Below are positions 1-64,000 of a stretch of DNA of 64,000 nt, piece after piece. Origin of the DNA: an uncultured Bacteroidota bacterium (GTDB lineage Bacteria; Bacteroidota; Bacteroidia; Flavobacteriales; Flavobacteriaceae); assembly GCA_902510415.1 (NCBI GenBank), contig CABXBH010000005.1, positions 1 to 64,000 on the forward strand, read 5' to 3'. The notes under the pieces were generated by a model. That model saw only the letters and a list, made by a program, of their open reading frames with translations. It was not told where the DNA came from and made no database searches. Every line of letters begins with the position of its first letter. Positions within the stretch are counted from its first letter, which is position 1. A program made the translations under genes and the position numbers.

Positions 1-627
1 TTCAGATGTCACTATTACTGAATTAGAATTGATTAACACTTTGTTTCTAAGTTTTTTATGTCGACGTTTAACACTGGGTAATAAATGAAACCTATTTAAA
101 TAATTTAGATTAACCCATGGATCTCTAAAATCTGAAATCCATTTAATATTTAATCTTTTTTTCAATTCATAACCTATTAAATGTAGACTATGAGGTGGCC
201 CAGTTGTAATAACAACATCAATTTTAGTTTTAGACAAATAATTCTCAATAAAATCAATAGATTTATTTTTCCATAATATTTTCATATCGGGAATAAATAA
301 ATTACCTCTGATAAAAAAAAGTAATCTTTGAAACAATGACTGTTCCTTAGGATTGGGTATATTTCCTGACCTAATTAAGTTTAGCGACTTTGAGTTTGAA
401 ATGATATTTGATATTTCCGTAATTGGGTTTTTGATAATTTCTAACTTTTCACTCACCTCATCATTTAAAGAATAATCGTAAATGGGATAATTTGGATTCT
501 CTGGAATGTATAAAATAGGTTTAATATTATATTCTGGTAAATATTTGACAAACTTCATCCATCTTTGAACGCCTGGGCCCCCAGCAGGTGGCCAATAATA
601 GGAGATTATTAAAACCTTTTTATCCAA
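1..627 (-). CDS. Glycosyltransferase, family 4-like (3' end cut by window edge)
   Basis: Not in ORF track. Minus-strand translation from a TTG at 627 reads (M)DKKVLIISYYWPPAGGPGVQRWMKFVKYLPEYNIKPILYIPENPNYPIYDY...ITTGPPHSLHLIGYELKKRLNIKWISDFRDPW, typical of the GT4 N-terminal domain; overlaps the 3' end of the YfhO-like gene. Confidence 0.8.
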   Translation of the reverse strand, partial: MDKKVLIISYYWPPAGGPGVQRWMKFVKYLPEYNIKPILYIPENPNYPIYDYSLNDEVSEKLEIIKNPITEISNIISNSKSLNLIRSGNIPNPKEQSLFQRLLFFIRGNLFIPDMKILWKNKSIDFIENYLSKTKIDVVITTGPPHSLHLIGYELKKRLNIKWISDFRDPWVNLNYLNRFHLLPSVKRRHKKLRNKVLINSNSVIVTSE

Positions 628-3005
628 CTTTTTCGTTTTATTGACATAACTATCATAATTAAAATAAAGGAAAGTGTACTAAATAAGCTAATTTTACTAC
701 TTAATTCGACTACTTCTGGCTCAAATTTAAATTCTACTTCATATTTACCATTTGGCACCTCTAAGCCTCTTAAAATATAGTTAAACCTAAAATGTGAAAC
801 CATTTCTCCATTAACATATGAATTCCAGCCATGTGGATAATATATTTCAGAAAATATAATTAAACCTAAGCCGTCTGTTTCAACTTCATATTTTAAATAA
901 TTTGATTTTTTTTCAATTAAATCAACTCTGTAATTAGTGTTTTTATATTTTTTTGATGCAAAATCTTGAGAAACTGATAATTTTTTAAAATTTAAAGAAT
1001 CAAGACTCAAAATTTCATCATTATCAGAAATAACATTAATATTTTCTTTAACAAACCATGCACTTCCAGGTATATCATCATTGACATAAATATTTTTCTT
1101 ATCATCATCATTAAATACGATATATTTAGTATTTAACATATCTAAAGAATTCATCTGAGTTTTGTTTATATAGAATTCCATTACATCATTATATCTCCCA
1201 AGTTTTGCAGCATGATAACCTTTAATAGAATTAAAAAAATAGTTAGGTCTTGTTGAGTTATCTGTTAAATCTAGAACTCTATAATCCGATTCATCCTTTA
1301 ATATTTCTTTGTAGATATTGTCTGATTTGTAAGGATTATCAACTAGAATAGCTTCAGTAAAGTTATCCTCATTTACATAATTCTTAGAAAACGAAATAAG
1401 ATCAAGTGAAATGAAAAACCCTAATAAGAAAATTAAAAAACTCTTTTTAATTTTAGAATTTAAATATAATAGCAATAAAAGATATATGATGGAAACAAAA
1501 ATTAATGTCCTAATCAGCTGATTTACATATATATCTTTTCGATCATCAATTAATACATCAACTACTCTTTCATCAATATATGAATCAGAGATTCCAGAAA
1601 AAGATAGATAACCCTTAAACACATATAGAAAAATAATAGTAATTATAAATAATAAAGCAGTGTAATTTAAGGCCTTAAACTTTTCTTTAAAACCTACATC
1701 AGAATTTAACATACTTGACAGGCCAAGAATTGACAAAACAGGTATACATAATTCTAAAATTACCTGTATTGATGAAACAGCTCTAAACTTATTATAAATA
1801 GGAAAATATTCAATAAATATATCTGTTAAAAAACCCAGATTTTTACCATATGACAAGAGCAATGAAGCAATAATAGAGGCTAATATCCAACCCTTATGAT
1901 CTCCCCTGTAAAGAAATATCGAAAAAACAAAAAGGAAGAATACTGTAATTCCTAAATATGCAGGAGCTTCTACAAATGGTTGATCCCCCCAATATGTTGG
2001 ACTATTTTTTACAATTTGCAATGATTCAATTGAACTGTAACCGTTTTTTCTTAAAAATTTAAAAAATTCAGAATCTTGCTTCAATTCTTCTGATGAACCA
2101 CCACCCATAATTTTTGGGATAAATAAATTTATACTTTCGAAAACACCATAACTCCACTGGGTTATATACTCTCTATTTAAACCATTAGAATCTTCTTTGT
2201 TAATACTACCATCAGGACTAACAGTGAGGGAGGAAGCATTACCCCTAGTTGATTCCCCTGAGTATTCTATAGTAGTAAGTAGATTGGATGCATTCATTAA
2301 AAGAGCAAATAGCAATGCAACAAATAAAGTTAAACTCGATTTTATAAGATGAATTCTATCTTTCTCTTTAATACATTTGATTATAAACCAAACAGCCATA
2401 GCAAGTACAATAAATATTAGATAATATGTCATCTGGAAGTGATTTGCCGTAAACTGCAAAGCCAAGAATATAGTTGTAAGGAAAAAACCTGCTAAGTATT
2501 TTCTTCTTGTAACGTATAAAATAGACGCTAAAACAAAAGGCATGTAAGAAATAGCATGTGCCTTAGCATTATGACCAGCTCCAATGATAATGATTAAATA
2601 GGTTGACAAACCAAATGATAGAGCACCTAGAATAGCAAGTCTAAACTCTACCTTTAAACTTAACATTAAAAAATAGAATCCTAAAAAGTAAAGGAATAGA
2701 TAATCTGCTGGCCTAGGCAAAAATCTAATAAACAAATCTAATTCCTTAATATAATTGTGTGAATATTTTGCTCCGAGCTGATATGTAGGCATTCCTGAAA
2801 AACCATTGTTCACCCAGTATGTTTCCTGATCATTATTATTATTTCTAAAATCCTTTAATTCTTTTGACATCCCAGAATATTGAACAATGTCATTTTGAAG
2901 AATTTTTTTTCCTTCTAAAACAGGTGAAAAAAACATTAATGAAGCAAGTATAAAAAATATAATAGCTGATAAATGTTTTATGATTTTATTTTTTTTTTCA
3001 GACAT
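609..3005 (-). CDS. YfhO family membrane protein (GT-C-like, multi-TM)
   Basis: 798 aa polytopic protein; C-terminal 'GLIIFSEIYYPHGWNSYVNGE' typical of YfhO proteins. Confidence 0.8.
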   Translation of the reverse strand: MSEKKNKIIKHLSAIIFFILASLMFFSPVLEGKKILQNDIVQYSGMSKELKDFRNNNNDQETYWVNNGFSGMPTYQLGAKYSHNYIKELDLFIRFLPRPADYLFLYFLGFYFLMLSLKVEFRLAILGALSFGLSTYLIIIIGAGHNAKAHAISYMPFVLASILYVTRRKYLAGFFLTTIFLALQFTANHFQMTYYLIFIVLAMAVWFIIKCIKEKDRIHLIKSSLTLFVALLFALLMNASNLLTTIEYSGESTRGNASSLTVSPDGSINKEDSNGLNREYITQWSYGVFESINLFIPKIMGGGSSEELKQDSEFFKFLRKNGYSSIESLQIVKNSPTYWGDQPFVEAPAYLGITVFFLFVFSIFLYRGDHKGWILASIIASLLLSYGKNLGFLTDIFIEYFPIYNKFRAVSSIQVILELCIPVLSILGLSSMLNSDVGFKEKFKALNYTALLFIITIIFLYVFKGYLSFSGISDSYIDERVVDVLIDDRKDIYVNQLIRTLIFVSIIYLLLLLYLNSKIKKSFLIFLLGFFISLDLISFSKNYVNEDNFTEAILVDNPYKSDNIYKEILKDESDYRVLDLTDNSTRPNYFFNSIKGYHAAKLGRYNDVMEFYINKTQMNSLDMLNTKYIVFNDDDKKNIYVNDDIPGSAWFVKENINVISDNDEILSLDSLNFKKLSVSQDFASKKYKNTNYRVDLIEKKSNYLKYEVETDGLGLIIFSEIYYPHGWNSYVNGEMVSHFRFNYILRGLEVPNGKYEVEFKFEPEVVELSSKISLFSTLSFILIMIVMSIKRKSWIKRF

Positions 3006-3013
3006 GTTTTATT

Positions 3014-3244
3014 TTAATCAATTTCCTCATAATCAACATAGTCTCCAAGCTTATCAGAATTTTTAGAATCCTTATTAGGCATTTTATTAATTGACACCTC
3101 ACCTTCTTTATTCTTATTAATATCTTTGGAATTATAAAAATCAGTTTGTTTTTGTTTTACCTTATTAACTAAATATAAATAAAACAACCTTGATAAAAAC
3201 TTAAAACCAAAGTAAAACAGAACTAGATATAATATAAACTTCAT
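3014..3244 (-). CDS. DUF4834 family small membrane protein
   Basis: N-terminal TM segment, C-terminal 'GDYVDYEEID' motif. Confidence 0.65.
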   Translation of the reverse strand: MKFILYLVLFYFGFKFLSRLFYLYLVNKVKQKQTDFYNSKDINKNKEGEVSINKMPNKDSKNSDKLGDYVDYEEID

Positions 3245-3305
3245 AATACAAATTTACAACTCTAACAATTCAAAAAAAGTTAATATCTTATTAAATTATA
3301 AGATT

Positions 3306-3313
3306 TATATTTG
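3306..3313 (+). promoter_or_regulatory. Bacteroidota -7 box (TAnnTTTG)
   Basis: TATATTTG upstream of the 3331 CDS; no clear -33 TTG. Confidence 0.35.
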
Positions 3314-3330
3314 TTGTTATACGTATTATT

Positions 3331-4203
3331 GTGAATAGATTCTTTTTATTTTTCTTCATTGTCTTTATTTTAAAATTTGACTTCGGTCATTCACAGTACA
3401 CCGAAATAATTAATTCTAATAGACCTGGGAATTCATCTGGTGCTTTTTCTGTTGGTAAAAATATATTACAAATTGAGAATGGATTTTACATTACAAACGA
3501 AAAGCATAATTTATTAAACTATGAGACTAAAGGATTTGGCTTAGACTTTAAATTAAGATATGGGTTGCTTTATGAAAAATTAGAATTAATAATTGACGGG
3601 GTATTTCAAGCTGATGAATTTAATGATTTCAGATACAACCCTACGAACACATACAACAGAAAAAATTTTAAAAAATTTCAACTAGGTGCAAAATACTTAA
3701 TTTTTGATCCAAAAAAAGGACTAGAAGATAAACCTAACGTATATAGTTATTGGGCAAACAGAAAGTTTAATTTTAAAAATCTTATTCCAGCAATTTCTGC
3801 TTATATTGGAGTAAATTTTGATACCTCAAACAACCCATATACGAGCTCCCAAATTAAAGGATTAAGTCCCTCTTTGGCTGTGTTTACTCAAAGTAATATC
3901 ACCAATAGATCTGTAATGATTACCAACTTAATGTTTGAAAGGATAGGTACTACACAGAATGATTTTGAATATATTGTTTCCTTAACATATGCGTTTAACG
4001 AAAACTTTATTGGATTTATCGAAACTCATGGTATTAAAAGTGATTTTTATGCTGAAAACAAGTTTAGCTTTGGATTAGCTCATCTTTTCAGTGATAATCT
4101 ACAAATAGATTTAGGAACCACCTTGAATTTTAAAGGTACTCCACAGATTAATTATATTAATTTAGGATTAAGCTATAGATTAAACTTATACTCAGATAAA
4201 TGA
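3331..4203 (+). CDS. Outer-membrane transporter-like protein (phenol MetA-pathway-like family)
   Basis: Signal peptide, then 'INSNRPGNSSGAFSVGKNILQIENGF', beta-rich; GTG start. Confidence 0.55.
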   Translation: MNRFFLFFFIVFILKFDFGHSQYTEIINSNRPGNSSGAFSVGKNILQIENGFYITNEKHNLLNYETKGFGLDFKLRYGLLYEKLELIIDGVFQADEFNDFRYNPTNTYNRKNFKKFQLGAKYLIFDPKKGLEDKPNVYSYWANRKFNFKNLIPAISAYIGVNFDTSNNPYTSSQIKGLSPSLAVFTQSNITNRSVMITNLMFERIGTTQNDFEYIVSLTYAFNENFIGFIETHGIKSDFYAENKFSFGLAHLFSDNLQIDLGTTLNFKGTPQINYINLGLSYRLNLYSDK

Positions 4204-5321
4204 TTTATTTAAAACAGGTTATAGAAAAAGAGGATTTAAGAAAATTTGTAATGTTTCCTTTCGAACTTTATAAGAATTCTAAATTTTGGGTACCGCCAAT
4301 TATAAACCAAGAAATGGACAGCTTTAACGAAGATTTAAATCCAAACTTAAAAGATTCGAAAGTAGAAATGTTTTTGGCACTTGAAGATCAAAAAGTTATT
4401 GGCAGAATAGCCGTTATAATTAATTGGTATGAAGTAAAAGAACAAAATACTAACAAAATTAGATTTGGTTGGTTTGATTTCGTTGACAACTATAATGTAA
4501 GCAAAATTCTTTTAGAAAAAGTTGTAGAAATTGGAAAAGCTAATAATCTAGAATACATGGAAGGACCAATGGGTTTTAGCAATCTAGATAAAGTAGGTGT
4601 TTTAACTAGTGGATTCGATGTTATTGGCACTATGATTACCAACTATAATTATGATTATTTTAAAAGTCATTATGAAAAACACGGATTAAAAGTTGAAAAA
4701 ACATTTCATGAAAAGACATTTTTATTCGAAGATATAGACACTGAGTATTATGAAAAAATGAGTAGAATTGTAAAGACTAGGAATAATCTTAAAGAAGTAA
4801 ACTTCTATTCTACAAAAAAAGTTATGAGTAGAGCAAATGAAATGTTTGATTTATTTAACAAATCATATGCAAAATTATCTTCATTCGTAAAGATTACTGA
4901 AGAACAAAAGGAGCATATGAAAGAAAAATTTCTAAGTTTTGTCAATCCAGAGTATATAAAATTTGTTGAAAATAGTGAAAATAAAATTGTAGCTTTTGCC
5001 ATAATTATGCCTTCATTTGCAAAAGCATTACAAAAGATGAAGGGGAAATTAATGCCTTTCGGTTTTTTACACTTATTACATGCTAAAAAATTTAACAAAG
5101 ATGTTACACTCTACCTTATTGGAATTCATCCAGAATATCAAAAATTAGGAGTTACTGCAATAATTTTTAATTCTTTTATACAAACATTGAAAAATAAGGG
5201 GATTAAAATATGTCGAAGAACACCTGAGTTAACAGACAACCAATCTATTGATAAAATTTGGAAAAATTTTAGTCCTAAGTTGATAAAAACAAGATGTACT
5301 TACAAAAAGGAATTACATTAA
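4200..5321 (+). CDS. GNAT-fold acyltransferase-like protein
   Basis: 373 aa; 'PFELYKNSKFWVPPIINQEMDSF' N-terminus; C-terminal 'LIGIHPEYQKLGVTAIIFN' GNAT-like motif. Confidence 0.65.
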   Translation: MIYLKQVIEKEDLRKFVMFPFELYKNSKFWVPPIINQEMDSFNEDLNPNLKDSKVEMFLALEDQKVIGRIAVIINWYEVKEQNTNKIRFGWFDFVDNYNVSKILLEKVVEIGKANNLEYMEGPMGFSNLDKVGVLTSGFDVIGTMITNYNYDYFKSHYEKHGLKVEKTFHEKTFLFEDIDTEYYEKMSRIVKTRNNLKEVNFYSTKKVMSRANEMFDLFNKSYAKLSSFVKITEEQKEHMKEKFLSFVNPEYIKFVENSENKIVAFAIIMPSFAKALQKMKGKLMPFGFLHLLHAKKFNKDVTLYLIGIHPEYQKLGVTAIIFNSFIQTLKNKGIKICRRTPELTDNQSIDKIWKNFSPKLIKTRCTYKKELH

Positions 5322-6557
5322 TTTCTCCGATAACTTTTTATAAACACCTGACACTAGTCTATCTCTAATTGAAGAAAAAGCATCTAAAGTTTCTTCAATA
5401 TCTTTAAATTGATGAGATGAAGTTGGTATTAATCTTAACAAGATTAAACCTTTTGGTATAACTGGATATACAACTATTGAGCAGAAAATTCTATAATTCT
5501 CTCTAAGATCTTTTACTAACGCAAATGCTTCTGGAATAGATCCCTTCAAATAAACAGGTGTGACACAACTTTGAGTGGTACCGATATCAAATCCTCTATC
5601 TTTAAGACCAGCCTGAAGTTTATTAACATTATCCCAAAGCTTTTGTTTAATTTCAGGTTTGGATTTTAACATATCTAAACGTTTTAATATTCCCTCAACT
5701 AACTGCATTTGAAGAGATTTTGCAAAAACTTGTGATCTCATGTTATATTTTAAAAAATCTATAATTTCTTTATCTGAAGCAATAAAAGCTCCTGTACTTG
5801 CCATTGATTTTGCAAATGTGGCAAAATACACATCAATTTCATCTTGAACACCTTGCTCCTCGCCTGCTCCTGCACCAGTTTTACCTAATGTGCCAAAACC
5901 ATGAGCATCATCTACTAATAATCTGAAATTAAATTTTTTCTTTAGTTCAACAATTTCTTTTAGCCTACCCTGCTCTCCACGCATTCCAAAAACACCTTCA
6001 GAAATAACTAAAATACCACCATTAGTTTCATTAGCTATTTTTGTTGCTCTTCCAAGATTCTTTTCAAGACTTTCCATATCGTTATGTTGATATGTGAATC
6101 TTTTTCCCAAGTGAAGTCTAACTCCGTCAACAATACATGCATGAGAATCAATATCATATACGATAACATCATTTTTGCTTACAAGTGAATCAATTGTAGA
6201 TAATATTCCTTGATAGCCAAAATTTAAAACATAAGCAGCTTCTTTATTTACAAAATCTGCTAATTCATTTTGAAGTTTTTCATGTAAATCAGTATGACCA
6301 GACATTAATCTTGCACCCATTGGATAGGCAGAGCCATACTTTGCTGCTGCTTCGGCATCCGTTTTTCTTACTTCTGGGTCATTGGCTAAACCGAGATAAT
6401 CATTAACACTCCAAGTTATAACCTCTTTACCGTTAAATTTCATTCGGCTTGAGATATTACCTTCAAGCTTTGGGAAGGCAAAATAGCCTTCAGCTAAATC
6501 AGCCCATTTCCCTAAAGGACCTTTATCTTGACGCATTCTATCGAATAAATCTCTCAT
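5313..6557 (-). CDS. PLP-dependent alpha-oxoamine synthase (serine palmitoyltransferase / cysteate fatty-acyltransferase type)
   Basis: 'VDDAHGFGTLGKTGAG', 'FATFAKSMASTGAF' (PLP lysine region), fold type I AOS family. Confidence 0.85.
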   Translation of the reverse strand: MRDLFDRMRQDKGPLGKWADLAEGYFAFPKLEGNISSRMKFNGKEVITWSVNDYLGLANDPEVRKTDAEAAAKYGSAYPMGARLMSGHTDLHEKLQNELADFVNKEAAYVLNFGYQGILSTIDSLVSKNDVIVYDIDSHACIVDGVRLHLGKRFTYQHNDMESLEKNLGRATKIANETNGGILVISEGVFGMRGEQGRLKEIVELKKKFNFRLLVDDAHGFGTLGKTGAGAGEEQGVQDEIDVYFATFAKSMASTGAFIASDKEIIDFLKYNMRSQVFAKSLQMQLVEGILKRLDMLKSKPEIKQKLWDNVNKLQAGLKDRGFDIGTTQSCVTPVYLKGSIPEAFALVKDLRENYRIFCSIVVYPVIPKGLILLRLIPTSSHQFKDIEETLDAFSSIRDRLVSGVYKKLSEKLM

Positions 6558-7600
6558 TACTTTCTAATATATTGAATATTGTTATTATTAATTTCGTGTT
6601 TTGAATCTGAAAAACCTTGATCTTCCATCCATTTATCACTATATATTTTACTTAAATATCTAGAACCATGATCTGGAAAAACTATTACAACAATATCAGA
6701 TTCCTTAAATTCTCCATCTTCACTTAACTGTTTTACAGCTTGAAATGCTGCACCACTAGTATATCCAGCAAAGATACCTTCAAATTTTACAATTTTTCTA
6801 GCTGAATGAGCGCTATCTTCATCTGAAACTTTTATAAATTTATCTATTATATCAAAATTCGTAACCGATGGAATTAAATTTTTACCCAATCCTTCAATCC
6901 TGTAAGGATAAATTTCATTTTCGTCAAATTCACCTGTCTCGTGAAATTTCTTTAATACAGAACCATAAGCATCTACCCCTATAATCTTAACATTAGGATT
7001 TTTTTCCTTTAAATACTTTGCTGTTCCAGAAATTGTACCACCTGTTCCACTACAAATAACTAAATGAGTGAGTTGACCATTTGTTTGTTCCCATATTTCA
7101 GGACCAGTAGAAAGATAATGTGCTTCGGCATTAAGGTCATTAAAATATTGATTTATGTAGATTGAGCCTTTTATTTCTTTGTGAAGTCTTTTTGCTACTT
7201 CATAGTAAGAGCGTGGGTCATCAGCTGAAACATTTGCAGGACAAACATAAACTTTTGCACCCATTGCCTTGAGCATATCGATTTTGTCATTAGAAGATTT
7301 TGAAGAAACAGCTAGAATACATTGATACCCCTTTATTAACGAAACCATTGCTAAACTAAAGCCTGTATTTCCAGATGTGGTTTCTATGATTGTATCACCT
7401 GGTTTTAGAATACCTTTTTTTTCAGCACTTTCAATTATGTGTAATGCAATTCTATCTTTTGAAGAATGGCCAGGATTTGCCGATTCAAGCTTCACAAGAA
7501 ATGTTCCTGTGAAATTCTTGGTTAGATTATCTATTTTTACCATAGGGGTTCTCCCCACAAGCTCCAATAAATTATTAACAACATTTTTATTTTTTTTCAT
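6557..7600 (-). CDS. Cysteine synthase / cystathionine beta-synthase-like PLP enzyme (candidate cysteate synthase)
   Basis: 'NPGHSSKDR' PLP-lysine motif, 'ETTSGNTG', 'GTGGTISG'; stop overlaps the next gene start (TAATG). Confidence 0.8.
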
Positions 7601-7673
7601 TTAAATAAGAAAAAATGATTGTTTAAGAGCAATACAAAAATAAGTGTTTTTAGGTTGAATTTTAAATTATCTA

Positions 7674-8696
7674 TTATAACTTATCGACAATTTCCATAAG
7701 ATAGTTATGATTATCTTTAGAATAATCTAAATGGGTAACAATTCTAATTTTTTCTGGCCCCATGGAAAACCAATCAAAAACAATCTCATTTTTTGAAAAA
7801 TAATCAATAATTGTCTTTTTTTGCACAGACTCCTTCAGCTCTAAAATTATTATGTTTGTTTCAACATCATTTATCGTTTTTATAAAATCTTTTGACAAAA
7901 ACTTTAATGAAATTTCTTTTGCTCTTTCGTGATCAATTAATAATCGTGATATATTATTTTGAATTGCATATAAACCTGCTGCTGCCAAGTATCCAACTTG
8001 TCTCATGCCACCACCCAAAATTTTTCTAATTCTTATTGCTTTATCAATAAAATTCTTTTTACCAACTAGTATAGACCCGATTGGACAACCTAAGCCTTTA
8101 CTTAGACACACGGAAACAGTGTCAAAGATATTTCCGTATAATTTTGGATTATCATTTTTAGCAATAATTGAATTCCATATCCTAGCGCCATCCATGTGTA
8201 ATCCAAGATTATTATCGGAACATATTTTTTTTATGCTTTCAAAATCATTAAAATCCCAACAATGACCCCCACCCTTGTTTGTTGTATTTTCAAGAGATAC
8301 TAGCTTTGATAAAGGTGCATGATAAAAATCTTTCGGATTAATTGCAGAAGTTAATTCGTCTGTCGAAAAAATCCCTTTTTCTCCATCTAACAATTTAAAA
8401 GAAACACCACTATTAAATGAGGCTCCACCACCCTCATAATTGTATACATGTGAATATTTATGAGCAATGACTTGGTCCCCAGGATTAGTGTGTAATTTTA
8501 TAGCAACCTGATTAGCCATAGTTCCAGAAGGAAAAAACATCGCTCTATCCATCCCGAAATAATCAGCTACTAAATTTTCCAAGTGTTTAACAGTTGGGTC
8601 TTCACCATAAACATCATCTCCAACCTTTGCCTTTAGCATAGCATCAAGCATTTTAGCACTTGGTTTGGTTATTGTATCACTTCTTAAATCAATCAT
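7674..8696 (-). CDS. ltaE: Low-specificity L-threonine aldolase
   Basis: 'MIDLRSDTITKPS...GDDVYGEDPTV...FFPSGTMANQVA...LHMDGARIWN'; start moved from 8717 to the MIDLRSD ATG (4-bp ATGA overlap with upstream gene). Confidence 0.88.
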   Translation of the reverse strand: MIDLRSDTITKPSAKMLDAMLKAKVGDDVYGEDPTVKHLENLVADYFGMDRAMFFPSGTMANQVAIKLHTNPGDQVIAHKYSHVYNYEGGGASFNSGVSFKLLDGEKGIFSTDELTSAINPKDFYHAPLSKLVSLENTTNKGGGHCWDFNDFESIKKICSDNNLGLHMDGARIWNSIIAKNDNPKLYGNIFDTVSVCLSKGLGCPIGSILVGKKNFIDKAIRIRKILGGGMRQVGYLAAAGLYAIQNNISRLLIDHERAKEISLKFLSKDFIKTINDVETNIIILELKESVQKKTIIDYFSKNEIVFDWFSMGPEKIRIVTHLDYSKDNHNYLMEIVDKL

Positions 8697-11128
8697 TTTA
8701 CAGAAATATAGTTGCAATTATCTGTCCCAATAGGAGATCCATCAGGAATTTTTAAAGATTCTTTTATTTTATATTCTTCTGGATTCTCATAGAAATCCTT
8801 AATCATTCTAATATAATAACTTGAATATTTTGAAAGTTTATAATCCTTTCTTTTTTTGGATAATAGCTCTAAAGTAATATTTGTCAAGTAATCATTACTA
8901 ATGTTTTTAACCTGTGAAAAAGTACTTGAATCATTAATAACCTTAAAAAGGTTTTTTAACAAGGTCACATTAACAATATGCTGAACTTCTTCATAATAGG
9001 AGTCATCGATTGATGGGACGTTATTTGTTTTTAAAAGAATTGTTCTTTTAAAAATAAAATTATATAAATCATCTAGGCTTAAATTAGAATTATTTAAGGA
9101 ATGTTGTAATATTAGTCTGTTAAGTCTTTTGGGTCGTAATATTAAGCTTAAAGTCATATCAGCAGATGTTTCACTGACTGAAAAAGGGTCAAAAGCTACT
9201 CCTAAATTTGATTTAAAAGATTCTCTTGTTCGAGGGTATCCAAATGCTCTTGGGGGAAATAGCTTTAATTTATCCTTTGGAATTGCTAAAAAACTGGGAG
9301 ATAGAGTTTTAATTAGTGAGTTTAGTGCTTCTAGCTGGGTGTCTTTATCGAGATAATGAAATTCATTTTGATTATCCCCAACCAAAGAATAATTATAATC
9401 CATACCACCGATTATCTTCGCAGTAGCCTCGGTTTGATATCTATGAAAAAAATATAAAGGAACAAAAATGTCCTCAAGCACTGAATTTGGAGTTCCTTTT
9501 TTAGCATTATTTTCTGAAAAATTCTGAATTGCTTTTTTTCTTATTTCAATTACTTTATCTAATCCTGAATAAGCTGTATCTCCGTTATCCCAAAGATGAG
9601 CATAAGCATGAGAGCCATCAACTGAACGAGCATCATAGTCAGTGATAAATCTCAAACCATCTTTTGTGGAATTTTCTAAAATTTTATTTAGCTCATAACC
9701 TTCATCCTCATCAATTTTAAAATCACTATAACTGTATGCAACTGTAACTTTATCCCACTCTCCAATTCCAGTATCATATGCATCATCAAAAACAATTTCA
9801 TCATCTTTAATGTCTACTAAAGGATGTGGGTAATCCATCACAGATGCTCTATTATTGGTGCTAGCTGCAAAATTATGGGTAAACCCAATTGTATGTCCAA
9901 TTTCATGTGCACTTAACTGTCTTATCCTTGAGATTGCCAATTCTAGCATTTTGTTGTTATTCTCTTCTGAAATAAACGGATCCCTAGTTAATGCTTGAGC
10001 TATCATATAATCTTGTCTAATTCGAAGACTTCCCAAGCTAACATGACCTTTAATAATTTCTCCTGTTCTTGGGTCAACAACACTGGCACCATAACTCCAT
10101 CCCCTTGTTGATCTATGGACCCATTGAATTACATTATATCTACAATCCAAAGGGTCAACGCCTTCAGGAAGCATTTTAACTTGAAAAGCATCTTTGAAAC
10201 CTATAGATTCATATGCTTGATTCCACCATTTTCCTCCATCTAAAAGCGCACTTTTTACAGGTTCAGGAGTTCCGGGATCCAAATAATAAATAATAGGTTC
10301 TACGGCTTCAGAGATGTCTAATTCTGGATTTTTCTTTTCTAACCTATGCCTAATAATATATTTTTTTGTGATTGACTCTGTAATTGGAGTGGAATAATCC
10401 ATATAGGAAATTGAAATTGCCCCACTCCTAGCATCAAATTTTCTTGGCTTATAATTATTATCTGGAAGTTTGATAAAAGAATGATGCTGAAATACGGTAA
10501 CATTATCGGGATCTGGAGCAACACTTCTAATTAAATTTCCTTTTGCTTCCCCTGAAAAAGTTAATAATGCTTCAAATTCGACATTTTCAGGAAATGCTTT
10601 TGTATTCTCAATTTCAATAGCACTTTTTGATTTATCAACTTTGTATGAACCTTGTTTACTATCCCTTAATCTTTTTGCTATACCGTGCCTATCATACATT
10701 AAAAAAGGAGTTATATCAATTAAATACGAATCCTCTTTTGATTCAATAATTTCAAACCCAAAAATCACTGATTTAGCAAAAGCCTGTTCAACACTTTTTT
10801 TCTCGCTTTTATTTTCTGTTTCAGCTCTATAATAAAGATTTGGCTCAATCAAAAGTAGTTTATTACCTTTTTTAACAAACTTAACTAATCTCTCCGAACC
10901 TAGTTGCCCCCTATCTAGTCCAATATCATTTGAACCAACTCCAGAAGCCAGAGATCCTATATATAAAAATTCATAATCAAGCTTATCAACATGAAGAAAT
11001 ATTTTATCCTTTGATTGGTTATATGTAAAATCAAAAAAACCTTTAAATTTCTCAATTTTATTATCCTGGGAAAAAGAAAAATTAAGGGTAATTATAAAAA
11101 AAATTAGATTTATTGTATTTCGGTTCAT
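8693..11128 (-). CDS. Secreted zinc-dependent metalloprotease (DUF5117/DUF4953-type zincin)
   Basis: Signal peptide; 'SAHEIGHTIGFTHNF' = HExxHxxGFxH zincin motif. Confidence 0.85.
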   Translation of the reverse strand: MNRNTINLIFFIITLNFSFSQDNKIEKFKGFFDFTYNQSKDKIFLHVDKLDYEFLYIGSLASGVGSNDIGLDRGQLGSERLVKFVKKGNKLLLIEPNLYYRAETENKSEKKSVEQAFAKSVIFGFEIIESKEDSYLIDITPFLMYDRHGIAKRLRDSKQGSYKVDKSKSAIEIENTKAFPENVEFEALLTFSGEAKGNLIRSVAPDPDNVTVFQHHSFIKLPDNNYKPRKFDARSGAISISYMDYSTPITESITKKYIIRHRLEKKNPELDISEAVEPIIYYLDPGTPEPVKSALLDGGKWWNQAYESIGFKDAFQVKMLPEGVDPLDCRYNVIQWVHRSTRGWSYGASVVDPRTGEIIKGHVSLGSLRIRQDYMIAQALTRDPFISEENNNKMLELAISRIRQLSAHEIGHTIGFTHNFAASTNNRASVMDYPHPLVDIKDDEIVFDDAYDTGIGEWDKVTVAYSYSDFKIDEDEGYELNKILENSTKDGLRFITDYDARSVDGSHAYAHLWDNGDTAYSGLDKVIEIRKKAIQNFSENNAKKGTPNSVLEDIFVPLYFFHRYQTEATAKIIGGMDYNYSLVGDNQNEFHYLDKDTQLEALNSLIKTLSPSFLAIPKDKLKLFPPRAFGYPRTRESFKSNLGVAFDPFSVSETSADMTLSLILRPKRLNRLILQHSLNNSNLSLDDLYNFIFKRTILLKTNNVPSIDDSYYEEVQHIVNVTLLKNLFKVINDSSTFSQVKNISNDYLTNITLELLSKKRKDYKLSKYSSYYIRMIKDFYENPEEYKIKESLKIPDGSPIGTDNCNYISVK

Positions 11129-11215
11129 TGTTATTAAATTTTTATTAAATCTACATAATATAAATTTTTAATGAAAATATTCTCAACTTGTTTAATTAGT
11201 ATTAATTTTACACAA

Positions 11216-12317
11216 ATGATTACTCAAGAACATATACAATCACTTAGAAATCGCCTGGATGCGTTAAGGGGGTATCTTTGACTTTGATGGTAAAAAATCT
11301 GCTTTACAATTAGAAGAGACCAAAACACTTCAACCTGAATTCTGGGAGGATTCTTCTAAAGCTCAAACAGTTCTAAAGAAAGTTAAGTTTTTAAAAAGCT
11401 GGATTGATAATATTGATAAGTTAAACGAAAATATTTCAGATCTAGAAATTTTGTTTGATTTTAATAAAAATGATGAATGCAGTGATGAAGAATTAGCTAA
11501 ACAATTTAAAAATACTGAAGAATTTTTAAAAGAACTTGAGTTTAAAACCATGCTCTCAGACGAGTCAGACAACATGGATGCTGTTTTACAGATAACCGCA
11601 GGAGCTGGAGGGACTGAGAGTTGTGATTGGGCTCAAATGCTGATGAGAATGTATGTAATGTACGGTGAAAAAAATAATCTTAAGGTTTCAAAATTAAACG
11701 AACAAGATGGTGAATCAGCAGGAATTAAAACCGCAACACTAAAATTTGAAGGAGATTATGCGTTTGGATGGTTAAAAGGTGAAAACGGAGTTCACAGACT
11801 TGTAAGAATTTCACCATTTGACTCAAACGCAAAGAGACATACAAGTTTTGCATCTGTTTATGTATACCCGCTTGTAGATGATTCCATAAATATTGAAATT
11901 AATCAATCTGATTTAGAAATAAATACATCTAGATCTAGTGGTGCAGGTGGTCAAAGTGTAAATAAAATTGAAACTAAAGTTCAACTTACTCATAAACCAA
12001 CTGGAATTCAAATAACATGTTCAGAAACAAGATCGCAGCTAGACAACAAGATTAGAGCAATGCAAATGTTAAAATCTCAATTATATGAAATTGAAATAAA
12101 GAAAAAAAATGAAAAAAGGTCTGAAATTGAATCAGAAAAAAAGAAAATTGAATGGGGAAGTCAAATCAGAAATTATGTTTTGCATCCATACAAACTAATA
12201 AAAGACTTACGAACAGGCACAGAAACAGGTAATGTTGAATCTGTTCTCGATGGAAATCTAAAACAATTTTTAAAATCATATTTAATGTATAATTCAAATC
12301 AAAATAATAGCAAATAA
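11216..12317 (+). CDS. prfB: Peptide chain release factor 2, join(11216..11278,11280..12317), +1 programmed frameshift
   Basis: ATG 11216 [21 protein letters not shown] then in-frame TGA at 11279-11281; context AGG GGG TAT CTT TGA C; +1 frame continues [24 protein letters not shown]... into the 11451 ORF; GGQ in '[11 protein letters not shown]'. Confidence 0.95.
11270..11282 (+). promoter_or_regulatory. RF2 programmed +1 ribosomal frameshift site
   Basis: SD-like AGGGGG, slippery CTT, in-frame TGA followed by C. Confidence 0.95.
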
Positions 12318-12318
12318 G

Positions 12319-12660
12319 ATGAAAATTTATCATAACAATAGATGTAGAAAATCAAGAGAAGGAGTTCAGTACCTAATGGAAAAGGGAATTAAATTTAAAA
12401 TAATTGATTACATGAAAGAGAATATTTCTGAAAATAAAATGAAAGAATTATTAATAAAGCTCAATATTTCTGCTATAGATTTAATCAGAAAAAATGAAAA
12501 AATTTGGAAGGATAATTATAAGGGGGAGAAATTTACTGAAAAGCAAGTTATAACATTATTATGCAAACAACCTAAATTAATGGAAAGACCAATTATCGAA
12601 GCAGAATTTAAGGCTGTAATAGGAAGACCAAAAGAAAATATTGACAAACTAAATAATTAG
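12319..12660 (+). CDS. ArsC/Spx-family reductase-like protein
   Basis: 'MKIYHNNRCRKSREGVQYL', 113 aa, 'ERPIIEAEFKAVIGRPKENI'. Confidence 0.8.
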   Translation: MKIYHNNRCRKSREGVQYLMEKGIKFKIIDYMKENISENKMKELLIKLNISAIDLIRKNEKIWKDNYKGEKFTEKQVITLLCKQPKLMERPIIEAEFKAVIGRPKENIDKLNN

Positions 12661-12667
12661 TATTATA

Positions 12668-13672
12668 ATGAAAAAAACAACTTTACTCATTACAATCATC
12701 ACGTTGATATTTATTTCATCATGTTCAAAAGATGAAAACATAAATAATGGAAACAGTAATAACGAAAATTCTCAGGGAGAAAATGATATTAATTGCTCTG
12801 GAGATTATACTACAGCTGGAGTATTAGTTAATATAAATGAGGAAATCTATAACAATGATGAATCGGTTAACAATTACAGTAGATATTCTTGGTCATCAGA
12901 TGGAGTTGATAGAATCTTAAATGGAAATGGAATCCCAAATCATGAGGTTGGAACGTTTCCAAATAATCATAATCCAAATACTATAAGTGAACAAAGTGTT
13001 AATAAGAGTTTTACTCTTTGTCCAATAATAGTTTATGAAAATGGATTAGAAGCTGGCAGTCCTGGCTCAGCAATTGCTTATGCATTAAATAGTGTCAAAT
13101 TTGATCCAGCAACTGCAGGAAGATGTAATGATGATGGGGAGTGTTGCTTAGCACAATGTCAAGGAAATTGGAATATTGAAGCATTAGGGCATGACACTTT
13201 CAATTTTGGAGATGATATGAACCATGCTCATGTTCAACCTAATGGGGCATATCATTACCATGGGATGCCTGAATTACTTATGGATTTCTTAGGAGATAAT
13301 AAGGGTATGACTATAGTTGGTTGGGCTTCTGATGGGTTTCCTATTTACGCAAGATATGGTTACTCAAATGCCAATGATTCTACTAGTGAAGTTTTAGTGT
13401 TACAACCAAGTTACAGGTTAAAAAGTCAGCCTGACAACAATAGGCCTGCTATATTAACCGCTATTGCTGGCCCAGGAGGAGGAAATAATCCCAATACACC
13501 TATTCCAATGGGTGCATTTACTCAAGATTATGAATATGTTGAGGGACTTGGTGATTTGGATCAATGTAATGGGCGATTTGGAGTAACTCCGGAATTTCCA
13601 GATGGTATCTATTATTATGTTGTTACTGATAATTTCCCTTTTTTCACAAGATGTTTAAAGGGTGATATTTAA
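12668..13672 (+). CDS. YHYH-domain lipoprotein
   Basis: Lipobox 'FISSCSKD'; 'PNGAYHYHGMPELL'. Confidence 0.75.
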   Translation: MKKTTLLITIITLIFISSCSKDENINNGNSNNENSQGENDINCSGDYTTAGVLVNINEEIYNNDESVNNYSRYSWSSDGVDRILNGNGIPNHEVGTFPNNHNPNTISEQSVNKSFTLCPIIVYENGLEAGSPGSAIAYALNSVKFDPATAGRCNDDGECCLAQCQGNWNIEALGHDTFNFGDDMNHAHVQPNGAYHYHGMPELLMDFLGDNKGMTIVGWASDGFPIYARYGYSNANDSTSEVLVLQPSYRLKSQPDNNRPAILTAIAGPGGGNNPNTPIPMGAFTQDYEYVEGLGDLDQCNGRFGVTPEFPDGIYYYVVTDNFPFFTRCLKGDI

Positions 13673-13715
13673 TTCAATTCTTTATAAAATGATAGTGGCA
13701 CACGATTTGATTAGA

Positions 13716-13723
13716 TAATTTTG
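13716..13723 (+). promoter_or_regulatory. Bacteroidota -7 box (TAnnTTTG)
   Basis: TAATTTTG 16 nt upstream of the TonB-receptor ATG. Confidence 0.3.
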
Positions 13724-13739
13724 AAATAACTAACAAACT

Positions 13740-16181
13740 ATGAGCAGGCTATTTATTACTTCACTTTTTATTTTAATATTTAAATTAAATTTTTCTCAAT
13801 CATATAAATACAACCAGCCGAAAGAATATATCATCTCAGGTGTCATTTCTAGCCTTGATAATGACGAGCTCCTTGAATACGCAACAATCACATTGCTAAA
13901 TCCGCAGGACAAAAGTGTAATAACAGGTGGAATTTCTGATAATTTGGGTAAATTTTCTATACCTGTAAAAGTTGGTACATATGATGTTTTAATTGAATTT
14001 ATTTCTTTTAAAAACCTAACACTTGACAAAGTAGAATTAAATAACAATATTGATTTAGGTAAAATTCGACTTGAATTAGATTATGAAGCTCTTGGTGAGG
14101 TTGAAATAATAGCTGAAGAAACAACTGTTGAAGTGAAACTTGACAAAAAAATATATACTGTTGGTAGAGATTTATCTGTCAGAGGAGGAAATGCTGGAGA
14201 TGTACTTGATAACATTCCATCAGTTTCGGTTGATTTGGAGGGAAACATCCTTCTTAGAGGTAATGATGCTGCAAGAATATTAATTAACGGAAAGCCATCA
14301 AGTTTAGTTGGAATCGATTCTAAATTTTTACAACAATTACCATCTGATGCTATTGAAAAGGTTGAAGTTATTACTTCTCCATCCGCAAGATATGAAGCAC
14401 AAGGAAGTGGCGGTATAATAAATATTATTCTCAGAAAAAGCAAAAAGCTTGGACTAAATGGATCCTTGAGCTCAAGTGTAGGAGATCCAAAGCGAAATGC
14501 TTTGTCTTCAAATTTAAATTATAGAAATGGGAAATTAAACTTTTTTAATTCAAGCGGATGGAATGATAATTTAAGTCCAGGTGGTGGATACAATAACTCT
14601 GAATACTATAATGGTGATGAACCAAACACTTTTTTTGAAGAAGATAGACAAAGAGAAAGATCTCGATCAGGGTATTTTCTTAACAATGGCATTGAATGGT
14701 ATTTAAGTGATAACACATCTATTGTTGGATCTTTTTTCTATAATAAAGCTGACTCAGAAAACGTACAAAATAACTTTATTAACCAAGTAGATAGTTTTGG
14801 TGGGGATATTTTAAATCAGACTATTCAAACTGAAAATGAAATTTCTAATGATTTTAATCGTGAATACAACTTTAATTATGAAACAAATTTTGATGATACT
14901 GGACAAAAATTAACTGTAGATCTGCAATTTGATAATTCAGAAGATTATGAAAATGGAGATGTATTAAGAGATAACGAATTAGATGAAGTTATTAATACTA
15001 AGGAAGAAAGTAATTCTTACTTAATTAAAGCTGATTATGTTTACCCCATTGGAAATAATAAGCAATTTGAAGCTGGAATAAGAATCAGCGAAGACGATAA
15101 CATAACCGATTATAAAGTATTTGAAAATATCGATTCTGAAATTGTTGAAGATTTAGATCAAAGTAATATTTTTCAATACAAGGAGCAAATTAATGCTCTC
15201 TACACGCAATACGGGGTTAAAGTTGAAGATAAGTATTCATTTCTTGTAGGATTGAGAGTTGAAAACACTATCAAAGATATCAATCAATTAACAACGCAAG
15301 ATTATATAAGTAAAAATGAAACTGGCTTATTTCCAACATTCAATTTTGGGTTAGAGCTTGATGAAAACGAAACCCTAACATTTGGATACAACAGAAGAAT
15401 AAGAAGACCTTGGTCTAGATTTATCAACCCCTTTCCTTCAAAAACTAGTCCTATAAATATATTTAGAGGTAATCCAGATTTAAACCCAACTTATTCGAAT
15501 AATATAGATTTTGGTTATTTAAAAAGATTTGAGTCGTCTTTTACAATTAATACTTCTGCATATTTCCAAAGATCAACTGATACTTATAATTTTATCAATC
15601 AAGAAAATGGAGAAACTGTTCAGCTTAATGGTGTTGAAATACCAGTAGTAGAAAGATTTCCTATTAATTTATCTACAAATGAAAGGTTTGGATTTGAATT
15701 GAATTTATCTTATCGAAAAGGTAGAAAATGGAATATTAACTCAAATTTTAATTTATATACAAACAAAGTAGTTGGCTCATATGAAGATCTTGTTTTTGAT
15801 AATGAGAGTTTAAGCTGGAGTTTTAGATTAAATAATAAATTAACACTTCCTGGAAAAATTGAATGGCAAACAAGAATGAATTACAGAGGTCCTGAGGAAA
15901 CAGCGATAACCAAACGTGATGGAAATTTTTCTGTTGATTTAGCCTTCAGCAAAGAATTATTTAATGATAATGCTTCTTTAACTTTTAATGTTAGAGATTT
16001 ACTTGACCAAGGTGGTTGGAAAACTGAAACCTTTAATCAAACCTTTTACAATGACAGTGAATACAGATGGAGGCAAAGATCATACACTCTAAATTTCACA
16101 TACAGATTTAATCAAAAAAAGAATCAAAATAGAAGGCAAATGAGATCAGGTGGTTACGAAGATGGAGCGTTTGATTTTTAG
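13740..16181 (+). CDS. TonB-dependent receptor, outer-membrane beta-barrel family with N-terminal CarboxypepD_reg-like domain
   Basis: Signal peptide, 'GNAGDVLDNIPSVSVDLEGNILLRGNDAARILINGKPSS' plug, beta-barrel ending '...YTLNFTYRFNQKK'. Confidence 0.88.
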   Translation: MSRLFITSLFILIFKLNFSQSYKYNQPKEYIISGVISSLDNDELLEYATITLLNPQDKSVITGGISDNLGKFSIPVKVGTYDVLIEFISFKNLTLDKVELNNNIDLGKIRLELDYEALGEVEIIAEETTVEVKLDKKIYTVGRDLSVRGGNAGDVLDNIPSVSVDLEGNILLRGNDAARILINGKPSSLVGIDSKFLQQLPSDAIEKVEVITSPSARYEAQGSGGIINIILRKSKKLGLNGSLSSSVGDPKRNALSSNLNYRNGKLNFFNSSGWNDNLSPGGGYNNSEYYNGDEPNTFFEEDRQRERSRSGYFLNNGIEWYLSDNTSIVGSFFYNKADSENVQNNFINQVDSFGGDILNQTIQTENEISNDFNREYNFNYETNFDDTGQKLTVDLQFDNSEDYENGDVLRDNELDEVINTKEESNSYLIKADYVYPIGNNKQFEAGIRISEDDNITDYKVFENIDSEIVEDLDQSNIFQYKEQINALYTQYGVKVEDKYSFLVGLRVENTIKDINQLTTQDYISKNETGLFPTFNFGLELDENETLTFGYNRRIRRPWSRFINPFPSKTSPINIFRGNPDLNPTYSNNIDFGYLKRFESSFTINTSAYFQRSTDTYNFINQENGETVQLNGVEIPVVERFPINLSTNERFGFELNLSYRKGRKWNINSNFNLYTNKVVGSYEDLVFDNESLSWSFRLNNKLTLPGKIEWQTRMNYRGPEETAITKRDGNFSVDLAFSKELFNDNASLTFNVRDLLDQGGWKTETFNQTFYNDSEYRWRQRSYTLNFTYRFNQKKNQNRRQMRSGGYEDGAFDF

Positions 16182-16185
16182 GCTA

Positions 16186-16350
16186 CTAACTTTTTTTTCT
16201 TTCTTCAATTAATTCTTCAATTCTTTCCTTAAGAGCTCCAAAAACCCAATAAGGAATAACAAAAAGAAGCAATACAAAGAATAACCAAAAACCGATAGTT
16301 AATATGGTTAAAAAAGCTAGAAAACCGAGATATTGATCGAATTCAAACAT
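16186..16350 (-). CDS. Small membrane protein, 54 aa (below ORF-track cutoff)
   Basis: MFEFDQYLGFLAFLTILTIGFWLFFVLLLFVIPYWVFGALKERIEELIEERKKS*; clear TM segment plus charged tail; stop 5 nt from the convergent neighbour. Confidence 0.6.
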   Translation of the reverse strand: MFEFDQYLGFLAFLTILTIGFWLFFVLLLFVIPYWVFGALKERIEELIEERKKS

Positions 16351-16508
16351 TATATATTATTAGCTCTTACAAATATAAGATATTGAATCTTTTATCTTAA
16401 AATTAAATTTAAATTATTTTCAACAAATTGTATTTTTCAAATAATCATTACTATACCCTTTATGTTTAGTTCCATATAATGTGTAAATTTGTAGAATAAT
16501 AATCTGCT

Positions 16509-17891
16509 ATGGAATATAGAATTGAAAAAGATACTCTGGGTGAAGTAAAGGTTCCTTCAGACAAACTATGGGGTCCTCAAACGGAAAGATCTAGAAACAA
16601 TTTTAAAATTGGACCTAAAGCTTCAATGCCAATAGAAGTTATTCACGCCTATGCTATATTAAAAAAAGCAGCAGCAGTAACAAATCATTCTTGTGGAATT
16701 ATTTCAAAAGAAAAAATGGAGTTAATTTCTAAGGTTTGTGATGAAATAAGAAGTGGAATTCATGATGATCAATTTCCGTTAGTTGTTTGGCAAACTGGCT
16801 CTGGTACTCAAACTAATATGAATGTCAATGAGGTTATTTCAAATAGATGCCAACAACTTAAAGGAAAAGATTTAAGCGATGAAAAATTTGTTAAAGCCAA
16901 TGATGATGTAAATAAATCTCAATCATCAAATGACACTTTTCCAACTGCAATGCATATAGCCGCATATGATATAATTTCATCTAAAACATTAGCTGCACTA
17001 AAAGAACTGAAAATTAGTCTTGATAATAAAACAAATGAATTTAAAGATATTGTAAAAATTGGCAGAACTCACCTAATGGATGCTACACCTATTACTTTAG
17101 GTCAAGAATTTTCTGCTTTTGCTAAACAAATAGAAAATGGGATATTAAGTTTAGAGAATTCACTCACTTATATATCTAAAATTGCTTTAGGTGGAACCGC
17201 TGTAGGAACTGGGTTAAATACTCCAGAAGGTTATTCTGATAAAGTTGCAAAATTAATTTCTAATGAGACAAAACATCCATTTGTAACAGCTGATAATAAA
17301 TTTGAGGCATTAGCTTCAAATGACGCAATTGTTGAATGTCATAATTCACTAAAAAGAGTTGCTGTTTCATTAAATAAAATTTCTAACGATATTAGAATGC
17401 TTTCATCTGGCCCAAGAAGTGGAATCGGTGAAATAATTTTGCCTGCAAATGAACCTGGTAGCTCAATAATGCCTGGAAAGGTAAATCCAACTCAATGTGA
17501 AGCATTGTGTATGGTATGTAGTCAGGTTATTGGGAATGATTCTGCTATAACTTTCTCTGCTAGTCAAGGACATTTTCAGCTTAATGTATTTAAGCCAGTG
17601 ATAATCTATAATTTAATCAATTCTTCTTCATTAATAGCAGATGCAGTAAATAGCTTTAATTCAAAATGCATAGAAGGTATTAAACCAAATTTAAAATCGA
17701 TAAAAAATAAATTGGATAACTCCCTAATGCTTATTACTGCATTAAACACAAAAATAGGTTATTATAAAGCTGCAGAAATAGCTAATAATGCATATAATAA
17801 TGACACGACTTTAAGAGAAGAAGCGATAAAATCAGGATATTTATCTGCAGAAGATTACGATAAGTGGGTAAATCCCAAGAATATGATTTAG
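16509..17891 (+). CDS. fumC: Class II fumarate hydratase
   Basis: '[14 protein letters not shown]', '[16 protein letters not shown]' signature. Confidence 0.95.
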
Positions 17892-17902
17892 CACTGATTA
17901 TT

Positions 17903-19135
17903 ATGTCTAAATTAATTATAAATATTAAAAAGCTTCTTCAAATCAGAGATAAAAAAACTTCTTTTATCTCCGCTTGTGAAATGAATAATTTACCTCATAT
18001 AAATAATGCTTTCTTGTTGATTGAAAATGGAAAAATTAGTGATTTTGGTAAAATGTCAGAAACCCCTAAAATAAATAATATAGAAACAATTGATGCAAAG
18101 AATAAAATTGTTTTACCTGCGTGGTGTGATTCACATACCCACTCGGTTTTTGCCGGGAATAGATCAGATGAATACATGCAAAGATTAGATGGCGTATCAT
18201 ATCAAGAAATTGCAGCAAATGGAGGTGGAATACTAAAATCTTCAATGCAAATAAATTCTGTTTCTGAAGATGATTTATTTTTAGATTCAAAAAGAAGAAT
18301 TAAAACTTTAATTGGCTATGGAACAGGTTCATTAGAAATTAAAACTGGTTATGGCTTAAATTATGAAGCTGAATTAAAGATGCTTAAAGTCATAAAAAGA
18401 CTTAAAGAATCTCTACCTATACAAATTAAATCAACATTTCTTGGAGCTCATGCAATTCCAAAAAATTATGAAAAGGAAGATTATTTTAAATTAGTTATAA
18501 ATGAAATGCTAGAAGATTTTGCTAAAATGAAGTTAATCGATTTTGTAGACATTTTTTGTGAAAAAAACTACTTTTCAACTGAAGACACTAGATTAATTTG
18601 TGATAAAGCATCTCAATTCAATATACCTTCCAAAATTCATGTTAATCAATTTAATTCAATTGGTGGAATAAAAGTTGGTGTTGAATGCGGTTCGTTAAGT
18701 GTTGACCATCTTGAAGTTATGAACCAGAGTGATATTGATATCCTTAAAGACAGTAATACAATGCCTGTATTATTACCAGGGTGTTCTTTTTTCTTGGGTA
18801 TTAACTATGCACCTGCAAAAAAACTACTAACAAACGGAATTCCATTCGCTATCGCTAGTGATTTTAATCCTGGCTCCTCACCTACAGGAAATATGAACTT
18901 CATAGTGTCACTTGCATGTAATAAATTGGGAATCTCAGCAGAGCAAGCAATCAATGCAGCTACTTTAAATGGGGCTTATGCCATGGGGGTTGATAAAAAA
19001 TCTGGTAGTATATGCAAAGGGAAGTTTGCTAATTTAATCATCACTGAAGATATAAACTCAATAGATGATATACCATACTACTATGCTGATAATTTAATTA
19101 ATAAAGTATTGATTAATGGTAAAGAGGTAAACTAA
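17903..19135 (+). CDS. hutI: Imidazolonepropionase
   Basis: 'CDSHTHSVFAGNR', 'TGYGLNYEAELKML', 'ASDFNPGSSP'; start placed at the MSKLIINI ATG. Confidence 0.93.
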   Translation: MSKLIINIKKLLQIRDKKTSFISACEMNNLPHINNAFLLIENGKISDFGKMSETPKINNIETIDAKNKIVLPAWCDSHTHSVFAGNRSDEYMQRLDGVSYQEIAANGGGILKSSMQINSVSEDDLFLDSKRRIKTLIGYGTGSLEIKTGYGLNYEAELKMLKVIKRLKESLPIQIKSTFLGAHAIPKNYEKEDYFKLVINEMLEDFAKMKLIDFVDIFCEKNYFSTEDTRLICDKASQFNIPSKIHVNQFNSIGGIKVGVECGSLSVDHLEVMNQSDIDILKDSNTMPVLLPGCSFFLGINYAPAKKLLTNGIPFAIASDFNPGSSPTGNMNFIVSLACNKLGISAEQAINAATLNGAYAMGVDKKSGSICKGKFANLIITEDINSIDDIPYYYADNLINKVLINGKEVN

Positions 19136-20823
19136 GAAAGCTTTTCATCTACTATCTTTAATATTTTTTTTTCTTTTAAACTAGCTTGGTCTAAAATACT
19201 TAATCCTTCAGATAGTATATTCTTAACAAAATTATTATCATTTAAATCATTGCAATTTATTCTTACATTCAAATATGCACCATTTATGGCCGCTTTAGCA
19301 CAATGCATTGCCACTCCAACATCTGTAATTGAATTTGGGTTTCCATTTTGTACCATCTCCTCTATTATTTCTAGAGAATCAAAGCAAATTTTCATTATTC
19401 TAAATGGAACCTCAATCGCATTTTTTGTAGCAATTTGAATTTGATTATTTCTAATTTTCTTTTCTTCATCAGTATCTTTTGGTAAAGAAAAAGCATTCAT
19501 TATCGAATTAAATGCATCAGTATCTTCATCAACCAAATCCAATAATTGAGACTGTAATAACATTCCTTTTTCTCCATATTTTGAATAATATTCCCATTTA
19601 TCATCCCACCCTCTTTTATGAGCAGATAAATTTGCTACCATAACAGCTAATGATACGCCTAAGGCGCCGCAATATGCTGAAATTGAGCCTCCTCCTGGTG
19701 CAGGTGACTCACTAGAGGTTATATTTGCAAATTCAATGATTGTCTTTTTTGATAAATTCCTGTTTTTTTCATCAATCATATATTCAATTATCCTTGAATT
19801 TGGGTCAAAAGGACTTAATTCGTCAAGACCTAACGATTTAACAGCAATATGAATGATCTGACTTTCAGGAATTGCCTTAGATCTATTTTGTTTGGCTAAA
19901 TAATATTTTCCTGCATCTAACAATACCTTTTTAGGAACCAATCCTATTAGTTCAGAACCCGTAACTCTCATTCCTCGAACCTGAGCTCTCTCACAAGTTT
20001 TATCAAAAACTTCATGCAAAGGAGTTGTATTAATATTGGTGATATTATAGGAAATTTGAGCTATACCATACTCATCAATAAACCATCCAATCCCCTTTAA
20101 ATTCTTAAAATATCCTGGAATACGCAATGGATTATTATTTTTATCCTTTAAAACTTTTCCGGTCAATTTACCAGCTTCTCTTTTTATTCTTCCAGCTTCT
20201 CTTAAATCAAACGCGACAGCATTTGCTCTTCTGGTTGAAGTAGTATTTAAATTTATATTATATGCAACCAAAAAATCTCTAGCACTAATTGCTGTTGCTC
20301 CAGATTTTTGCACCTCATCATTAAATAAATCAGGTCCATAATCGGGCTTCCATAAAGGGTCACTAAGTTTATTTTCCAATCCCTCATATTCTCCACTACG
20401 ACAATTGGCTAAATTTTTTCTCTTTTCTTCTTTTGCAGCATTTTCATAACAATAAACAGGTATTGAAAGCTCATCCCCAACTCTTTTTGATAGATTGTGA
20501 GCAAGCTTTATTGTTTCATCCATTGTAATACCTGAAACAGGTATTAATGGACAAACATCTACCGCACCCATTCTAGGATGTTCTCCTGAATGGTTTCTCA
20601 TATCAATTAATTCTTTTGCTTTTGATATTAGATTGAATGCAGCGTCTATTATTACTTCAGCATCACCAACAAAAGTTATCACTGTTCTATTTGTTGCTTT
20701 TCCTGGATCAACATTTAACAACTTTACACCAGGAAATTTATCAACTGTTTCAACAATTTTACTTATGACTGATTGATTATTTCCTTCTGAAATATTTGGA
20801 ACACATTCAACTAATTTTTTCAT
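19132..20823 (-). CDS. ftcD: Bifunctional glutamate formimidoyltransferase / formimidoyltetrahydrofolate cyclodeaminase
   Basis: 'ECVPNISEGNN' N-terminal domain; C-terminal cyclodeaminase region 'SSESPAPGGGSISAYCGALGVSL'. Confidence 0.93.
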   Translation of the reverse strand: MKKLVECVPNISEGNNQSVISKIVETVDKFPGVKLLNVDPGKATNRTVITFVGDAEVIIDAAFNLISKAKELIDMRNHSGEHPRMGAVDVCPLIPVSGITMDETIKLAHNLSKRVGDELSIPVYCYENAAKEEKRKNLANCRSGEYEGLENKLSDPLWKPDYGPDLFNDEVQKSGATAISARDFLVAYNINLNTTSTRRANAVAFDLREAGRIKREAGKLTGKVLKDKNNNPLRIPGYFKNLKGIGWFIDEYGIAQISYNITNINTTPLHEVFDKTCERAQVRGMRVTGSELIGLVPKKVLLDAGKYYLAKQNRSKAIPESQIIHIAVKSLGLDELSPFDPNSRIIEYMIDEKNRNLSKKTIIEFANITSSESPAPGGGSISAYCGALGVSLAVMVANLSAHKRGWDDKWEYYSKYGEKGMLLQSQLLDLVDEDTDAFNSIMNAFSLPKDTDEEKKIRNNQIQIATKNAIEVPFRIMKICFDSLEIIEEMVQNGNPNSITDVGVAMHCAKAAINGAYLNVRINCNDLNDNNFVKNILSEGLSILDQASLKEKKILKIVDEKLS

Positions 20824-20876
20824 TATAATTTTGAATTATTCTCTAAAGATATTAATATTAAGTTATAATAGAATAT

Positions 20877-21344
20877 ATGGATTTAAATATTATAGATTTT
20901 GAAAAAAAGCTTGAAAAGGATTTTTATAATTTAAATATAGAGTGGCTTAAAAAAATTTTTGTAGTTGAAAAATATGACGAGGAAATTTTATCAAATTCAA
21001 AGAAATATATTATCGATAAAGGTGGAGAAATATTTTTTGCGAAAACCAAAGATGAAATAATTGGAACAGTTGCGTTGATGCCAACTTCTGAAAAAGATAT
21101 TTTCGAATTAAGTAAAATGGCTGTAAAACCTAATTATAGAAATAAAGGAGTTGGTAAGCAGCTATTAAAAAAATGTGTAGAATTTTCTAAATACAAAGAT
21201 CTTAAATCTTTGATATTATATTCAAACAAAAAACTAAAGAATGCTATTTACTTGTATAAAGAATATGGATTTACGGAAGTTATTTTAGAAAAAAACCCTC
21301 CTTACATGAGGGCAAACATCAAAATGGAGATGAAAGTAGCTTAA
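20877..21344 (+). CDS. GNAT family N-acetyltransferase
   Basis: 'MAVKPNYRNKGVGKQLLKKCVEF' acetyl-CoA motif. Confidence 0.88.
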   Translation: MDLNIIDFEKKLEKDFYNLNIEWLKKIFVVEKYDEEILSNSKKYIIDKGGEIFFAKTKDEIIGTVALMPTSEKDIFELSKMAVKPNYRNKGVGKQLLKKCVEFSKYKDLKSLILYSNKKLKNAIYLYKEYGFTEVILEKNPPYMRANIKMEMKVA

Positions 21345-21517
21345 ACCCTACCTTTTAAAGCATTAAACACCCAAGCTATAGCAAAGAAACCTAGTCCCAC
21401 AGAGACAAATCCCCAACCTGCTATCTCATTATATTTAAATACACCAAGTGCTATCAAAACTAGACCAAAAAATATCATAATAAATGTGGCCCAACCTAAA
21501 ACAGTATTTTTATTCAT
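21341..21517 (-). CDS. CAL67264-family small membrane protein
   Basis: MNKNTVLGWATFIMIFFGLVLIALGVFKYNEIAGWGFVSVGLGFFAIAWVFNALKGRV; start trimmed from 21604; overlaps upstream gene stop by 8 bp. Confidence 0.75.
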   Translation of the reverse strand: MNKNTVLGWATFIMIFFGLVLIALGVFKYNEIAGWGFVSVGLGFFAIAWVFNALKGRV

Positions 21518-21962
21518 CATTCTTCTTGTCTTTTCTTTTTTTTCTTCTTTTCTTTTTTTCCTTTTTATCGTTAAAATCTGTGTCCACAAAAACAGATATT
21601 TCATTTGGAGTTAGTATAACAGCAAGAGACTTAACAAAATCAATTTCCAACTGCTTTAGTGATTCTTGCCTTGCCTGTTTAGACGAGTCAGTCTTCTCGA
21701 CTATTTGGTTATAATTTTCAAATTTCTCAAGTAACAAACCCTTTAAAATTTCTTTTTCAAAATCATCAAGTAGGAAAATTTCAACACATTTAGGAAGAAT
21801 TTTATTTAATTCATCATATGCATTGATAGTTGTAACATAAACTGAAGATTCAAATTTTGGTGGAGGTATATAACCTCTTTGACCTCTTTGAACTCCGTAA
21901 ACTTGTTGTGCAAAACTATTAGTAAAGGATAATAAAAGTATAAATAAAATTAATCTTTTCAT
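21510..21962 (-). CDS. Small secreted protein of unknown function
   Basis: Signal peptide MKRLILFILLLSFTNSFAQQ; Lys-rich C-terminus. Confidence 0.6.
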   Translation of the reverse strand: MKRLILFILLLSFTNSFAQQVYGVQRGQRGYIPPPKFESSVYVTTINAYDELNKILPKCVEIFLLDDFEKEILKGLLLEKFENYNQIVEKTDSSKQARQESLKQLEIDFVKSLAVILTPNEISVFVDTDFNDKKEKKKRRKKRKDKKNDE

Positions 21963-22006
21963 TTTTCTAAAAGAGGACGCAATTTATAAATTATTTAAGT
22001 GATATA

Positions 22007-23323
22007 CTATTTAGGGTTTACAATTTTAATTTGTGTTTGTCTTCCGTTTACGTATCTATGCCCATCAACTCCGTAAAAACCTGCTTCTTCCAACATTATT
22101 CTAATATCTCTTCCCCATTCATTAATATATGAAGTATTATTTAGTTCAATAGCGTAAACTGTGTTATAATTTAAAGGATAGTCACCTGTACCTACTACAC
22201 CACCCTGCGAATCCCACATACCTATTGTTGGCCCAGAAGAATGACCATAAGTTCCCAGAGGATGTGTGTAAATTGAAGGTCTAAGCCCCTTCTTTTTAGC
22301 TTCTTTTAATGAATTTAACAAAATCTCATTTCCAGAATTTCCATGAAGGAAATTTGAAGTTAATATGTCTTGAAGCTGGTTAGCATCTTTAAACGCTTCT
22401 TTTAAATAATAAGGTACATCTTTTTCATTATCATTTAGAATATAAGCCATTTGTTGGCAATCGGAATTTAACCTTAAATACGTAATACCAAAATCACAAT
22501 GCAAAAGATCTCCTCTTTGAATTATATTTTCTGATGGTCTATTTGAGAATGATCTTAAATGGTCTCCGTTAATTTCACTACTTCTTTGAATATCAATAGA
22601 GGGATGAAACCAGGTTTCTAAACCTAAATCCGTTACTTTTTGACGCATCCACCACTCTAAGTCTGTTGTTGTTGTTTCACCTATTTTAATAACACTAGTA
22701 GAAAAGGCCTCATTTATTATCTGTTTAGTGATTGTTACAATTTGCTTATATATTTCCATTTCTTGAGAAGTCCTTGTTTCAATCCAAGCAGTTGCTAATT
22801 TTTGAGCTGATACAATTTTTTTCTTATTTAAACTTGAAATGTTTGACATGAATTCGTCATAGTCTGTTTTATCAAGACCATCTGCAATATTGAAATATTT
22901 AGAAAAGTTTAAACCAATCTTTTTTGGATTTCTATCCTCTATAATCTCATTTAATCTCAACCATTGATTAGGTTGTGACTCTTTATCCCATGCGGAAATT
23001 ATATTCTCACCAAAGTTATATCTAGCAACAGCAAGCTTATCCAATGTATTATTTTCTTTATTGCGATAAAAAACTAAAATAGTTCTTCTACGTGCATTTA
23101 GCCATTCTGCAGGCAACATAGTCTTCAAAACCGGGTCCTCATTATATTCTCTAGATATTAACACCCACATATCTATATCAGTTTTATCCATCAAATCAGG
23201 AAGGATATTTTCAAATCTATATTTTAGAATTTCATTTATTTTTTGGGCCCTATCTTTTTCATCAAGAATTTGAGCATTAAACGAATTTGAAATAAGAAAA
23301 ATTAAAATAATTATTTTCTTCAT
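22007..23323 (-). CDS. Secreted M24-family metallopeptidase (Xaa-Pro aminopeptidase-like)
   Basis: 'GDLLHCDFGITYLRLNSDCQQMAY', 'THPLGTYGHSSGPTIGMWD'. Confidence 0.85.
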   Translation of the reverse strand: MKKIIILIFLISNSFNAQILDEKDRAQKINEILKYRFENILPDLMDKTDIDMWVLISREYNEDPVLKTMLPAEWLNARRRTILVFYRNKENNTLDKLAVARYNFGENIISAWDKESQPNQWLRLNEIIEDRNPKKIGLNFSKYFNIADGLDKTDYDEFMSNISSLNKKKIVSAQKLATAWIETRTSQEMEIYKQIVTITKQIINEAFSTSVIKIGETTTTDLEWWMRQKVTDLGLETWFHPSIDIQRSSEINGDHLRSFSNRPSENIIQRGDLLHCDFGITYLRLNSDCQQMAYILNDNEKDVPYYLKEAFKDANQLQDILTSNFLHGNSGNEILLNSLKEAKKKGLRPSIYTHPLGTYGHSSGPTIGMWDSQGGVVGTGDYPLNYNTVYAIELNNTSYINEWGRDIRIMLEEAGFYGVDGHRYVNGRQTQIKIVNPK

Positions 23324-23396
23324 GATCTTTTATTAAGCTATATTTATTATCTGCTGTAAATTTAGGAAATATCAGACAAGTAAAATTGAAAAAATA

Positions 23397-25325
23397 ATGC
23401 AAAAAAAATATTTATTAATAACAGTTGCTCTCCTGCTTACATTTTTAACAAATGCACAAACTTATTTAAATATTAATTGGGAAAATAAAAATTCTTCAAT
23501 TTTACAAGACTCAGAGAATAACCTCTACGGATTATTTAGTAATCATTATGTTGAATATGTGAATTCTGAATTTAGTAATCAAGCTTTTATTTATGAAACT
23601 CATCATATGAAGGCAAAAATCAATAAGAAAACAGATGATTCAATAGATGAAATTTTTATTTCAAAAATCAATGTTTCTGAAATCATGGATATCAAAGCAA
23701 AAGTTTTTAAAAAAGATACTGTCCATATTTATAATTTTTCTGAAATGAAAAAGTTAAGAACCTCGGAATCAAGTGAAAACTATGATTATTACAAAATACC
23801 AAATATCAATGAGAAAGATATTGTAGAAATGATGTATACTGTAAAAAAAGACTTCAACTTTAACGGAAACAAACTAATTGAAGAATCTTTCCCCATAATT
23901 TCATCCAAATTTATATTAATAGAAAATGAATTTAAATCAAATATTAAAATTTATAATTCTAAAAACAGTAACATAAAAGATACTATAATTGATAACAAAA
24001 GAGGTAAATATGTTGAATTTAAAAATATCAAGCCAACAACTAATGAACAATACGCTACTCCAGTTGCCAATAAAATTAAAATAGCTTACCAATGCTATAT
24101 TAATGATGATGATTTTTCACAAAATGAGTATTGGACCAACCTAGTTAAAAATGTTGAAGAATTATTTTTTCCTAAATCTACAAACCAAAAAGCTGTTGAT
24201 TTATTAAAGGAAATTAAATATAATAGCGTCAAAATACCTCATAATGAAATAATTATAGTAAATGCTATAGATGAATACGTAAAAAATAACTTTATTATTT
24301 CCGGAGAAGAGAATCCAAATTTAAATGATATTAACTATATATTTAAAAATAAAATTTCAAATGACTTTAGTATTATTCAAGTGTATACAAACCTGTTGAA
24401 AGAAGCAAAAGTCAATTACGAAGTAGCTATAAGCTGTAATAGATATTTCCATAAATTTGATCCAGATTTTTTTGACCCAAATCAACTAAGAGAATTTGTT
24501 ATCTATTTGCCAGATTTTGAAAAGTATATAAGTCCTAACAGAATAGAATATCGAATTTCAGAAGCTCCAGATGATTTAATAGGGAACTATGGAATATTTA
24601 TAGATAAGGATTTAGAATACTATTTTAGTGAAATCACCCTGTCAGACGAAAATTTTAGTCAGATTAAAAAAAATATTCAGATTTCAATACCCAAGAGTTT
24701 AAAAAAATTAAAAATTCAGGAATCGAGGTCATTTAGTGGTTATTGGGCAATAATGAATAGAAATTATATTTATTTATCTGAAACAGAAAAAACTGATTTT
24801 TTAATAGATTATTTTACCATTAACGGACTAGATAATAAAAAGGTAATAAAGTACAGTATTGAAAACTATGACTTTTCAAATAATAAAGACAATGCACCAT
24901 TAGTAATTAATTCAACAATTTTAACTACTGATTTAATAGAAAAAAATAGCAGTCTTATTAGTTTAAAAATTGGTAAAGTTATAGGTGCTCAAAGCAACCT
25001 GTTTGATGAGAATAATAGAATTAATCCAATTGAAATTAATTTTCCCAACGAATATGAATACAAAATTGCAGTAAATATCCCCAAAGGATATGAAGTATTT
25101 GACTATCAAGAACTAAACAGATCTAATGAATATATTTCAGTTGACGGCAATCTTTCAGCAAAATTTAAATCAGTTGCAAAAGTTAAAGATGATCAATTGG
25201 AAATCACAATTTATGAATATTATAAACAATTAAGATATGATAAAGCTAGATACGAAGAGTTTAGGAAAGTAATTAATACAGCAGCTAAATTTTACGAATC
25301 TTCTCTAGTTTTGAAAAAAAGTTAA
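23397..25325 (+). CDS. Secreted DUF3857/transglutaminase-like protein, apparently lacking the catalytic Cys
   Basis: Signal peptide 'LLLTFLTNAQ'; overall layout like DUF3857-transglutaminase proteins; expected GDCKD block reads 'KNKISNDFSIIQVYTNLLKEA'. Confidence 0.5.
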   Translation: MQKKYLLITVALLLTFLTNAQTYLNINWENKNSSILQDSENNLYGLFSNHYVEYVNSEFSNQAFIYETHHMKAKINKKTDDSIDEIFISKINVSEIMDIKAKVFKKDTVHIYNFSEMKKLRTSESSENYDYYKIPNINEKDIVEMMYTVKKDFNFNGNKLIEESFPIISSKFILIENEFKSNIKIYNSKNSNIKDTIIDNKRGKYVEFKNIKPTTNEQYATPVANKIKIAYQCYINDDDFSQNEYWTNLVKNVEELFFPKSTNQKAVDLLKEIKYNSVKIPHNEIIIVNAIDEYVKNNFIISGEENPNLNDINYIFKNKISNDFSIIQVYTNLLKEAKVNYEVAISCNRYFHKFDPDFFDPNQLREFVIYLPDFEKYISPNRIEYRISEAPDDLIGNYGIFIDKDLEYYFSEITLSDENFSQIKKNIQISIPKSLKKLKIQESRSFSGYWAIMNRNYIYLSETEKTDFLIDYFTINGLDNKKVIKYSIENYDFSNNKDNAPLVINSTILTTDLIEKNSSLISLKIGKVIGAQSNLFDENNRINPIEINFPNEYEYKIAVNIPKGYEVFDYQELNRSNEYISVDGNLSAKFKSVAKVKDDQLEITIYEYYKQLRYDKARYEEFRKVINTAAKFYESSLVLKKS

Positions 25326-26254
25326 ATTTTACCAAATAATTTACCTTTCCAATCTGTCCAACCATATTTTTTACTAAAAATAACTAATACAACCACAAAA
25401 AATAAGATTGGAAGAGCTACCTCGTCAACTGGAAGAGCTTGAGGATCTGAAATATCTTTATAAATTGAATGAGTTTGTAATGCGGTCCAATCAGCGGTAA
25501 CTAACAACGCAGCAAATGAGTTATTAGCAGCATGCCAACCTAATGCTAACTCCATTCCTTCATCCATGAGTGTCATTATACCAGCAAATAAACCAGAACC
25601 GATATAAAATACATAAACCATGTTTCCAAGTTTATCAATTTCTGGATTTGCATAATGCATTAAACCAAAAGCTACTGAAGTAAATAAAAGAGGTAACCAT
25701 CTCGTTCCTGAAATCACACCGATTCCCTGCATTAAATAACCTCTAAAAAGATATTCCTCAGCGGATGTTTGTATCGGAATCCATACGATAACAATAGCTA
25801 ATAATACTATAAATGAATTAAAATTGAAATTCCATTCATAATTTTCTGGAGAAATTATTGTGGTATCAAGTAATATAAGAGGTACAGTGATAAGACCCCA
25901 AACCGAAAAAGAATAAAAAACACGACTCCAATCTATTTTATCTCTTGATGTAGTTAGTTCTCTAATCGAATTCTTATGTATAAACTTAGCAGAAATAAAA
26001 ACCCCAAGCAACATCCCGGCAAAACCAAGCAACATCAAGAAAAGGTTGAGATTTGGCTCTAATACACTCATCATGGCATTAACATCATTTTGAGCTAGCT
26101 TTTCCAAAAGTTCTGGGTCATCTATGGCTGCAGAGGTTAATGCTACAGTGAAGGGGATTTGAAAAATTATCATCATAATTGGAATAATTATAAATATTCC
26201 TAACAGATAAAATCCCCAATTTTCTCTGTTTCTAATAACCTGTTTTATGTACAT
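25322..26254 (-). CDS. CPBP family intramembrane glutamic endopeptidase
   Basis: 'SAEEYLFRGYLMQ' EExxxR motif, multi-TM. Confidence 0.87.
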   Translation of the reverse strand: MYIKQVIRNRENWGFYLLGIFIIIPIMMIIFQIPFTVALTSAAIDDPELLEKLAQNDVNAMMSVLEPNLNLFLMLLGFAGMLLGVFISAKFIHKNSIRELTTSRDKIDWSRVFYSFSVWGLITVPLILLDTTIISPENYEWNFNFNSFIVLLAIVIVWIPIQTSAEEYLFRGYLMQGIGVISGTRWLPLLFTSVAFGLMHYANPEIDKLGNMVYVFYIGSGLFAGIMTLMDEGMELALGWHAANNSFAALLVTADWTALQTHSIYKDISDPQALPVDEVALPILFFVVVLVIFSKKYGWTDWKGKLFGKI

Positions 26255-26257
26255 GTT

Positions 26258-26692
26258 TTATTTTTTATTGATTGCTAATGTAGTAAGTTTCCCAAGTGAA
26301 ATCAAATTTTCATTCTCATCAGTCACTTTAACTTCCCATATTTGCATAGTTCTACCTAAGTGTATATTTGTGGCTTTTGCATAAACGAAACCATTACTTA
26401 TACTTTTTATATGATTTGTTGATATTTCTATTCCTCTAATAGCCAAATCTTTATTTTTGATAAAATATCGTGAAGCAAAACTTCCAACAGTTTCTACAAG
26501 TGCAGCAGTTGCTCCTCCATGTAATATCCCAGCTGGTTGGTGAACCTCTGAAGTTACAGGCATTTTACATACAACATAATTTTCTCCAATTTCAGTAAAT
26601 TCAATTTTTAGAGTTTCCATTAAAGTATTGGAATTCATTTTATTTACTTCAGATAAAATTTCAAAATTTTTCAAAATATCTATTTTTTGCAA
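26258..26692 (-). CDS. PaaI family (hotdog) thioesterase
   Basis: 'HQPAGILHGGATAALVETVGSFAS'. Confidence 0.87.
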   Translation of the reverse strand: MQKIDILKNFEILSEVNKMNSNTLMETLKIEFTEIGENYVVCKMPVTSEVHQPAGILHGGATAALVETVGSFASRYFIKNKDLAIRGIEISTNHIKSISNGFVYAKATNIHLGRTMQIWEVKVTDENENLISLGKLTTLAINKK

Positions 26693-26701
26693 ATCTACAT
26701 A

Positions 26702-26735
26702 AAAAAAGGGCGCTTACAAAAGCACCCTTTTTTTA
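26702..26735 (-). terminator. Rho-independent terminator downstream of dnaK
   Basis: Minus strand GGGTGCTT-TTGT-AAGCGCCC (one G.U pair) followed by T-run. Confidence 0.75.
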
Positions 26736-26754
26736 AAAAATATAAGAATATAAT

Positions 26755-28653
26755 TTATTCTTTTACTTCTTCAAAGTCAACATCTTCGACATCATCTGAA
26801 TTATCAGTTGACTGATCTTGAGCCCCTTGTTCAGGTTGACCTTGTTGATTTTGCTGAGCTTTATACATTTCTTCACTAGCAGCTTTCCAAGCTTCATTTA
26901 TCTTCTCTAATCCAGAATCTATTTTTTCTAGATCCTTTGACTCATATGATTTTTTAAGCTCTTCTAGTGCTTCTTCAATCGGTTTCTTCTTGTCATCTGA
27001 TAATTTTTCTCCAAACTCTTTTAGTTGTTTTTCAGTTTGAAAAATCATAGCATCAGCACTATTCATCTTATCAACAGTCTCTTTTGCTTTAGCATCTGCC
27101 TCTGCATTAGCTTCAGCATCTTTCTTCATTTTTTCAATTTCTTGCTCTGTTAGACCAGAAGATGCCTCAATCCTAATATTTTGTTCTTTACCAGTAGCTT
27201 TATCTTTAGCCGTTACATTTAATATACCGTTTGCATCAATATCAAAAATAACCTCTATTTGAGGAACCCCTCTTGGCGCAGGTGGAATATTGGCTAATTG
27301 AAATCTTCCAATTTCCTTATTATCTGGATACATTGGTCTTTCTCCTTGTGCAATTCTAATATCAACTGCAGGTTGATTATCAGCTGCAGTAGAGAATACT
27401 TGAGATTTTTTTGTAGGAATTGTGGTGTTTGCATCAATTAATTTAGTCATTACATTACCCATTGTTTCAATACCTAAAGACAAAGGAGTAACATCTAACA
27501 GTAAAACATCTTTAACATCTCCTGTAAATACACCTCCTTGAATAGCTGCACCTACTGCAACAACCTCATCAGGATTAACCCCTTTACTTGGCTTTTTACC
27601 AAAAAACTTCTCAACTGCATCTTGAACTGCAGGAATTCTAGTAGACCCACCAACCAATATAATTTCATCAATATCCGATTTATTTAAACCTGCTGCTTTT
27701 AATGCCGTTTTACACGGATTTATTGTTCTTTTTACCAAATCATCAATTAATTGATCAAATTTTGATTTAGTCAAAGATCTAACTAAGTGTTTTGGGCCAC
27801 TATCAGTAGCTGTTATGTATGGTAAGTTAATTTCAGTTTGAGCGGATGATGATAATTCAATTTTGGCTTTTTCAGCAGCTTCTTTAAGTCTTTGAAGAGA
27901 CATCGGGTCTTTTCTCAAATCTATACTTTCGTCATTTTTAAATTCATCAGCCAACCAATCAATGATTTTTTCATCAACGTCGTCACCTCCTAGATGGGTA
28001 TCACCATCTGTTGATAATACCTCAAAAACTCCATCACCCAATTCTAATATAGACACATCATGCGTACCTCCACCAAAATCAAAAACAACTATTTTTTGAT
28101 CTTGACCTTTTTTATCCAATCCATAAGCGAGTGCAGCAGATGTAGGTTCGTTAATAATTCTTTTAACTTTTAAACCTGCAATTTCACCTGCCTCTTTGGT
28201 AGCCTGTCTTTGTGAGTCGTTAAAATATGCTGGCACAGTAATTACAGCCTCTTCTACATTGGTTCCAAGATAATCTTCAGCTGTTTTCTTCATTTTTTGA
28301 AGAATCATAGCTGATAACTCCTGTGGAGTGTAAAGCCTACCGTCAATATCTACTCTAGGTGTATCATTATCGCCTTTAACGACTGTATAAGGTACTCTGT
28401 CTTTTTCCTTTTTAAGTTCAGAAAATTTATTACCCATAAATCTTTTAACCGAATAAACAGTTTTGGTAGGGTTAGTTACTGCCTGTCTTTTTGCAGGGTC
28501 ACCAACTTTAATTTCTCCACCCTCAACAAATGCAATTACAGAAGGAGTAGTTCTTTTACCTTCTGCATTTGGAATAACAACTGGCTCGCTACCCTCCATA
28601 ACAGAGACACAAGAGTTTGTTGTTCCTAAATCTATTCCGATTATTTTACTCAT
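26755..28653 (-). CDS. dnaK: Chaperone DnaK (Hsp70)
   Basis: '[21 protein letters not shown]', '[15 protein letters not shown]', C-terminal [10 protein letters not shown]. Confidence 0.97.
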
Positions 28654-28861
28654 AATTTTAAATTTTTAAATTCGCTTAAATACAGTCAATGATTATGCCA
28701 TTTAATTATTTTAACAATTTTGTCAGTATTTAAATTATTTTCATGACATAATGTCTGTATAATACATTGTTTTCAGGTTAAAAATAATTAGATATGAAAA
28801 ATAACATATTGTCTTTGATATAATTTATTACATTTACAGACTATTTATTGACACCCTTGAA

Positions 28862-29674
28862 ATGAATAAAAAAGTTTACAAAAGAGTTACAGTAAAATCC
28901 TTGCAAGAAATGAAGGAAAACTCTGAAAAAATTTCAATGTTAACGTCTTATGATTTTACCACTGCCGGTATCGTAGATAAAGCAGGTATAGATGTAATTC
29001 TTGTTGGAGATTCTGCTAGTAACATTATGGCGGGACATGAAACAACACTACCAATTACACTAAATCAGATGATTTATCATGCATCATCTGTAATTAGAGC
29101 CGTTGAAAGAGCATTGGTTGTTGTTGATTTACCTTTTGGAACATACCAAAGTGATTCTCAAGCAGCTCTAGAGTCTGCAATTAGGATAATGAAAGAAAGT
29201 GGCTCACATGCGGTTAAATTAGAGGGTGGTAAACAGATTAAAGATTCAATTAAAAGAATTATTAAAGCTGGGATCCCTGTTATGGGGCATCTTGGACTAA
29301 CTCCTCAATCAATCTATAAATTTGGAACCTATACAGTCAGAGCGAAAGAAGAAAAAGAAGCTAATCAATTAATAGAGGATGCACGCTTACTAGAAAAAAT
29401 AGGATGTTTTGCAATTGTTTTAGAAAAAGTACCTAGTAAATTAGCAGAAAAAGTTGCGAAAGAAGTTAATATCCCAATTATTGGAATTGGAGCAGGAAAT
29501 AAGGTTGACGGACAAGTTCTTGTTCTTCATGACTTGTTAGGTATGACTAAAGAATTTAACCCTAGATTTTTAAGAAGATATATGAATCTACATGATGAAA
29601 TGATTAAAGCTATATCAACTTTTTCTGATGATATCAAGTCTGGTGATTTCCCAAATGAAAATGAGCAATATTAA
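28862..29674 (+). CDS. panB: 3-methyl-2-oxobutanoate hydroxymethyltransferase
   Basis: 'KISMLTSYDFTTAGIVDKAGIDVILVGDSASNIMAGHETTLPIT', 'VMGHLGLTPQSI'. Confidence 0.95.
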   Translation: MNKKVYKRVTVKSLQEMKENSEKISMLTSYDFTTAGIVDKAGIDVILVGDSASNIMAGHETTLPITLNQMIYHASSVIRAVERALVVVDLPFGTYQSDSQAALESAIRIMKESGSHAVKLEGGKQIKDSIKRIIKAGIPVMGHLGLTPQSIYKFGTYTVRAKEEKEANQLIEDARLLEKIGCFAIVLEKVPSKLAEKVAKEVNIPIIGIGAGNKVDGQVLVLHDLLGMTKEFNPRFLRRYMNLHDEMIKAISTFSDDIKSGDFPNENEQY

Positions 29675-29676
29675 TA

Positions 29677-30372
29677 TTGAAAAAAATCCTATCTAATAAA
29701 GATAACTTACAAGTTCTTTTTGAAGACAACCATATTATTGCAATAAACAAAAGATGCGGAGATATTGTTCAAGGAGATAAAACTGGAGACAAACCACTCT
29801 CAGAAATTGTAAAGTCATATTTGAAAGAAAAATACTCAAAACCTGGCAATGTGTTTTTAGGCGTTGTTCACAGGCTAGATAGACCTACTTCTGGTATAGT
29901 CCTATTTGCTAAAACCTCTAAATCACTCTCTAGGTTAAATAAGATGTTTAAAGAAGGAGTAATCGAAAAATACTATTTAGCTATTGTAAAAAATAAACCA
30001 ACCAAATCAGAATCAACGTTAATGCATTGGTTATGGAAAAATGAAAAAACAAATAAATCTATACATTTCATTAAAGAGACTAAAAATTCAAAAAAAGCAA
30101 TTCTACACTATAAAGTAACAAAGCAACTTGAAAAATATTATCTTTTAGAGATTAAACTTGATACCGGAAGACACCATCAAATTAGATGTCAACTAAAAGC
30201 TATAGGCTGCCCTATAAGAGGGGATTTAAAATACGGGTATGAAAGAAGTAATAGAGATGGAGGTATAGATTTACATGCTAAAAAGATTATATTTAATCAC
30301 CCTGTGTCAAAAATTTCATTAGAAATAGATGCCCCTGTTAAAAATGATAATTTATGGATTGCAACAAAATAA
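29677..30372 (+). CDS. RluA family pseudouridine synthase
   Basis: 'VVHRLDRPTSGIVLFAKT' (RLD), 'LDTGRHHQIRCQL'; TTG start. Confidence 0.9.
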   Translation: MKKILSNKDNLQVLFEDNHIIAINKRCGDIVQGDKTGDKPLSEIVKSYLKEKYSKPGNVFLGVVHRLDRPTSGIVLFAKTSKSLSRLNKMFKEGVIEKYYLAIVKNKPTKSESTLMHWLWKNEKTNKSIHFIKETKNSKKAILHYKVTKQLEKYYLLEIKLDTGRHHQIRCQLKAIGCPIRGDLKYGYERSNRDGGIDLHAKKIIFNHPVSKISLEIDAPVKNDNLWIATK

Positions 30373-30378
30373 ATTTAT

Positions 30379-31755
30379 ATGAATATTGATGTCCTATACA
30401 ACAAACAAAAAAACTTTACTAATTCACAAAAGAAAATTGAAGTTAAAGAAAGGATTCATTTTCTTAAGAAATTAAAAAATGAAATATTAAAAAGGGAAGA
30501 AGAAATATTCACGGCATTAGAGAAAGACTTAAATAAACCTAGATTTGAAGCTTATGCCACAGAAATAGGTTATTTGTTAAATGAAATTGACTTATTTATA
30601 AATAATTTAAAATCCTGGTCAAAACCAAAAAGAGTAAATTCTACATTAATTAATTTTCCTTCAAAAGATTTTATTATATATGAACCATATGGATTAATTT
30701 TAATAATATCTCCTTGGAATTACCCGTTTCAGCTTGCTTTGCTACCTGCAATGTCTGCCTTTGCAGCTGGCAATAATGTCATCCTAAAACCTAGTGAACA
30801 CACCTCTAACACCTCAGCCTTAATAAAAAGCATAGTAAGTGAAGTATTTCCTGAAGAACTGATAAGTGTTATTGAGGGCGGTGCTGAGACAGCATCAAAA
30901 CTACTAGACTATAAATGGGATTATATATTTTTTACAGGAAGTGTAAGAATTGGTAAAATAGTAGCCAAGGCAGCTGCAAATAATTTAACCCCTATAACTT
31001 TAGAGCTAGGAGGTAAAAGTCCTGCGATAATTGACAAAAAAATTGATATTAAACTTGTTAGTAAAAGAATTGTTTGGGGCAAGTTTTTAAACTCAGGACA
31101 AACATGTATAGCTCCAGACTATCTTATTATTCATAAATCAATCAAAGATAAATTCATAAATCAACTGATTGACAGAATAAAATATTCGTTTGGAGAATCA
31201 TCCGAAAGATCAAAAGATTTAACCAGTATCATTAACGAGAACCACTTTGAAAGATTAGTGAAATTAATTGAAGGAAATGAAGTAATATATGGTGGAGAAT
31301 ACGACTCTAAGCTAAAATTCATTTATCCTACAATAGTAAACAACCCAAGTCTGGATAGTAACATCATGAGAGAAGAAATTTTCGGACCTATTCTACCTAT
31401 TTTAACATATGAAAATATTAAAGAAATTGATGAAATAATTAATAAAAACCCAAACCCACTTTCACTCTACTTATTTTCAAATGATAACGATTTAACTGAA
31501 AACATAATTAATAGATATAGTTTTGGAGGGGGAGCAATTAATGATACTATTGTTCATTTAGCTAATTCAAAACTACCTTTTGGCGGTATAGGCAATAGTG
31601 GAACTGGCTCCTATCACGGAAAATCTAGCTTTGACTTATTTTCTCATAAAAAATCGATTGTAAAAAAAGGTAATTGGTATGACAATAATCTAAGATATGC
31701 ACCTTACAAAAATAAATTGAATCTACTAAAAAGACTGATGAAATATTTAAGATAA
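30379..31755 (+). CDS. Aldehyde dehydrogenase family protein
   Basis: 'ISPWNYPFQL', 'LELGGKSPAII', 'NSGQTCIAPDY'. Confidence 0.92.
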   Translation: MNIDVLYNKQKNFTNSQKKIEVKERIHFLKKLKNEILKREEEIFTALEKDLNKPRFEAYATEIGYLLNEIDLFINNLKSWSKPKRVNSTLINFPSKDFIIYEPYGLILIISPWNYPFQLALLPAMSAFAAGNNVILKPSEHTSNTSALIKSIVSEVFPEELISVIEGGAETASKLLDYKWDYIFFTGSVRIGKIVAKAAANNLTPITLELGGKSPAIIDKKIDIKLVSKRIVWGKFLNSGQTCIAPDYLIIHKSIKDKFINQLIDRIKYSFGESSERSKDLTSIINENHFERLVKLIEGNEVIYGGEYDSKLKFIYPTIVNNPSLDSNIMREEIFGPILPILTYENIKEIDEIINKNPNPLSLYLFSNDNDLTENIINRYSFGGGAINDTIVHLANSKLPFGGIGNSGTGSYHGKSSFDLFSHKKSIVKKGNWYDNNLRYAPYKNKLNLLKRLMKYLR

Positions 31756-32586
31756 ATTGATAAAATTAAACTTGATTTTGTCTCCTTGTTTCTTTTGTGA
31801 CAAAACACTTATAGAAAGATTATCTAATTGTAAAATTCTAGGATAACCACCTGTCACCTGCCCATCTTGCATTAATACAATAAGTTTTCCAGAAGGAGTT
31901 AACTGAACTGTTCCAGGAATTACAGGAGAACTAACAATTGAAAAAGAATTTGGACATATATCTTCGTTAAAAAAATAACCCATTCTATTATTATTTGAAA
32001 TAGTGAAAAGCTCATTTGAAAGCTTAAAAATATCATCTGAATTTAACAATTTAAACTCAGGTCCTTTTGAAACATTTATATTTTTTACAAATAAAAAACC
32101 AGAGTGATTCAAGTAATTTTTCTTTGATTTTTTATTATTTAAAAAATTGTATCTATCTCCTGTTTTTATAACTGAGTCAGTTGTTATAGAAGAGTACATA
32201 CTACGACTGTTTAGGACTTTTTGGGAATCGATACCACCTTCAATCGCCAAATAGATTCTATATCCTTCTATTGCTTTACCAAAAGATAAAATATCATTTT
32301 TAAGAACTTGAATCTTAGTATTATTTTTAACAACATTGTTGTTTAATTGAACATCAAATAAACCCCCTGAAATACATATACTAGTATCTGAATGGAATCT
32401 AAACTTGCCTCCCATCATAGTTATTTCAAAAACTGCTTCATTTAATGAATTTGAAAGAAGACCATTAGCTTTATTCGCTGAAATTGAATCCATAAAACCA
32501 GATCTAGTGACTCCATAAGCTGAGTAACCATTTCTTCCAGAGTCTTGGATAGTAATATGATATCCTTTATCTAAAATCTCAATCAT
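31747..32586 (-). CDS. pxpC: 5-oxoprolinase subunit C / carboxyltransferase-like
   Basis: 'DSGRNGYSAYGVTRSGFMD', 'VQLTPSGKLIVLMQDGQVTGGYPRI'. Confidence 0.9.
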   Translation of the reverse strand: MIEILDKGYHITIQDSGRNGYSAYGVTRSGFMDSISANKANGLLSNSLNEAVFEITMMGGKFRFHSDTSICISGGLFDVQLNNNVVKNNTKIQVLKNDILSFGKAIEGYRIYLAIEGGIDSQKVLNSRSMYSSITTDSVIKTGDRYNFLNNKKSKKNYLNHSGFLFVKNINVSKGPEFKLLNSDDIFKLSNELFTISNNNRMGYFFNEDICPNSFSIVSSPVIPGTVQLTPSGKLIVLMQDGQVTGGYPRILQLDNLSISVLSQKKQGDKIKFNFINLS

Positions 32587-33310
32587 GATTATATTTTTTT
32601 ACAAATTGATATTTATCTTTTTCAACTTTTTTCTTGATATCGTAATACTCAACTGATGAAATTGATTTGAATTGTACATAATCACCAACAGGAATATTAA
32701 CTGGTGAGCTATTATTATTTAAATTGAATAAATTAATAGGAGTATTTCCGATTACATACCATCCACCAGGTGAATCAGCAGGATATACCCCTGTCTGACC
32801 ACCTCCTATTGCAACAGAACCTTTTAAAATTTTTCTATCAGGTATTTTTTTACGTGTAATTGATAATTTTTTATTTAACCCTCCCAAATACATGAATCCA
32901 GGTATGAAACCATACATATGTAAATAGTATATATTTGAAGAATGTAGATTTATTACTTGCTCACGACTCAATAATACTTTTTCAGAATACACTTTAATGT
33001 CTTTTGCAAAATCACTTTCATAACAAACGGGTATTTCCCAAATAATTTTGTTTTCAGAATTTTGTTTTAGTGATTCATTATATGTTTTATTCAAAGAATC
33101 GCAACTTAGATCAAAGTCTGCAATATCATTTCTATACTGCACCAATACTGAACTGTAACCTTTTATGATTTCAAGAATATTTTTCTCATTCCTTATATGC
33201 TTTATAAAATTATGAATGTCATTTGATATTTCAACAGAAATTATATTAGGCCAACTTAAAAGAATTGAGCTGGAACTGTAATGAAAAAAATCAATTTTAA
33301 ATTTCTTCAT
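32579..33310 (-). CDS. pxpB: 5-oxoprolinase subunit B
   Basis: 'YGFIPGFMYLGGL', 'GSVAIGGGQTGVYPADSPGGWYVIGNTP'. Confidence 0.9.
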   Translation of the reverse strand: MKKFKIDFFHYSSSSILLSWPNIISVEISNDIHNFIKHIRNEKNILEIIKGYSSVLVQYRNDIADFDLSCDSLNKTYNESLKQNSENKIIWEIPVCYESDFAKDIKVYSEKVLLSREQVINLHSSNIYYLHMYGFIPGFMYLGGLNKKLSITRKKIPDRKILKGSVAIGGGQTGVYPADSPGGWYVIGNTPINLFNLNNNSSPVNIPVGDYVQFKSISSVEYYDIKKKVEKDKYQFVKKYNHD

Positions 33311-34016
33311 CTAAATATGACTTTAAACCCATTAAATTATTAATAACATTAGGACTGTCTCCGTGAACACAATACGTCTCCGCATCTAAAAATATTTTAT
33401 CACCTGTATAAGCTGTTAAAAATCCTTTTGAAGTTACATTACTAATTCTGTTAAACATGATTTCTGGAGAATTTATAAGTGCGTTCGATTTATATCTAGA
33501 AACCAATGTATTATCAGCATTATAGTTCCTGTCTAAAAACACCTCTTTTTTAATTTTTAAATCATTTTTAACTGCTAATTCAGAAATTAAAGTTCCAGCA
33601 GGTACATAAAAAAAAATGTCATCAAAATTTTCTTTCATTATTTGAATCATAAACATTGCTAAATCATAATCTTTGGAACTTAAATTATATAGTGCACCGT
33701 GAGTCTTGATATGGTTTAAATTACAATCATTTTCATTTATAATATTTTTAAGTGAATTCACCTGATTTATAATAGATTTTTTTAAATCTGTATTAGAAAT
33801 ATTAATAATTTTTCTGCCGAAACCTACTTTATCTGGATAAGACGGGTGAGCTCCTATTTCGACTTTATGTTCTTTAGCTATATGAACTACCTCAGTCATA
33901 GAATTAAAATCACCTACATGACCTCCACAAGCGACACTACATGAAGTTAAATATGGCATTATTTTACTCTCGATGTTTAGACCTTCTCCTAAATCAGCAT
34001 TTAAACTTACTTTCAT
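33297..34016 (-). CDS. pxpA: 5-oxoprolinase subunit A (LamB/YcsF family)
   Basis: 'NADLGEG', 'SCSVACGGHVGD', 'IGAHPSYPDKVGFGR', 'HIKTHGALYN'. Confidence 0.93.
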   Translation of the reverse strand: MKVSLNADLGEGLNIESKIMPYLTSCSVACGGHVGDFNSMTEVVHIAKEHKVEIGAHPSYPDKVGFGRKIINISNTDLKKSIINQVNSLKNIINENDCNLNHIKTHGALYNLSSKDYDLAMFMIQIMKENFDDIFFYVPAGTLISELAVKNDLKIKKEVFLDRNYNADNTLVSRYKSNALINSPEIMFNRISNVTSKGFLTAYTGDKIFLDAETYCVHGDSPNVINNLMGLKSYLDEEI

Positions 34017-34019
34017 TAT

Positions 34020-35246
34020 TTAAAAAAACACTTTAATTACACTTCTTACACATAGCAATAAACAGAAACCAATTACTAAAACACCAATCAGGTTTTGAAC
34101 AATGCTGTTTATTTGATTTTTTAAAAGTTTACTATTATTGGCTAAAATCATGAGAAATATCACAATTAGAGGGAGTAAAATACCATTAGTTATCTGAGCA
34201 AACTTTATAATTTCAATGGAACTTATTCCTAAAGAAGATGAAATAACCCCAATTACTAAAACTATTATAGATATAAATCTAAAAAAAACAGATTTTCTAT
34301 CAGATTCAAATCCTAAACACCCGCATAAAACATATGCTGCAGCTAAAGGCGCAGTTATTGAACTTGTTAATCCTGCAGAAAACAAACCTAATGCAATAAT
34401 AAGTTTGGAGAAATTACCGTAAAGTGGCTCTAAACTGTTTGCAAGATCTACGGCGTTTAAAATATCTGACTTATTTAATCCTGCTGCTGTTAATAAAATA
34501 CATAATGAAATTAGACCACCAATAGAAATGGAAATAATTGCATCAAAATTAGCAGTATTTATATCATTTACATTTTTCCATTTACTATTAACTAAAGCCA
34601 CATGTAAAAAAATATTATAAGGGACAACTGTCGTACCAATTAAGCCCGCAACTATTAAAATACTTTCAGATGGAAAATGAAAAAAATTTGAAAATGAAAA
34701 TAAAGATTGAAAATCTATCCCAACAATAAAAACTGTGAAAACAAAAGAAAAACTCATTATTAGCACAAGGAAAATTAGTACTTTTTCTAAACTTCTGTTA
34801 TTTCCAAAAGCAATTAATAAGAATGCTAAAAATCCGCAGCAGACACTAAAAATATTCACATTATTATAAACTAATTTTTTATTAAATAATAATTCTGCAC
34901 CCATAACTGCACCACTAATATTACCAGCCTCATAAGCAGTATTTCCTATAAAAATTGCAGAAATAACTAATAATATAGAAACGTATTTTAGAATTTTATT
35001 TTCAAACTGCTCTCTTACCAATACAGATAAAGATTTTTTAGTATTAATTCCTATCCTGATTGCCATCAACTGAATAAAAAGTGTGAGAAGTATTGAAATA
35101 AAAAGAGCCCAAATAAGACTATACCCAAACTTAGCTCCAGCAACAGAACACATGGTTATAGTTCCAGGACCAATAAAAGCTGCTGCTATTACAGAAGCAG
35201 GACCTATATTTTTTAACTTGTATCTAATTTTATTAATAATACTCAA
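34020..35246 (-). CDS. Nramp-fold transporter-like protein with non-canonical metal-site residues
   Basis: Nramp-type TM1 'AAAFIGPGTITMCSVAGAKFGYSLIW' (GPGT, not DPGN) and TM6 'GTTVVPYNIFLHVALV' (VPY, not MPH). Confidence 0.82.
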   Translation of the reverse strand: MSIINKIRYKLKNIGPASVIAAAFIGPGTITMCSVAGAKFGYSLIWALFISILLTLFIQLMAIRIGINTKKSLSVLVREQFENKILKYVSILLVISAIFIGNTAYEAGNISGAVMGAELLFNKKLVYNNVNIFSVCCGFLAFLLIAFGNNRSLEKVLIFLVLIMSFSFVFTVFIVGIDFQSLFSFSNFFHFPSESILIVAGLIGTTVVPYNIFLHVALVNSKWKNVNDINTANFDAIISISIGGLISLCILLTAAGLNKSDILNAVDLANSLEPLYGNFSKLIIALGLFSAGLTSSITAPLAAAYVLCGCLGFESDRKSVFFRFISIIVLVIGVISSSLGISSIEIIKFAQITNGILLPLIVIFLMILANNSKLLKNQINSIVQNLIGVLVIGFCLLLCVRSVIKVFF

Positions 35247-36543
35247 TATTTAATAATTTTTGAGAATTTTCAGACACACAAAATCTATTATCCAACCTCA
35301 TACCTAGAATCCATATAATATTATCATCTCCGTTAACCAAAACAATAACTGAACCCTTATCAATTTGACTAATGTTTTTGTCTTTCAAATATTTACTGAC
35401 TTTTTTACTTCCTTTCATGCCAAAAGGCTGAAAAGAATCTCCCTTGTTTAAATTTCTTAATAACAGAGGAAATTTTAATTTATCTCTATCTAAAGTAATG
35501 ATATTGTTATTATTCCTTGAAATTTCATTGGTGATTGTGAACTTGACATGCTTACCATTATTGATTTCAACAATACTAGAATCATCGACTATAATTTGAT
35601 TAATTTTTTTAATTTCATGAATCGGTCTTAATATTAAAAACTCTTTAATCTTACACAAAATATGAGATTCACTTAATATTTTTTTTCCAGACTCAGAATC
35701 AGATAAATTAAATATTGTATCCCAGTCAGTAAAACCAAAATCTCTTAAAAAATAATATAGGAAAGCCTCTTTATTTACTTTATCAAAATTTGAAATTTTG
35801 ATTCTAATTTCATTTCTATTATAGTCTATTAAGTCTGTCTTTAATTCATCGATTTTTTCATGAATCACAGAGTTAGAAATTTTTAAATATGAAATACTTT
35901 TTTTAAAGTTTTTTAAAAAATTTCCGTCTAATTTTTCTAATTCTGGGATTATCTTATTTCTAATTTTATTTCTCAAATAAGAATTAGATTTATTTGAGGA
36001 ATCCTCTCTCCATTTTAAGTTATTAGATTTTGCATAATTAATAATATTGACTTTTTCAAACTCAATTAAGGGTCTTTTAATCTTTTTGTTTAGCCCAGGA
36101 ATCCCTGTCAAACCATCAAGACCAGAACCTCTGGAAATATTTATGATAAAGCTTTCTAAACTATCATTTAGGTGATGCGCTGTCAATATGTGATTAATAT
36201 TTAATTTCACTGAAAGATTTTCGAAAAAATCATATCTCAAATCTCTGGCAACCATCTGTATGGATTTATTTGAAGTATTTTGAATTTTTTTAGTATTAAA
36301 TGATTTAGAATAAAATTTAATTGAATTTTTTTCACATAAATCTTTTACAAATTCTAAATCACCAAGACTCTCATTATCTCTTAGATTAAAATTACAATGA
36401 GCAACCACAAAAGTTTTTGAAACTGAAAGCATCAGGTGAAATAACACTACACTGTCGACACCGCCAGAACAGCAAAGAACACTACTTTCCGTTAGTAAAT
36501 GGGGAAATTTATCTTTTAGATAAGATTCAAACTCTAATTGCAT
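35233..36543 (-). CDS. tilS: tRNA(Ile)-lysidine synthetase
   Basis: 'CCSGGVDSVVLFHLML' P-loop, 'TAHHLNDSLES'. Confidence 0.93.
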   Translation of the reverse strand: MQLEFESYLKDKFPHLLTESSVLCCSGGVDSVVLFHLMLSVSKTFVVAHCNFNLRDNESLGDLEFVKDLCEKNSIKFYSKSFNTKKIQNTSNKSIQMVARDLRYDFFENLSVKLNINHILTAHHLNDSLESFIINISRGSGLDGLTGIPGLNKKIKRPLIEFEKVNIINYAKSNNLKWREDSSNKSNSYLRNKIRNKIIPELEKLDGNFLKNFKKSISYLKISNSVIHEKIDELKTDLIDYNRNEIRIKISNFDKVNKEAFLYYFLRDFGFTDWDTIFNLSDSESGKKILSESHILCKIKEFLILRPIHEIKKINQIIVDDSSIVEINNGKHVKFTITNEISRNNNNIITLDRDKLKFPLLLRNLNKGDSFQPFGMKGSKKVSKYLKDKNISQIDKGSVIVLVNGDDNIIWILGMRLDNRFCVSENSQKLLNIEYY

Positions 36544-36587
36544 TTAATTTGTTTAAAACAAATATATAGAAATGAATATATAAAATT

Positions 36588-37991
36588 TTATATATGAATA
36601 GCTCTATTTTCTGTTGCAGCCATTGCAGCCTCTTTAATTGCTTCTGAAAAAGTAGGATGTGCATGAGATATTCTTGCAATATCTTCAGCTGTAGCTTTAT
36701 ACTCCATCGCAACAACAGCCTCAGAAATAAGATCAGCGCATCTAGCACCAATCATATGAACTCCTAATATTTCATCTGATTGAGAATCAGCAAGAATTTT
36801 TACAAAACCGTCTAAATCAGAACTTGCCCTGCTTCTTCCTAATGCTCTCATTGGAAACTGGCCGACTTTATAATTTTTATTAGCATCTTTTAAATCTTCT
36901 TCTGTTTTACCTACTGAAGCTACTTCAGGCCAAGTATATACAACACCTGGTATTAGATTATAGTCGATATGAGGTCTTTGACCGCTTATAAATTCAGCTA
37001 CATAAACACCTTCTTCCTCAGCTTTATGAGCCAACATAACCCCTTTTACCACATCCCCAATTGCATAAATATTAGAAACATTTGTTTTGAGGTTTTTATC
37101 TACTTCTATTCTTCCATATTTATCTGATAAAAGTCCCGCATTATCTAAATTAAGACCATTAGTATAAGCACTTCTACCAATAGAAATCAAACAATAATCT
37201 CCTTCAAATTTTACGTTTTCTCCCTTTTTATTTTCAGCTGAAACAATCACTGATTCACCATTTCGATCAATAGAAGTGACCTTGTGTGAAGTATTTATCT
37301 TAACACCGCTCTTTTTAAAAACTTTAGTAAGTTCTTTTGAAAGACTTGCATCCATATTAGGTATAATTCTATCTTGATATTCAATGACCGTAACCTTAGC
37401 ACCAAGTCTACTATAAACCTGACCAAGTTCAAGGCCAATTACACCTCCCCCAACTATAACTAAATGTTTTGGGACCTCTTTAAGTTTTAATGCCTCAGTA
37501 GATGAAATAATTCTTTCACCATCAAAATCTGCAAACGGAAGTTTTGTAGGCTTACTACCAGTAGCTATAATTATATGCTTACCCTCAATAGTTTCTGTTT
37601 TAACCTCTGATTTTATCTGAATTGTATTTGAATTCACAAATGAACCTAAACCATTAAAAACGGTAACCTTATTTTTATCCATTAAGTATTCTAAACCTTT
37701 TGTTGTTTGCTCAACAACTGAAGATTTTCTAGACATCATTTGTTCTAAATCGAGCTTAATATCTCCTTCAACCACAATACCATGATTTGCAAAATTGTGC
37801 AGAGCATTCTCGTAATGATGAGATGAATCAAGTAATGACTTACTTGGAATACAACCAACATTTAAACAAGTTCCTCCCATTTTTGAATATTTTTCAATCA
37901 ACGCAGTTTTCATACCCAATTGTGCAGCTCTAATTGCAGCAACATATCCTCCTGGTCCTGAACCGATAACGATTACATCAAATGTGCTCAT
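36588..37991 (-). CDS. lpd: Dihydrolipoyl dehydrogenase
   Basis: 'GSGPGGYVAAIRAAQLG', 'GGTCLNVGCIPSKSLL', 'HAHPTFSEAIKEAA'. Confidence 0.95.
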   Translation of the reverse strand: MSTFDVIVIGSGPGGYVAAIRAAQLGMKTALIEKYSKMGGTCLNVGCIPSKSLLDSSHHYENALHNFANHGIVVEGDIKLDLEQMMSRKSSVVEQTTKGLEYLMDKNKVTVFNGLGSFVNSNTIQIKSEVKTETIEGKHIIIATGSKPTKLPFADFDGERIISSTEALKLKEVPKHLVIVGGGVIGLELGQVYSRLGAKVTVIEYQDRIIPNMDASLSKELTKVFKKSGVKINTSHKVTSIDRNGESVIVSAENKKGENVKFEGDYCLISIGRSAYTNGLNLDNAGLLSDKYGRIEVDKNLKTNVSNIYAIGDVVKGVMLAHKAEEEGVYVAEFISGQRPHIDYNLIPGVVYTWPEVASVGKTEEDLKDANKNYKVGQFPMRALGRSRASSDLDGFVKILADSQSDEILGVHMIGARCADLISEAVVAMEYKATAEDIARISHAHPTFSEAIKEAAMAATENRAIHI

Positions 37992-38110
37992 ATTTCATAA
38001 ATTTAGGTTTCAAAAATACAAATATTTAAATGTTAAAATAATTTTTAAACTATTAAAATTGATTTTGGTAAATTAGTGCTTTATTCAAACCAAATCTACT
38101 TTATACTTCA

Positions 38111-38323
38111 ATGAAATCTAAACCTGCTAATAAAATACAAGACTTACAATTTTTTGGAGAATTTGGAGGTGTAAACCCTTCAATATCAGAAATTTCTGAA
38201 TCTGAGCAAGAACAGATGGGGTTAAGTGAAGGCTTAATAAGATTTTCTGTAGGATTAGACCAAGACATTGAAAGAACTTATCTAGCAATTAGAGAATGCA
38301 TTAAAGAATTTAAGCTTCTCTAA
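38111..38323 (+). pseudogene. 70-aa in-frame remnant of a Cys/Met-metabolism PLP enzyme (N-terminus joined to C-terminus, catalytic core missing)
   Basis: N-terminal 'LQFFGEFGGVNPSIS' joined to C-terminal 'EISESEQEQMGLSEGLIRFSVGLDQDIERTYLAIREC', matching both ends of flavobacterial MdeA/MetC-like PLP enzymes from memory; stop abuts the nhaC ATG (TAAATG). Confidence 0.65.
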
Positions 38324-39763
38324 ATGGAAACAAACTCCTCAAAAATAAGCTTGATTAAATCAATCATACCAATTACGATATTGATATCTTTATTATTCTA
38401 CAACATTATCTTTTTTGAGAATAATGATTGGCTAGGTGAATTTACTTATCATTATATTTTAATCTCCACATCGATAATTGCTACAATCATTGGGCTTTCA
38501 GAAAAGATTAAGGTATCATTTGTGATTGAGAGAATATTTTCAAGTATTAAGAGTATAAGCATCCCTATTGTAATTCTTCTTTTAGTTGGGGCACTTGCTG
38601 GTACATGGAAAGTAAGTGGAATCATTCCAGCGATGGTTTATTATGGTTTAAACATGGTAGATCCGAGTATATTTTTACCCCTAACACTAATAGTTTCAAC
38701 TCTTGTTTCTTTAACAACTGGAAGTTCATACACAACATCTGCAACGGTTGGAATTGCTTTAGTTGCTGTTGGAATTGCTTTTAATATTCCTGCTGGTATG
38801 ACAGCAGGAGCCGTTATTTCTGGAGCATATTTTGGAGATAAAATGTCTCCGCTAAGTGATACAACAAATCTAGCTCCAGCTATGGCAGGCACAGATCTTT
38901 ACTCACATATTAGATACATGACATATACAACAGTTCCAACATATATTATTACTTTGATTGTTTTTATTTTATTAAGTTTTAATCTTCAAATCAACTCAGT
39001 AGGTGAAATGAGTGAGATTAATAATCTTTCCGAAACTATTATAAATGATTTTTACATATCCCCTGTTTTATTCTTGGTTCCAGCATTAGTAATCTTATTG
39101 GCTTTTTTAAAAGTTCGTCCAATTATTGCTTTAAGTTTCGGAATCATTGGAGCAATTATATTCTCAATAGTTTTTCAAAATAACATTTTAGAAAGTATAG
39201 ACCCATCCAAAACCTCATCTGTAATTTTATCTGTTTTTACAGACACAAGCATTCCGACAGAAAATATAAGAATTGAAAGATTATATAACTCTGGTGGTAT
39301 GAAAGGTATGTTATGGACTATTTATCTTACAATAAGTGCAATGGTTTTTGGAGGGTCAATGGATGGAATTGGTGCATTAAAGAAAATCACTGACTACCTT
39401 TTAAGTAAAGCGAAAACTACGTTTGGACTTTTTGCAAGTACTGCAGCAAGTTGTCTAGGGATTAATATTGTTGCCTCAGATCAATATCTAGCAATTGTAA
39501 TTCCTGGAAAAATGTTCAAGGATGCTTATGAAGAAAAAAAATTATCTCCTGAAAATCTTAGTAGAACTCTTGAAGATACCGGAACAGTAACATCCGCATT
39601 AATTCCATGGAATACTTGTGGAGCATATCATTATGGAGTACTAGGAGTTTCAGTTACGGATTATTTTATATATGCAATTTTTAACTGGCTTAGCCCAGTA
39701 ACTACATTGATATATGCAGCATTTATGATAAAAATCAAGATGCTGACAAGTCATAAAATTTAA
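38324..39763 (+). CDS. nhaC: NhaC family Na+/H+ antiporter-like transporter
   Basis: Multi-TM, 'TGSSYTTSATVGIALVAVG', 'GAYFGDKMSPLSDTTNLAPAMAGTDLY'. Confidence 0.9.
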   Translation: METNSSKISLIKSIIPITILISLLFYNIIFFENNDWLGEFTYHYILISTSIIATIIGLSEKIKVSFVIERIFSSIKSISIPIVILLLVGALAGTWKVSGIIPAMVYYGLNMVDPSIFLPLTLIVSTLVSLTTGSSYTTSATVGIALVAVGIAFNIPAGMTAGAVISGAYFGDKMSPLSDTTNLAPAMAGTDLYSHIRYMTYTTVPTYIITLIVFILLSFNLQINSVGEMSEINNLSETIINDFYISPVLFLVPALVILLAFLKVRPIIALSFGIIGAIIFSIVFQNNILESIDPSKTSSVILSVFTDTSIPTENIRIERLYNSGGMKGMLWTIYLTISAMVFGGSMDGIGALKKITDYLLSKAKTTFGLFASTAASCLGINIVASDQYLAIVIPGKMFKDAYEEKKLSPENLSRTLEDTGTVTSALIPWNTCGAYHYGVLGVSVTDYFIYAIFNWLSPVTTLIYAAFMIKIKMLTSHKI

Positions 39764-39825
39764 TTAAAAAATTTATTCTTGGGCAAATGATTACTAAATT
39801 GCATAGAATAATTCAATAAAGATTA

Positions 39826-42141
39826 ATGAAGCAAAGTTTTTCATTCTCAAAAAATAAAAAAAAGAAAGAACTATCAAGTGCAAAAAGATTGTTCATAGGA
39901 AGTACACTAATAATTATTTCTTTATTTCTCTTGACTTCATTTTTTTCATATTTCTTTACAGGAGAGATTGATCAAAGCAATTTATCTAACTTTTTAGACC
40001 AATCTACAACAAACTCAAATTCTCTTGGAAAAATAGGCGCAATAATAAGTGATTTATTTATTTATAAAGGTTTTGGCGTAAGCTCAATAATATTTGCACT
40101 TCTAATTTTACTAAGTGCTTTCCATGTTTTACTCGATTTAAAGAAAAGAAACTTAACACATAATTGGTTGTGGGGATTTTATCTAATGTTTTTCTTCTCA
40201 ATCTTTTTTGGATTGATAAATTATGGAGGTATTTATTCGGGTATTATAGGTTATGAAATCGTTAGTTTGCTAGACGTATATGTAAGTAATGTTGGAGTAA
40301 CTTTCCTTCTTATTTTCATGTTTTTAATCTACTTAACATTTAGGTTAAAAATTGGTGTTAATGATGTATTAAATTCATTTTCAATGATAAAAAATCTGAA
40401 AATTTTTAATCTCAAAAAGTCTGAAAAGAAAAATGATACTGGCATTAAAGATGATGAAGTAATAACAGTTCAAAATCCATCGTCAGATAAAAAAGAAGAA
40501 GAAAATCCTGTAATTATAGAGAATGATATCCCAAAAGAAACGGATAAACCTTCTAGTGATATAAAAATCGAGGTAAATGAAATTAAAAAAGAAAAAGCTG
40601 CAAAAGAAAACAAAGCAAAAGAGTTAGTTAAAAATTTTGGAGAAGCAGACCCCAAACTAATGTTGAGTAATTTTGAATTTCCAAAATTAGGTCTCTTAAA
40701 ACAATATGACACTGAAAGCATTACCATTGATGATGAAGAGCTAGAAGACAATAAGGATAAAATTGTTGAAACACTTGCTAACTATAATATTTCAATAGCT
40801 GATATTAAGGCTACCGTTGGACCAACAGTAACTTTATATGAAATAATTCCAGATGCTGGAGTTAGAATATCTAAAATTAAAAATTTAGAAGATGATATAG
40901 CACTATCACTTTCAGCATTAGGAATTAGAATTATAGCCCCAATTCCAGGTAAAGGAACAATTGGAATTGAAGTCCCAAACAAAAACCCAACCATAGTTTC
41001 AATGCACTCTGTAATTTCTACTGAAAAATTTCAAACATCTGAAATGGAACTTCCTGTTGCTATTGGAAAAACCATTGACAACGAAACTTTGGTTTTTGAT
41101 TTGGCTAAAATGCCTCACTTACTTATGGCTGGAGCTACAGGTCAAGGTAAATCGGTTGGATTAAATGCAGTGCTTACTTCTCTTCTTTATAAAAAACACC
41201 CTGCAGAAGTTAAGTTCGTTTTAGTAGACCCTAAAAAAGTTGAATTAACATTATACAATAAGATTGAAAAACATTATTTGGCAAAACTTCCTGATTCTGA
41301 AGAAGCAATCATTACTGATAACAAAAAGGTAATTCATACTCTTAACTCCCTATGTATTGAAATGGATAATAGATATGAATTATTAAAAAATGCTGCTTGT
41401 AGAAATATTGTTGAATACAATAAGAAATTTAAATCTAGAAGATTAAATCCAGAAAATGGACATAAATTTTTACCATATATCGTATTAGTAGTTGATGAGT
41501 TTGCTGATTTAATAATGACAGCAGGAAAAGAAGTAGAAACTCCAATCGCTAGACTAGCTCAATTAGCCAGAGCCATTGGAATACATTTAATTATTGCTAC
41601 ACAAAGACCTTCTGTAAATGTTATTACTGGTGTAATAAAAGCAAACTTTCCTGCAAGAATTGCATTCAGAGTTACTTCAAAAATAGACTCAAGAACAATA
41701 CTTGATGGTTCAGGGGCAGATCAACTTATCGGTAGAGGAGATATGCTTTTCACCCAAGGAAATGAATTGATAAGAATACAATGTGCTTTTGTTGACACTC
41801 CTGAAATTGAAAATTTAACAGAGTTTATTGGGACACAAACAAGTTACCCAACAGCACATCTATTACCTGAATATATAGACGAGGAATCTGGTACAAATCT
41901 TGATATTGATATTGAAGATAGGGATAAGTTATTTAGAGAAGCTGCTGAAGTATTAGTAATTGCACAACAAGGCTCAGCCTCTTTACTACAAAGAAAACTT
42001 AAGCTGGGTTATAATAGGGCTGGAAGACTAATAGATCAACTTGAAGCTGCGGGGATTGTTGGCCCATTTGAAGGAAGCAAAGCAAGACAAGTTTTAATAA
42101 CAGACCTACAAGCCCTTGATAGACACTTAGAAAATGAATAA
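39826..42141 (+). CDS. ftsK: DNA translocase FtsK/SpoIIIE
   Basis: N-terminal TM domain, Walker A 'AGATGQGKSVGLN', 'LLQRKLKLGYNRAGRLIDQLEAAGIVGPFEGSKAR' gamma domain. Confidence 0.95.
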   Translation: MKQSFSFSKNKKKKELSSAKRLFIGSTLIIISLFLLTSFFSYFFTGEIDQSNLSNFLDQSTTNSNSLGKIGAIISDLFIYKGFGVSSIIFALLILLSAFHVLLDLKKRNLTHNWLWGFYLMFFFSIFFGLINYGGIYSGIIGYEIVSLLDVYVSNVGVTFLLIFMFLIYLTFRLKIGVNDVLNSFSMIKNLKIFNLKKSEKKNDTGIKDDEVITVQNPSSDKKEEENPVIIENDIPKETDKPSSDIKIEVNEIKKEKAAKENKAKELVKNFGEADPKLMLSNFEFPKLGLLKQYDTESITIDDEELEDNKDKIVETLANYNISIADIKATVGPTVTLYEIIPDAGVRISKIKNLEDDIALSLSALGIRIIAPIPGKGTIGIEVPNKNPTIVSMHSVISTEKFQTSEMELPVAIGKTIDNETLVFDLAKMPHLLMAGATGQGKSVGLNAVLTSLLYKKHPAEVKFVLVDPKKVELTLYNKIEKHYLAKLPDSEEAIITDNKKVIHTLNSLCIEMDNRYELLKNAACRNIVEYNKKFKSRRLNPENGHKFLPYIVLVVDEFADLIMTAGKEVETPIARLAQLARAIGIHLIIATQRPSVNVITGVIKANFPARIAFRVTSKIDSRTILDGSGADQLIGRGDMLFTQGNELIRIQCAFVDTPEIENLTEFIGTQTSYPTAHLLPEYIDEESGTNLDIDIEDRDKLFREAAEVLVIAQQGSASLLQRKLKLGYNRAGRLIDQLEAAGIVGPFEGSKARQVLITDLQALDRHLENE

Positions 42142-42151
42142 AAAAAATTGT

Positions 42152-42805
42152 ATGAAAAAACTCTTTTTACTAATCTTCGGATTTTACGTTTTATTTGGTT
42201 ATACTCAAGATAACTCTGACGCTGAATTATTACTCAATAAAGTTTCTGAAAATATCAAGAACTATGAGAATATCTACATAAATTATGCATATACACTTAA
42301 AAATATTGAAGAAGATATTAATCAAACAAATAACGGAAGTTTTGTTACAGAGAATGATAAGTGGAGGTTTGAGATGTTAGGTGTAACTAGAATATTTGAT
42401 GGTGACAAATTATACTCGATTAGTCCAGATGATGAAGAAGTAACCATTTCTAGTCAAGACCCTGAAGATGAAACAACTATAACTCCGAATAAAATGCTCT
42501 ATTTTTATGAGGATGGCTATTATTTTGAAATGGATGAGTCTAAATATATTGGAAATACTCAGTTTAGAAAAAAAATTCAATATGTAAAGCTAGTTCCAAA
42601 AGATTCTGAGGCAGAAATCAAATATATTTTATTAGGAATTGATACTGAATTTAATCAGATATACGAAGTAATTGAAACAGGGAAAAACGAAACAGTTACT
42701 ACTATTTCAATCGTTGACTTTGAATTTAATTTACCTCTTGATAAAAATTTGTTTGTTTTTGATGAAGAAAAATTTAAGGACTTTTATATGAATATTTTAG
42801 ATTAG
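42152..42805 (+). CDS. lolA: LolA-like outer-membrane lipoprotein carrier protein
   Basis: Signal peptide, LolA-like layout, position between ftsK and lptF; start trimmed to MKKLFLLIFGF. Confidence 0.8.
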   Translation: MKKLFLLIFGFYVLFGYTQDNSDAELLLNKVSENIKNYENIYINYAYTLKNIEEDINQTNNGSFVTENDKWRFEMLGVTRIFDGDKLYSISPDDEEVTISSQDPEDETTITPNKMLYFYEDGYYFEMDESKYIGNTQFRKKIQYVKLVPKDSEAEIKYILLGIDTEFNQIYEVIETGKNETVTTISIVDFEFNLPLDKNLFVFDEEKFKDFYMNILD

Positions 42806-42810
42806 TCTTA

Positions 42811-44238
42811 TTGAAAATTCTTGATTTCTACATATTTAAATCTTATTTAAAGACTTTAGCAAGTACATTTTGTATTTTAATGCTAATATTCTTACTGCAA
42901 TCAGTTTGGCTATATATTTCTGAATTGGCAGGGAAAGACTTAGAACTTGATATTATCTTTAAGTTTTTAATAAATGTAACTCCAAGATTAGTAATATTGG
43001 TTTTGCCTTTGACAATTCTTTTGTCAAGTATCATGGTTTTTGGAAGCCTTTCCGAAAATTATGAGTTTGCGGCTATGAAAGCAAGTGGTATATCTCTACA
43101 AAGATCAATGAAGAGTTTAATATTCTTCACATTTTTATTAGGTGTTTTAACCTTCTTTTTTTCTAACAATGTTGCTCCTGTTGCCGAATATAATTTTCAT
43201 AACCTTAGAAAAAATATTTCGAAGGTTAAGCCTTCAATGGCAATTGCAGAAGGTCAATTTAGTCAGATTGGTGACTATAATATAAAGGTTGAAGACAAAT
43301 ACGGAAATGAAAACAAATTACTTGATAAAGTAATTATACATCAGAAGAAGAATAAACCTGGCAATTACACAGTTATCAAATCAAAAAATGGTGAAATTAT
43401 TAGTGAAGAAAATTCTGATATTCTTCAATTAAAACTTTATGACGGGAATTATTATGACGAAGTTATATCTGAAGATTATTCAAAAAAAATCAAAAAACCC
43501 TTTGTAAAAAGCTACTTTAAGGAATATTTAATAAATATAGATATTGCCTCATTAAATGAAGTTGATTTTAATCAAGAAGAAGACGTTAATAAACACTCGA
43601 TGATGAAAGTAAGCGAACTTAGTTATGCAATTGACTCTCTTACTAGAAAAAAAGATGATGATATGAAAGTGATAAGTTCAAAAATGTTCAATAGGTCTAA
43701 TTTTAAAACTATTGATTATAATTTAAATCCAAGTGACAAAGTAGATTATGAAAATGAAAGCTTTTTAAATCTGTTTCAACCAAAAAAACAAAAGCAGCTT
43801 TATGATTTAGCTATTAGTTCTGTAAAAAGCACTATAAGCATAGTAAAATCAAATAAAACAATACAATCATATCGAGAACAAAATTTAAATAAACATGTAA
43901 TGACCCTACATGATAAATTTGCTTTAGGTTTTGCTTGTATAATTTTATTTTTTATTGGAGCTCCTCTAGGTACAATTATAAGAAAAGGTGGTTATGGATT
44001 ACCGTTGGTTATTTCTATACTATTATTTTTAGTCTATCACTTCTTAGGTATTTTCTCGAAAAATCTGGCTGAAGACAGTAGTATTAATCCAATTTTAGCT
44101 AGCTGGCTCTCTACTTTAATCATGCTTCCATTTAGTATATATTTGACATATAGAGCAACAAACGATAGAAGTGTTTTTAATTTTGGGGATAAAATATTAA
44201 GACTTTACAAAAAAATAGAAAAAAATGTCAGAAGATAA
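42811..44238 (+). CDS. LptF/LptG family permease (YjgP/YjgQ)
   Basis: '[33 protein letters not shown]', C-terminal TM bundle '[33 protein letters not shown]'; TTG start. Confidence 0.9.
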
Positions 44239-45361
44239 GTTTAAACTAAATACAATTGAATCTGCAATAAACGACATTAGAGATGGCAAGATTGTTATTG
44301 TTGTTGATGATAAAAACAGAGAAAATGAAGGTGATTTTCTTGCTGCCGCAGAATTAGTAACACCTGAAATAGTCAATTTTATGGCAACCCATGGAAGAGG
44401 TTTGATTTGCGCTCCAATTACAGAAAATATCTCTAAGAGATTAGATTTAAATTTAATGGTTGGCACAAACACCGACCCTCAAGATACAGCATTTACAGTC
44501 TCAATTGATTTAAAGGGAAACGGTGTAACTACAGGTATATCTGTTTCTGATAGAGCTGCTACTATTAAAGCTTTAATCGATAAAAATACTAAACCAAAAC
44601 AATTTTCTAAACCTGGTCATGTATTTCCTCTTATAGCTAAAAATGGAGGTGTATTAAGAAGAACTGGGCATACTGAAGCTGCTATAGATTTACCAAGACT
44701 TGCAGGATTAAAACCAGCAGGTGTAATTGTAGAAATTATGAATGAAGACGGTTCTATGGCAAGAGTACCCGATTTGATTAAAGTTGCTAAAAAATTTAAT
44801 CTTAAAATTATTTCAATTGAAGATTTGGTTGCTTATAGGATGAAGCATGATTCCCTTATTGATAAACAAGAAGATTTTGAGATTAATACAAGATTTGGCA
44901 AATTTAGATTAAGAGCGTATAAACAAACTACTAATAATAATATTCATATTGCATTGACTAAAGGTAATTGGGAAAAAGGTGATCCTGTATTAACAAGAAT
45001 AAATTCAAAATCAATCAGTAATGACATACTTGGAACCTTAACTTCTAACACTGAAGATTCGTTAACTAAAATGTTTGATATTCTAGAAAAAAATAATTCG
45101 GGTGCTATAATTTTTATAAGTCCTGAATTAAAGTCAATTGATACTCTCAAAAGATTAAAAATCCTAAAAAAGAAGCAAATCGAAAATAAAGTTGTGAAAG
45201 CGCCTATATTAAATATGGATGATAGAGATTTTGGTATTGGAGCTCAAATTTTGCATGACTTGGATATTACTAATCTTAAACTAATCACAAACACAAAAGA
45301 AACAAAAAGGGTTGGAATGATTGGATATGGTCTTGAAATATCTGATTATGTTAATTTCTAG
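44225..45361 (+). CDS. ribB: 3,4-dihydroxy-2-butanone-4-phosphate synthase with degenerate C-terminal GTP cyclohydrolase II-like domain
   Basis: '[21 protein letters not shown]', '[17 protein letters not shown]'; RibA-like C-terminus lacks the Cys zinc ligands. Confidence 0.93.
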
Positions 45362-46127
45362 AGTGTGAGTATATCCATTTTAAAAATCCAGGATCATCAA
45401 AAACGTTGTTCCAACTATCGTGATAAACATTTTCATATAAAGTTAATTTTGGACTTCCTCCTTCTCTAATAATTGCTTCTGTCATTTTTAAAGAAAAATC
45501 GGGATGAACTACCTTGTCTTTTGAACCATGAGCAATCCATACAGGTGTAGATTTAGCAAATTCTTTAGCCCATAAAGGGTTACCTCCACCACATATTAAT
45601 ACTGCTGAAGCAAACATATTAGGCCTATGTTTAAGTAGTTCAAATGATCCCATAGCACCATTAGAAAGACCACTTAAATAAACTTTATTATTGTTTACAT
45701 AAGTTTCATTCACAAGAGAATCCATTAATTTCATAACCAATTTAAGAGAATTAGTTGGTCTTTCATTTTCAGGAAAAACTTGACTTTTTATATTTCCTGT
45801 TAAAATTCTAGAGGACCAATTGTCGTTTAAAGGTGATTGTGGAAATACAATGATAGCAGGATAATTTTCATAATTTTTTTTGTTTAGAAAAACTTTATCC
45901 ACGTAGGTTAATTGCAATTCATTATCACTACCTCTTTCTCCAATTCCATGAAGAAAAATATGTAGTGGATATTTATTTGAACTATCAAAATTATTTGGAT
46001 ATAGTATTCTATAATTTAAAGTACCCTCTGGAGAAGAAAACTTTTCATAATTTGGTATGATTGAATCACTAAAAAATATAGAAATAATGATAAAATATAT
46101 AGTATAAAAGAGACTTTGTAATTTCAT
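45351..46127 (-). CDS. Secreted alpha/beta-hydrolase (prolyl oligopeptidase/phospholipase-carboxylesterase-like)
   Basis: 'LHIFLHGIGERGSDNELQL', 'VYLSGLSNGAMGSFELL' (GxSxG), 'WIAHGSKDKVVHP'; start moved to MKLQSLF because the annotated extension is antisense to tRNA-Ser. Confidence 0.87.
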   Translation of the reverse strand: MKLQSLFYTIYFIIISIFFSDSIIPNYEKFSSPEGTLNYRILYPNNFDSSNKYPLHIFLHGIGERGSDNELQLTYVDKVFLNKKNYENYPAIIVFPQSPLNDNWSSRILTGNIKSQVFPENERPTNSLKLVMKLMDSLVNETYVNNNKVYLSGLSNGAMGSFELLKHRPNMFASAVLICGGGNPLWAKEFAKSTPVWIAHGSKDKVVHPDFSLKMTEAIIREGGSPKLTLYENVYHDSWNNVFDDPGFLKWIYSHSRN

Positions 46128-46175
46128 ATAAATAGAGTTTTGTTGAATATAATATAAATATTTTAAAGAGATTTT

Positions 46176-46205
46176 TTGAAGCAAAGAAAAACAAGCATAT
46201 ATTTG
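46176..46205 (+). promoter_or_regulatory. Bacteroidota primary sigma promoter for tRNA-Ser
   Basis: TTG (46176-46178)-N19-TATATTTG (46198-46205), matching the TTG-N19-TAnnTTTG consensus; 11 nt before the tRNA. Confidence 0.8.
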
Positions 46206-46216
46206 CACGCATAATT

Positions 46217-46301
46217 GGAGGAATGGCAGAGTGGTCGAATGCGGCAGTCTTGAAAACTGTTGAGGGTCACACCTCCGGGGGTTCGAATCCCTCTTCCTCC
46301 G
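46217..46301 (+). tRNA. tRNA-Ser (UGA anticodon)
   Basis: GGAGGAA acceptor pairs TTCCTCC; anticodon loop CTTGAAA (TGA); long variable arm; GGTTCGAATCC T-arm; CCA not encoded. Confidence 0.95.
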
Positions 46302-46314
46302 CAAATTATATTTC

Positions 46315-46343
46315 AACCCACTGTTTAACAGTGGGTTTTTTTT
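46315..46343 (+). terminator. Rho-independent terminator after tRNA-Ser
   Basis: AACCCACTG-TTTAA-CAGTGGGTT followed by T-run. Confidence 0.9.
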
Positions 46344-46378
46344 ATACATTAAAAGCTTATTAATTAATTTAATGTATA
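46343..46378. repeat. 11-bp perfect inverted repeat
   Basis: TATACATTAAA (46343-46353) ... TTTAATGTATA (46368-46378). Confidence 0.6.
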
Positions 46379-46423
46379 TTCGCGAAACACAAAAGAATTG
46401 GTTTGATTGATTGCTATGGTTGG

Positions 46424-46449
46424 CTCTCTTTCAAACCTTTTCACTTTTA
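46424..46449 (+). repeat. 26-bp imperfect direct repeat, copy 1
   Basis: CTCTCTTTCAAACCTTTTCACTTTTA; 25/26 identical to 48313-48338. Confidence 0.8.
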
Positions 46450-46575
46450 AAGCAATTTTTAATCCATTTAATACTAATTGATTTGTATTTAAAAAAATTA
46501 CTTTTTTTTTATTCTTCTAAAAACCCTAACTTTATGACAATCAATGACTAATTATTAATCTATTAAAATCAATCT

Positions 46576-48225
46576 ATGAAAAAACTTTACTTATTACTTT
46601 TTTTTATAATTCCTATTACATTTTATGGCCAGCATGGGCCTGAATGTACACACGATCATGTTAGAGGAGAAATTCTTACTCCTCCAACAACATTTAACGC
46701 AACAAATAATGCTGTTAAATCATCGGTTAATACAATCCCCTACTCTAATAGTTTTGAAAATGGACTTGGAGACTTTACAGTTTTAATTGAGGGTGAAGGT
46801 ACTTACAATTGGACAATTATGTCAGGGCATTTTGTTCATGATGATGATGCTGCAGCAGGTGGATTCAACTACCTACAACACGATGATGTTCAAGACGGAA
46901 ATCAGGTAAATTGGGCGGTATCACCTACATTTGATTTATCAGGAGCAAGTGTTCCAACACTAACGTATTGGGACCATGTTCACTGGGCTTCATATGCTGT
47001 AGGGCAAGAAGTTATGTATTCAACTGATTACACTAACGATGTCAGTAGTGCAACTTGGACTGTTTTAAACAATTCAATATGTGATAATCAAAACTCTAAT
47101 CAATCTAACCCAACTAACGCTTGGTGTAATTATGAGTTTGTCTTACCATCAGAAGCTAATCTTACACTTGCATTTAGATACACAGGTAACTTTGCATCTG
47201 ATTGGCTTATTGATGATATACAACTTGTTGATAATTCAGCTGTTTATGCAAACTGGGATGTTTCTACTGCGGGAACAACTGCTACCCTATCAATTTCTGA
47301 TTTTAACAACTTTGCTGTCGGAACAGATGGTCACTGGCATTATTCAGTTGATGGAGGGGATACAGTAATGGTTTATGACACTAACGATGTTACTATTAGC
47401 GGGTTATCTACTGGAGAGCATACAATAACTGCATGGTTAGTTGATAATGACCACAACCCTCTTGACCCACCAGTTGAAGAAACATTAACATTCACTGTAT
47501 CAGTGATTAATGCATATCCTTGGTGTGATGACTTTGAAAGTGGATTAGGTAATTGGACGAGCTCAGTTTATTCTGGAACTGAAGAGTGGGTTTGGGGTTC
47601 TCAAAACCTAAATGGATCTGTCTATCCTTTATCAGGCGCTGCAATGGCTGGATTTTTCTCTGGTAATTACAATAATGATACAGCTAGTATTATTTCACCT
47701 TCAATGGATCTTACTGGTGTTGACGATCCTCAGCTAACATTTAATTACACACAAGTTCAGTGGGCTGGCGATCAAGACCAATTAAGAGTTTTCTATAGAA
47801 GCTCAGTTGATGGTGATTGGGTTCAAATTGGTGAATATACTGAAGAAGTTACTGCTTGGACAGAAATAACTTTAGATTTACCTAACCCAAGTTCTGATTA
47901 CTATGTTGGATTTCAGGCTACATCAGGATATGGATACGGTGTAACATTGGATGATGTTTGTGTACAAGCTGCACTCTCAACCAATGATAATGAATTGCTT
48001 GATATGATGGTTTATCCAAACCCAGTAGATGGTGGTATTTTAACTATTCAATCTCCAACAGAAGGAATGAAGGAAATTGAAATATACACGGTAACTGGTA
48101 AAAAAGTAATGGATACTACTATTAATGGAAACACATTAGATGTGAGCTCATTCAATAGCGGATTCTATATGCTTAAGGTTACAATCAATGGACAAAGTAA
48201 AGTATCTAAATTAGTTATTAGATAA
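46576..48225 (+). CDS. Secreted protein with choice-of-anchor-J-like modules and T9SS type A C-terminal sorting domain
   Basis: Signal peptide; 'PYSNSFENGLGDF' and 'PWCDDFESGLGNW' modules; C-terminal 'MVYPNPVDGGILTIQSPTEGMKEIEIYTVTGKKVMDTTINGNTLDVSSFNSGFYMLKVTINGQSKVSKLVIR'. Confidence 0.88.
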   Translation: MKKLYLLLFFIIPITFYGQHGPECTHDHVRGEILTPPTTFNATNNAVKSSVNTIPYSNSFENGLGDFTVLIEGEGTYNWTIMSGHFVHDDDAAAGGFNYLQHDDVQDGNQVNWAVSPTFDLSGASVPTLTYWDHVHWASYAVGQEVMYSTDYTNDVSSATWTVLNNSICDNQNSNQSNPTNAWCNYEFVLPSEANLTLAFRYTGNFASDWLIDDIQLVDNSAVYANWDVSTAGTTATLSISDFNNFAVGTDGHWHYSVDGGDTVMVYDTNDVTISGLSTGEHTITAWLVDNDHNPLDPPVEETLTFTVSVINAYPWCDDFESGLGNWTSSVYSGTEEWVWGSQNLNGSVYPLSGAAMAGFFSGNYNNDTASIISPSMDLTGVDDPQLTFNYTQVQWAGDQDQLRVFYRSSVDGDWVQIGEYTEEVTAWTEITLDLPNPSSDYYVGFQATSGYGYGVTLDDVCVQAALSTNDNELLDMMVYPNPVDGGILTIQSPTEGMKEIEIYTVTGKKVMDTTINGNTLDVSSFNSGFYMLKVTINGQSKVSKLVIR

Positions 48226-48252
48226 CTTATTTGTTCTCAATAAAACAAAAAA

Positions 48253-48279
48253 GGCACTCAAAATTGAGTGCCTTTTTTT
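48253..48279 (+). terminator. Rho-independent terminator
   Basis: GGCACTCAA-AA-TTGAGTGCC followed by TTTTTTT. Confidence 0.9.
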
Positions 48280-48312
48280 ATTGTGATTATTAATAAATTG
48301 GCTTTGGCATAA

Positions 48313-48338
48313 CTCTCTTTAAAACCTTTTCACTTTTA
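48313..48338 (+). repeat. 26-bp imperfect direct repeat, copy 2
   Basis: CTCTCTTTAAAACCTTTTCACTTTTA; 25/26 identical to 46424-46449. Confidence 0.8.
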
Positions 48339-48392
48339 TTACGTATTTGAGTTATTTAATAGTAGTTTTGCAAAAATTTTCATCAAAAAGTA

Positions 48393-50195
48393 ATGTCTAA
48401 AATAAAAAATATTGCAATTATAGCACACGTAGATCATGGAAAGACTACGTTGGTTGATAAAATCATGTTTCATTGTCAATTATTTAGAGAAAATGAAAAT
48501 AAGGGAGATTTAATTCTTGACAATAATGAATTAGAAAGAGAAAGAGGGATTACAATTACCTCAAAAAACGTTTCTGTAACATATAAGGATACGAAAATCA
48601 ATATTATTGATACACCAGGTCATGCTGATTTTGGTGGAGAAGTTGAAAGAGTTTTAAATATGGCTGATGGAGTTCTTCTTCTTGTAGATGCTTTTGAAGG
48701 ACCAATGCCTCAAACAAGATTTGTATTACAAAAAGCTTTAGAGCTTGGTCTTAAACCTTGTGTGGTTATAAATAAAGTTGATAAAGAAAATTGCACTCCT
48801 GATGAAGTTCATGAATCTATATTTGACTTAATGTTTGAATTAGAAGCTGAAGAATGGCAACTTGATTTTCCTACAGTTTACGGATCAGCCAAAGAAAACT
48901 GGATGAGTGAGGATTGGAAAAATAAGACAGAAAATATTGAACCTTTATTGGATATGGTTATTGACCATATTCCTTCACCAAAAGTAAATGAAGGTAATCT
49001 TCAAATGCTTGTTACTTCATTAGATTATTCATCATTTACTGGAAGAATAGCAATAGGAAGACTTCAAAGAGGTACATTAATCAATGGTGCAAATATATCG
49101 CTAGTAAAAAGTGATAAAACCATTTTAAAATCTAAAATTAAAGAATTATATGTTTTCGATGGTTTAAGTCGTAAAAAAGTACAAGAAGTAGAAGCAGGAG
49201 ATATTTGTGCTATTGTTGGTTTAGAAAATTTCGATATTGGAGATACTATTGCTGATATAGAAACCCCTGAGGCATTAAATTCAATTTCTATAGATGAACC
49301 TACAATGAGTATGCTATTCACTATTAATGATTCACCATTTTTTGGAAAAGATGGTAAATATGTTACTTCTCGTCATATAAAAGAAAGATTGGTTAAGGAA
49401 TTGGAAAAAAATCTTGCATTAAAGGTTGAACCGACAGAAAGTGCAGATAAATTTATTGTTTATGGAAGGGGGGTTTTACACCTTTCAGTACTTATTGAAA
49501 CTATGAGAAGAGAAGGATATGAACTTCAAATTGGTCAACCTCAAGTGATTATAAAAAAAATTGATGGTACTAAGTGTGAACCTTTTGAAGATATGACTAT
49601 AGACCTACCTGAATCTGTTTCTGGAAAAGCAATTGAAATAGTTTCTCTTAGAAAAGGAGAAATGACTAGTATGATTTCTAAAGGAAGTAGAATGATATGT
49701 CAATTTATAATTCCCTCAAGAGGAATAATTGGTTTGAAAAATCAATTATTAACAGCAACTGCAGGGGAAGCAATTTTATCTCATAGATTTTTAGATTTTA
49801 GACCGATTAAAGGTGGAATTCCAGAACGTCTAAATGGTTCTTTGGTATCTATGGAAAAAGGTTTAGCAATTCCATACTCTATTGATAAATTACAAGACAG
49901 GGGGAAATTCTTTGTCAACCCAGGTGAAGAAATATATGAAGGACAAGTGATTGGTGAAAACTCTAGATCAGATGATTTGGTAATAAATATTACAAAAACT
50001 AAAAAACTTAGTAATGTAAGATCATCAGGAGCTGATGATAAAGCGAGAATCATTCCAGCTATAAAATTTTCTTTGGAAGAGGCTTTAGAATATATTCAAA
50101 AAGACGAATATGTGGAAGTAACACCTAACAATCTTAGACTAAGGAAAGTTTTATTAAAAGAAGTTGAAAGAAAAAGGAATAAACACATCCAATAA
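48393..50195 (+). CDS. typA: Translational GTPase TypA/BipA
   Basis: 'NIAIIAHVDHGKTTLVDKIM', 'LERERGITITSKN', 'DTPGHADFGGEVERVL'. Confidence 0.95.
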   Translation: MSKIKNIAIIAHVDHGKTTLVDKIMFHCQLFRENENKGDLILDNNELERERGITITSKNVSVTYKDTKINIIDTPGHADFGGEVERVLNMADGVLLLVDAFEGPMPQTRFVLQKALELGLKPCVVINKVDKENCTPDEVHESIFDLMFELEAEEWQLDFPTVYGSAKENWMSEDWKNKTENIEPLLDMVIDHIPSPKVNEGNLQMLVTSLDYSSFTGRIAIGRLQRGTLINGANISLVKSDKTILKSKIKELYVFDGLSRKKVQEVEAGDICAIVGLENFDIGDTIADIETPEALNSISIDEPTMSMLFTINDSPFFGKDGKYVTSRHIKERLVKELEKNLALKVEPTESADKFIVYGRGVLHLSVLIETMRREGYELQIGQPQVIIKKIDGTKCEPFEDMTIDLPESVSGKAIEIVSLRKGEMTSMISKGSRMICQFIIPSRGIIGLKNQLLTATAGEAILSHRFLDFRPIKGGIPERLNGSLVSMEKGLAIPYSIDKLQDRGKFFVNPGEEIYEGQVIGENSRSDDLVINITKTKKLSNVRSSGADDKARIIPAIKFSLEEALEYIQKDEYVEVTPNNLRLRKVLLKEVERKRNKHIQ

Positions 50196-50307
50196 TCTTA
50201 AATTAAGAAAGATTTAATATGAATAAAAGAATAACAACTTTCTTTATTTTCTTAAAATTTCATTCGAAAATTCAACTATTACAATAAAATCATAAAACAA
50301 TAAAATT

Positions 50308-50330
50308 ATCCCCTGATATTCTCAGGGGAT
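50308..50330. terminator. Hairpin between convergent typA and BNR-protein genes, possibly bidirectional terminator
   Basis: ATCCCCTGA-TATTC-TCAGGGGAT; weak flanking T/A runs. Confidence 0.6.
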
Positions 50331-50339
50331 TAATTTAAT

Positions 50340-53300
50340 TTATTGCTTTGGTCTACCAGGTGTATAAGGTGCGCCCGAATCTTTTAACATCTGCTCTAAT
50401 GTTTGCATTTCAAATCTAAGCTTATTGACTAAAACTTTAATTGGCTCAAACTCTTCTTTAGCAATTTCATAACTATCCATATGTGTTTTAGTTGGTGCAG
50501 CTGTAGAATATTTCTGATAATATGCAACAGCACCTAATCTAGATGATGGAGATAAATATGTTTGAATATCCAACCTTCTCTTAACGCTATCACCATAGAA
50601 CTTTAAATTTACCTCTTTAATTAATTCATTAACATCCCATACCATTTTGGATATTTCTTCAATAGGTTGTTCAGCTTTTTTCACAGCTTGAGTTATGTAA
50701 GGCATCTTATTACTTACTTCAGAAAGTTTTCTAGAATATTCGCTTATTTCTGCTTGAAGTAAAGAAACTTTTCTTTGAAAATCAACTTTTGACTTTCTAT
50801 CATCAGCAGGCATTACTGTATTATTCAATGCAACTACATTAAAGTTTATAGCATTAACCACTTTAGTAGTTTCTCCACCATTTAATATTGACATATCAAT
50901 CGAGTATGCACCAGGATTAACCAAAGTTCCCTCAGAAACTCCAGCAAATGGATTATAAAACGAAGAAGAACTTAAATTAATAGGACTATTATCTTCATAT
51001 CTTAAATTCCATTGAAATCTACTTAATCCTTTCGAAGGTTTTCTGTAAATCTTTTTTACTACTTTATCTTCATTATCTCTAATAGTGAAGACTAATTCAG
51101 GTTTAGATTCATTTACCTCGCTATAAAGTTCATCATAAGTTGGATAAGAGACGTCATTCTTGTCTTTGATTAGTTTCTTTTCTTCTTTTTGTCTCTTTGA
51201 CTTTAAACTTTCATGCTTTTTATCATAATTATATGTAAATATAGCAACAGGATCTAGATTTTCAGCTAAATAAAAATTATCTCCTTGAAAGGCTTTACCA
51301 GGAAGACCTAATGGTGATGCTTTTTCCCACATCAAAGCATCTCGGACATCAAATATTTTAGCCCCTAATGAAATTTCTGAATTTTCAATATTTCTCAAGA
51401 CTGAGTAATCATCCATAACATAAAAACCTCTACCAAAAGTTCCAAGAACTAAATCATTTTCTCTTCTTTGAATAGCAATATCTCGAACTGCAATTGTTGG
51501 TAATCCACTGGATAATTCTTTCCAGCTTTCACCTGAATCAGGAGAAAAGAATACACTAAATTCAGTTCCACAGAAAATCAGATTGCTATCAACATGATCT
51601 TCTTCTATTGAATAAACACTACCTTTTTCAGGTAAATTATCACTTATTGATTTCCATGTTGACCCCTTATCAGTTGATTTAAATATATATGGCTTAAAGT
51701 CACCATATTTATGATGATTAAATGCAACATATATCACATTAATGTCATGTTGAGATAAATAAACTGAATTTACGTATGATTGTTTAGGTGCATTAGGAAT
51801 ATTATCAACTTTTCTCCATGTTTTTCCTGAATTTTCAGTTATTTGAATCAATCCATCATCAGTACCAATAACAATAAGATTCTCATCAATTGGAGACTCT
51901 GAAAGAGCAACGATAGTACCGTAAGGAGATGTTGATCCGTTTTTAGCAACGGCATCAATACTTAAAACCCTATCGTATACTTTTAAGTTATTTCGATCTA
52001 TTTTTCTTGATAAATCATCACTGATAACATCCCAACTATTTCCATAGTCATCTGATCTAAAAACCTTATTTGCTGCAAAATATAACCTACCTGATTTGTG
52101 ATTACTAACAGCTAAGGGAGCATCCCAATTCCATTTATAATCTAACTCTCCTTTTCTAGCAATAGGTTTTATCCCTACTTCTTCACCACTAAGCTTATCA
52201 TATCTTACCAACCATCCATATTGAGATTGAGCATATACAATATTTGGGTTTTCAGGGTCAATTTGAGATTCAAAACCATCACCTCCATGGGTAATAAACC
52301 AATCTTGATTTGATATACCATGAGAGTTATTTACTCTTGACGGGCCTCCCAAACTAAAATTATCTTGAGTACCTCCATATATATTATAAAATGGCTCAGA
52401 ATTATCCACGGCTACTTTATAAAATTGGGTTACAGGAAGATTCTTTTTAAAATCCCATTTTTTTCCTGAATCAAATGTTTCATATATACCCCCGTCACAA
52501 CCTACTAGCCAATGAGAATTATTATTTGGATTTATCCACATAGCATGGTTATCGACATGCTTGAAATCTTCACCTACATTTTTAAAAGTTTTACCTCCAT
52601 CATGAGTAACTGCCATCCATGTATCCATTGTATATACAATGTCCTCATCCACTGGATCAGCAAATATTTCCTGATAATAATTACCACTTGTAACTTTACT
52701 ACTTTGCTTTACCCAAGTCTCTCCTCTATTTGTAGATTTATAAAAACCTCCTTTTCTCTCAGCAGCTTCAACAATAGCATAAATAATTTCTGGATTTGCG
52801 TCAGAAATATCCATTCCGATTCTTCCTATTTCTACACCTGGTAGTCCTTTATTAATTTCCTTCCAAGTTTTACCTCCATCCGTAGATTTGTGCAGACCTG
52901 AACCAGGCCCTCCTCCAACATAAGTGTAAACATGTCTTCTTCTTTGATGGCTAGCTGCATATAAAATATCTGAGTTTCTAGGATCCATGTGTATTTCATT
53001 AAAACCTGTATGCTCATCAATATATAATATCTTATTCCATGTTTCTCCTCCATCTTCTGTTTTATAAATACCCCTGTCTCCACCTTTACTCCACAATGGC
53101 CCATATGCTGAAACATATACAATTTGTGAATTTTCAGGGTGAACTAAAATATTACCTATATGTTCAGAGTTTTTAAGCCCCATGTTTTTCCATGAATTAC
53201 CTCCATCCATTGATTTATAAACTCCATCACCATATGCTACTGACCTTTGATTATTATTTTCACCCGTACCAACCCATACTATATTAGTATTATTTGGATC

Positions 53301-53603
53301 AATTGTAACACAACCAATTGAATATGATGATTGGTTATCAAAAATAGGTTTATAATCAAGACCCCAATTTGAAGTTTTCCATACACCACCAGATGATACT
53401 GCTACATAATATTCAAAAGGCTTATCAGGATTAATTGCTAAATCTGAAATTCTACCAGATGTTAATGCTGGACCTACAGACCTCCACTTTAAAGCACTAA
53501 CTGATGTTTCATCTAAAGGATTTTTTTTGTCTTTTTTCTTTTTTTGAGAATATGCATTTGAACTAAAAATAATCAATGCAATAAGTAATATATATCTTTT
53601 CAT
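50340..53603 (-). CDS. Large secreted BNR/VPS10-sortilin-like beta-propeller protein
   Basis: 1087 aa, signal peptide, repeated 'S.DGGKTWK' / 'SGKTWRKV' Asp-box motifs. Confidence 0.87.
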   Translation of the reverse strand: MKRYILLIALIIFSSNAYSQKKKKDKKNPLDETSVSALKWRSVGPALTSGRISDLAINPDKPFEYYVAVSSGGVWKTSNWGLDYKPIFDNQSSYSIGCVTIDPNNTNIVWVGTGENNNQRSVAYGDGVYKSMDGGNSWKNMGLKNSEHIGNILVHPENSQIVYVSAYGPLWSKGGDRGIYKTEDGGETWNKILYIDEHTGFNEIHMDPRNSDILYAASHQRRRHVYTYVGGGPGSGLHKSTDGGKTWKEINKGLPGVEIGRIGMDISDANPEIIYAIVEAAERKGGFYKSTNRGETWVKQSSKVTSGNYYQEIFADPVDEDIVYTMDTWMAVTHDGGKTFKNVGEDFKHVDNHAMWINPNNNSHWLVGCDGGIYETFDSGKKWDFKKNLPVTQFYKVAVDNSEPFYNIYGGTQDNFSLGGPSRVNNSHGISNQDWFITHGGDGFESQIDPENPNIVYAQSQYGWLVRYDKLSGEEVGIKPIARKGELDYKWNWDAPLAVSNHKSGRLYFAANKVFRSDDYGNSWDVISDDLSRKIDRNNLKVYDRVLSIDAVAKNGSTSPYGTIVALSESPIDENLIVIGTDDGLIQITENSGKTWRKVDNIPNAPKQSYVNSVYLSQHDINVIYVAFNHHKYGDFKPYIFKSTDKGSTWKSISDNLPEKGSVYSIEEDHVDSNLIFCGTEFSVFFSPDSGESWKELSSGLPTIAVRDIAIQRRENDLVLGTFGRGFYVMDDYSVLRNIENSEISLGAKIFDVRDALMWEKASPLGLPGKAFQGDNFYLAENLDPVAIFTYNYDKKHESLKSKRQKEEKKLIKDKNDVSYPTYDELYSEVNESKPELVFTIRDNEDKVVKKIYRKPSKGLSRFQWNLRYEDNSPINLSSSSFYNPFAGVSEGTLVNPGAYSIDMSILNGGETTKVVNAINFNVVALNNTVMPADDRKSKVDFQRKVSLLQAEISEYSRKLSEVSNKMPYITQAVKKAEQPIEEISKMVWDVNELIKEVNLKFYGDSVKRRLDIQTYLSPSSRLGAVAYYQKYSTAAPTKTHMDSYEIAKEEFEPIKVLVNKLRFEMQTLEQMLKDSGAPYTPGRPKQ

Positions 53604-53666
53604 AATTAAAATTTATTGAGTCTTCTAAAATACTAAAAACTACCATTTAAAATAGTTAAATTTAGA

Positions 53667-54668
53667 TTGAATTTTATTTTGACAATTAATCTAGTGATAA
53701 AAGAATACAAGCTTATTAACAAAAATGGAGTCTCGGTTATTATACTATCGTATGGCGGCATAATAAAAGAAATTAATACTCCTGATAGAAATAAAAATAT
53801 TGAAAATATAGTTTTAGGGTATAATAATAATCAACAATACCTAGATGATGGTTTTTATTTAGGAGCATTGATAGGTCGATATGCTAATAGGATATCTAAT
53901 GGTGTATTTAATTTAAACTGTACAACCGTAAAACTTGAGCGAAATGAAAAAAATAACCATTTACATGGCGGGAACAATGGATTTCATAAAAAACAATGGG
54001 AATTGGAGGAATATGATGTTGAAAAAAAATATGTGAAGCTAAAAATGTTTAGCAATGATTTAGAAGGAGGATATCCAGGGAATTTAACAACTGTTGTTAA
54101 ATACACACTAAATCAAAACAATGAGTTAATCATCGAAATTTGTGGTAAATCTGATAAAGACACGATTTATAATCCTACTAGCCATTCCTATTTCAATTTA
54201 AATCCATCTCAAAGTTCAATTTTAAATCACAAGCTTAAAATTAATTCTACTAAATACATTCCTGTAAACGAAAAATGTATTCCTACGGGGAAACAGGAAA
54301 ATTCAAAAAATACACCATTTGATTTTAGTTTGGAAAAAGAAATTGGAAAAGAAATAAATAATGATAATGAACAATTAAGAAATGGTAATGGATATGACCA
54401 CTGCTATGTTTTAAATACAAACAATCATATCTCTGCCGAATTAAGTGATCAAATTAGTGGTAGAAAATTAATGATTACTACAGACCAGCCTGGAATTCAA
54501 CTTTATTCAGGCAATCATTTAAGGGGGAAATTTATAAAAAATGAGGGGGTATGTTTAGAAACTCAGCATTTTCCTGATTCACCAAATAATAAAACTTTTC
54601 CAAGTACAATATTAAAGGCAAATGAAGAATATTATACTAAAACTATTTATTCCTTTGGTATTATTTAA
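53667..54668 (+). CDS. galM: Aldose 1-epimerase (galactose mutarotase); true start may be slightly downstream
   Basis: 'GALIGRYANRISNGVFNLN', 'NHLHGGNNGFHKKQWE', 'PTSHSYFNL', 'GVCLETQHFPDSPN'. Confidence 0.93.
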   Translation: MNFILTINLVIKEYKLINKNGVSVIILSYGGIIKEINTPDRNKNIENIVLGYNNNQQYLDDGFYLGALIGRYANRISNGVFNLNCTTVKLERNEKNNHLHGGNNGFHKKQWELEEYDVEKKYVKLKMFSNDLEGGYPGNLTTVVKYTLNQNNELIIEICGKSDKDTIYNPTSHSYFNLNPSQSSILNHKLKINSTKYIPVNEKCIPTGKQENSKNTPFDFSLEKEIGKEINNDNEQLRNGNGYDHCYVLNTNNHISAELSDQISGRKLMITTDQPGIQLYSGNHLRGKFIKNEGVCLETQHFPDSPNNKTFPSTILKANEEYYTKTIYSFGII

Positions 54669-56043
54669 CTATATCTTTAATTTCAATCGGCATTTTGATA
54701 TGAGATAAGCGCTCTCTTAATTGCATATTTTCAAGATTTTCATTATTAAATACTGCTTTATTTCCAGTGTATAATACTCTCCATATTTTTCCTTTTTTTG
54801 AATCTGAAATATAAAGTGACCCATCTAAACCTTGAGCGAGACCCATTGGTCTATAATTAGCATCTTTCATTTCTTTTATCACATCAACTCCTGCAAATCC
54901 ATCAGCAAATATTTCTAATTCTCCTGATGGAATTCCATTATTAAATGGTATAAAACCAACTACATATCCAGCCTGTGGATATGGAGCTCTGTTTGTTGAT
55001 CCATGAAACGCTATAAATGCACCGTTTTTATATCTTTCTGGAAACATTTCACCAGTGTAGAATAACAAATCATTTGGAGCCCAATGGGCTGGTAAACCAA
55101 AAATAGGATCCTTAAACTTTTTGGATGCTAATTTCTCACCATCACCCCCATATTCAGGCGCAACAAGTCTTTTTGATTTAAAATGATCATAGTATGTGTA
55201 AGGCCAACCAAAATCATCACCTTCAGATATTTTCATAAATTCATCAGAAGGTAAGACTGCATTATCCCATTCACTATAGAATTTTGGAGCATGATTATAT
55301 AAATAATCTCTACCATGATTAACTGCAAAAAGCTGATTTACCTCATTGTTCCAGGTGATTCCAACAACACTTCTAACACCTGTTGAATATTTATTCCCAT
55401 CTGTTAAGGTTTGATTTAATTTATTTTTATCAAACTTCCATATTGCACCTAGAAGTTCCAGTTCATCACAAGGATCTCTTCCGAGAACTGTTGCCATTGG
55501 ATCATCATAACCTTTAGTCATATCTTCACAAGAATTTGTGAATCCACTAAATGTTACATACATACTTCCTTGTTTATCAAAAGCAATTGATTTGGCATTA
55601 TGCCATCTAATAGGGAATGGATCAGTTAAAATAACCTCCACAGGAGAATCGGGGACTAACTTTTTATGATTTAATTTCTGTCTGTAAATAACTCTTTCTG
55701 AGCTATAATAAATATAACCATCGTTAATTTTCATTTCAGTTGCAAACCTACCATCATTAGGGTAATCACCAAATCTCTCAATGATTTCAGCTTTACCATC
55801 ACCATTATTATCTCTAAGTGCTACATTTCCGTTTCTTCCATAATCTAATCGTAGCTTTACATATATATCTCCATTATCGTTAACTGCAATATGTCTACTT
55901 TGACCTACACCATCATGAACTACTAAAGCTTGGAATCCTTTTGGTAAAAATAAACCTCCATTATCATTATTAAATATCAACTCGACTTTATCTGAACATG
56001 ACAACATTAGAAATGTTATAAATAAATAATAGAATAATCTCAT
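54661..56043 (-). CDS. PQQ-dependent sugar / L-sorbosone dehydrogenase-like lipoprotein
   Basis: Lipobox 'LMLSCSDK'; 'FQALVVHDGVGQSRHIAVNDNGDIYV', 'GDDFGWPYTYYD' beta-propeller motifs. Confidence 0.8.
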   Translation of the reverse strand: MRLFYYLFITFLMLSCSDKVELIFNNDNGGLFLPKGFQALVVHDGVGQSRHIAVNDNGDIYVKLRLDYGRNGNVALRDNNGDGKAEIIERFGDYPNDGRFATEMKINDGYIYYSSERVIYRQKLNHKKLVPDSPVEVILTDPFPIRWHNAKSIAFDKQGSMYVTFSGFTNSCEDMTKGYDDPMATVLGRDPCDELELLGAIWKFDKNKLNQTLTDGNKYSTGVRSVVGITWNNEVNQLFAVNHGRDYLYNHAPKFYSEWDNAVLPSDEFMKISEGDDFGWPYTYYDHFKSKRLVAPEYGGDGEKLASKKFKDPIFGLPAHWAPNDLLFYTGEMFPERYKNGAFIAFHGSTNRAPYPQAGYVVGFIPFNNGIPSGELEIFADGFAGVDVIKEMKDANYRPMGLAQGLDGSLYISDSKKGKIWRVLYTGNKAVFNNENLENMQLRERLSHIKMPIEIKDIVK

Positions 56044-56087
56044 TCTTAATTATTAAATTGAGTATATAATTTATTAAAGGTAATAAT

Positions 56088-57743
56088 ATGACTTCAAGAT
56101 TTATAATATTCTTATTTATTCTATTTTCAATTGATTCATTTTCACAAGGATTAATGGAAGATAAATTAAAACCAACTAGGCAAGATAGTTTAAGGGGGAG
56201 TATCACACCTGAGAGAGAATGGTGGGATTTAACATACTATCATTTAGACATTAAAGTAGAACCTGATAAAAAGCATATAAGTGGTTCAAATACAGTTGGT
56301 TACAAGGTTTTAAAATCAAATAAAACCATGCAAATCGATCTTCAAGAACCAATGAAAATCACATCTGTTACTTCAAATGGGAAAAAATTAAAATTTAACC
56401 GTGAAGGAAATGCATATTTTATTCAACTAAAGAAAAAACAAAAGAAAAACGATATTAATTATTTAAAAATAAATTACGAAGGTTTTCCCAAGGAAGCAAT
56501 AAGAGCTCCATGGGATGGAGGATTGTCATGGGCTAAAGATGAAAATGATAATCATTTTATAGCAACATCATGTCAAGGATTAGGGGCTAGCGTATGGTGG
56601 CCTAATAAAGATCATATGTATGATGAAGTTGATTCTATGCTTATTAGTGTGAATGTTCCCAAACATCTAACGAATGTTTCAAATGGTAGATTGAGAAAAG
56701 TAACAGAACATAAGGATGATACTAAAACCTTTGATTGGTTTGTAACTAATCCGATAAACAATTATGGAGTAAACATAAATATTGGTGATTATGTGAGTTT
56801 TTCAGAAGTTTTTAATGGAGAAAAAGGAGATTTAGATATTGACAACTATGTGTTGAGTTATAATTTAGATAAAGCGAAAGAACAGTTTAAGCAAGTGCCA
56901 ATGATGATTGAGGCTTTTGAACATTGGTTTGGACCCTACCCTTTTTATGAAGATAGTTTTAAAATGGTTGAAGTCCCTTATTTAGGAATGGAACATCAAA
57001 GTTCAATAACTTATGGTAATAAATATCAAAATGGTTATCTAGGTAGAGATTTATCAGGTTCAGGTTGGGGGTTAAAATTCGATTATATTATCATTCATGA
57101 AGGTGGACATGAATGGTTCGCTAATAATATAACCTACAAAGATATTGCGGATATGTGGGTTCACGAAGGATTTACATGTTACTCAGAAAACCTTTACGTT
57201 GATTATTTTTTTGGTAAAAAGGCTTCTGCAGAATATGTAATTGGAACAAGAAGAGGTATCTCAAATAGAAAACCGATAATTGGTCTGTATGATATTAATC
57301 GTGAAGGATCTGGTGATATGTATTCAAAAGGAGCTAATTTACTACACACCATACGTCAATTAGCAAAAGATGACAAAGTTTGGAGACAAACATTAAGAGG
57401 TTTAAACGAAGAATTTTATCATTCTACAGTGACTACCAGAGAAATAGAAGAATATATCTCTATGAGTATTGGAATTGACTTATCTAAAGTTTTTGACCAA
57501 TATTTAAGGGATTACAGAGTACCGATATTTGAATATGAAATTGATGACGGTGAATTACAATACCGATGGAATAATGTAATTGATGGTTTTGATATGCCTA
57601 TTGAAGTAATTATTGACGGAGAAAATAAGATATTAAACACTTCTAATGAATTCAAAAAAATACCTATAAAGAATCTTTATATAAATGTAGATGATGACTA
57701 CTATGTATTCACAAAAGATTTAAAAATTACTATAAATAATTAG
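56088..57743 (+). CDS. M1 family metallopeptidase
   Basis: 'IIHEGGHEWFANNITYKDIADMWVHEGFTCYSE' (HExxH-x18-E). Confidence 0.92.
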   Translation: MTSRFIIFLFILFSIDSFSQGLMEDKLKPTRQDSLRGSITPEREWWDLTYYHLDIKVEPDKKHISGSNTVGYKVLKSNKTMQIDLQEPMKITSVTSNGKKLKFNREGNAYFIQLKKKQKKNDINYLKINYEGFPKEAIRAPWDGGLSWAKDENDNHFIATSCQGLGASVWWPNKDHMYDEVDSMLISVNVPKHLTNVSNGRLRKVTEHKDDTKTFDWFVTNPINNYGVNINIGDYVSFSEVFNGEKGDLDIDNYVLSYNLDKAKEQFKQVPMMIEAFEHWFGPYPFYEDSFKMVEVPYLGMEHQSSITYGNKYQNGYLGRDLSGSGWGLKFDYIIIHEGGHEWFANNITYKDIADMWVHEGFTCYSENLYVDYFFGKKASAEYVIGTRRGISNRKPIIGLYDINREGSGDMYSKGANLLHTIRQLAKDDKVWRQTLRGLNEEFYHSTVTTREIEEYISMSIGIDLSKVFDQYLRDYRVPIFEYEIDDGELQYRWNNVIDGFDMPIEVIIDGENKILNTSNEFKKIPIKNLYINVDDDYYVFTKDLKITINN

Positions 57744-57833
57744 AGATTAATAACTTTTCACAATTTTTCTAATAAAAAATATAAATTATCAATTAATTTA
57801 TTTTAAATTATTGATTCTTTTAAATTATTAGTC

Positions 57834-60128
57834 ATGCGAAATTTAATTTTATATTTTTTTCTGCTTTTATCAGCTCATTTATATTCCCAAAATGTTTTAA
57901 CGGTTGATTTTGAAACTGCTGGTGAAGGTTACACTCCAAATAATACTGGAGGTTCTAACTGGACTGATGTTTTTAACAGAACTAATTATGATATTTCTGG
58001 AATCACAAATGAAGATGGTTATTATTGGGCTGTTGAAGATTTAGGTGATCCTCTACCCTGGAATCCTTATATAAATTTAGACCAAATTAATGTTACTGGA
58101 GCTACATCTTTTACATTTTCCATTGATATGACTACACATCACTACAATGATTGGGATGATAGTGATGAATTATTAATCACATATTCTACGGATGGTGGTA
58201 CTTCATACTCTAATTTAATGTGGGTTCAAAATACTGAGGATGGGGATGCATATAATACACCTGCAGCTCTTGATACTGATTTTGATGGTGACGGAAATTG
58301 TGGAGATTCTACAACTTTACCTGCAGTATCAACAGGAAACGGATCAAGTGGTTGTAATGTAACCACATCTAATTTTAAGACCTTTACTACATCATCCATT
58401 TCGCTTAGTAACAAATCCACACTTGATATTAAACTTCAATTTAACGGGCTTGGTTCTGCTGATGAAGGTATTTATTTAGATAATATCAAAGTTGAACACA
58501 ACGGATTCGCTGGGTTATCATCAACCGATAACTATACCGTTCAATCACATGAAGTTATAACAACCAACTCAGATGCAACTACCAATCAATTAACTATAGA
58601 GGACGGTGGTTCTTTAATTGTTAGTAAGGGTGACCATGTTGAAATTACAGCAGCTCTTACAAATAATGGATCCCTTACTATAAATTCAGATTCTAATGAA
58701 TTTGGGTCATTAATCATAACAGGAAATGTTTCTGGTTCTGGAAATTCAATTTATAACAGATGGGTTAATGGTATTTCAACTGCATCACCTGGTGATGGTG
58801 ATCCAGGATGGGACCTTCTTGGCTCACCTTTAACTAACGGAACATTGACTGCTTCTGATTTAGCGACAGATGGTACAAATTATGCAATTCAACCATATGA
58901 TAATTCAGATAATTCATGGACTGCAACAACAAGTGCTGGAACTTACACCACCACTACAGGAGTTGGTTATTCAATGGCAAAAGCAACAGCGGGTACGGTT
59001 AGTTTTACTGGAACACCAAGTCAAAAAACTACTGTTGATGTTGCACTAACCGAAAATATGAGTGGTGGAGGCTCAGGTGACAGATGGAATTTAATTGCAA
59101 ATCCTTACCCTTCTTATGTAGCACTAAACGGAGCTGCAAAAAATGCTTCAAGTGCAACTGTTGCTCTACTCTGGTACAACGCGGTTTCAAATAATAATTT
59201 AGGTTATTCTAACTCTGAGACAGGCATATGGTACTGGGATGGAACTCAATATCAAACTGCAAATAACGGTTCAACAGCCTTATGGGCAGCACCTGGACAA
59301 GCCTTTTTTGTTTCATCTCCATCAGGAGGTAACACATTTAGTTTTAGAACAGGATCAGTAACTTCACAATCATCAATCGTTAATGGTGGTGGTAATGGAG
59401 ACGACTTTATAGCAGGAGATATTATTGAAGATGATCGTGGTGAGTTATTTATTAGTTTATATCAAAATAATATCGAAAGAATAACACAAATTTATTTTTT
59501 AGACGATGTTTATGATAGTTTAGATATTGGATATGATACAAGAACTTTTCCAATGGCCGACGATAATACTTCAATTTATACAAGACTTGTTCAAAATGAT
59601 GAAGGAATTGATTTAGCTATCCAATCATTGGCTTATTCTGAAATGTGGGATAAAGTAATTCCAATTGGTATTAATGCATTAGGTGGTGAGGAAATGACTA
59701 TTGGTATTTCTCACAGAACTACTCCTGCAGACCTTAACATCTACTTAGAGGATACTGAGGAAGGTACAATGACAAATCTATTGGATGGTGACTTTGTTTA
59801 CACACCAACAAGCGATTTAGAAGCAGTTGGAAGATTCTTCATACACATGACTGCTGATACTATGAGTAATGAAGAAGTGTCAACTAGCATGTTAAATGCA
59901 TATAAAGAAGTAAATGCTAACTATATCACTATTGAAGGCTTAGCTACTCAATCAAACGAAACTAACGTTAGTTTATATAATATTCTTGGTAGAGAGGTAT
60001 TATCTACTACTCTAAATAATAACATGAATACTCAAACAATTTCAACAATTGGATTGTCTTCCGGTATTTACGTAATTGAATTAGAGTCAGGAACTGATAG
60101 ATTAACTAAGAAACTAATAATACAATAG
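57834..60128 (+). CDS. Secreted protein with T9SS type A sorting domain
   Basis: Signal peptide; C-terminal 'NETNVSLYNILGREVLSTTLNNNMNTQTISTIGLSSGIYVIELESGTDRLTKKLIIQ'. Confidence 0.87.
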   Translation: MRNLILYFFLLLSAHLYSQNVLTVDFETAGEGYTPNNTGGSNWTDVFNRTNYDISGITNEDGYYWAVEDLGDPLPWNPYINLDQINVTGATSFTFSIDMTTHHYNDWDDSDELLITYSTDGGTSYSNLMWVQNTEDGDAYNTPAALDTDFDGDGNCGDSTTLPAVSTGNGSSGCNVTTSNFKTFTTSSISLSNKSTLDIKLQFNGLGSADEGIYLDNIKVEHNGFAGLSSTDNYTVQSHEVITTNSDATTNQLTIEDGGSLIVSKGDHVEITAALTNNGSLTINSDSNEFGSLIITGNVSGSGNSIYNRWVNGISTASPGDGDPGWDLLGSPLTNGTLTASDLATDGTNYAIQPYDNSDNSWTATTSAGTYTTTTGVGYSMAKATAGTVSFTGTPSQKTTVDVALTENMSGGGSGDRWNLIANPYPSYVALNGAAKNASSATVALLWYNAVSNNNLGYSNSETGIWYWDGTQYQTANNGSTALWAAPGQAFFVSSPSGGNTFSFRTGSVTSQSSIVNGGGNGDDFIAGDIIEDDRGELFISLYQNNIERITQIYFLDDVYDSLDIGYDTRTFPMADDNTSIYTRLVQNDEGIDLAIQSLAYSEMWDKVIPIGINALGGEEMTIGISHRTTPADLNIYLEDTEEGTMTNLLDGDFVYTPTSDLEAVGRFFIHMTADTMSNEEVSTSMLNAYKEVNANYITIEGLATQSNETNVSLYNILGREVLSTTLNNNMNTQTISTIGLSSGIYVIELESGTDRLTKKLIIQ

Positions 60129-60130
60129 TT

Positions 60131-60277
60131 ATGAAGAAGACAGGAATAACTAGAAAACAGGCAATCAAGAAAATGGGGAAATATGCAGCATTAACTGCTA
60201 TTGGAACCTTTGCAATACTGAATCCTAAAAAGGCTCAGGCTTCTTCAGCACCGCCAGATCCATGGTGGGGTGACTAA
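60131..60277 (+). CDS. 48-aa micropeptide with Tat/Sec-like leader and short mature tail
   Basis: Not in ORF track. MKKTGITRKQAIKKMGKYAALTAIGTFAILNPKKAQASSAPPDPWWGD*; ATG 2 nt after the upstream stop. Confidence 0.6.
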   Translation: MKKTGITRKQAIKKMGKYAALTAIGTFAILNPKKAQASSAPPDPWWGD

Positions 60278-60280
60278 TAA

Positions 60281-63139
60281 TTATTTTATAATAAGATTTT
60301 TATTTTCAGAGAAATTATCTGAGATTGTTTTTACTATATAATAGCCAGATTTCAATTTTGAAATATCTATATTTTCATTTTTACTAATATTATTAAGGTT
60401 TAATATTTTCTTTCCCGAGATATCATAAATCTCAATTACATCCAAATGTTTGTTAAATACTATATAGTCGTCAGACGGATTTGGATACATAGTTAATCTA
60501 TCAAAATTAGACGAATCAATTGATAAAGTAGTTGATGGCTGATTTCCATAAATTCTAAACCCTCCAGGCTGCAAATTAATCTGTTCTGTTGTTGATGATA
60601 CGTTAATCGATGTTTCACCATCTGGATCCATCAAATCAAACCATGTGCCCGTATATGGAAAATAAGGTATAATAGACTGGTCAACCACATCAAAGTTTGC
60701 AATAACAACTACATTTTTTAAATCTGAAGAAGAAATATCGTCATTCCATATATAAATAATAGGATTCAATCCACCAGATGTTATTGAATAATCTCCTTCA
60801 AATACATCTTCATTTATTTTCAAATTAATAATCCGTGACCAATTATCATAAATCTGCCTTCTAGTATTATCACCTATCCAATTATTAACCCATTGAGGTT
60901 GTGGCTTAGTATCTAATTTACAGTCAGGTTCATCAATACTTCCATCGTAACAAGTAAATAACGAATTTTCCATACCTAAATCTGAAAAATGCCAAATCAT
61001 TTTAGGGCCAGGAATAGTTAAACTAATTGCGCCTATTGCAGACATTCTTGATAATGCAGTATCTAAATTTTGGATATTATATCCATCCCAATTATTTCCA
61101 AATTGGAGTGTTTTATACATTAATCTTTCCTCATCGTGACTTTCAAAATACCCAAGTAATCTTTTACCTTGAAAACCTCTACTTTCATGTCCAATTCCGC
61201 TAAAATTACTATCAGAACCATAACCCATTGCTAGCTGATAATAAGGTGTATTTGTTTTACCCCACATCATAATTCCTTTACCTTCTTCTAATCTGTAGTT
61301 TGCCCATTGTTGTTCTTCACTTGAACCTCCTAAATGTTCAAAAATTACGTAATGATTTGGATCTAAACTCCAAGAATAGTCTGCATAATTTTTTAATATA
61401 TCAACCCTGTCCTGTTGATAACCATTTGTACAATCATAATCTTGTGTACTGCAATTTTGTGTAAAACCTTTGGTTAAATCCCATCTTATACCATCTATCT
61501 TAAAATTTTCTATCCAGTGCTTAACAACTCTTTTTGTATAATATTGAGTAAAAGTACTTTGATGATTAAAATCATTACCCAAACTATAAGTATGTGTAGC
61601 GATTTCATTAAAATATGGGTTTTCTTCACTAGGTTCTCCCCAACCGTTTTCATCAGGGTCATTCATCCACATTCTATTCATAGGACTTCTTCCCATCACA
61701 TGATTCATTACTAAATCAAGAATTACAGCAATATCATTTTGATGACACAAATCAATGAATTCTTTTAATTTCTCTTCCGGACCATAAAACTTGTCAACTG
61801 ACATATGGAAGGCGGTATTATAACCCCAACTTTCATTACCCTCAAACTCCATCACTGGCATCAGCTCAATAGCATTAATATTAAGTTCTTTGAAATAATC
61901 TATTCTGTCTATTAGATTTTGAAATGTTCTATCCGAATCAAAATCTCTGATTAACACTTCATATATAATTAAATCTTCTTCTTTAGGTTTCTCAAAATTA
62001 TCTACTTGCCAATCATAAGTTTCTTGACCAGTCTTGATAGCTGAAACTTCCCTTTCAATACCAAAATCATATGGGTATTCTGGCATATCTGGATATGATG
62101 TCTCTGGTATCCATGGATCATCAAATGGAGATAAAACCATTGTTGAAAACGGATCGGCAGTTTTAACTAAACTTGGTGATTCATCAATTGGAGAAAGGTC
62201 TGAAACCCAATATTGATATGTATATATTTCTCCTGGTTCCAACCCTTCTATTTCTAACCAAAATTTATCTGAGTTGGAATCTTTTTTCATTGCATAATCA
62301 GATGTTGGAGACCAAAAATTAAAATTACCTGCTACATAAATAAAGTCTTTAAAAGGTGCTGAAAGAACAAGTGTTGCTCTTGTATTGTCACTTTCAACAT
62401 AGTTTATACCATCTTCAAGACCATCTGGTATTGCTTCTGCAATTGTATTATTTACTAGAATAGTAAATTTCTTTTCAACAGTACTACCATTTTGTGTAAC
62501 ATGCAGCTCACAATATTGATTTTCAATTAAGTTATTGAACTGGAAGCCATTATAAAAGTTAATATCATTCTCTGAGTCAACTAATTCTCCGTTTGCATAT
62601 AATTCATAATCAGCATTACCATTCGTATTTTGTGCAATTATTTGAGTTGAATCATTATAATCAACTAAAATCACACCTGAACTATTTGGATTGATAAGTT
62701 CTACTTGAAATGAACCAACATTTAAGAAAAAATCTGAACATCCGTTATCTTTGAATTCTTGAGAACCATCCTCGTTTCTAAAAACTAATCCCATTTTTGT
62801 AACTGATGATGCCTGTTCGGTTGTTAATCCAAAATAATTTTCAGGAACAATAGTGATACTCCATGTGCCATCACCATTATTATTCATTTCACCTACACCA
62901 TCATCTTGCCCCCAATTTCCAATAACAGAAAATCCCCAAGGCTCACTATCTGAACCTATACCTGAATGCATATAAACCTTATTTGGATTATTAAATCCAT
63001 TACAATTTGTAGCTGAGCTATTTTCATCTATAGTTATTGTAACAGATTGCTCAACTTCAAATGGGGTTGGGCTTGTAGTTATTTGAGTGAAACAGTAAGT
63101 TGAAAAAAATATTAATAGAAAGGCTAATTTAATTTTCAT
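60281..63139 (-). CDS. Secreted GH13 alpha-amylase-family protein with T9SS sorting domain
   Basis: 'LDLVMNHVMGRS', 'KIDGIRWDLTKGF', 'VIFEHLGG', 'FESHDEERLMYK'; C-terminal 'LTMYPNPSDDYIVF...LKSGYYIVKTISDNFSENKNLIIK'. Confidence 0.92.
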   Translation of the reverse strand: MKIKLAFLLIFFSTYCFTQITTSPTPFEVEQSVTITIDENSSATNCNGFNNPNKVYMHSGIGSDSEPWGFSVIGNWGQDDGVGEMNNNGDGTWSITIVPENYFGLTTEQASSVTKMGLVFRNEDGSQEFKDNGCSDFFLNVGSFQVELINPNSSGVILVDYNDSTQIIAQNTNGNADYELYANGELVDSENDINFYNGFQFNNLIENQYCELHVTQNGSTVEKKFTILVNNTIAEAIPDGLEDGINYVESDNTRATLVLSAPFKDFIYVAGNFNFWSPTSDYAMKKDSNSDKFWLEIEGLEPGEIYTYQYWVSDLSPIDESPSLVKTADPFSTMVLSPFDDPWIPETSYPDMPEYPYDFGIEREVSAIKTGQETYDWQVDNFEKPKEEDLIIYEVLIRDFDSDRTFQNLIDRIDYFKELNINAIELMPVMEFEGNESWGYNTAFHMSVDKFYGPEEKLKEFIDLCHQNDIAVILDLVMNHVMGRSPMNRMWMNDPDENGWGEPSEENPYFNEIATHTYSLGNDFNHQSTFTQYYTKRVVKHWIENFKIDGIRWDLTKGFTQNCSTQDYDCTNGYQQDRVDILKNYADYSWSLDPNHYVIFEHLGGSSEEQQWANYRLEEGKGIMMWGKTNTPYYQLAMGYGSDSNFSGIGHESRGFQGKRLLGYFESHDEERLMYKTLQFGNNWDGYNIQNLDTALSRMSAIGAISLTIPGPKMIWHFSDLGMENSLFTCYDGSIDEPDCKLDTKPQPQWVNNWIGDNTRRQIYDNWSRIINLKINEDVFEGDYSITSGGLNPIIYIWNDDISSSDLKNVVVIANFDVVDQSIIPYFPYTGTWFDLMDPDGETSINVSSTTEQINLQPGGFRIYGNQPSTTLSIDSSNFDRLTMYPNPSDDYIVFNKHLDVIEIYDISGKKILNLNNISKNENIDISKLKSGYYIVKTISDNFSENKNLIIK

Positions 63140-63156
63140 ATTTTAAATAAAATAAA

Positions 63157-63188
63157 AAACCTACAATTTGAATGTAAATTGTAGGTTT
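63157..63188. terminator. Strong intergenic hairpin terminator between SusE/F-like gene and GH13 gene (both minus strand)
   Basis: AAACCTACAATTT-GAATGT-AAATTGTAGGTTT flanked by A/T runs. Confidence 0.8.
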
Positions 63189-63208
63189 TTTTATTAAAAA
63201 TTAATTAA

Positions 63209-63997
63209 TTACCATTGATGAATTGCAATTGTTGGTGGGTTCGCAGCTAGGTTTAAAGTGATATTATAAGTTCCAGCTGAAACAGGAATATTAGCACCAT
63301 TAAGTTCTAATGTACCATCATTTCCATCGTCACCATAATTAACACCCCAAGCATCATTTTGTCTAACCTTAATTTCACCGTCTGTTAACACAGCTCCACT
63401 GATATAGTAATATCCTTCATTTATACCAAAATCAGGCATAAATTTATCATTAGGACCATCCCAACCGTTAGCTGTTGCACTTCCAACAAGACCCCATACA
63501 TCTATTTCTTCCATAGTATATGATTGTGTATTTAAATTCATAGTTACTAAATAATGGCCAGCAGAAACAGCGATATTAGCACCATTCGCCTCCATTGTAC
63601 CGTCTGCTCCATCGTCTCCATAATTAACAGCCCAATCATTATTAAACCTAAATTTAGCTTCTCCATCAGCAAGAGTAACCACAGCTTTCCAATCATCTTG
63701 ATAAGAATTATAATGTAACATCATATCTGGACCACCCCAACCATTGGTTGTTGCACTACCTACAATACCCCATGAATATTCTTCCATAGTGTAAGTCATA
63801 GAACTAAAATTAACCTCTATTTTATAGGTTCCAGCTGAAACTGAAATATTAGCTCCATAGGAATCTAATGTACCATCTGCTCCATCATCACCCCAGTTCT
63901 CAGACCAGTCATTGTTATTTCTAAATTTAATCTCCCCATTCCTTAATGTTACATAAGCAACATAAACATTTGTAGTTGCAGTTGTATAGAATGGCAA
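63209..63997 (-). CDS. SusE/SusF-like outer-membrane starch-binding protein (5' end outside window), tandem ~92-aa repeats
   Basis: Repeats 'WGIVGSATTNGWGGPD...FRFNNDWAVNYGDDGADGTMEANGANIAVSAGHYLVTMNLNTQSYTMEE' / 'WGLVGSATANGWDGPND...'; adjacent to GH13. Confidence 0.85.
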   Translation of the reverse strand: MPFYTTATTNVYVAYVTLRNGEIKFRNNNDWSENWGDDGADGTLDSYGANISVSAGTYKIEVNFSSMTYTMEEYSWGIVGSATTNGWGGPDMMLHYNSYQDDWKAVVTLADGEAKFRFNNDWAVNYGDDGADGTMEANGANIAVSAGHYLVTMNLNTQSYTMEEIDVWGLVGSATANGWDGPNDKFMPDFGINEGYYYISGAVLTDGEIKVRQNDAWGVNYGDDGNDGTLELNGANIPVSAGTYNITLNLAANPPTIAIHQW

Positions 63998-64000
63998 ATC

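Follow-up and report, generated by a model that had tools for sequence, protein, structure and literature searches.

A 70-codon open reading frame that ends exactly where an nhaC-like transporter gene begins raises the question of whether it encodes a protein in its own right, serves its neighbour, or is what remains of a larger gene. The frame lies in a 64,000-nucleotide stretch of DNA (the window) from an uncultured member of the Flavobacteriaceae, whose genome, here G000, is a draft of 63 contigs with an estimated completeness of 68%. In the first-pass annotation it was read as the two extreme ends of a methionine gamma-lyase-like enzyme joined head to tail and possibly kept because the preserved frame couples translation to nhaC, with a functional truncated protein and an assembly collapse offered as alternatives.

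Composition of the remnant and identity of the lost enzyme

The frame runs on the forward strand from an ATG at 38,111 to a TAA at 38,321–38,323, and the ATG of nhaC follows directly at 38,324 (TAAATG). It joins, in frame, codons 1–26 of a Cys/Met-metabolism PLP enzyme of 399 residues to that enzyme's final 44 codons (Table 1). In a search of 201 Flavobacteriaceae genomes, residues 1–29 matched the N-termini and residues 23–70 the C-termini of the same genes of ~400 aa, as at G153:C27, where the head corresponds to 31,472–31,558 and the tail to 32,528–32,665. This alignment of the halves to opposite ends of one family, set beforehand as the point on which the head-to-tail reading could fall, upholds that reading. 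Amino-acid identity within the genus is 83–93% for the head and 57–74% for the tail; on its own the remnant matches PF01053 weakly and through the tail only (14.7 bits; Pfam cut-off 27). Set against the intact sister genes, the PLP lysine is indeed missing from a remnant that sits directly before nhaC, as had been proposed. The loss had been put at roughly 340 residues; the exact figure, by comparison with the 399-aa sister genes, is 329 codons (987 bp). The features of a deletion remnant are found together here: both gene ends are present, the middle is absent, the context is that of the intact gene in relatives, and a short direct repeat marks the junction. The deletion, its junction and the conserved context are in this sense shown by sequence comparison. 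No full-length copy of the lost subfamily was found elsewhere in G000, within its estimated 68% completeness; the check for one, proposed at the outset, recovered two distant paralogues, L001, which passes a cystathionine gamma-synthase cut-off, and L002, neither of which is a full-length copy of the lost gene.

The intact sister enzyme aligns over residues 19–380 with solved methionine gamma-lyase (MGL) chains, an alignment that takes in the hs[lv]tk motif of the PLP lysine, and is a member of PF01053. Its best score is to methionine gamma-lyase models, far below every curated cut-off shown (for TIGR01328, 297.2 bits against 549.7), and the active-site cysteine of Citrobacter MGL (YGCT; PDB 3jw9) is replaced by glycine (YGGT). 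Methionine gamma-lyase, the label first given, was rejected as the identity on these two grounds and stands as the nearest named relative only. Judged by its sequence, the lost protein should be called a Cys/Met PLP enzyme, with no specific substrate assigned. The downstream gene resembles the NhaC antiporter family through PF03553 and falls short of the TIGR00931 cut-off (Table 1). Neither a riboswitch nor any other known RNA was found near the enzyme-nhaC unit, the sole RNA in the window being a tRNA located elsewhere.

Table 1. Features of the locus, with positions in the window
Feature	Position	Strand	Evidence
lpd, dihydrolipoyl dehydrogenase-like; synteny anchor	36588..37991	-	order kept in 17/21 same-genus genomes; name from the first-pass annotation and sequence
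Conserved divergent intergenic region between lpd and enzyme-nhaC; presumed promoter of the enzyme-nhaC unit	37992..38110		kept in all sister intervals, partly even in G217 (74% over 76 bp); promoter role inferred
Head of deleted enzyme, start codon and codons 1–26 including junction repeat	38111..38190	+	85–88% nucleotide identity over upstream region and head to intact sisters; residues 1–29 up to 93% identical
Deletion junction, 6-bp direct repeat ATCAGA common to head and tail sides	38185..38190	+	against intact genes, head aligns as far as interval base 199 and tail from base 194
Tail of deleted enzyme, final 44 codons with TAA stop	38185..38323	+	57–74% identity with the C-terminal ends of sister enzymes of ~400 aa
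nhaC-like transporter, Na_H_antiporter family, intact, 479 aa	38324..39763	+	PF03553 E 2.4e-52; TIGR00931 366.7 bits, cut-off 370

Recurrent loss at one locus

The interval between lpd and nhaC, which the first-pass annotation had suggested comparing across sister genomes, was examined in 21 genomes of the same genus, all of them incomplete drafts. In 17, lpd diverges from an enzyme locus and nhaC that share the opposite strand, in the same order as in the window. An intact enzyme of 399–400 aa occupies the locus in 12 (G209, G211, G212, G214, G216, G203, G218, G202, G201, G215, G210 and G204); in G207 and G208 the locus is interrupted by contig ends and the enzyme is intact as far as the sequence runs, and in G205, G213 and G219 the same-genus search returned no nhaC and no close lpd match. 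The enzyme is gone from four genomes: G000, G206, G056 and G217. The G206 scar is a 111-aa frame comprising approximately codons 1–102 followed by a frameshift into the last codons, that of G056 starts with GTG and spans 62 aa, with a shift beyond approximately codon 46, and G217 lacks the whole enzyme, with just ~107 bp between lpd and a retained nhaC. Common to all the scars are an unbroken upstream region and a preserved nhaC start. Downstream of the G056 scar, nhaC itself is found in two overlapping frames (G056:C8 8198–9632; L072, L074; 157 and 325 residues matched), the result of either a frameshift or a sequencing error.

A tree built on the lpd and nhaC proteins places G206 as sister to the intact G212 (100%) and G056 as sister to five intact genomes (100%); G000 stands apart, its exact position being poorly supported (52%). 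Since the scar-bearing lineages are separate on this tree, the losses are most simply read as independent, and sequence comparison shows separate losses of this gene in other lineages. Beyond the genus, the enzyme lies upstream of nhaC on the same strand, and often close to it, in 48 of 80 further nhaC loci in public genomes, from which it follows that the pairing is older than the genus.

The junctions in G206 and G056 differ from that in G000, with alignment overlaps of ~4 and ~3 bp respectively, and three different junctions argue against both one inherited event and a systematic assembly fault. An assembly or binning artefact in G000 might be entertained for so fragmentary a draft, the more so as fold-back artefacts do occur in this genome set (at the end of G206 contig C34), yet the site lies inside a 65-kb contig, assembler overlaps are far longer than the 6-bp repeat, three genomes carry three different junctions, and the scars coincide with metH (see below). 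The collapse raised as an alternative in the first-pass annotation is accordingly very improbable, given also the complete loss in G217. No independent copy of the G000 junction was found in viral_contigs.

Coupling, constraint and decay

The suggestion that the deletion was kept because its frame preserves coupling is not established. As a candidate leader ORF, the remnant of a dead enzyme would owe its retention to the ribosomes that its translation delivers to nhaC. This would suit the abutment of its stop on the nhaC ATG, the ending of the shifted G206 frame in a TGA that overlaps the nhaC ATG, the ending of the G056 frame a few bases inside nhaC, and the preservation of the start codon and upstream region in all scars. 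However, the abutment, correctly noted from the start, is also seen in intact sisters (TAAATG in G209, G211 and G214, for example) and so is ancestral rather than a product of the deletion. Two of the three scars, those of G206 and G056, are out of frame, for which reason the in-frame state of the G000 scar is not special. G217 retains nhaC without any remnant, so that the remnant is not strictly needed, and a young scar would look alike without selection. Retention for coupling is, on this evidence, rather unlikely.

Rates of change were compared between the remnant and nhaC. With dS saturated between species, remnant dN is 0.7–1.1 of nhaC dN in G000 pairs of the main clade, as against ~0.4–0.75 when those codons are compared between intact genes of the main clade (ratios calculated by hand from non-independent pairs). 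The excess changes are located in the tail, and the 26 head codons show zero amino-acid changes with respect to G209, G211, G212, G215, G216 and G218. This pattern fits a young scar and is no proof of lost constraint. A new small protein with a role of its own would agree with the open frame and unchanged head codons of the remnant; the remnant's tail, however, changes faster in amino acids than do intact genes, the PLP lysine and most of the fold are absent, and the remnant occurs in no other genome searched, leaving this a highly improbable reading.

The frame is very probably a recent deletion scar, perhaps under relaxed constraint, and not a new protein, with the metH link described below forming part of the explanation at lower certainty. 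The gene of the 399-aa enzyme, which headed a two-gene unit completed by nhaC, probably lost its internal 987 bp by recombination or slippage between the two copies of ATCAGA. The resulting head-tail peptide is presumably functionless, because the PLP lysine and nearly the whole fold are missing. Selection would keep the upstream region and the nhaC start, which would allow the first gene to lose internal sequence and leave head-and-tail scars. Counting against decay are the 26 head codons unchanged with respect to six sisters and the open frame ending exactly at nhaC, with both of which a possible role of the peptide, or of its translation, would be compatible.

Some bacterial pseudogenes form in shrinking genomes when the stretch between two short direct repeats is deleted. 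The present case is like these in its internal deletion, its junction repeat of a few bp, the loss of the first gene of a unit with retention of the downstream gene, and the small genome. It is unlike them in that the same gene has been struck separately in several sister species and the scars coincide with metH.

The metH-metF-metK block and loss of the enzyme

The B12-dependent methionine synthase (metH, in two adjacent frames) is found in three of the 21 same-genus genomes, G000, G206 and G056, exactly those that carry scars. It is thus present in none of the 12 genomes with an intact enzyme and in three of the four that have lost it (Fisher p=0.007, uncorrected for phylogeny and for the three gene families tried), a co-occurrence shown by comparison of these sequences; G217 is without both metH and the enzyme. 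The absence of metH is not mere incompleteness, because in five metH-less genomes (G212, G209, G214, G203 and G217) the empty site can be read directly, an adenylyltransferase-like gene and metK being immediate neighbours there; judging by blast coordinates, G207, G215 and G216 appear to be arranged likewise. In G000 and G056 the order is an APS-kinase-like gene, the adenylyltransferase-like gene, metH, metF and metK, the names other than metH being readings of the sequences.

Two divergent metK types, 70–72% identical in nucleotides, are present in the genus, one linked to metH-metF and the other at the empty site (G000:C22, G206:C34, G056:C3; L172, L173, L174, L182). The metK genes of G000 and G056 are 90% identical and both are 70–72% identical to those of metH-less species, amongst which G212, G209 and G214 share 84–86%; the adenylyltransferase-like gene just upstream is 80–85% identical among most of these genomes. 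In G206, the opening 210 bases of metK match G000 and G056 at 85–86% and the sister genome G212 at 75%, and metH is 91% identical between G000 and G206. As the three metH genomes are separate on the tree and carry a metK of a different type, these identities suggest that the metH-metF-metK block has been exchanged between species, in one direction or the other. A broader proposal, to which a little under an even chance is given, is that the block moves between species by homologous recombination at this one locus and that it is found where the nhaC-linked PLP lyase has been lost, the two constituting mutually exclusive homocysteine/methionine routes in streamlined genomes.

Several further features of the block were noted. 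At the end of G206:C34 (L173 3960–4420) the head of metF runs into a segment of metK in reverse orientation, which reflects either a rearrangement or a fold-back artefact of assembly. This contig end cuts metF in G206, and an initial reading of it as another head-to-tail scar was rejected in favour of a fold-back contig end. Mis-binning of the G206 metH contig is unlikely: by eye, the end of C6 and the start of C34 resemble the two parts of a single gene, arranged as in G056. A lipoprotein-like gene lies between the adenylyltransferase-like gene and metH in G056 and G206 (L174 8845–9855, L177 1945–2625), and seemingly only ~30 bp of its 3' end is kept in G000:C22 (L172 10989–11020), a second deletion scar in that genome. 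Matches to metX and metE above the curated cut-offs were found in none of the 21 drafts, so that both were uninformative as partners of the pattern; their absence indicates that methionine or homocysteine supply in these genomes probably depends on uptake or salvage.

Across the family, amongst Flavobacteriaceae genomes of ≤2.3 Mb (n=38), metH accompanies the enzyme in three of the 15 that have it and is present in 14 of the 23 that lack it (p=0.02, ignoring phylogeny and draft incompleteness). All nine larger genomes examined have metH and eight have the enzyme. The two genes thus tend to coexist in larger genomes and to show a weaker mutual exclusion in small ones. In the titles and abstracts seen, nothing was on point regarding a link of MGL with NhaC or metH in Flavobacteria.

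These patterns suggest that metH and the enzyme can stand in for each other, a causal link that we infer. MetH remethylates homocysteine, and a lyase consuming homocysteine or methionine could become unnecessary or wasteful in its presence. The balance tips slightly towards the gene having become dispensable because these lineages carry metH-metF-metK. Chance or shared ecology is a serious rival to this step and has a substantial probability, if one clearly short of even: genes would be lost at random in genome reduction, with three tips agreeing by luck or habitat. Only three genomes have metH, both genes are lacking in G217, gene loss is common in small genomes, and the family-wide p is only 0.02 with phylogeny ignored; against this, the match is exact (3/3 versus 0/12), the three genomes are phylogenetically separate, the empty sites are confirmed in five genomes, and the family-wide trend runs in the same direction.

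The scar itself is ordinary gene decay, and its value is that of a marker. Repeated loss of the enzyme in MetH lineages points to its role, which may lie in homocysteine or methionine consumption or in an alternative to remethylation. The locus also provides replicate natural cases in which to compare how gene content in small Flavobacteriaceae genomes changes with B12-dependent methionine synthesis.
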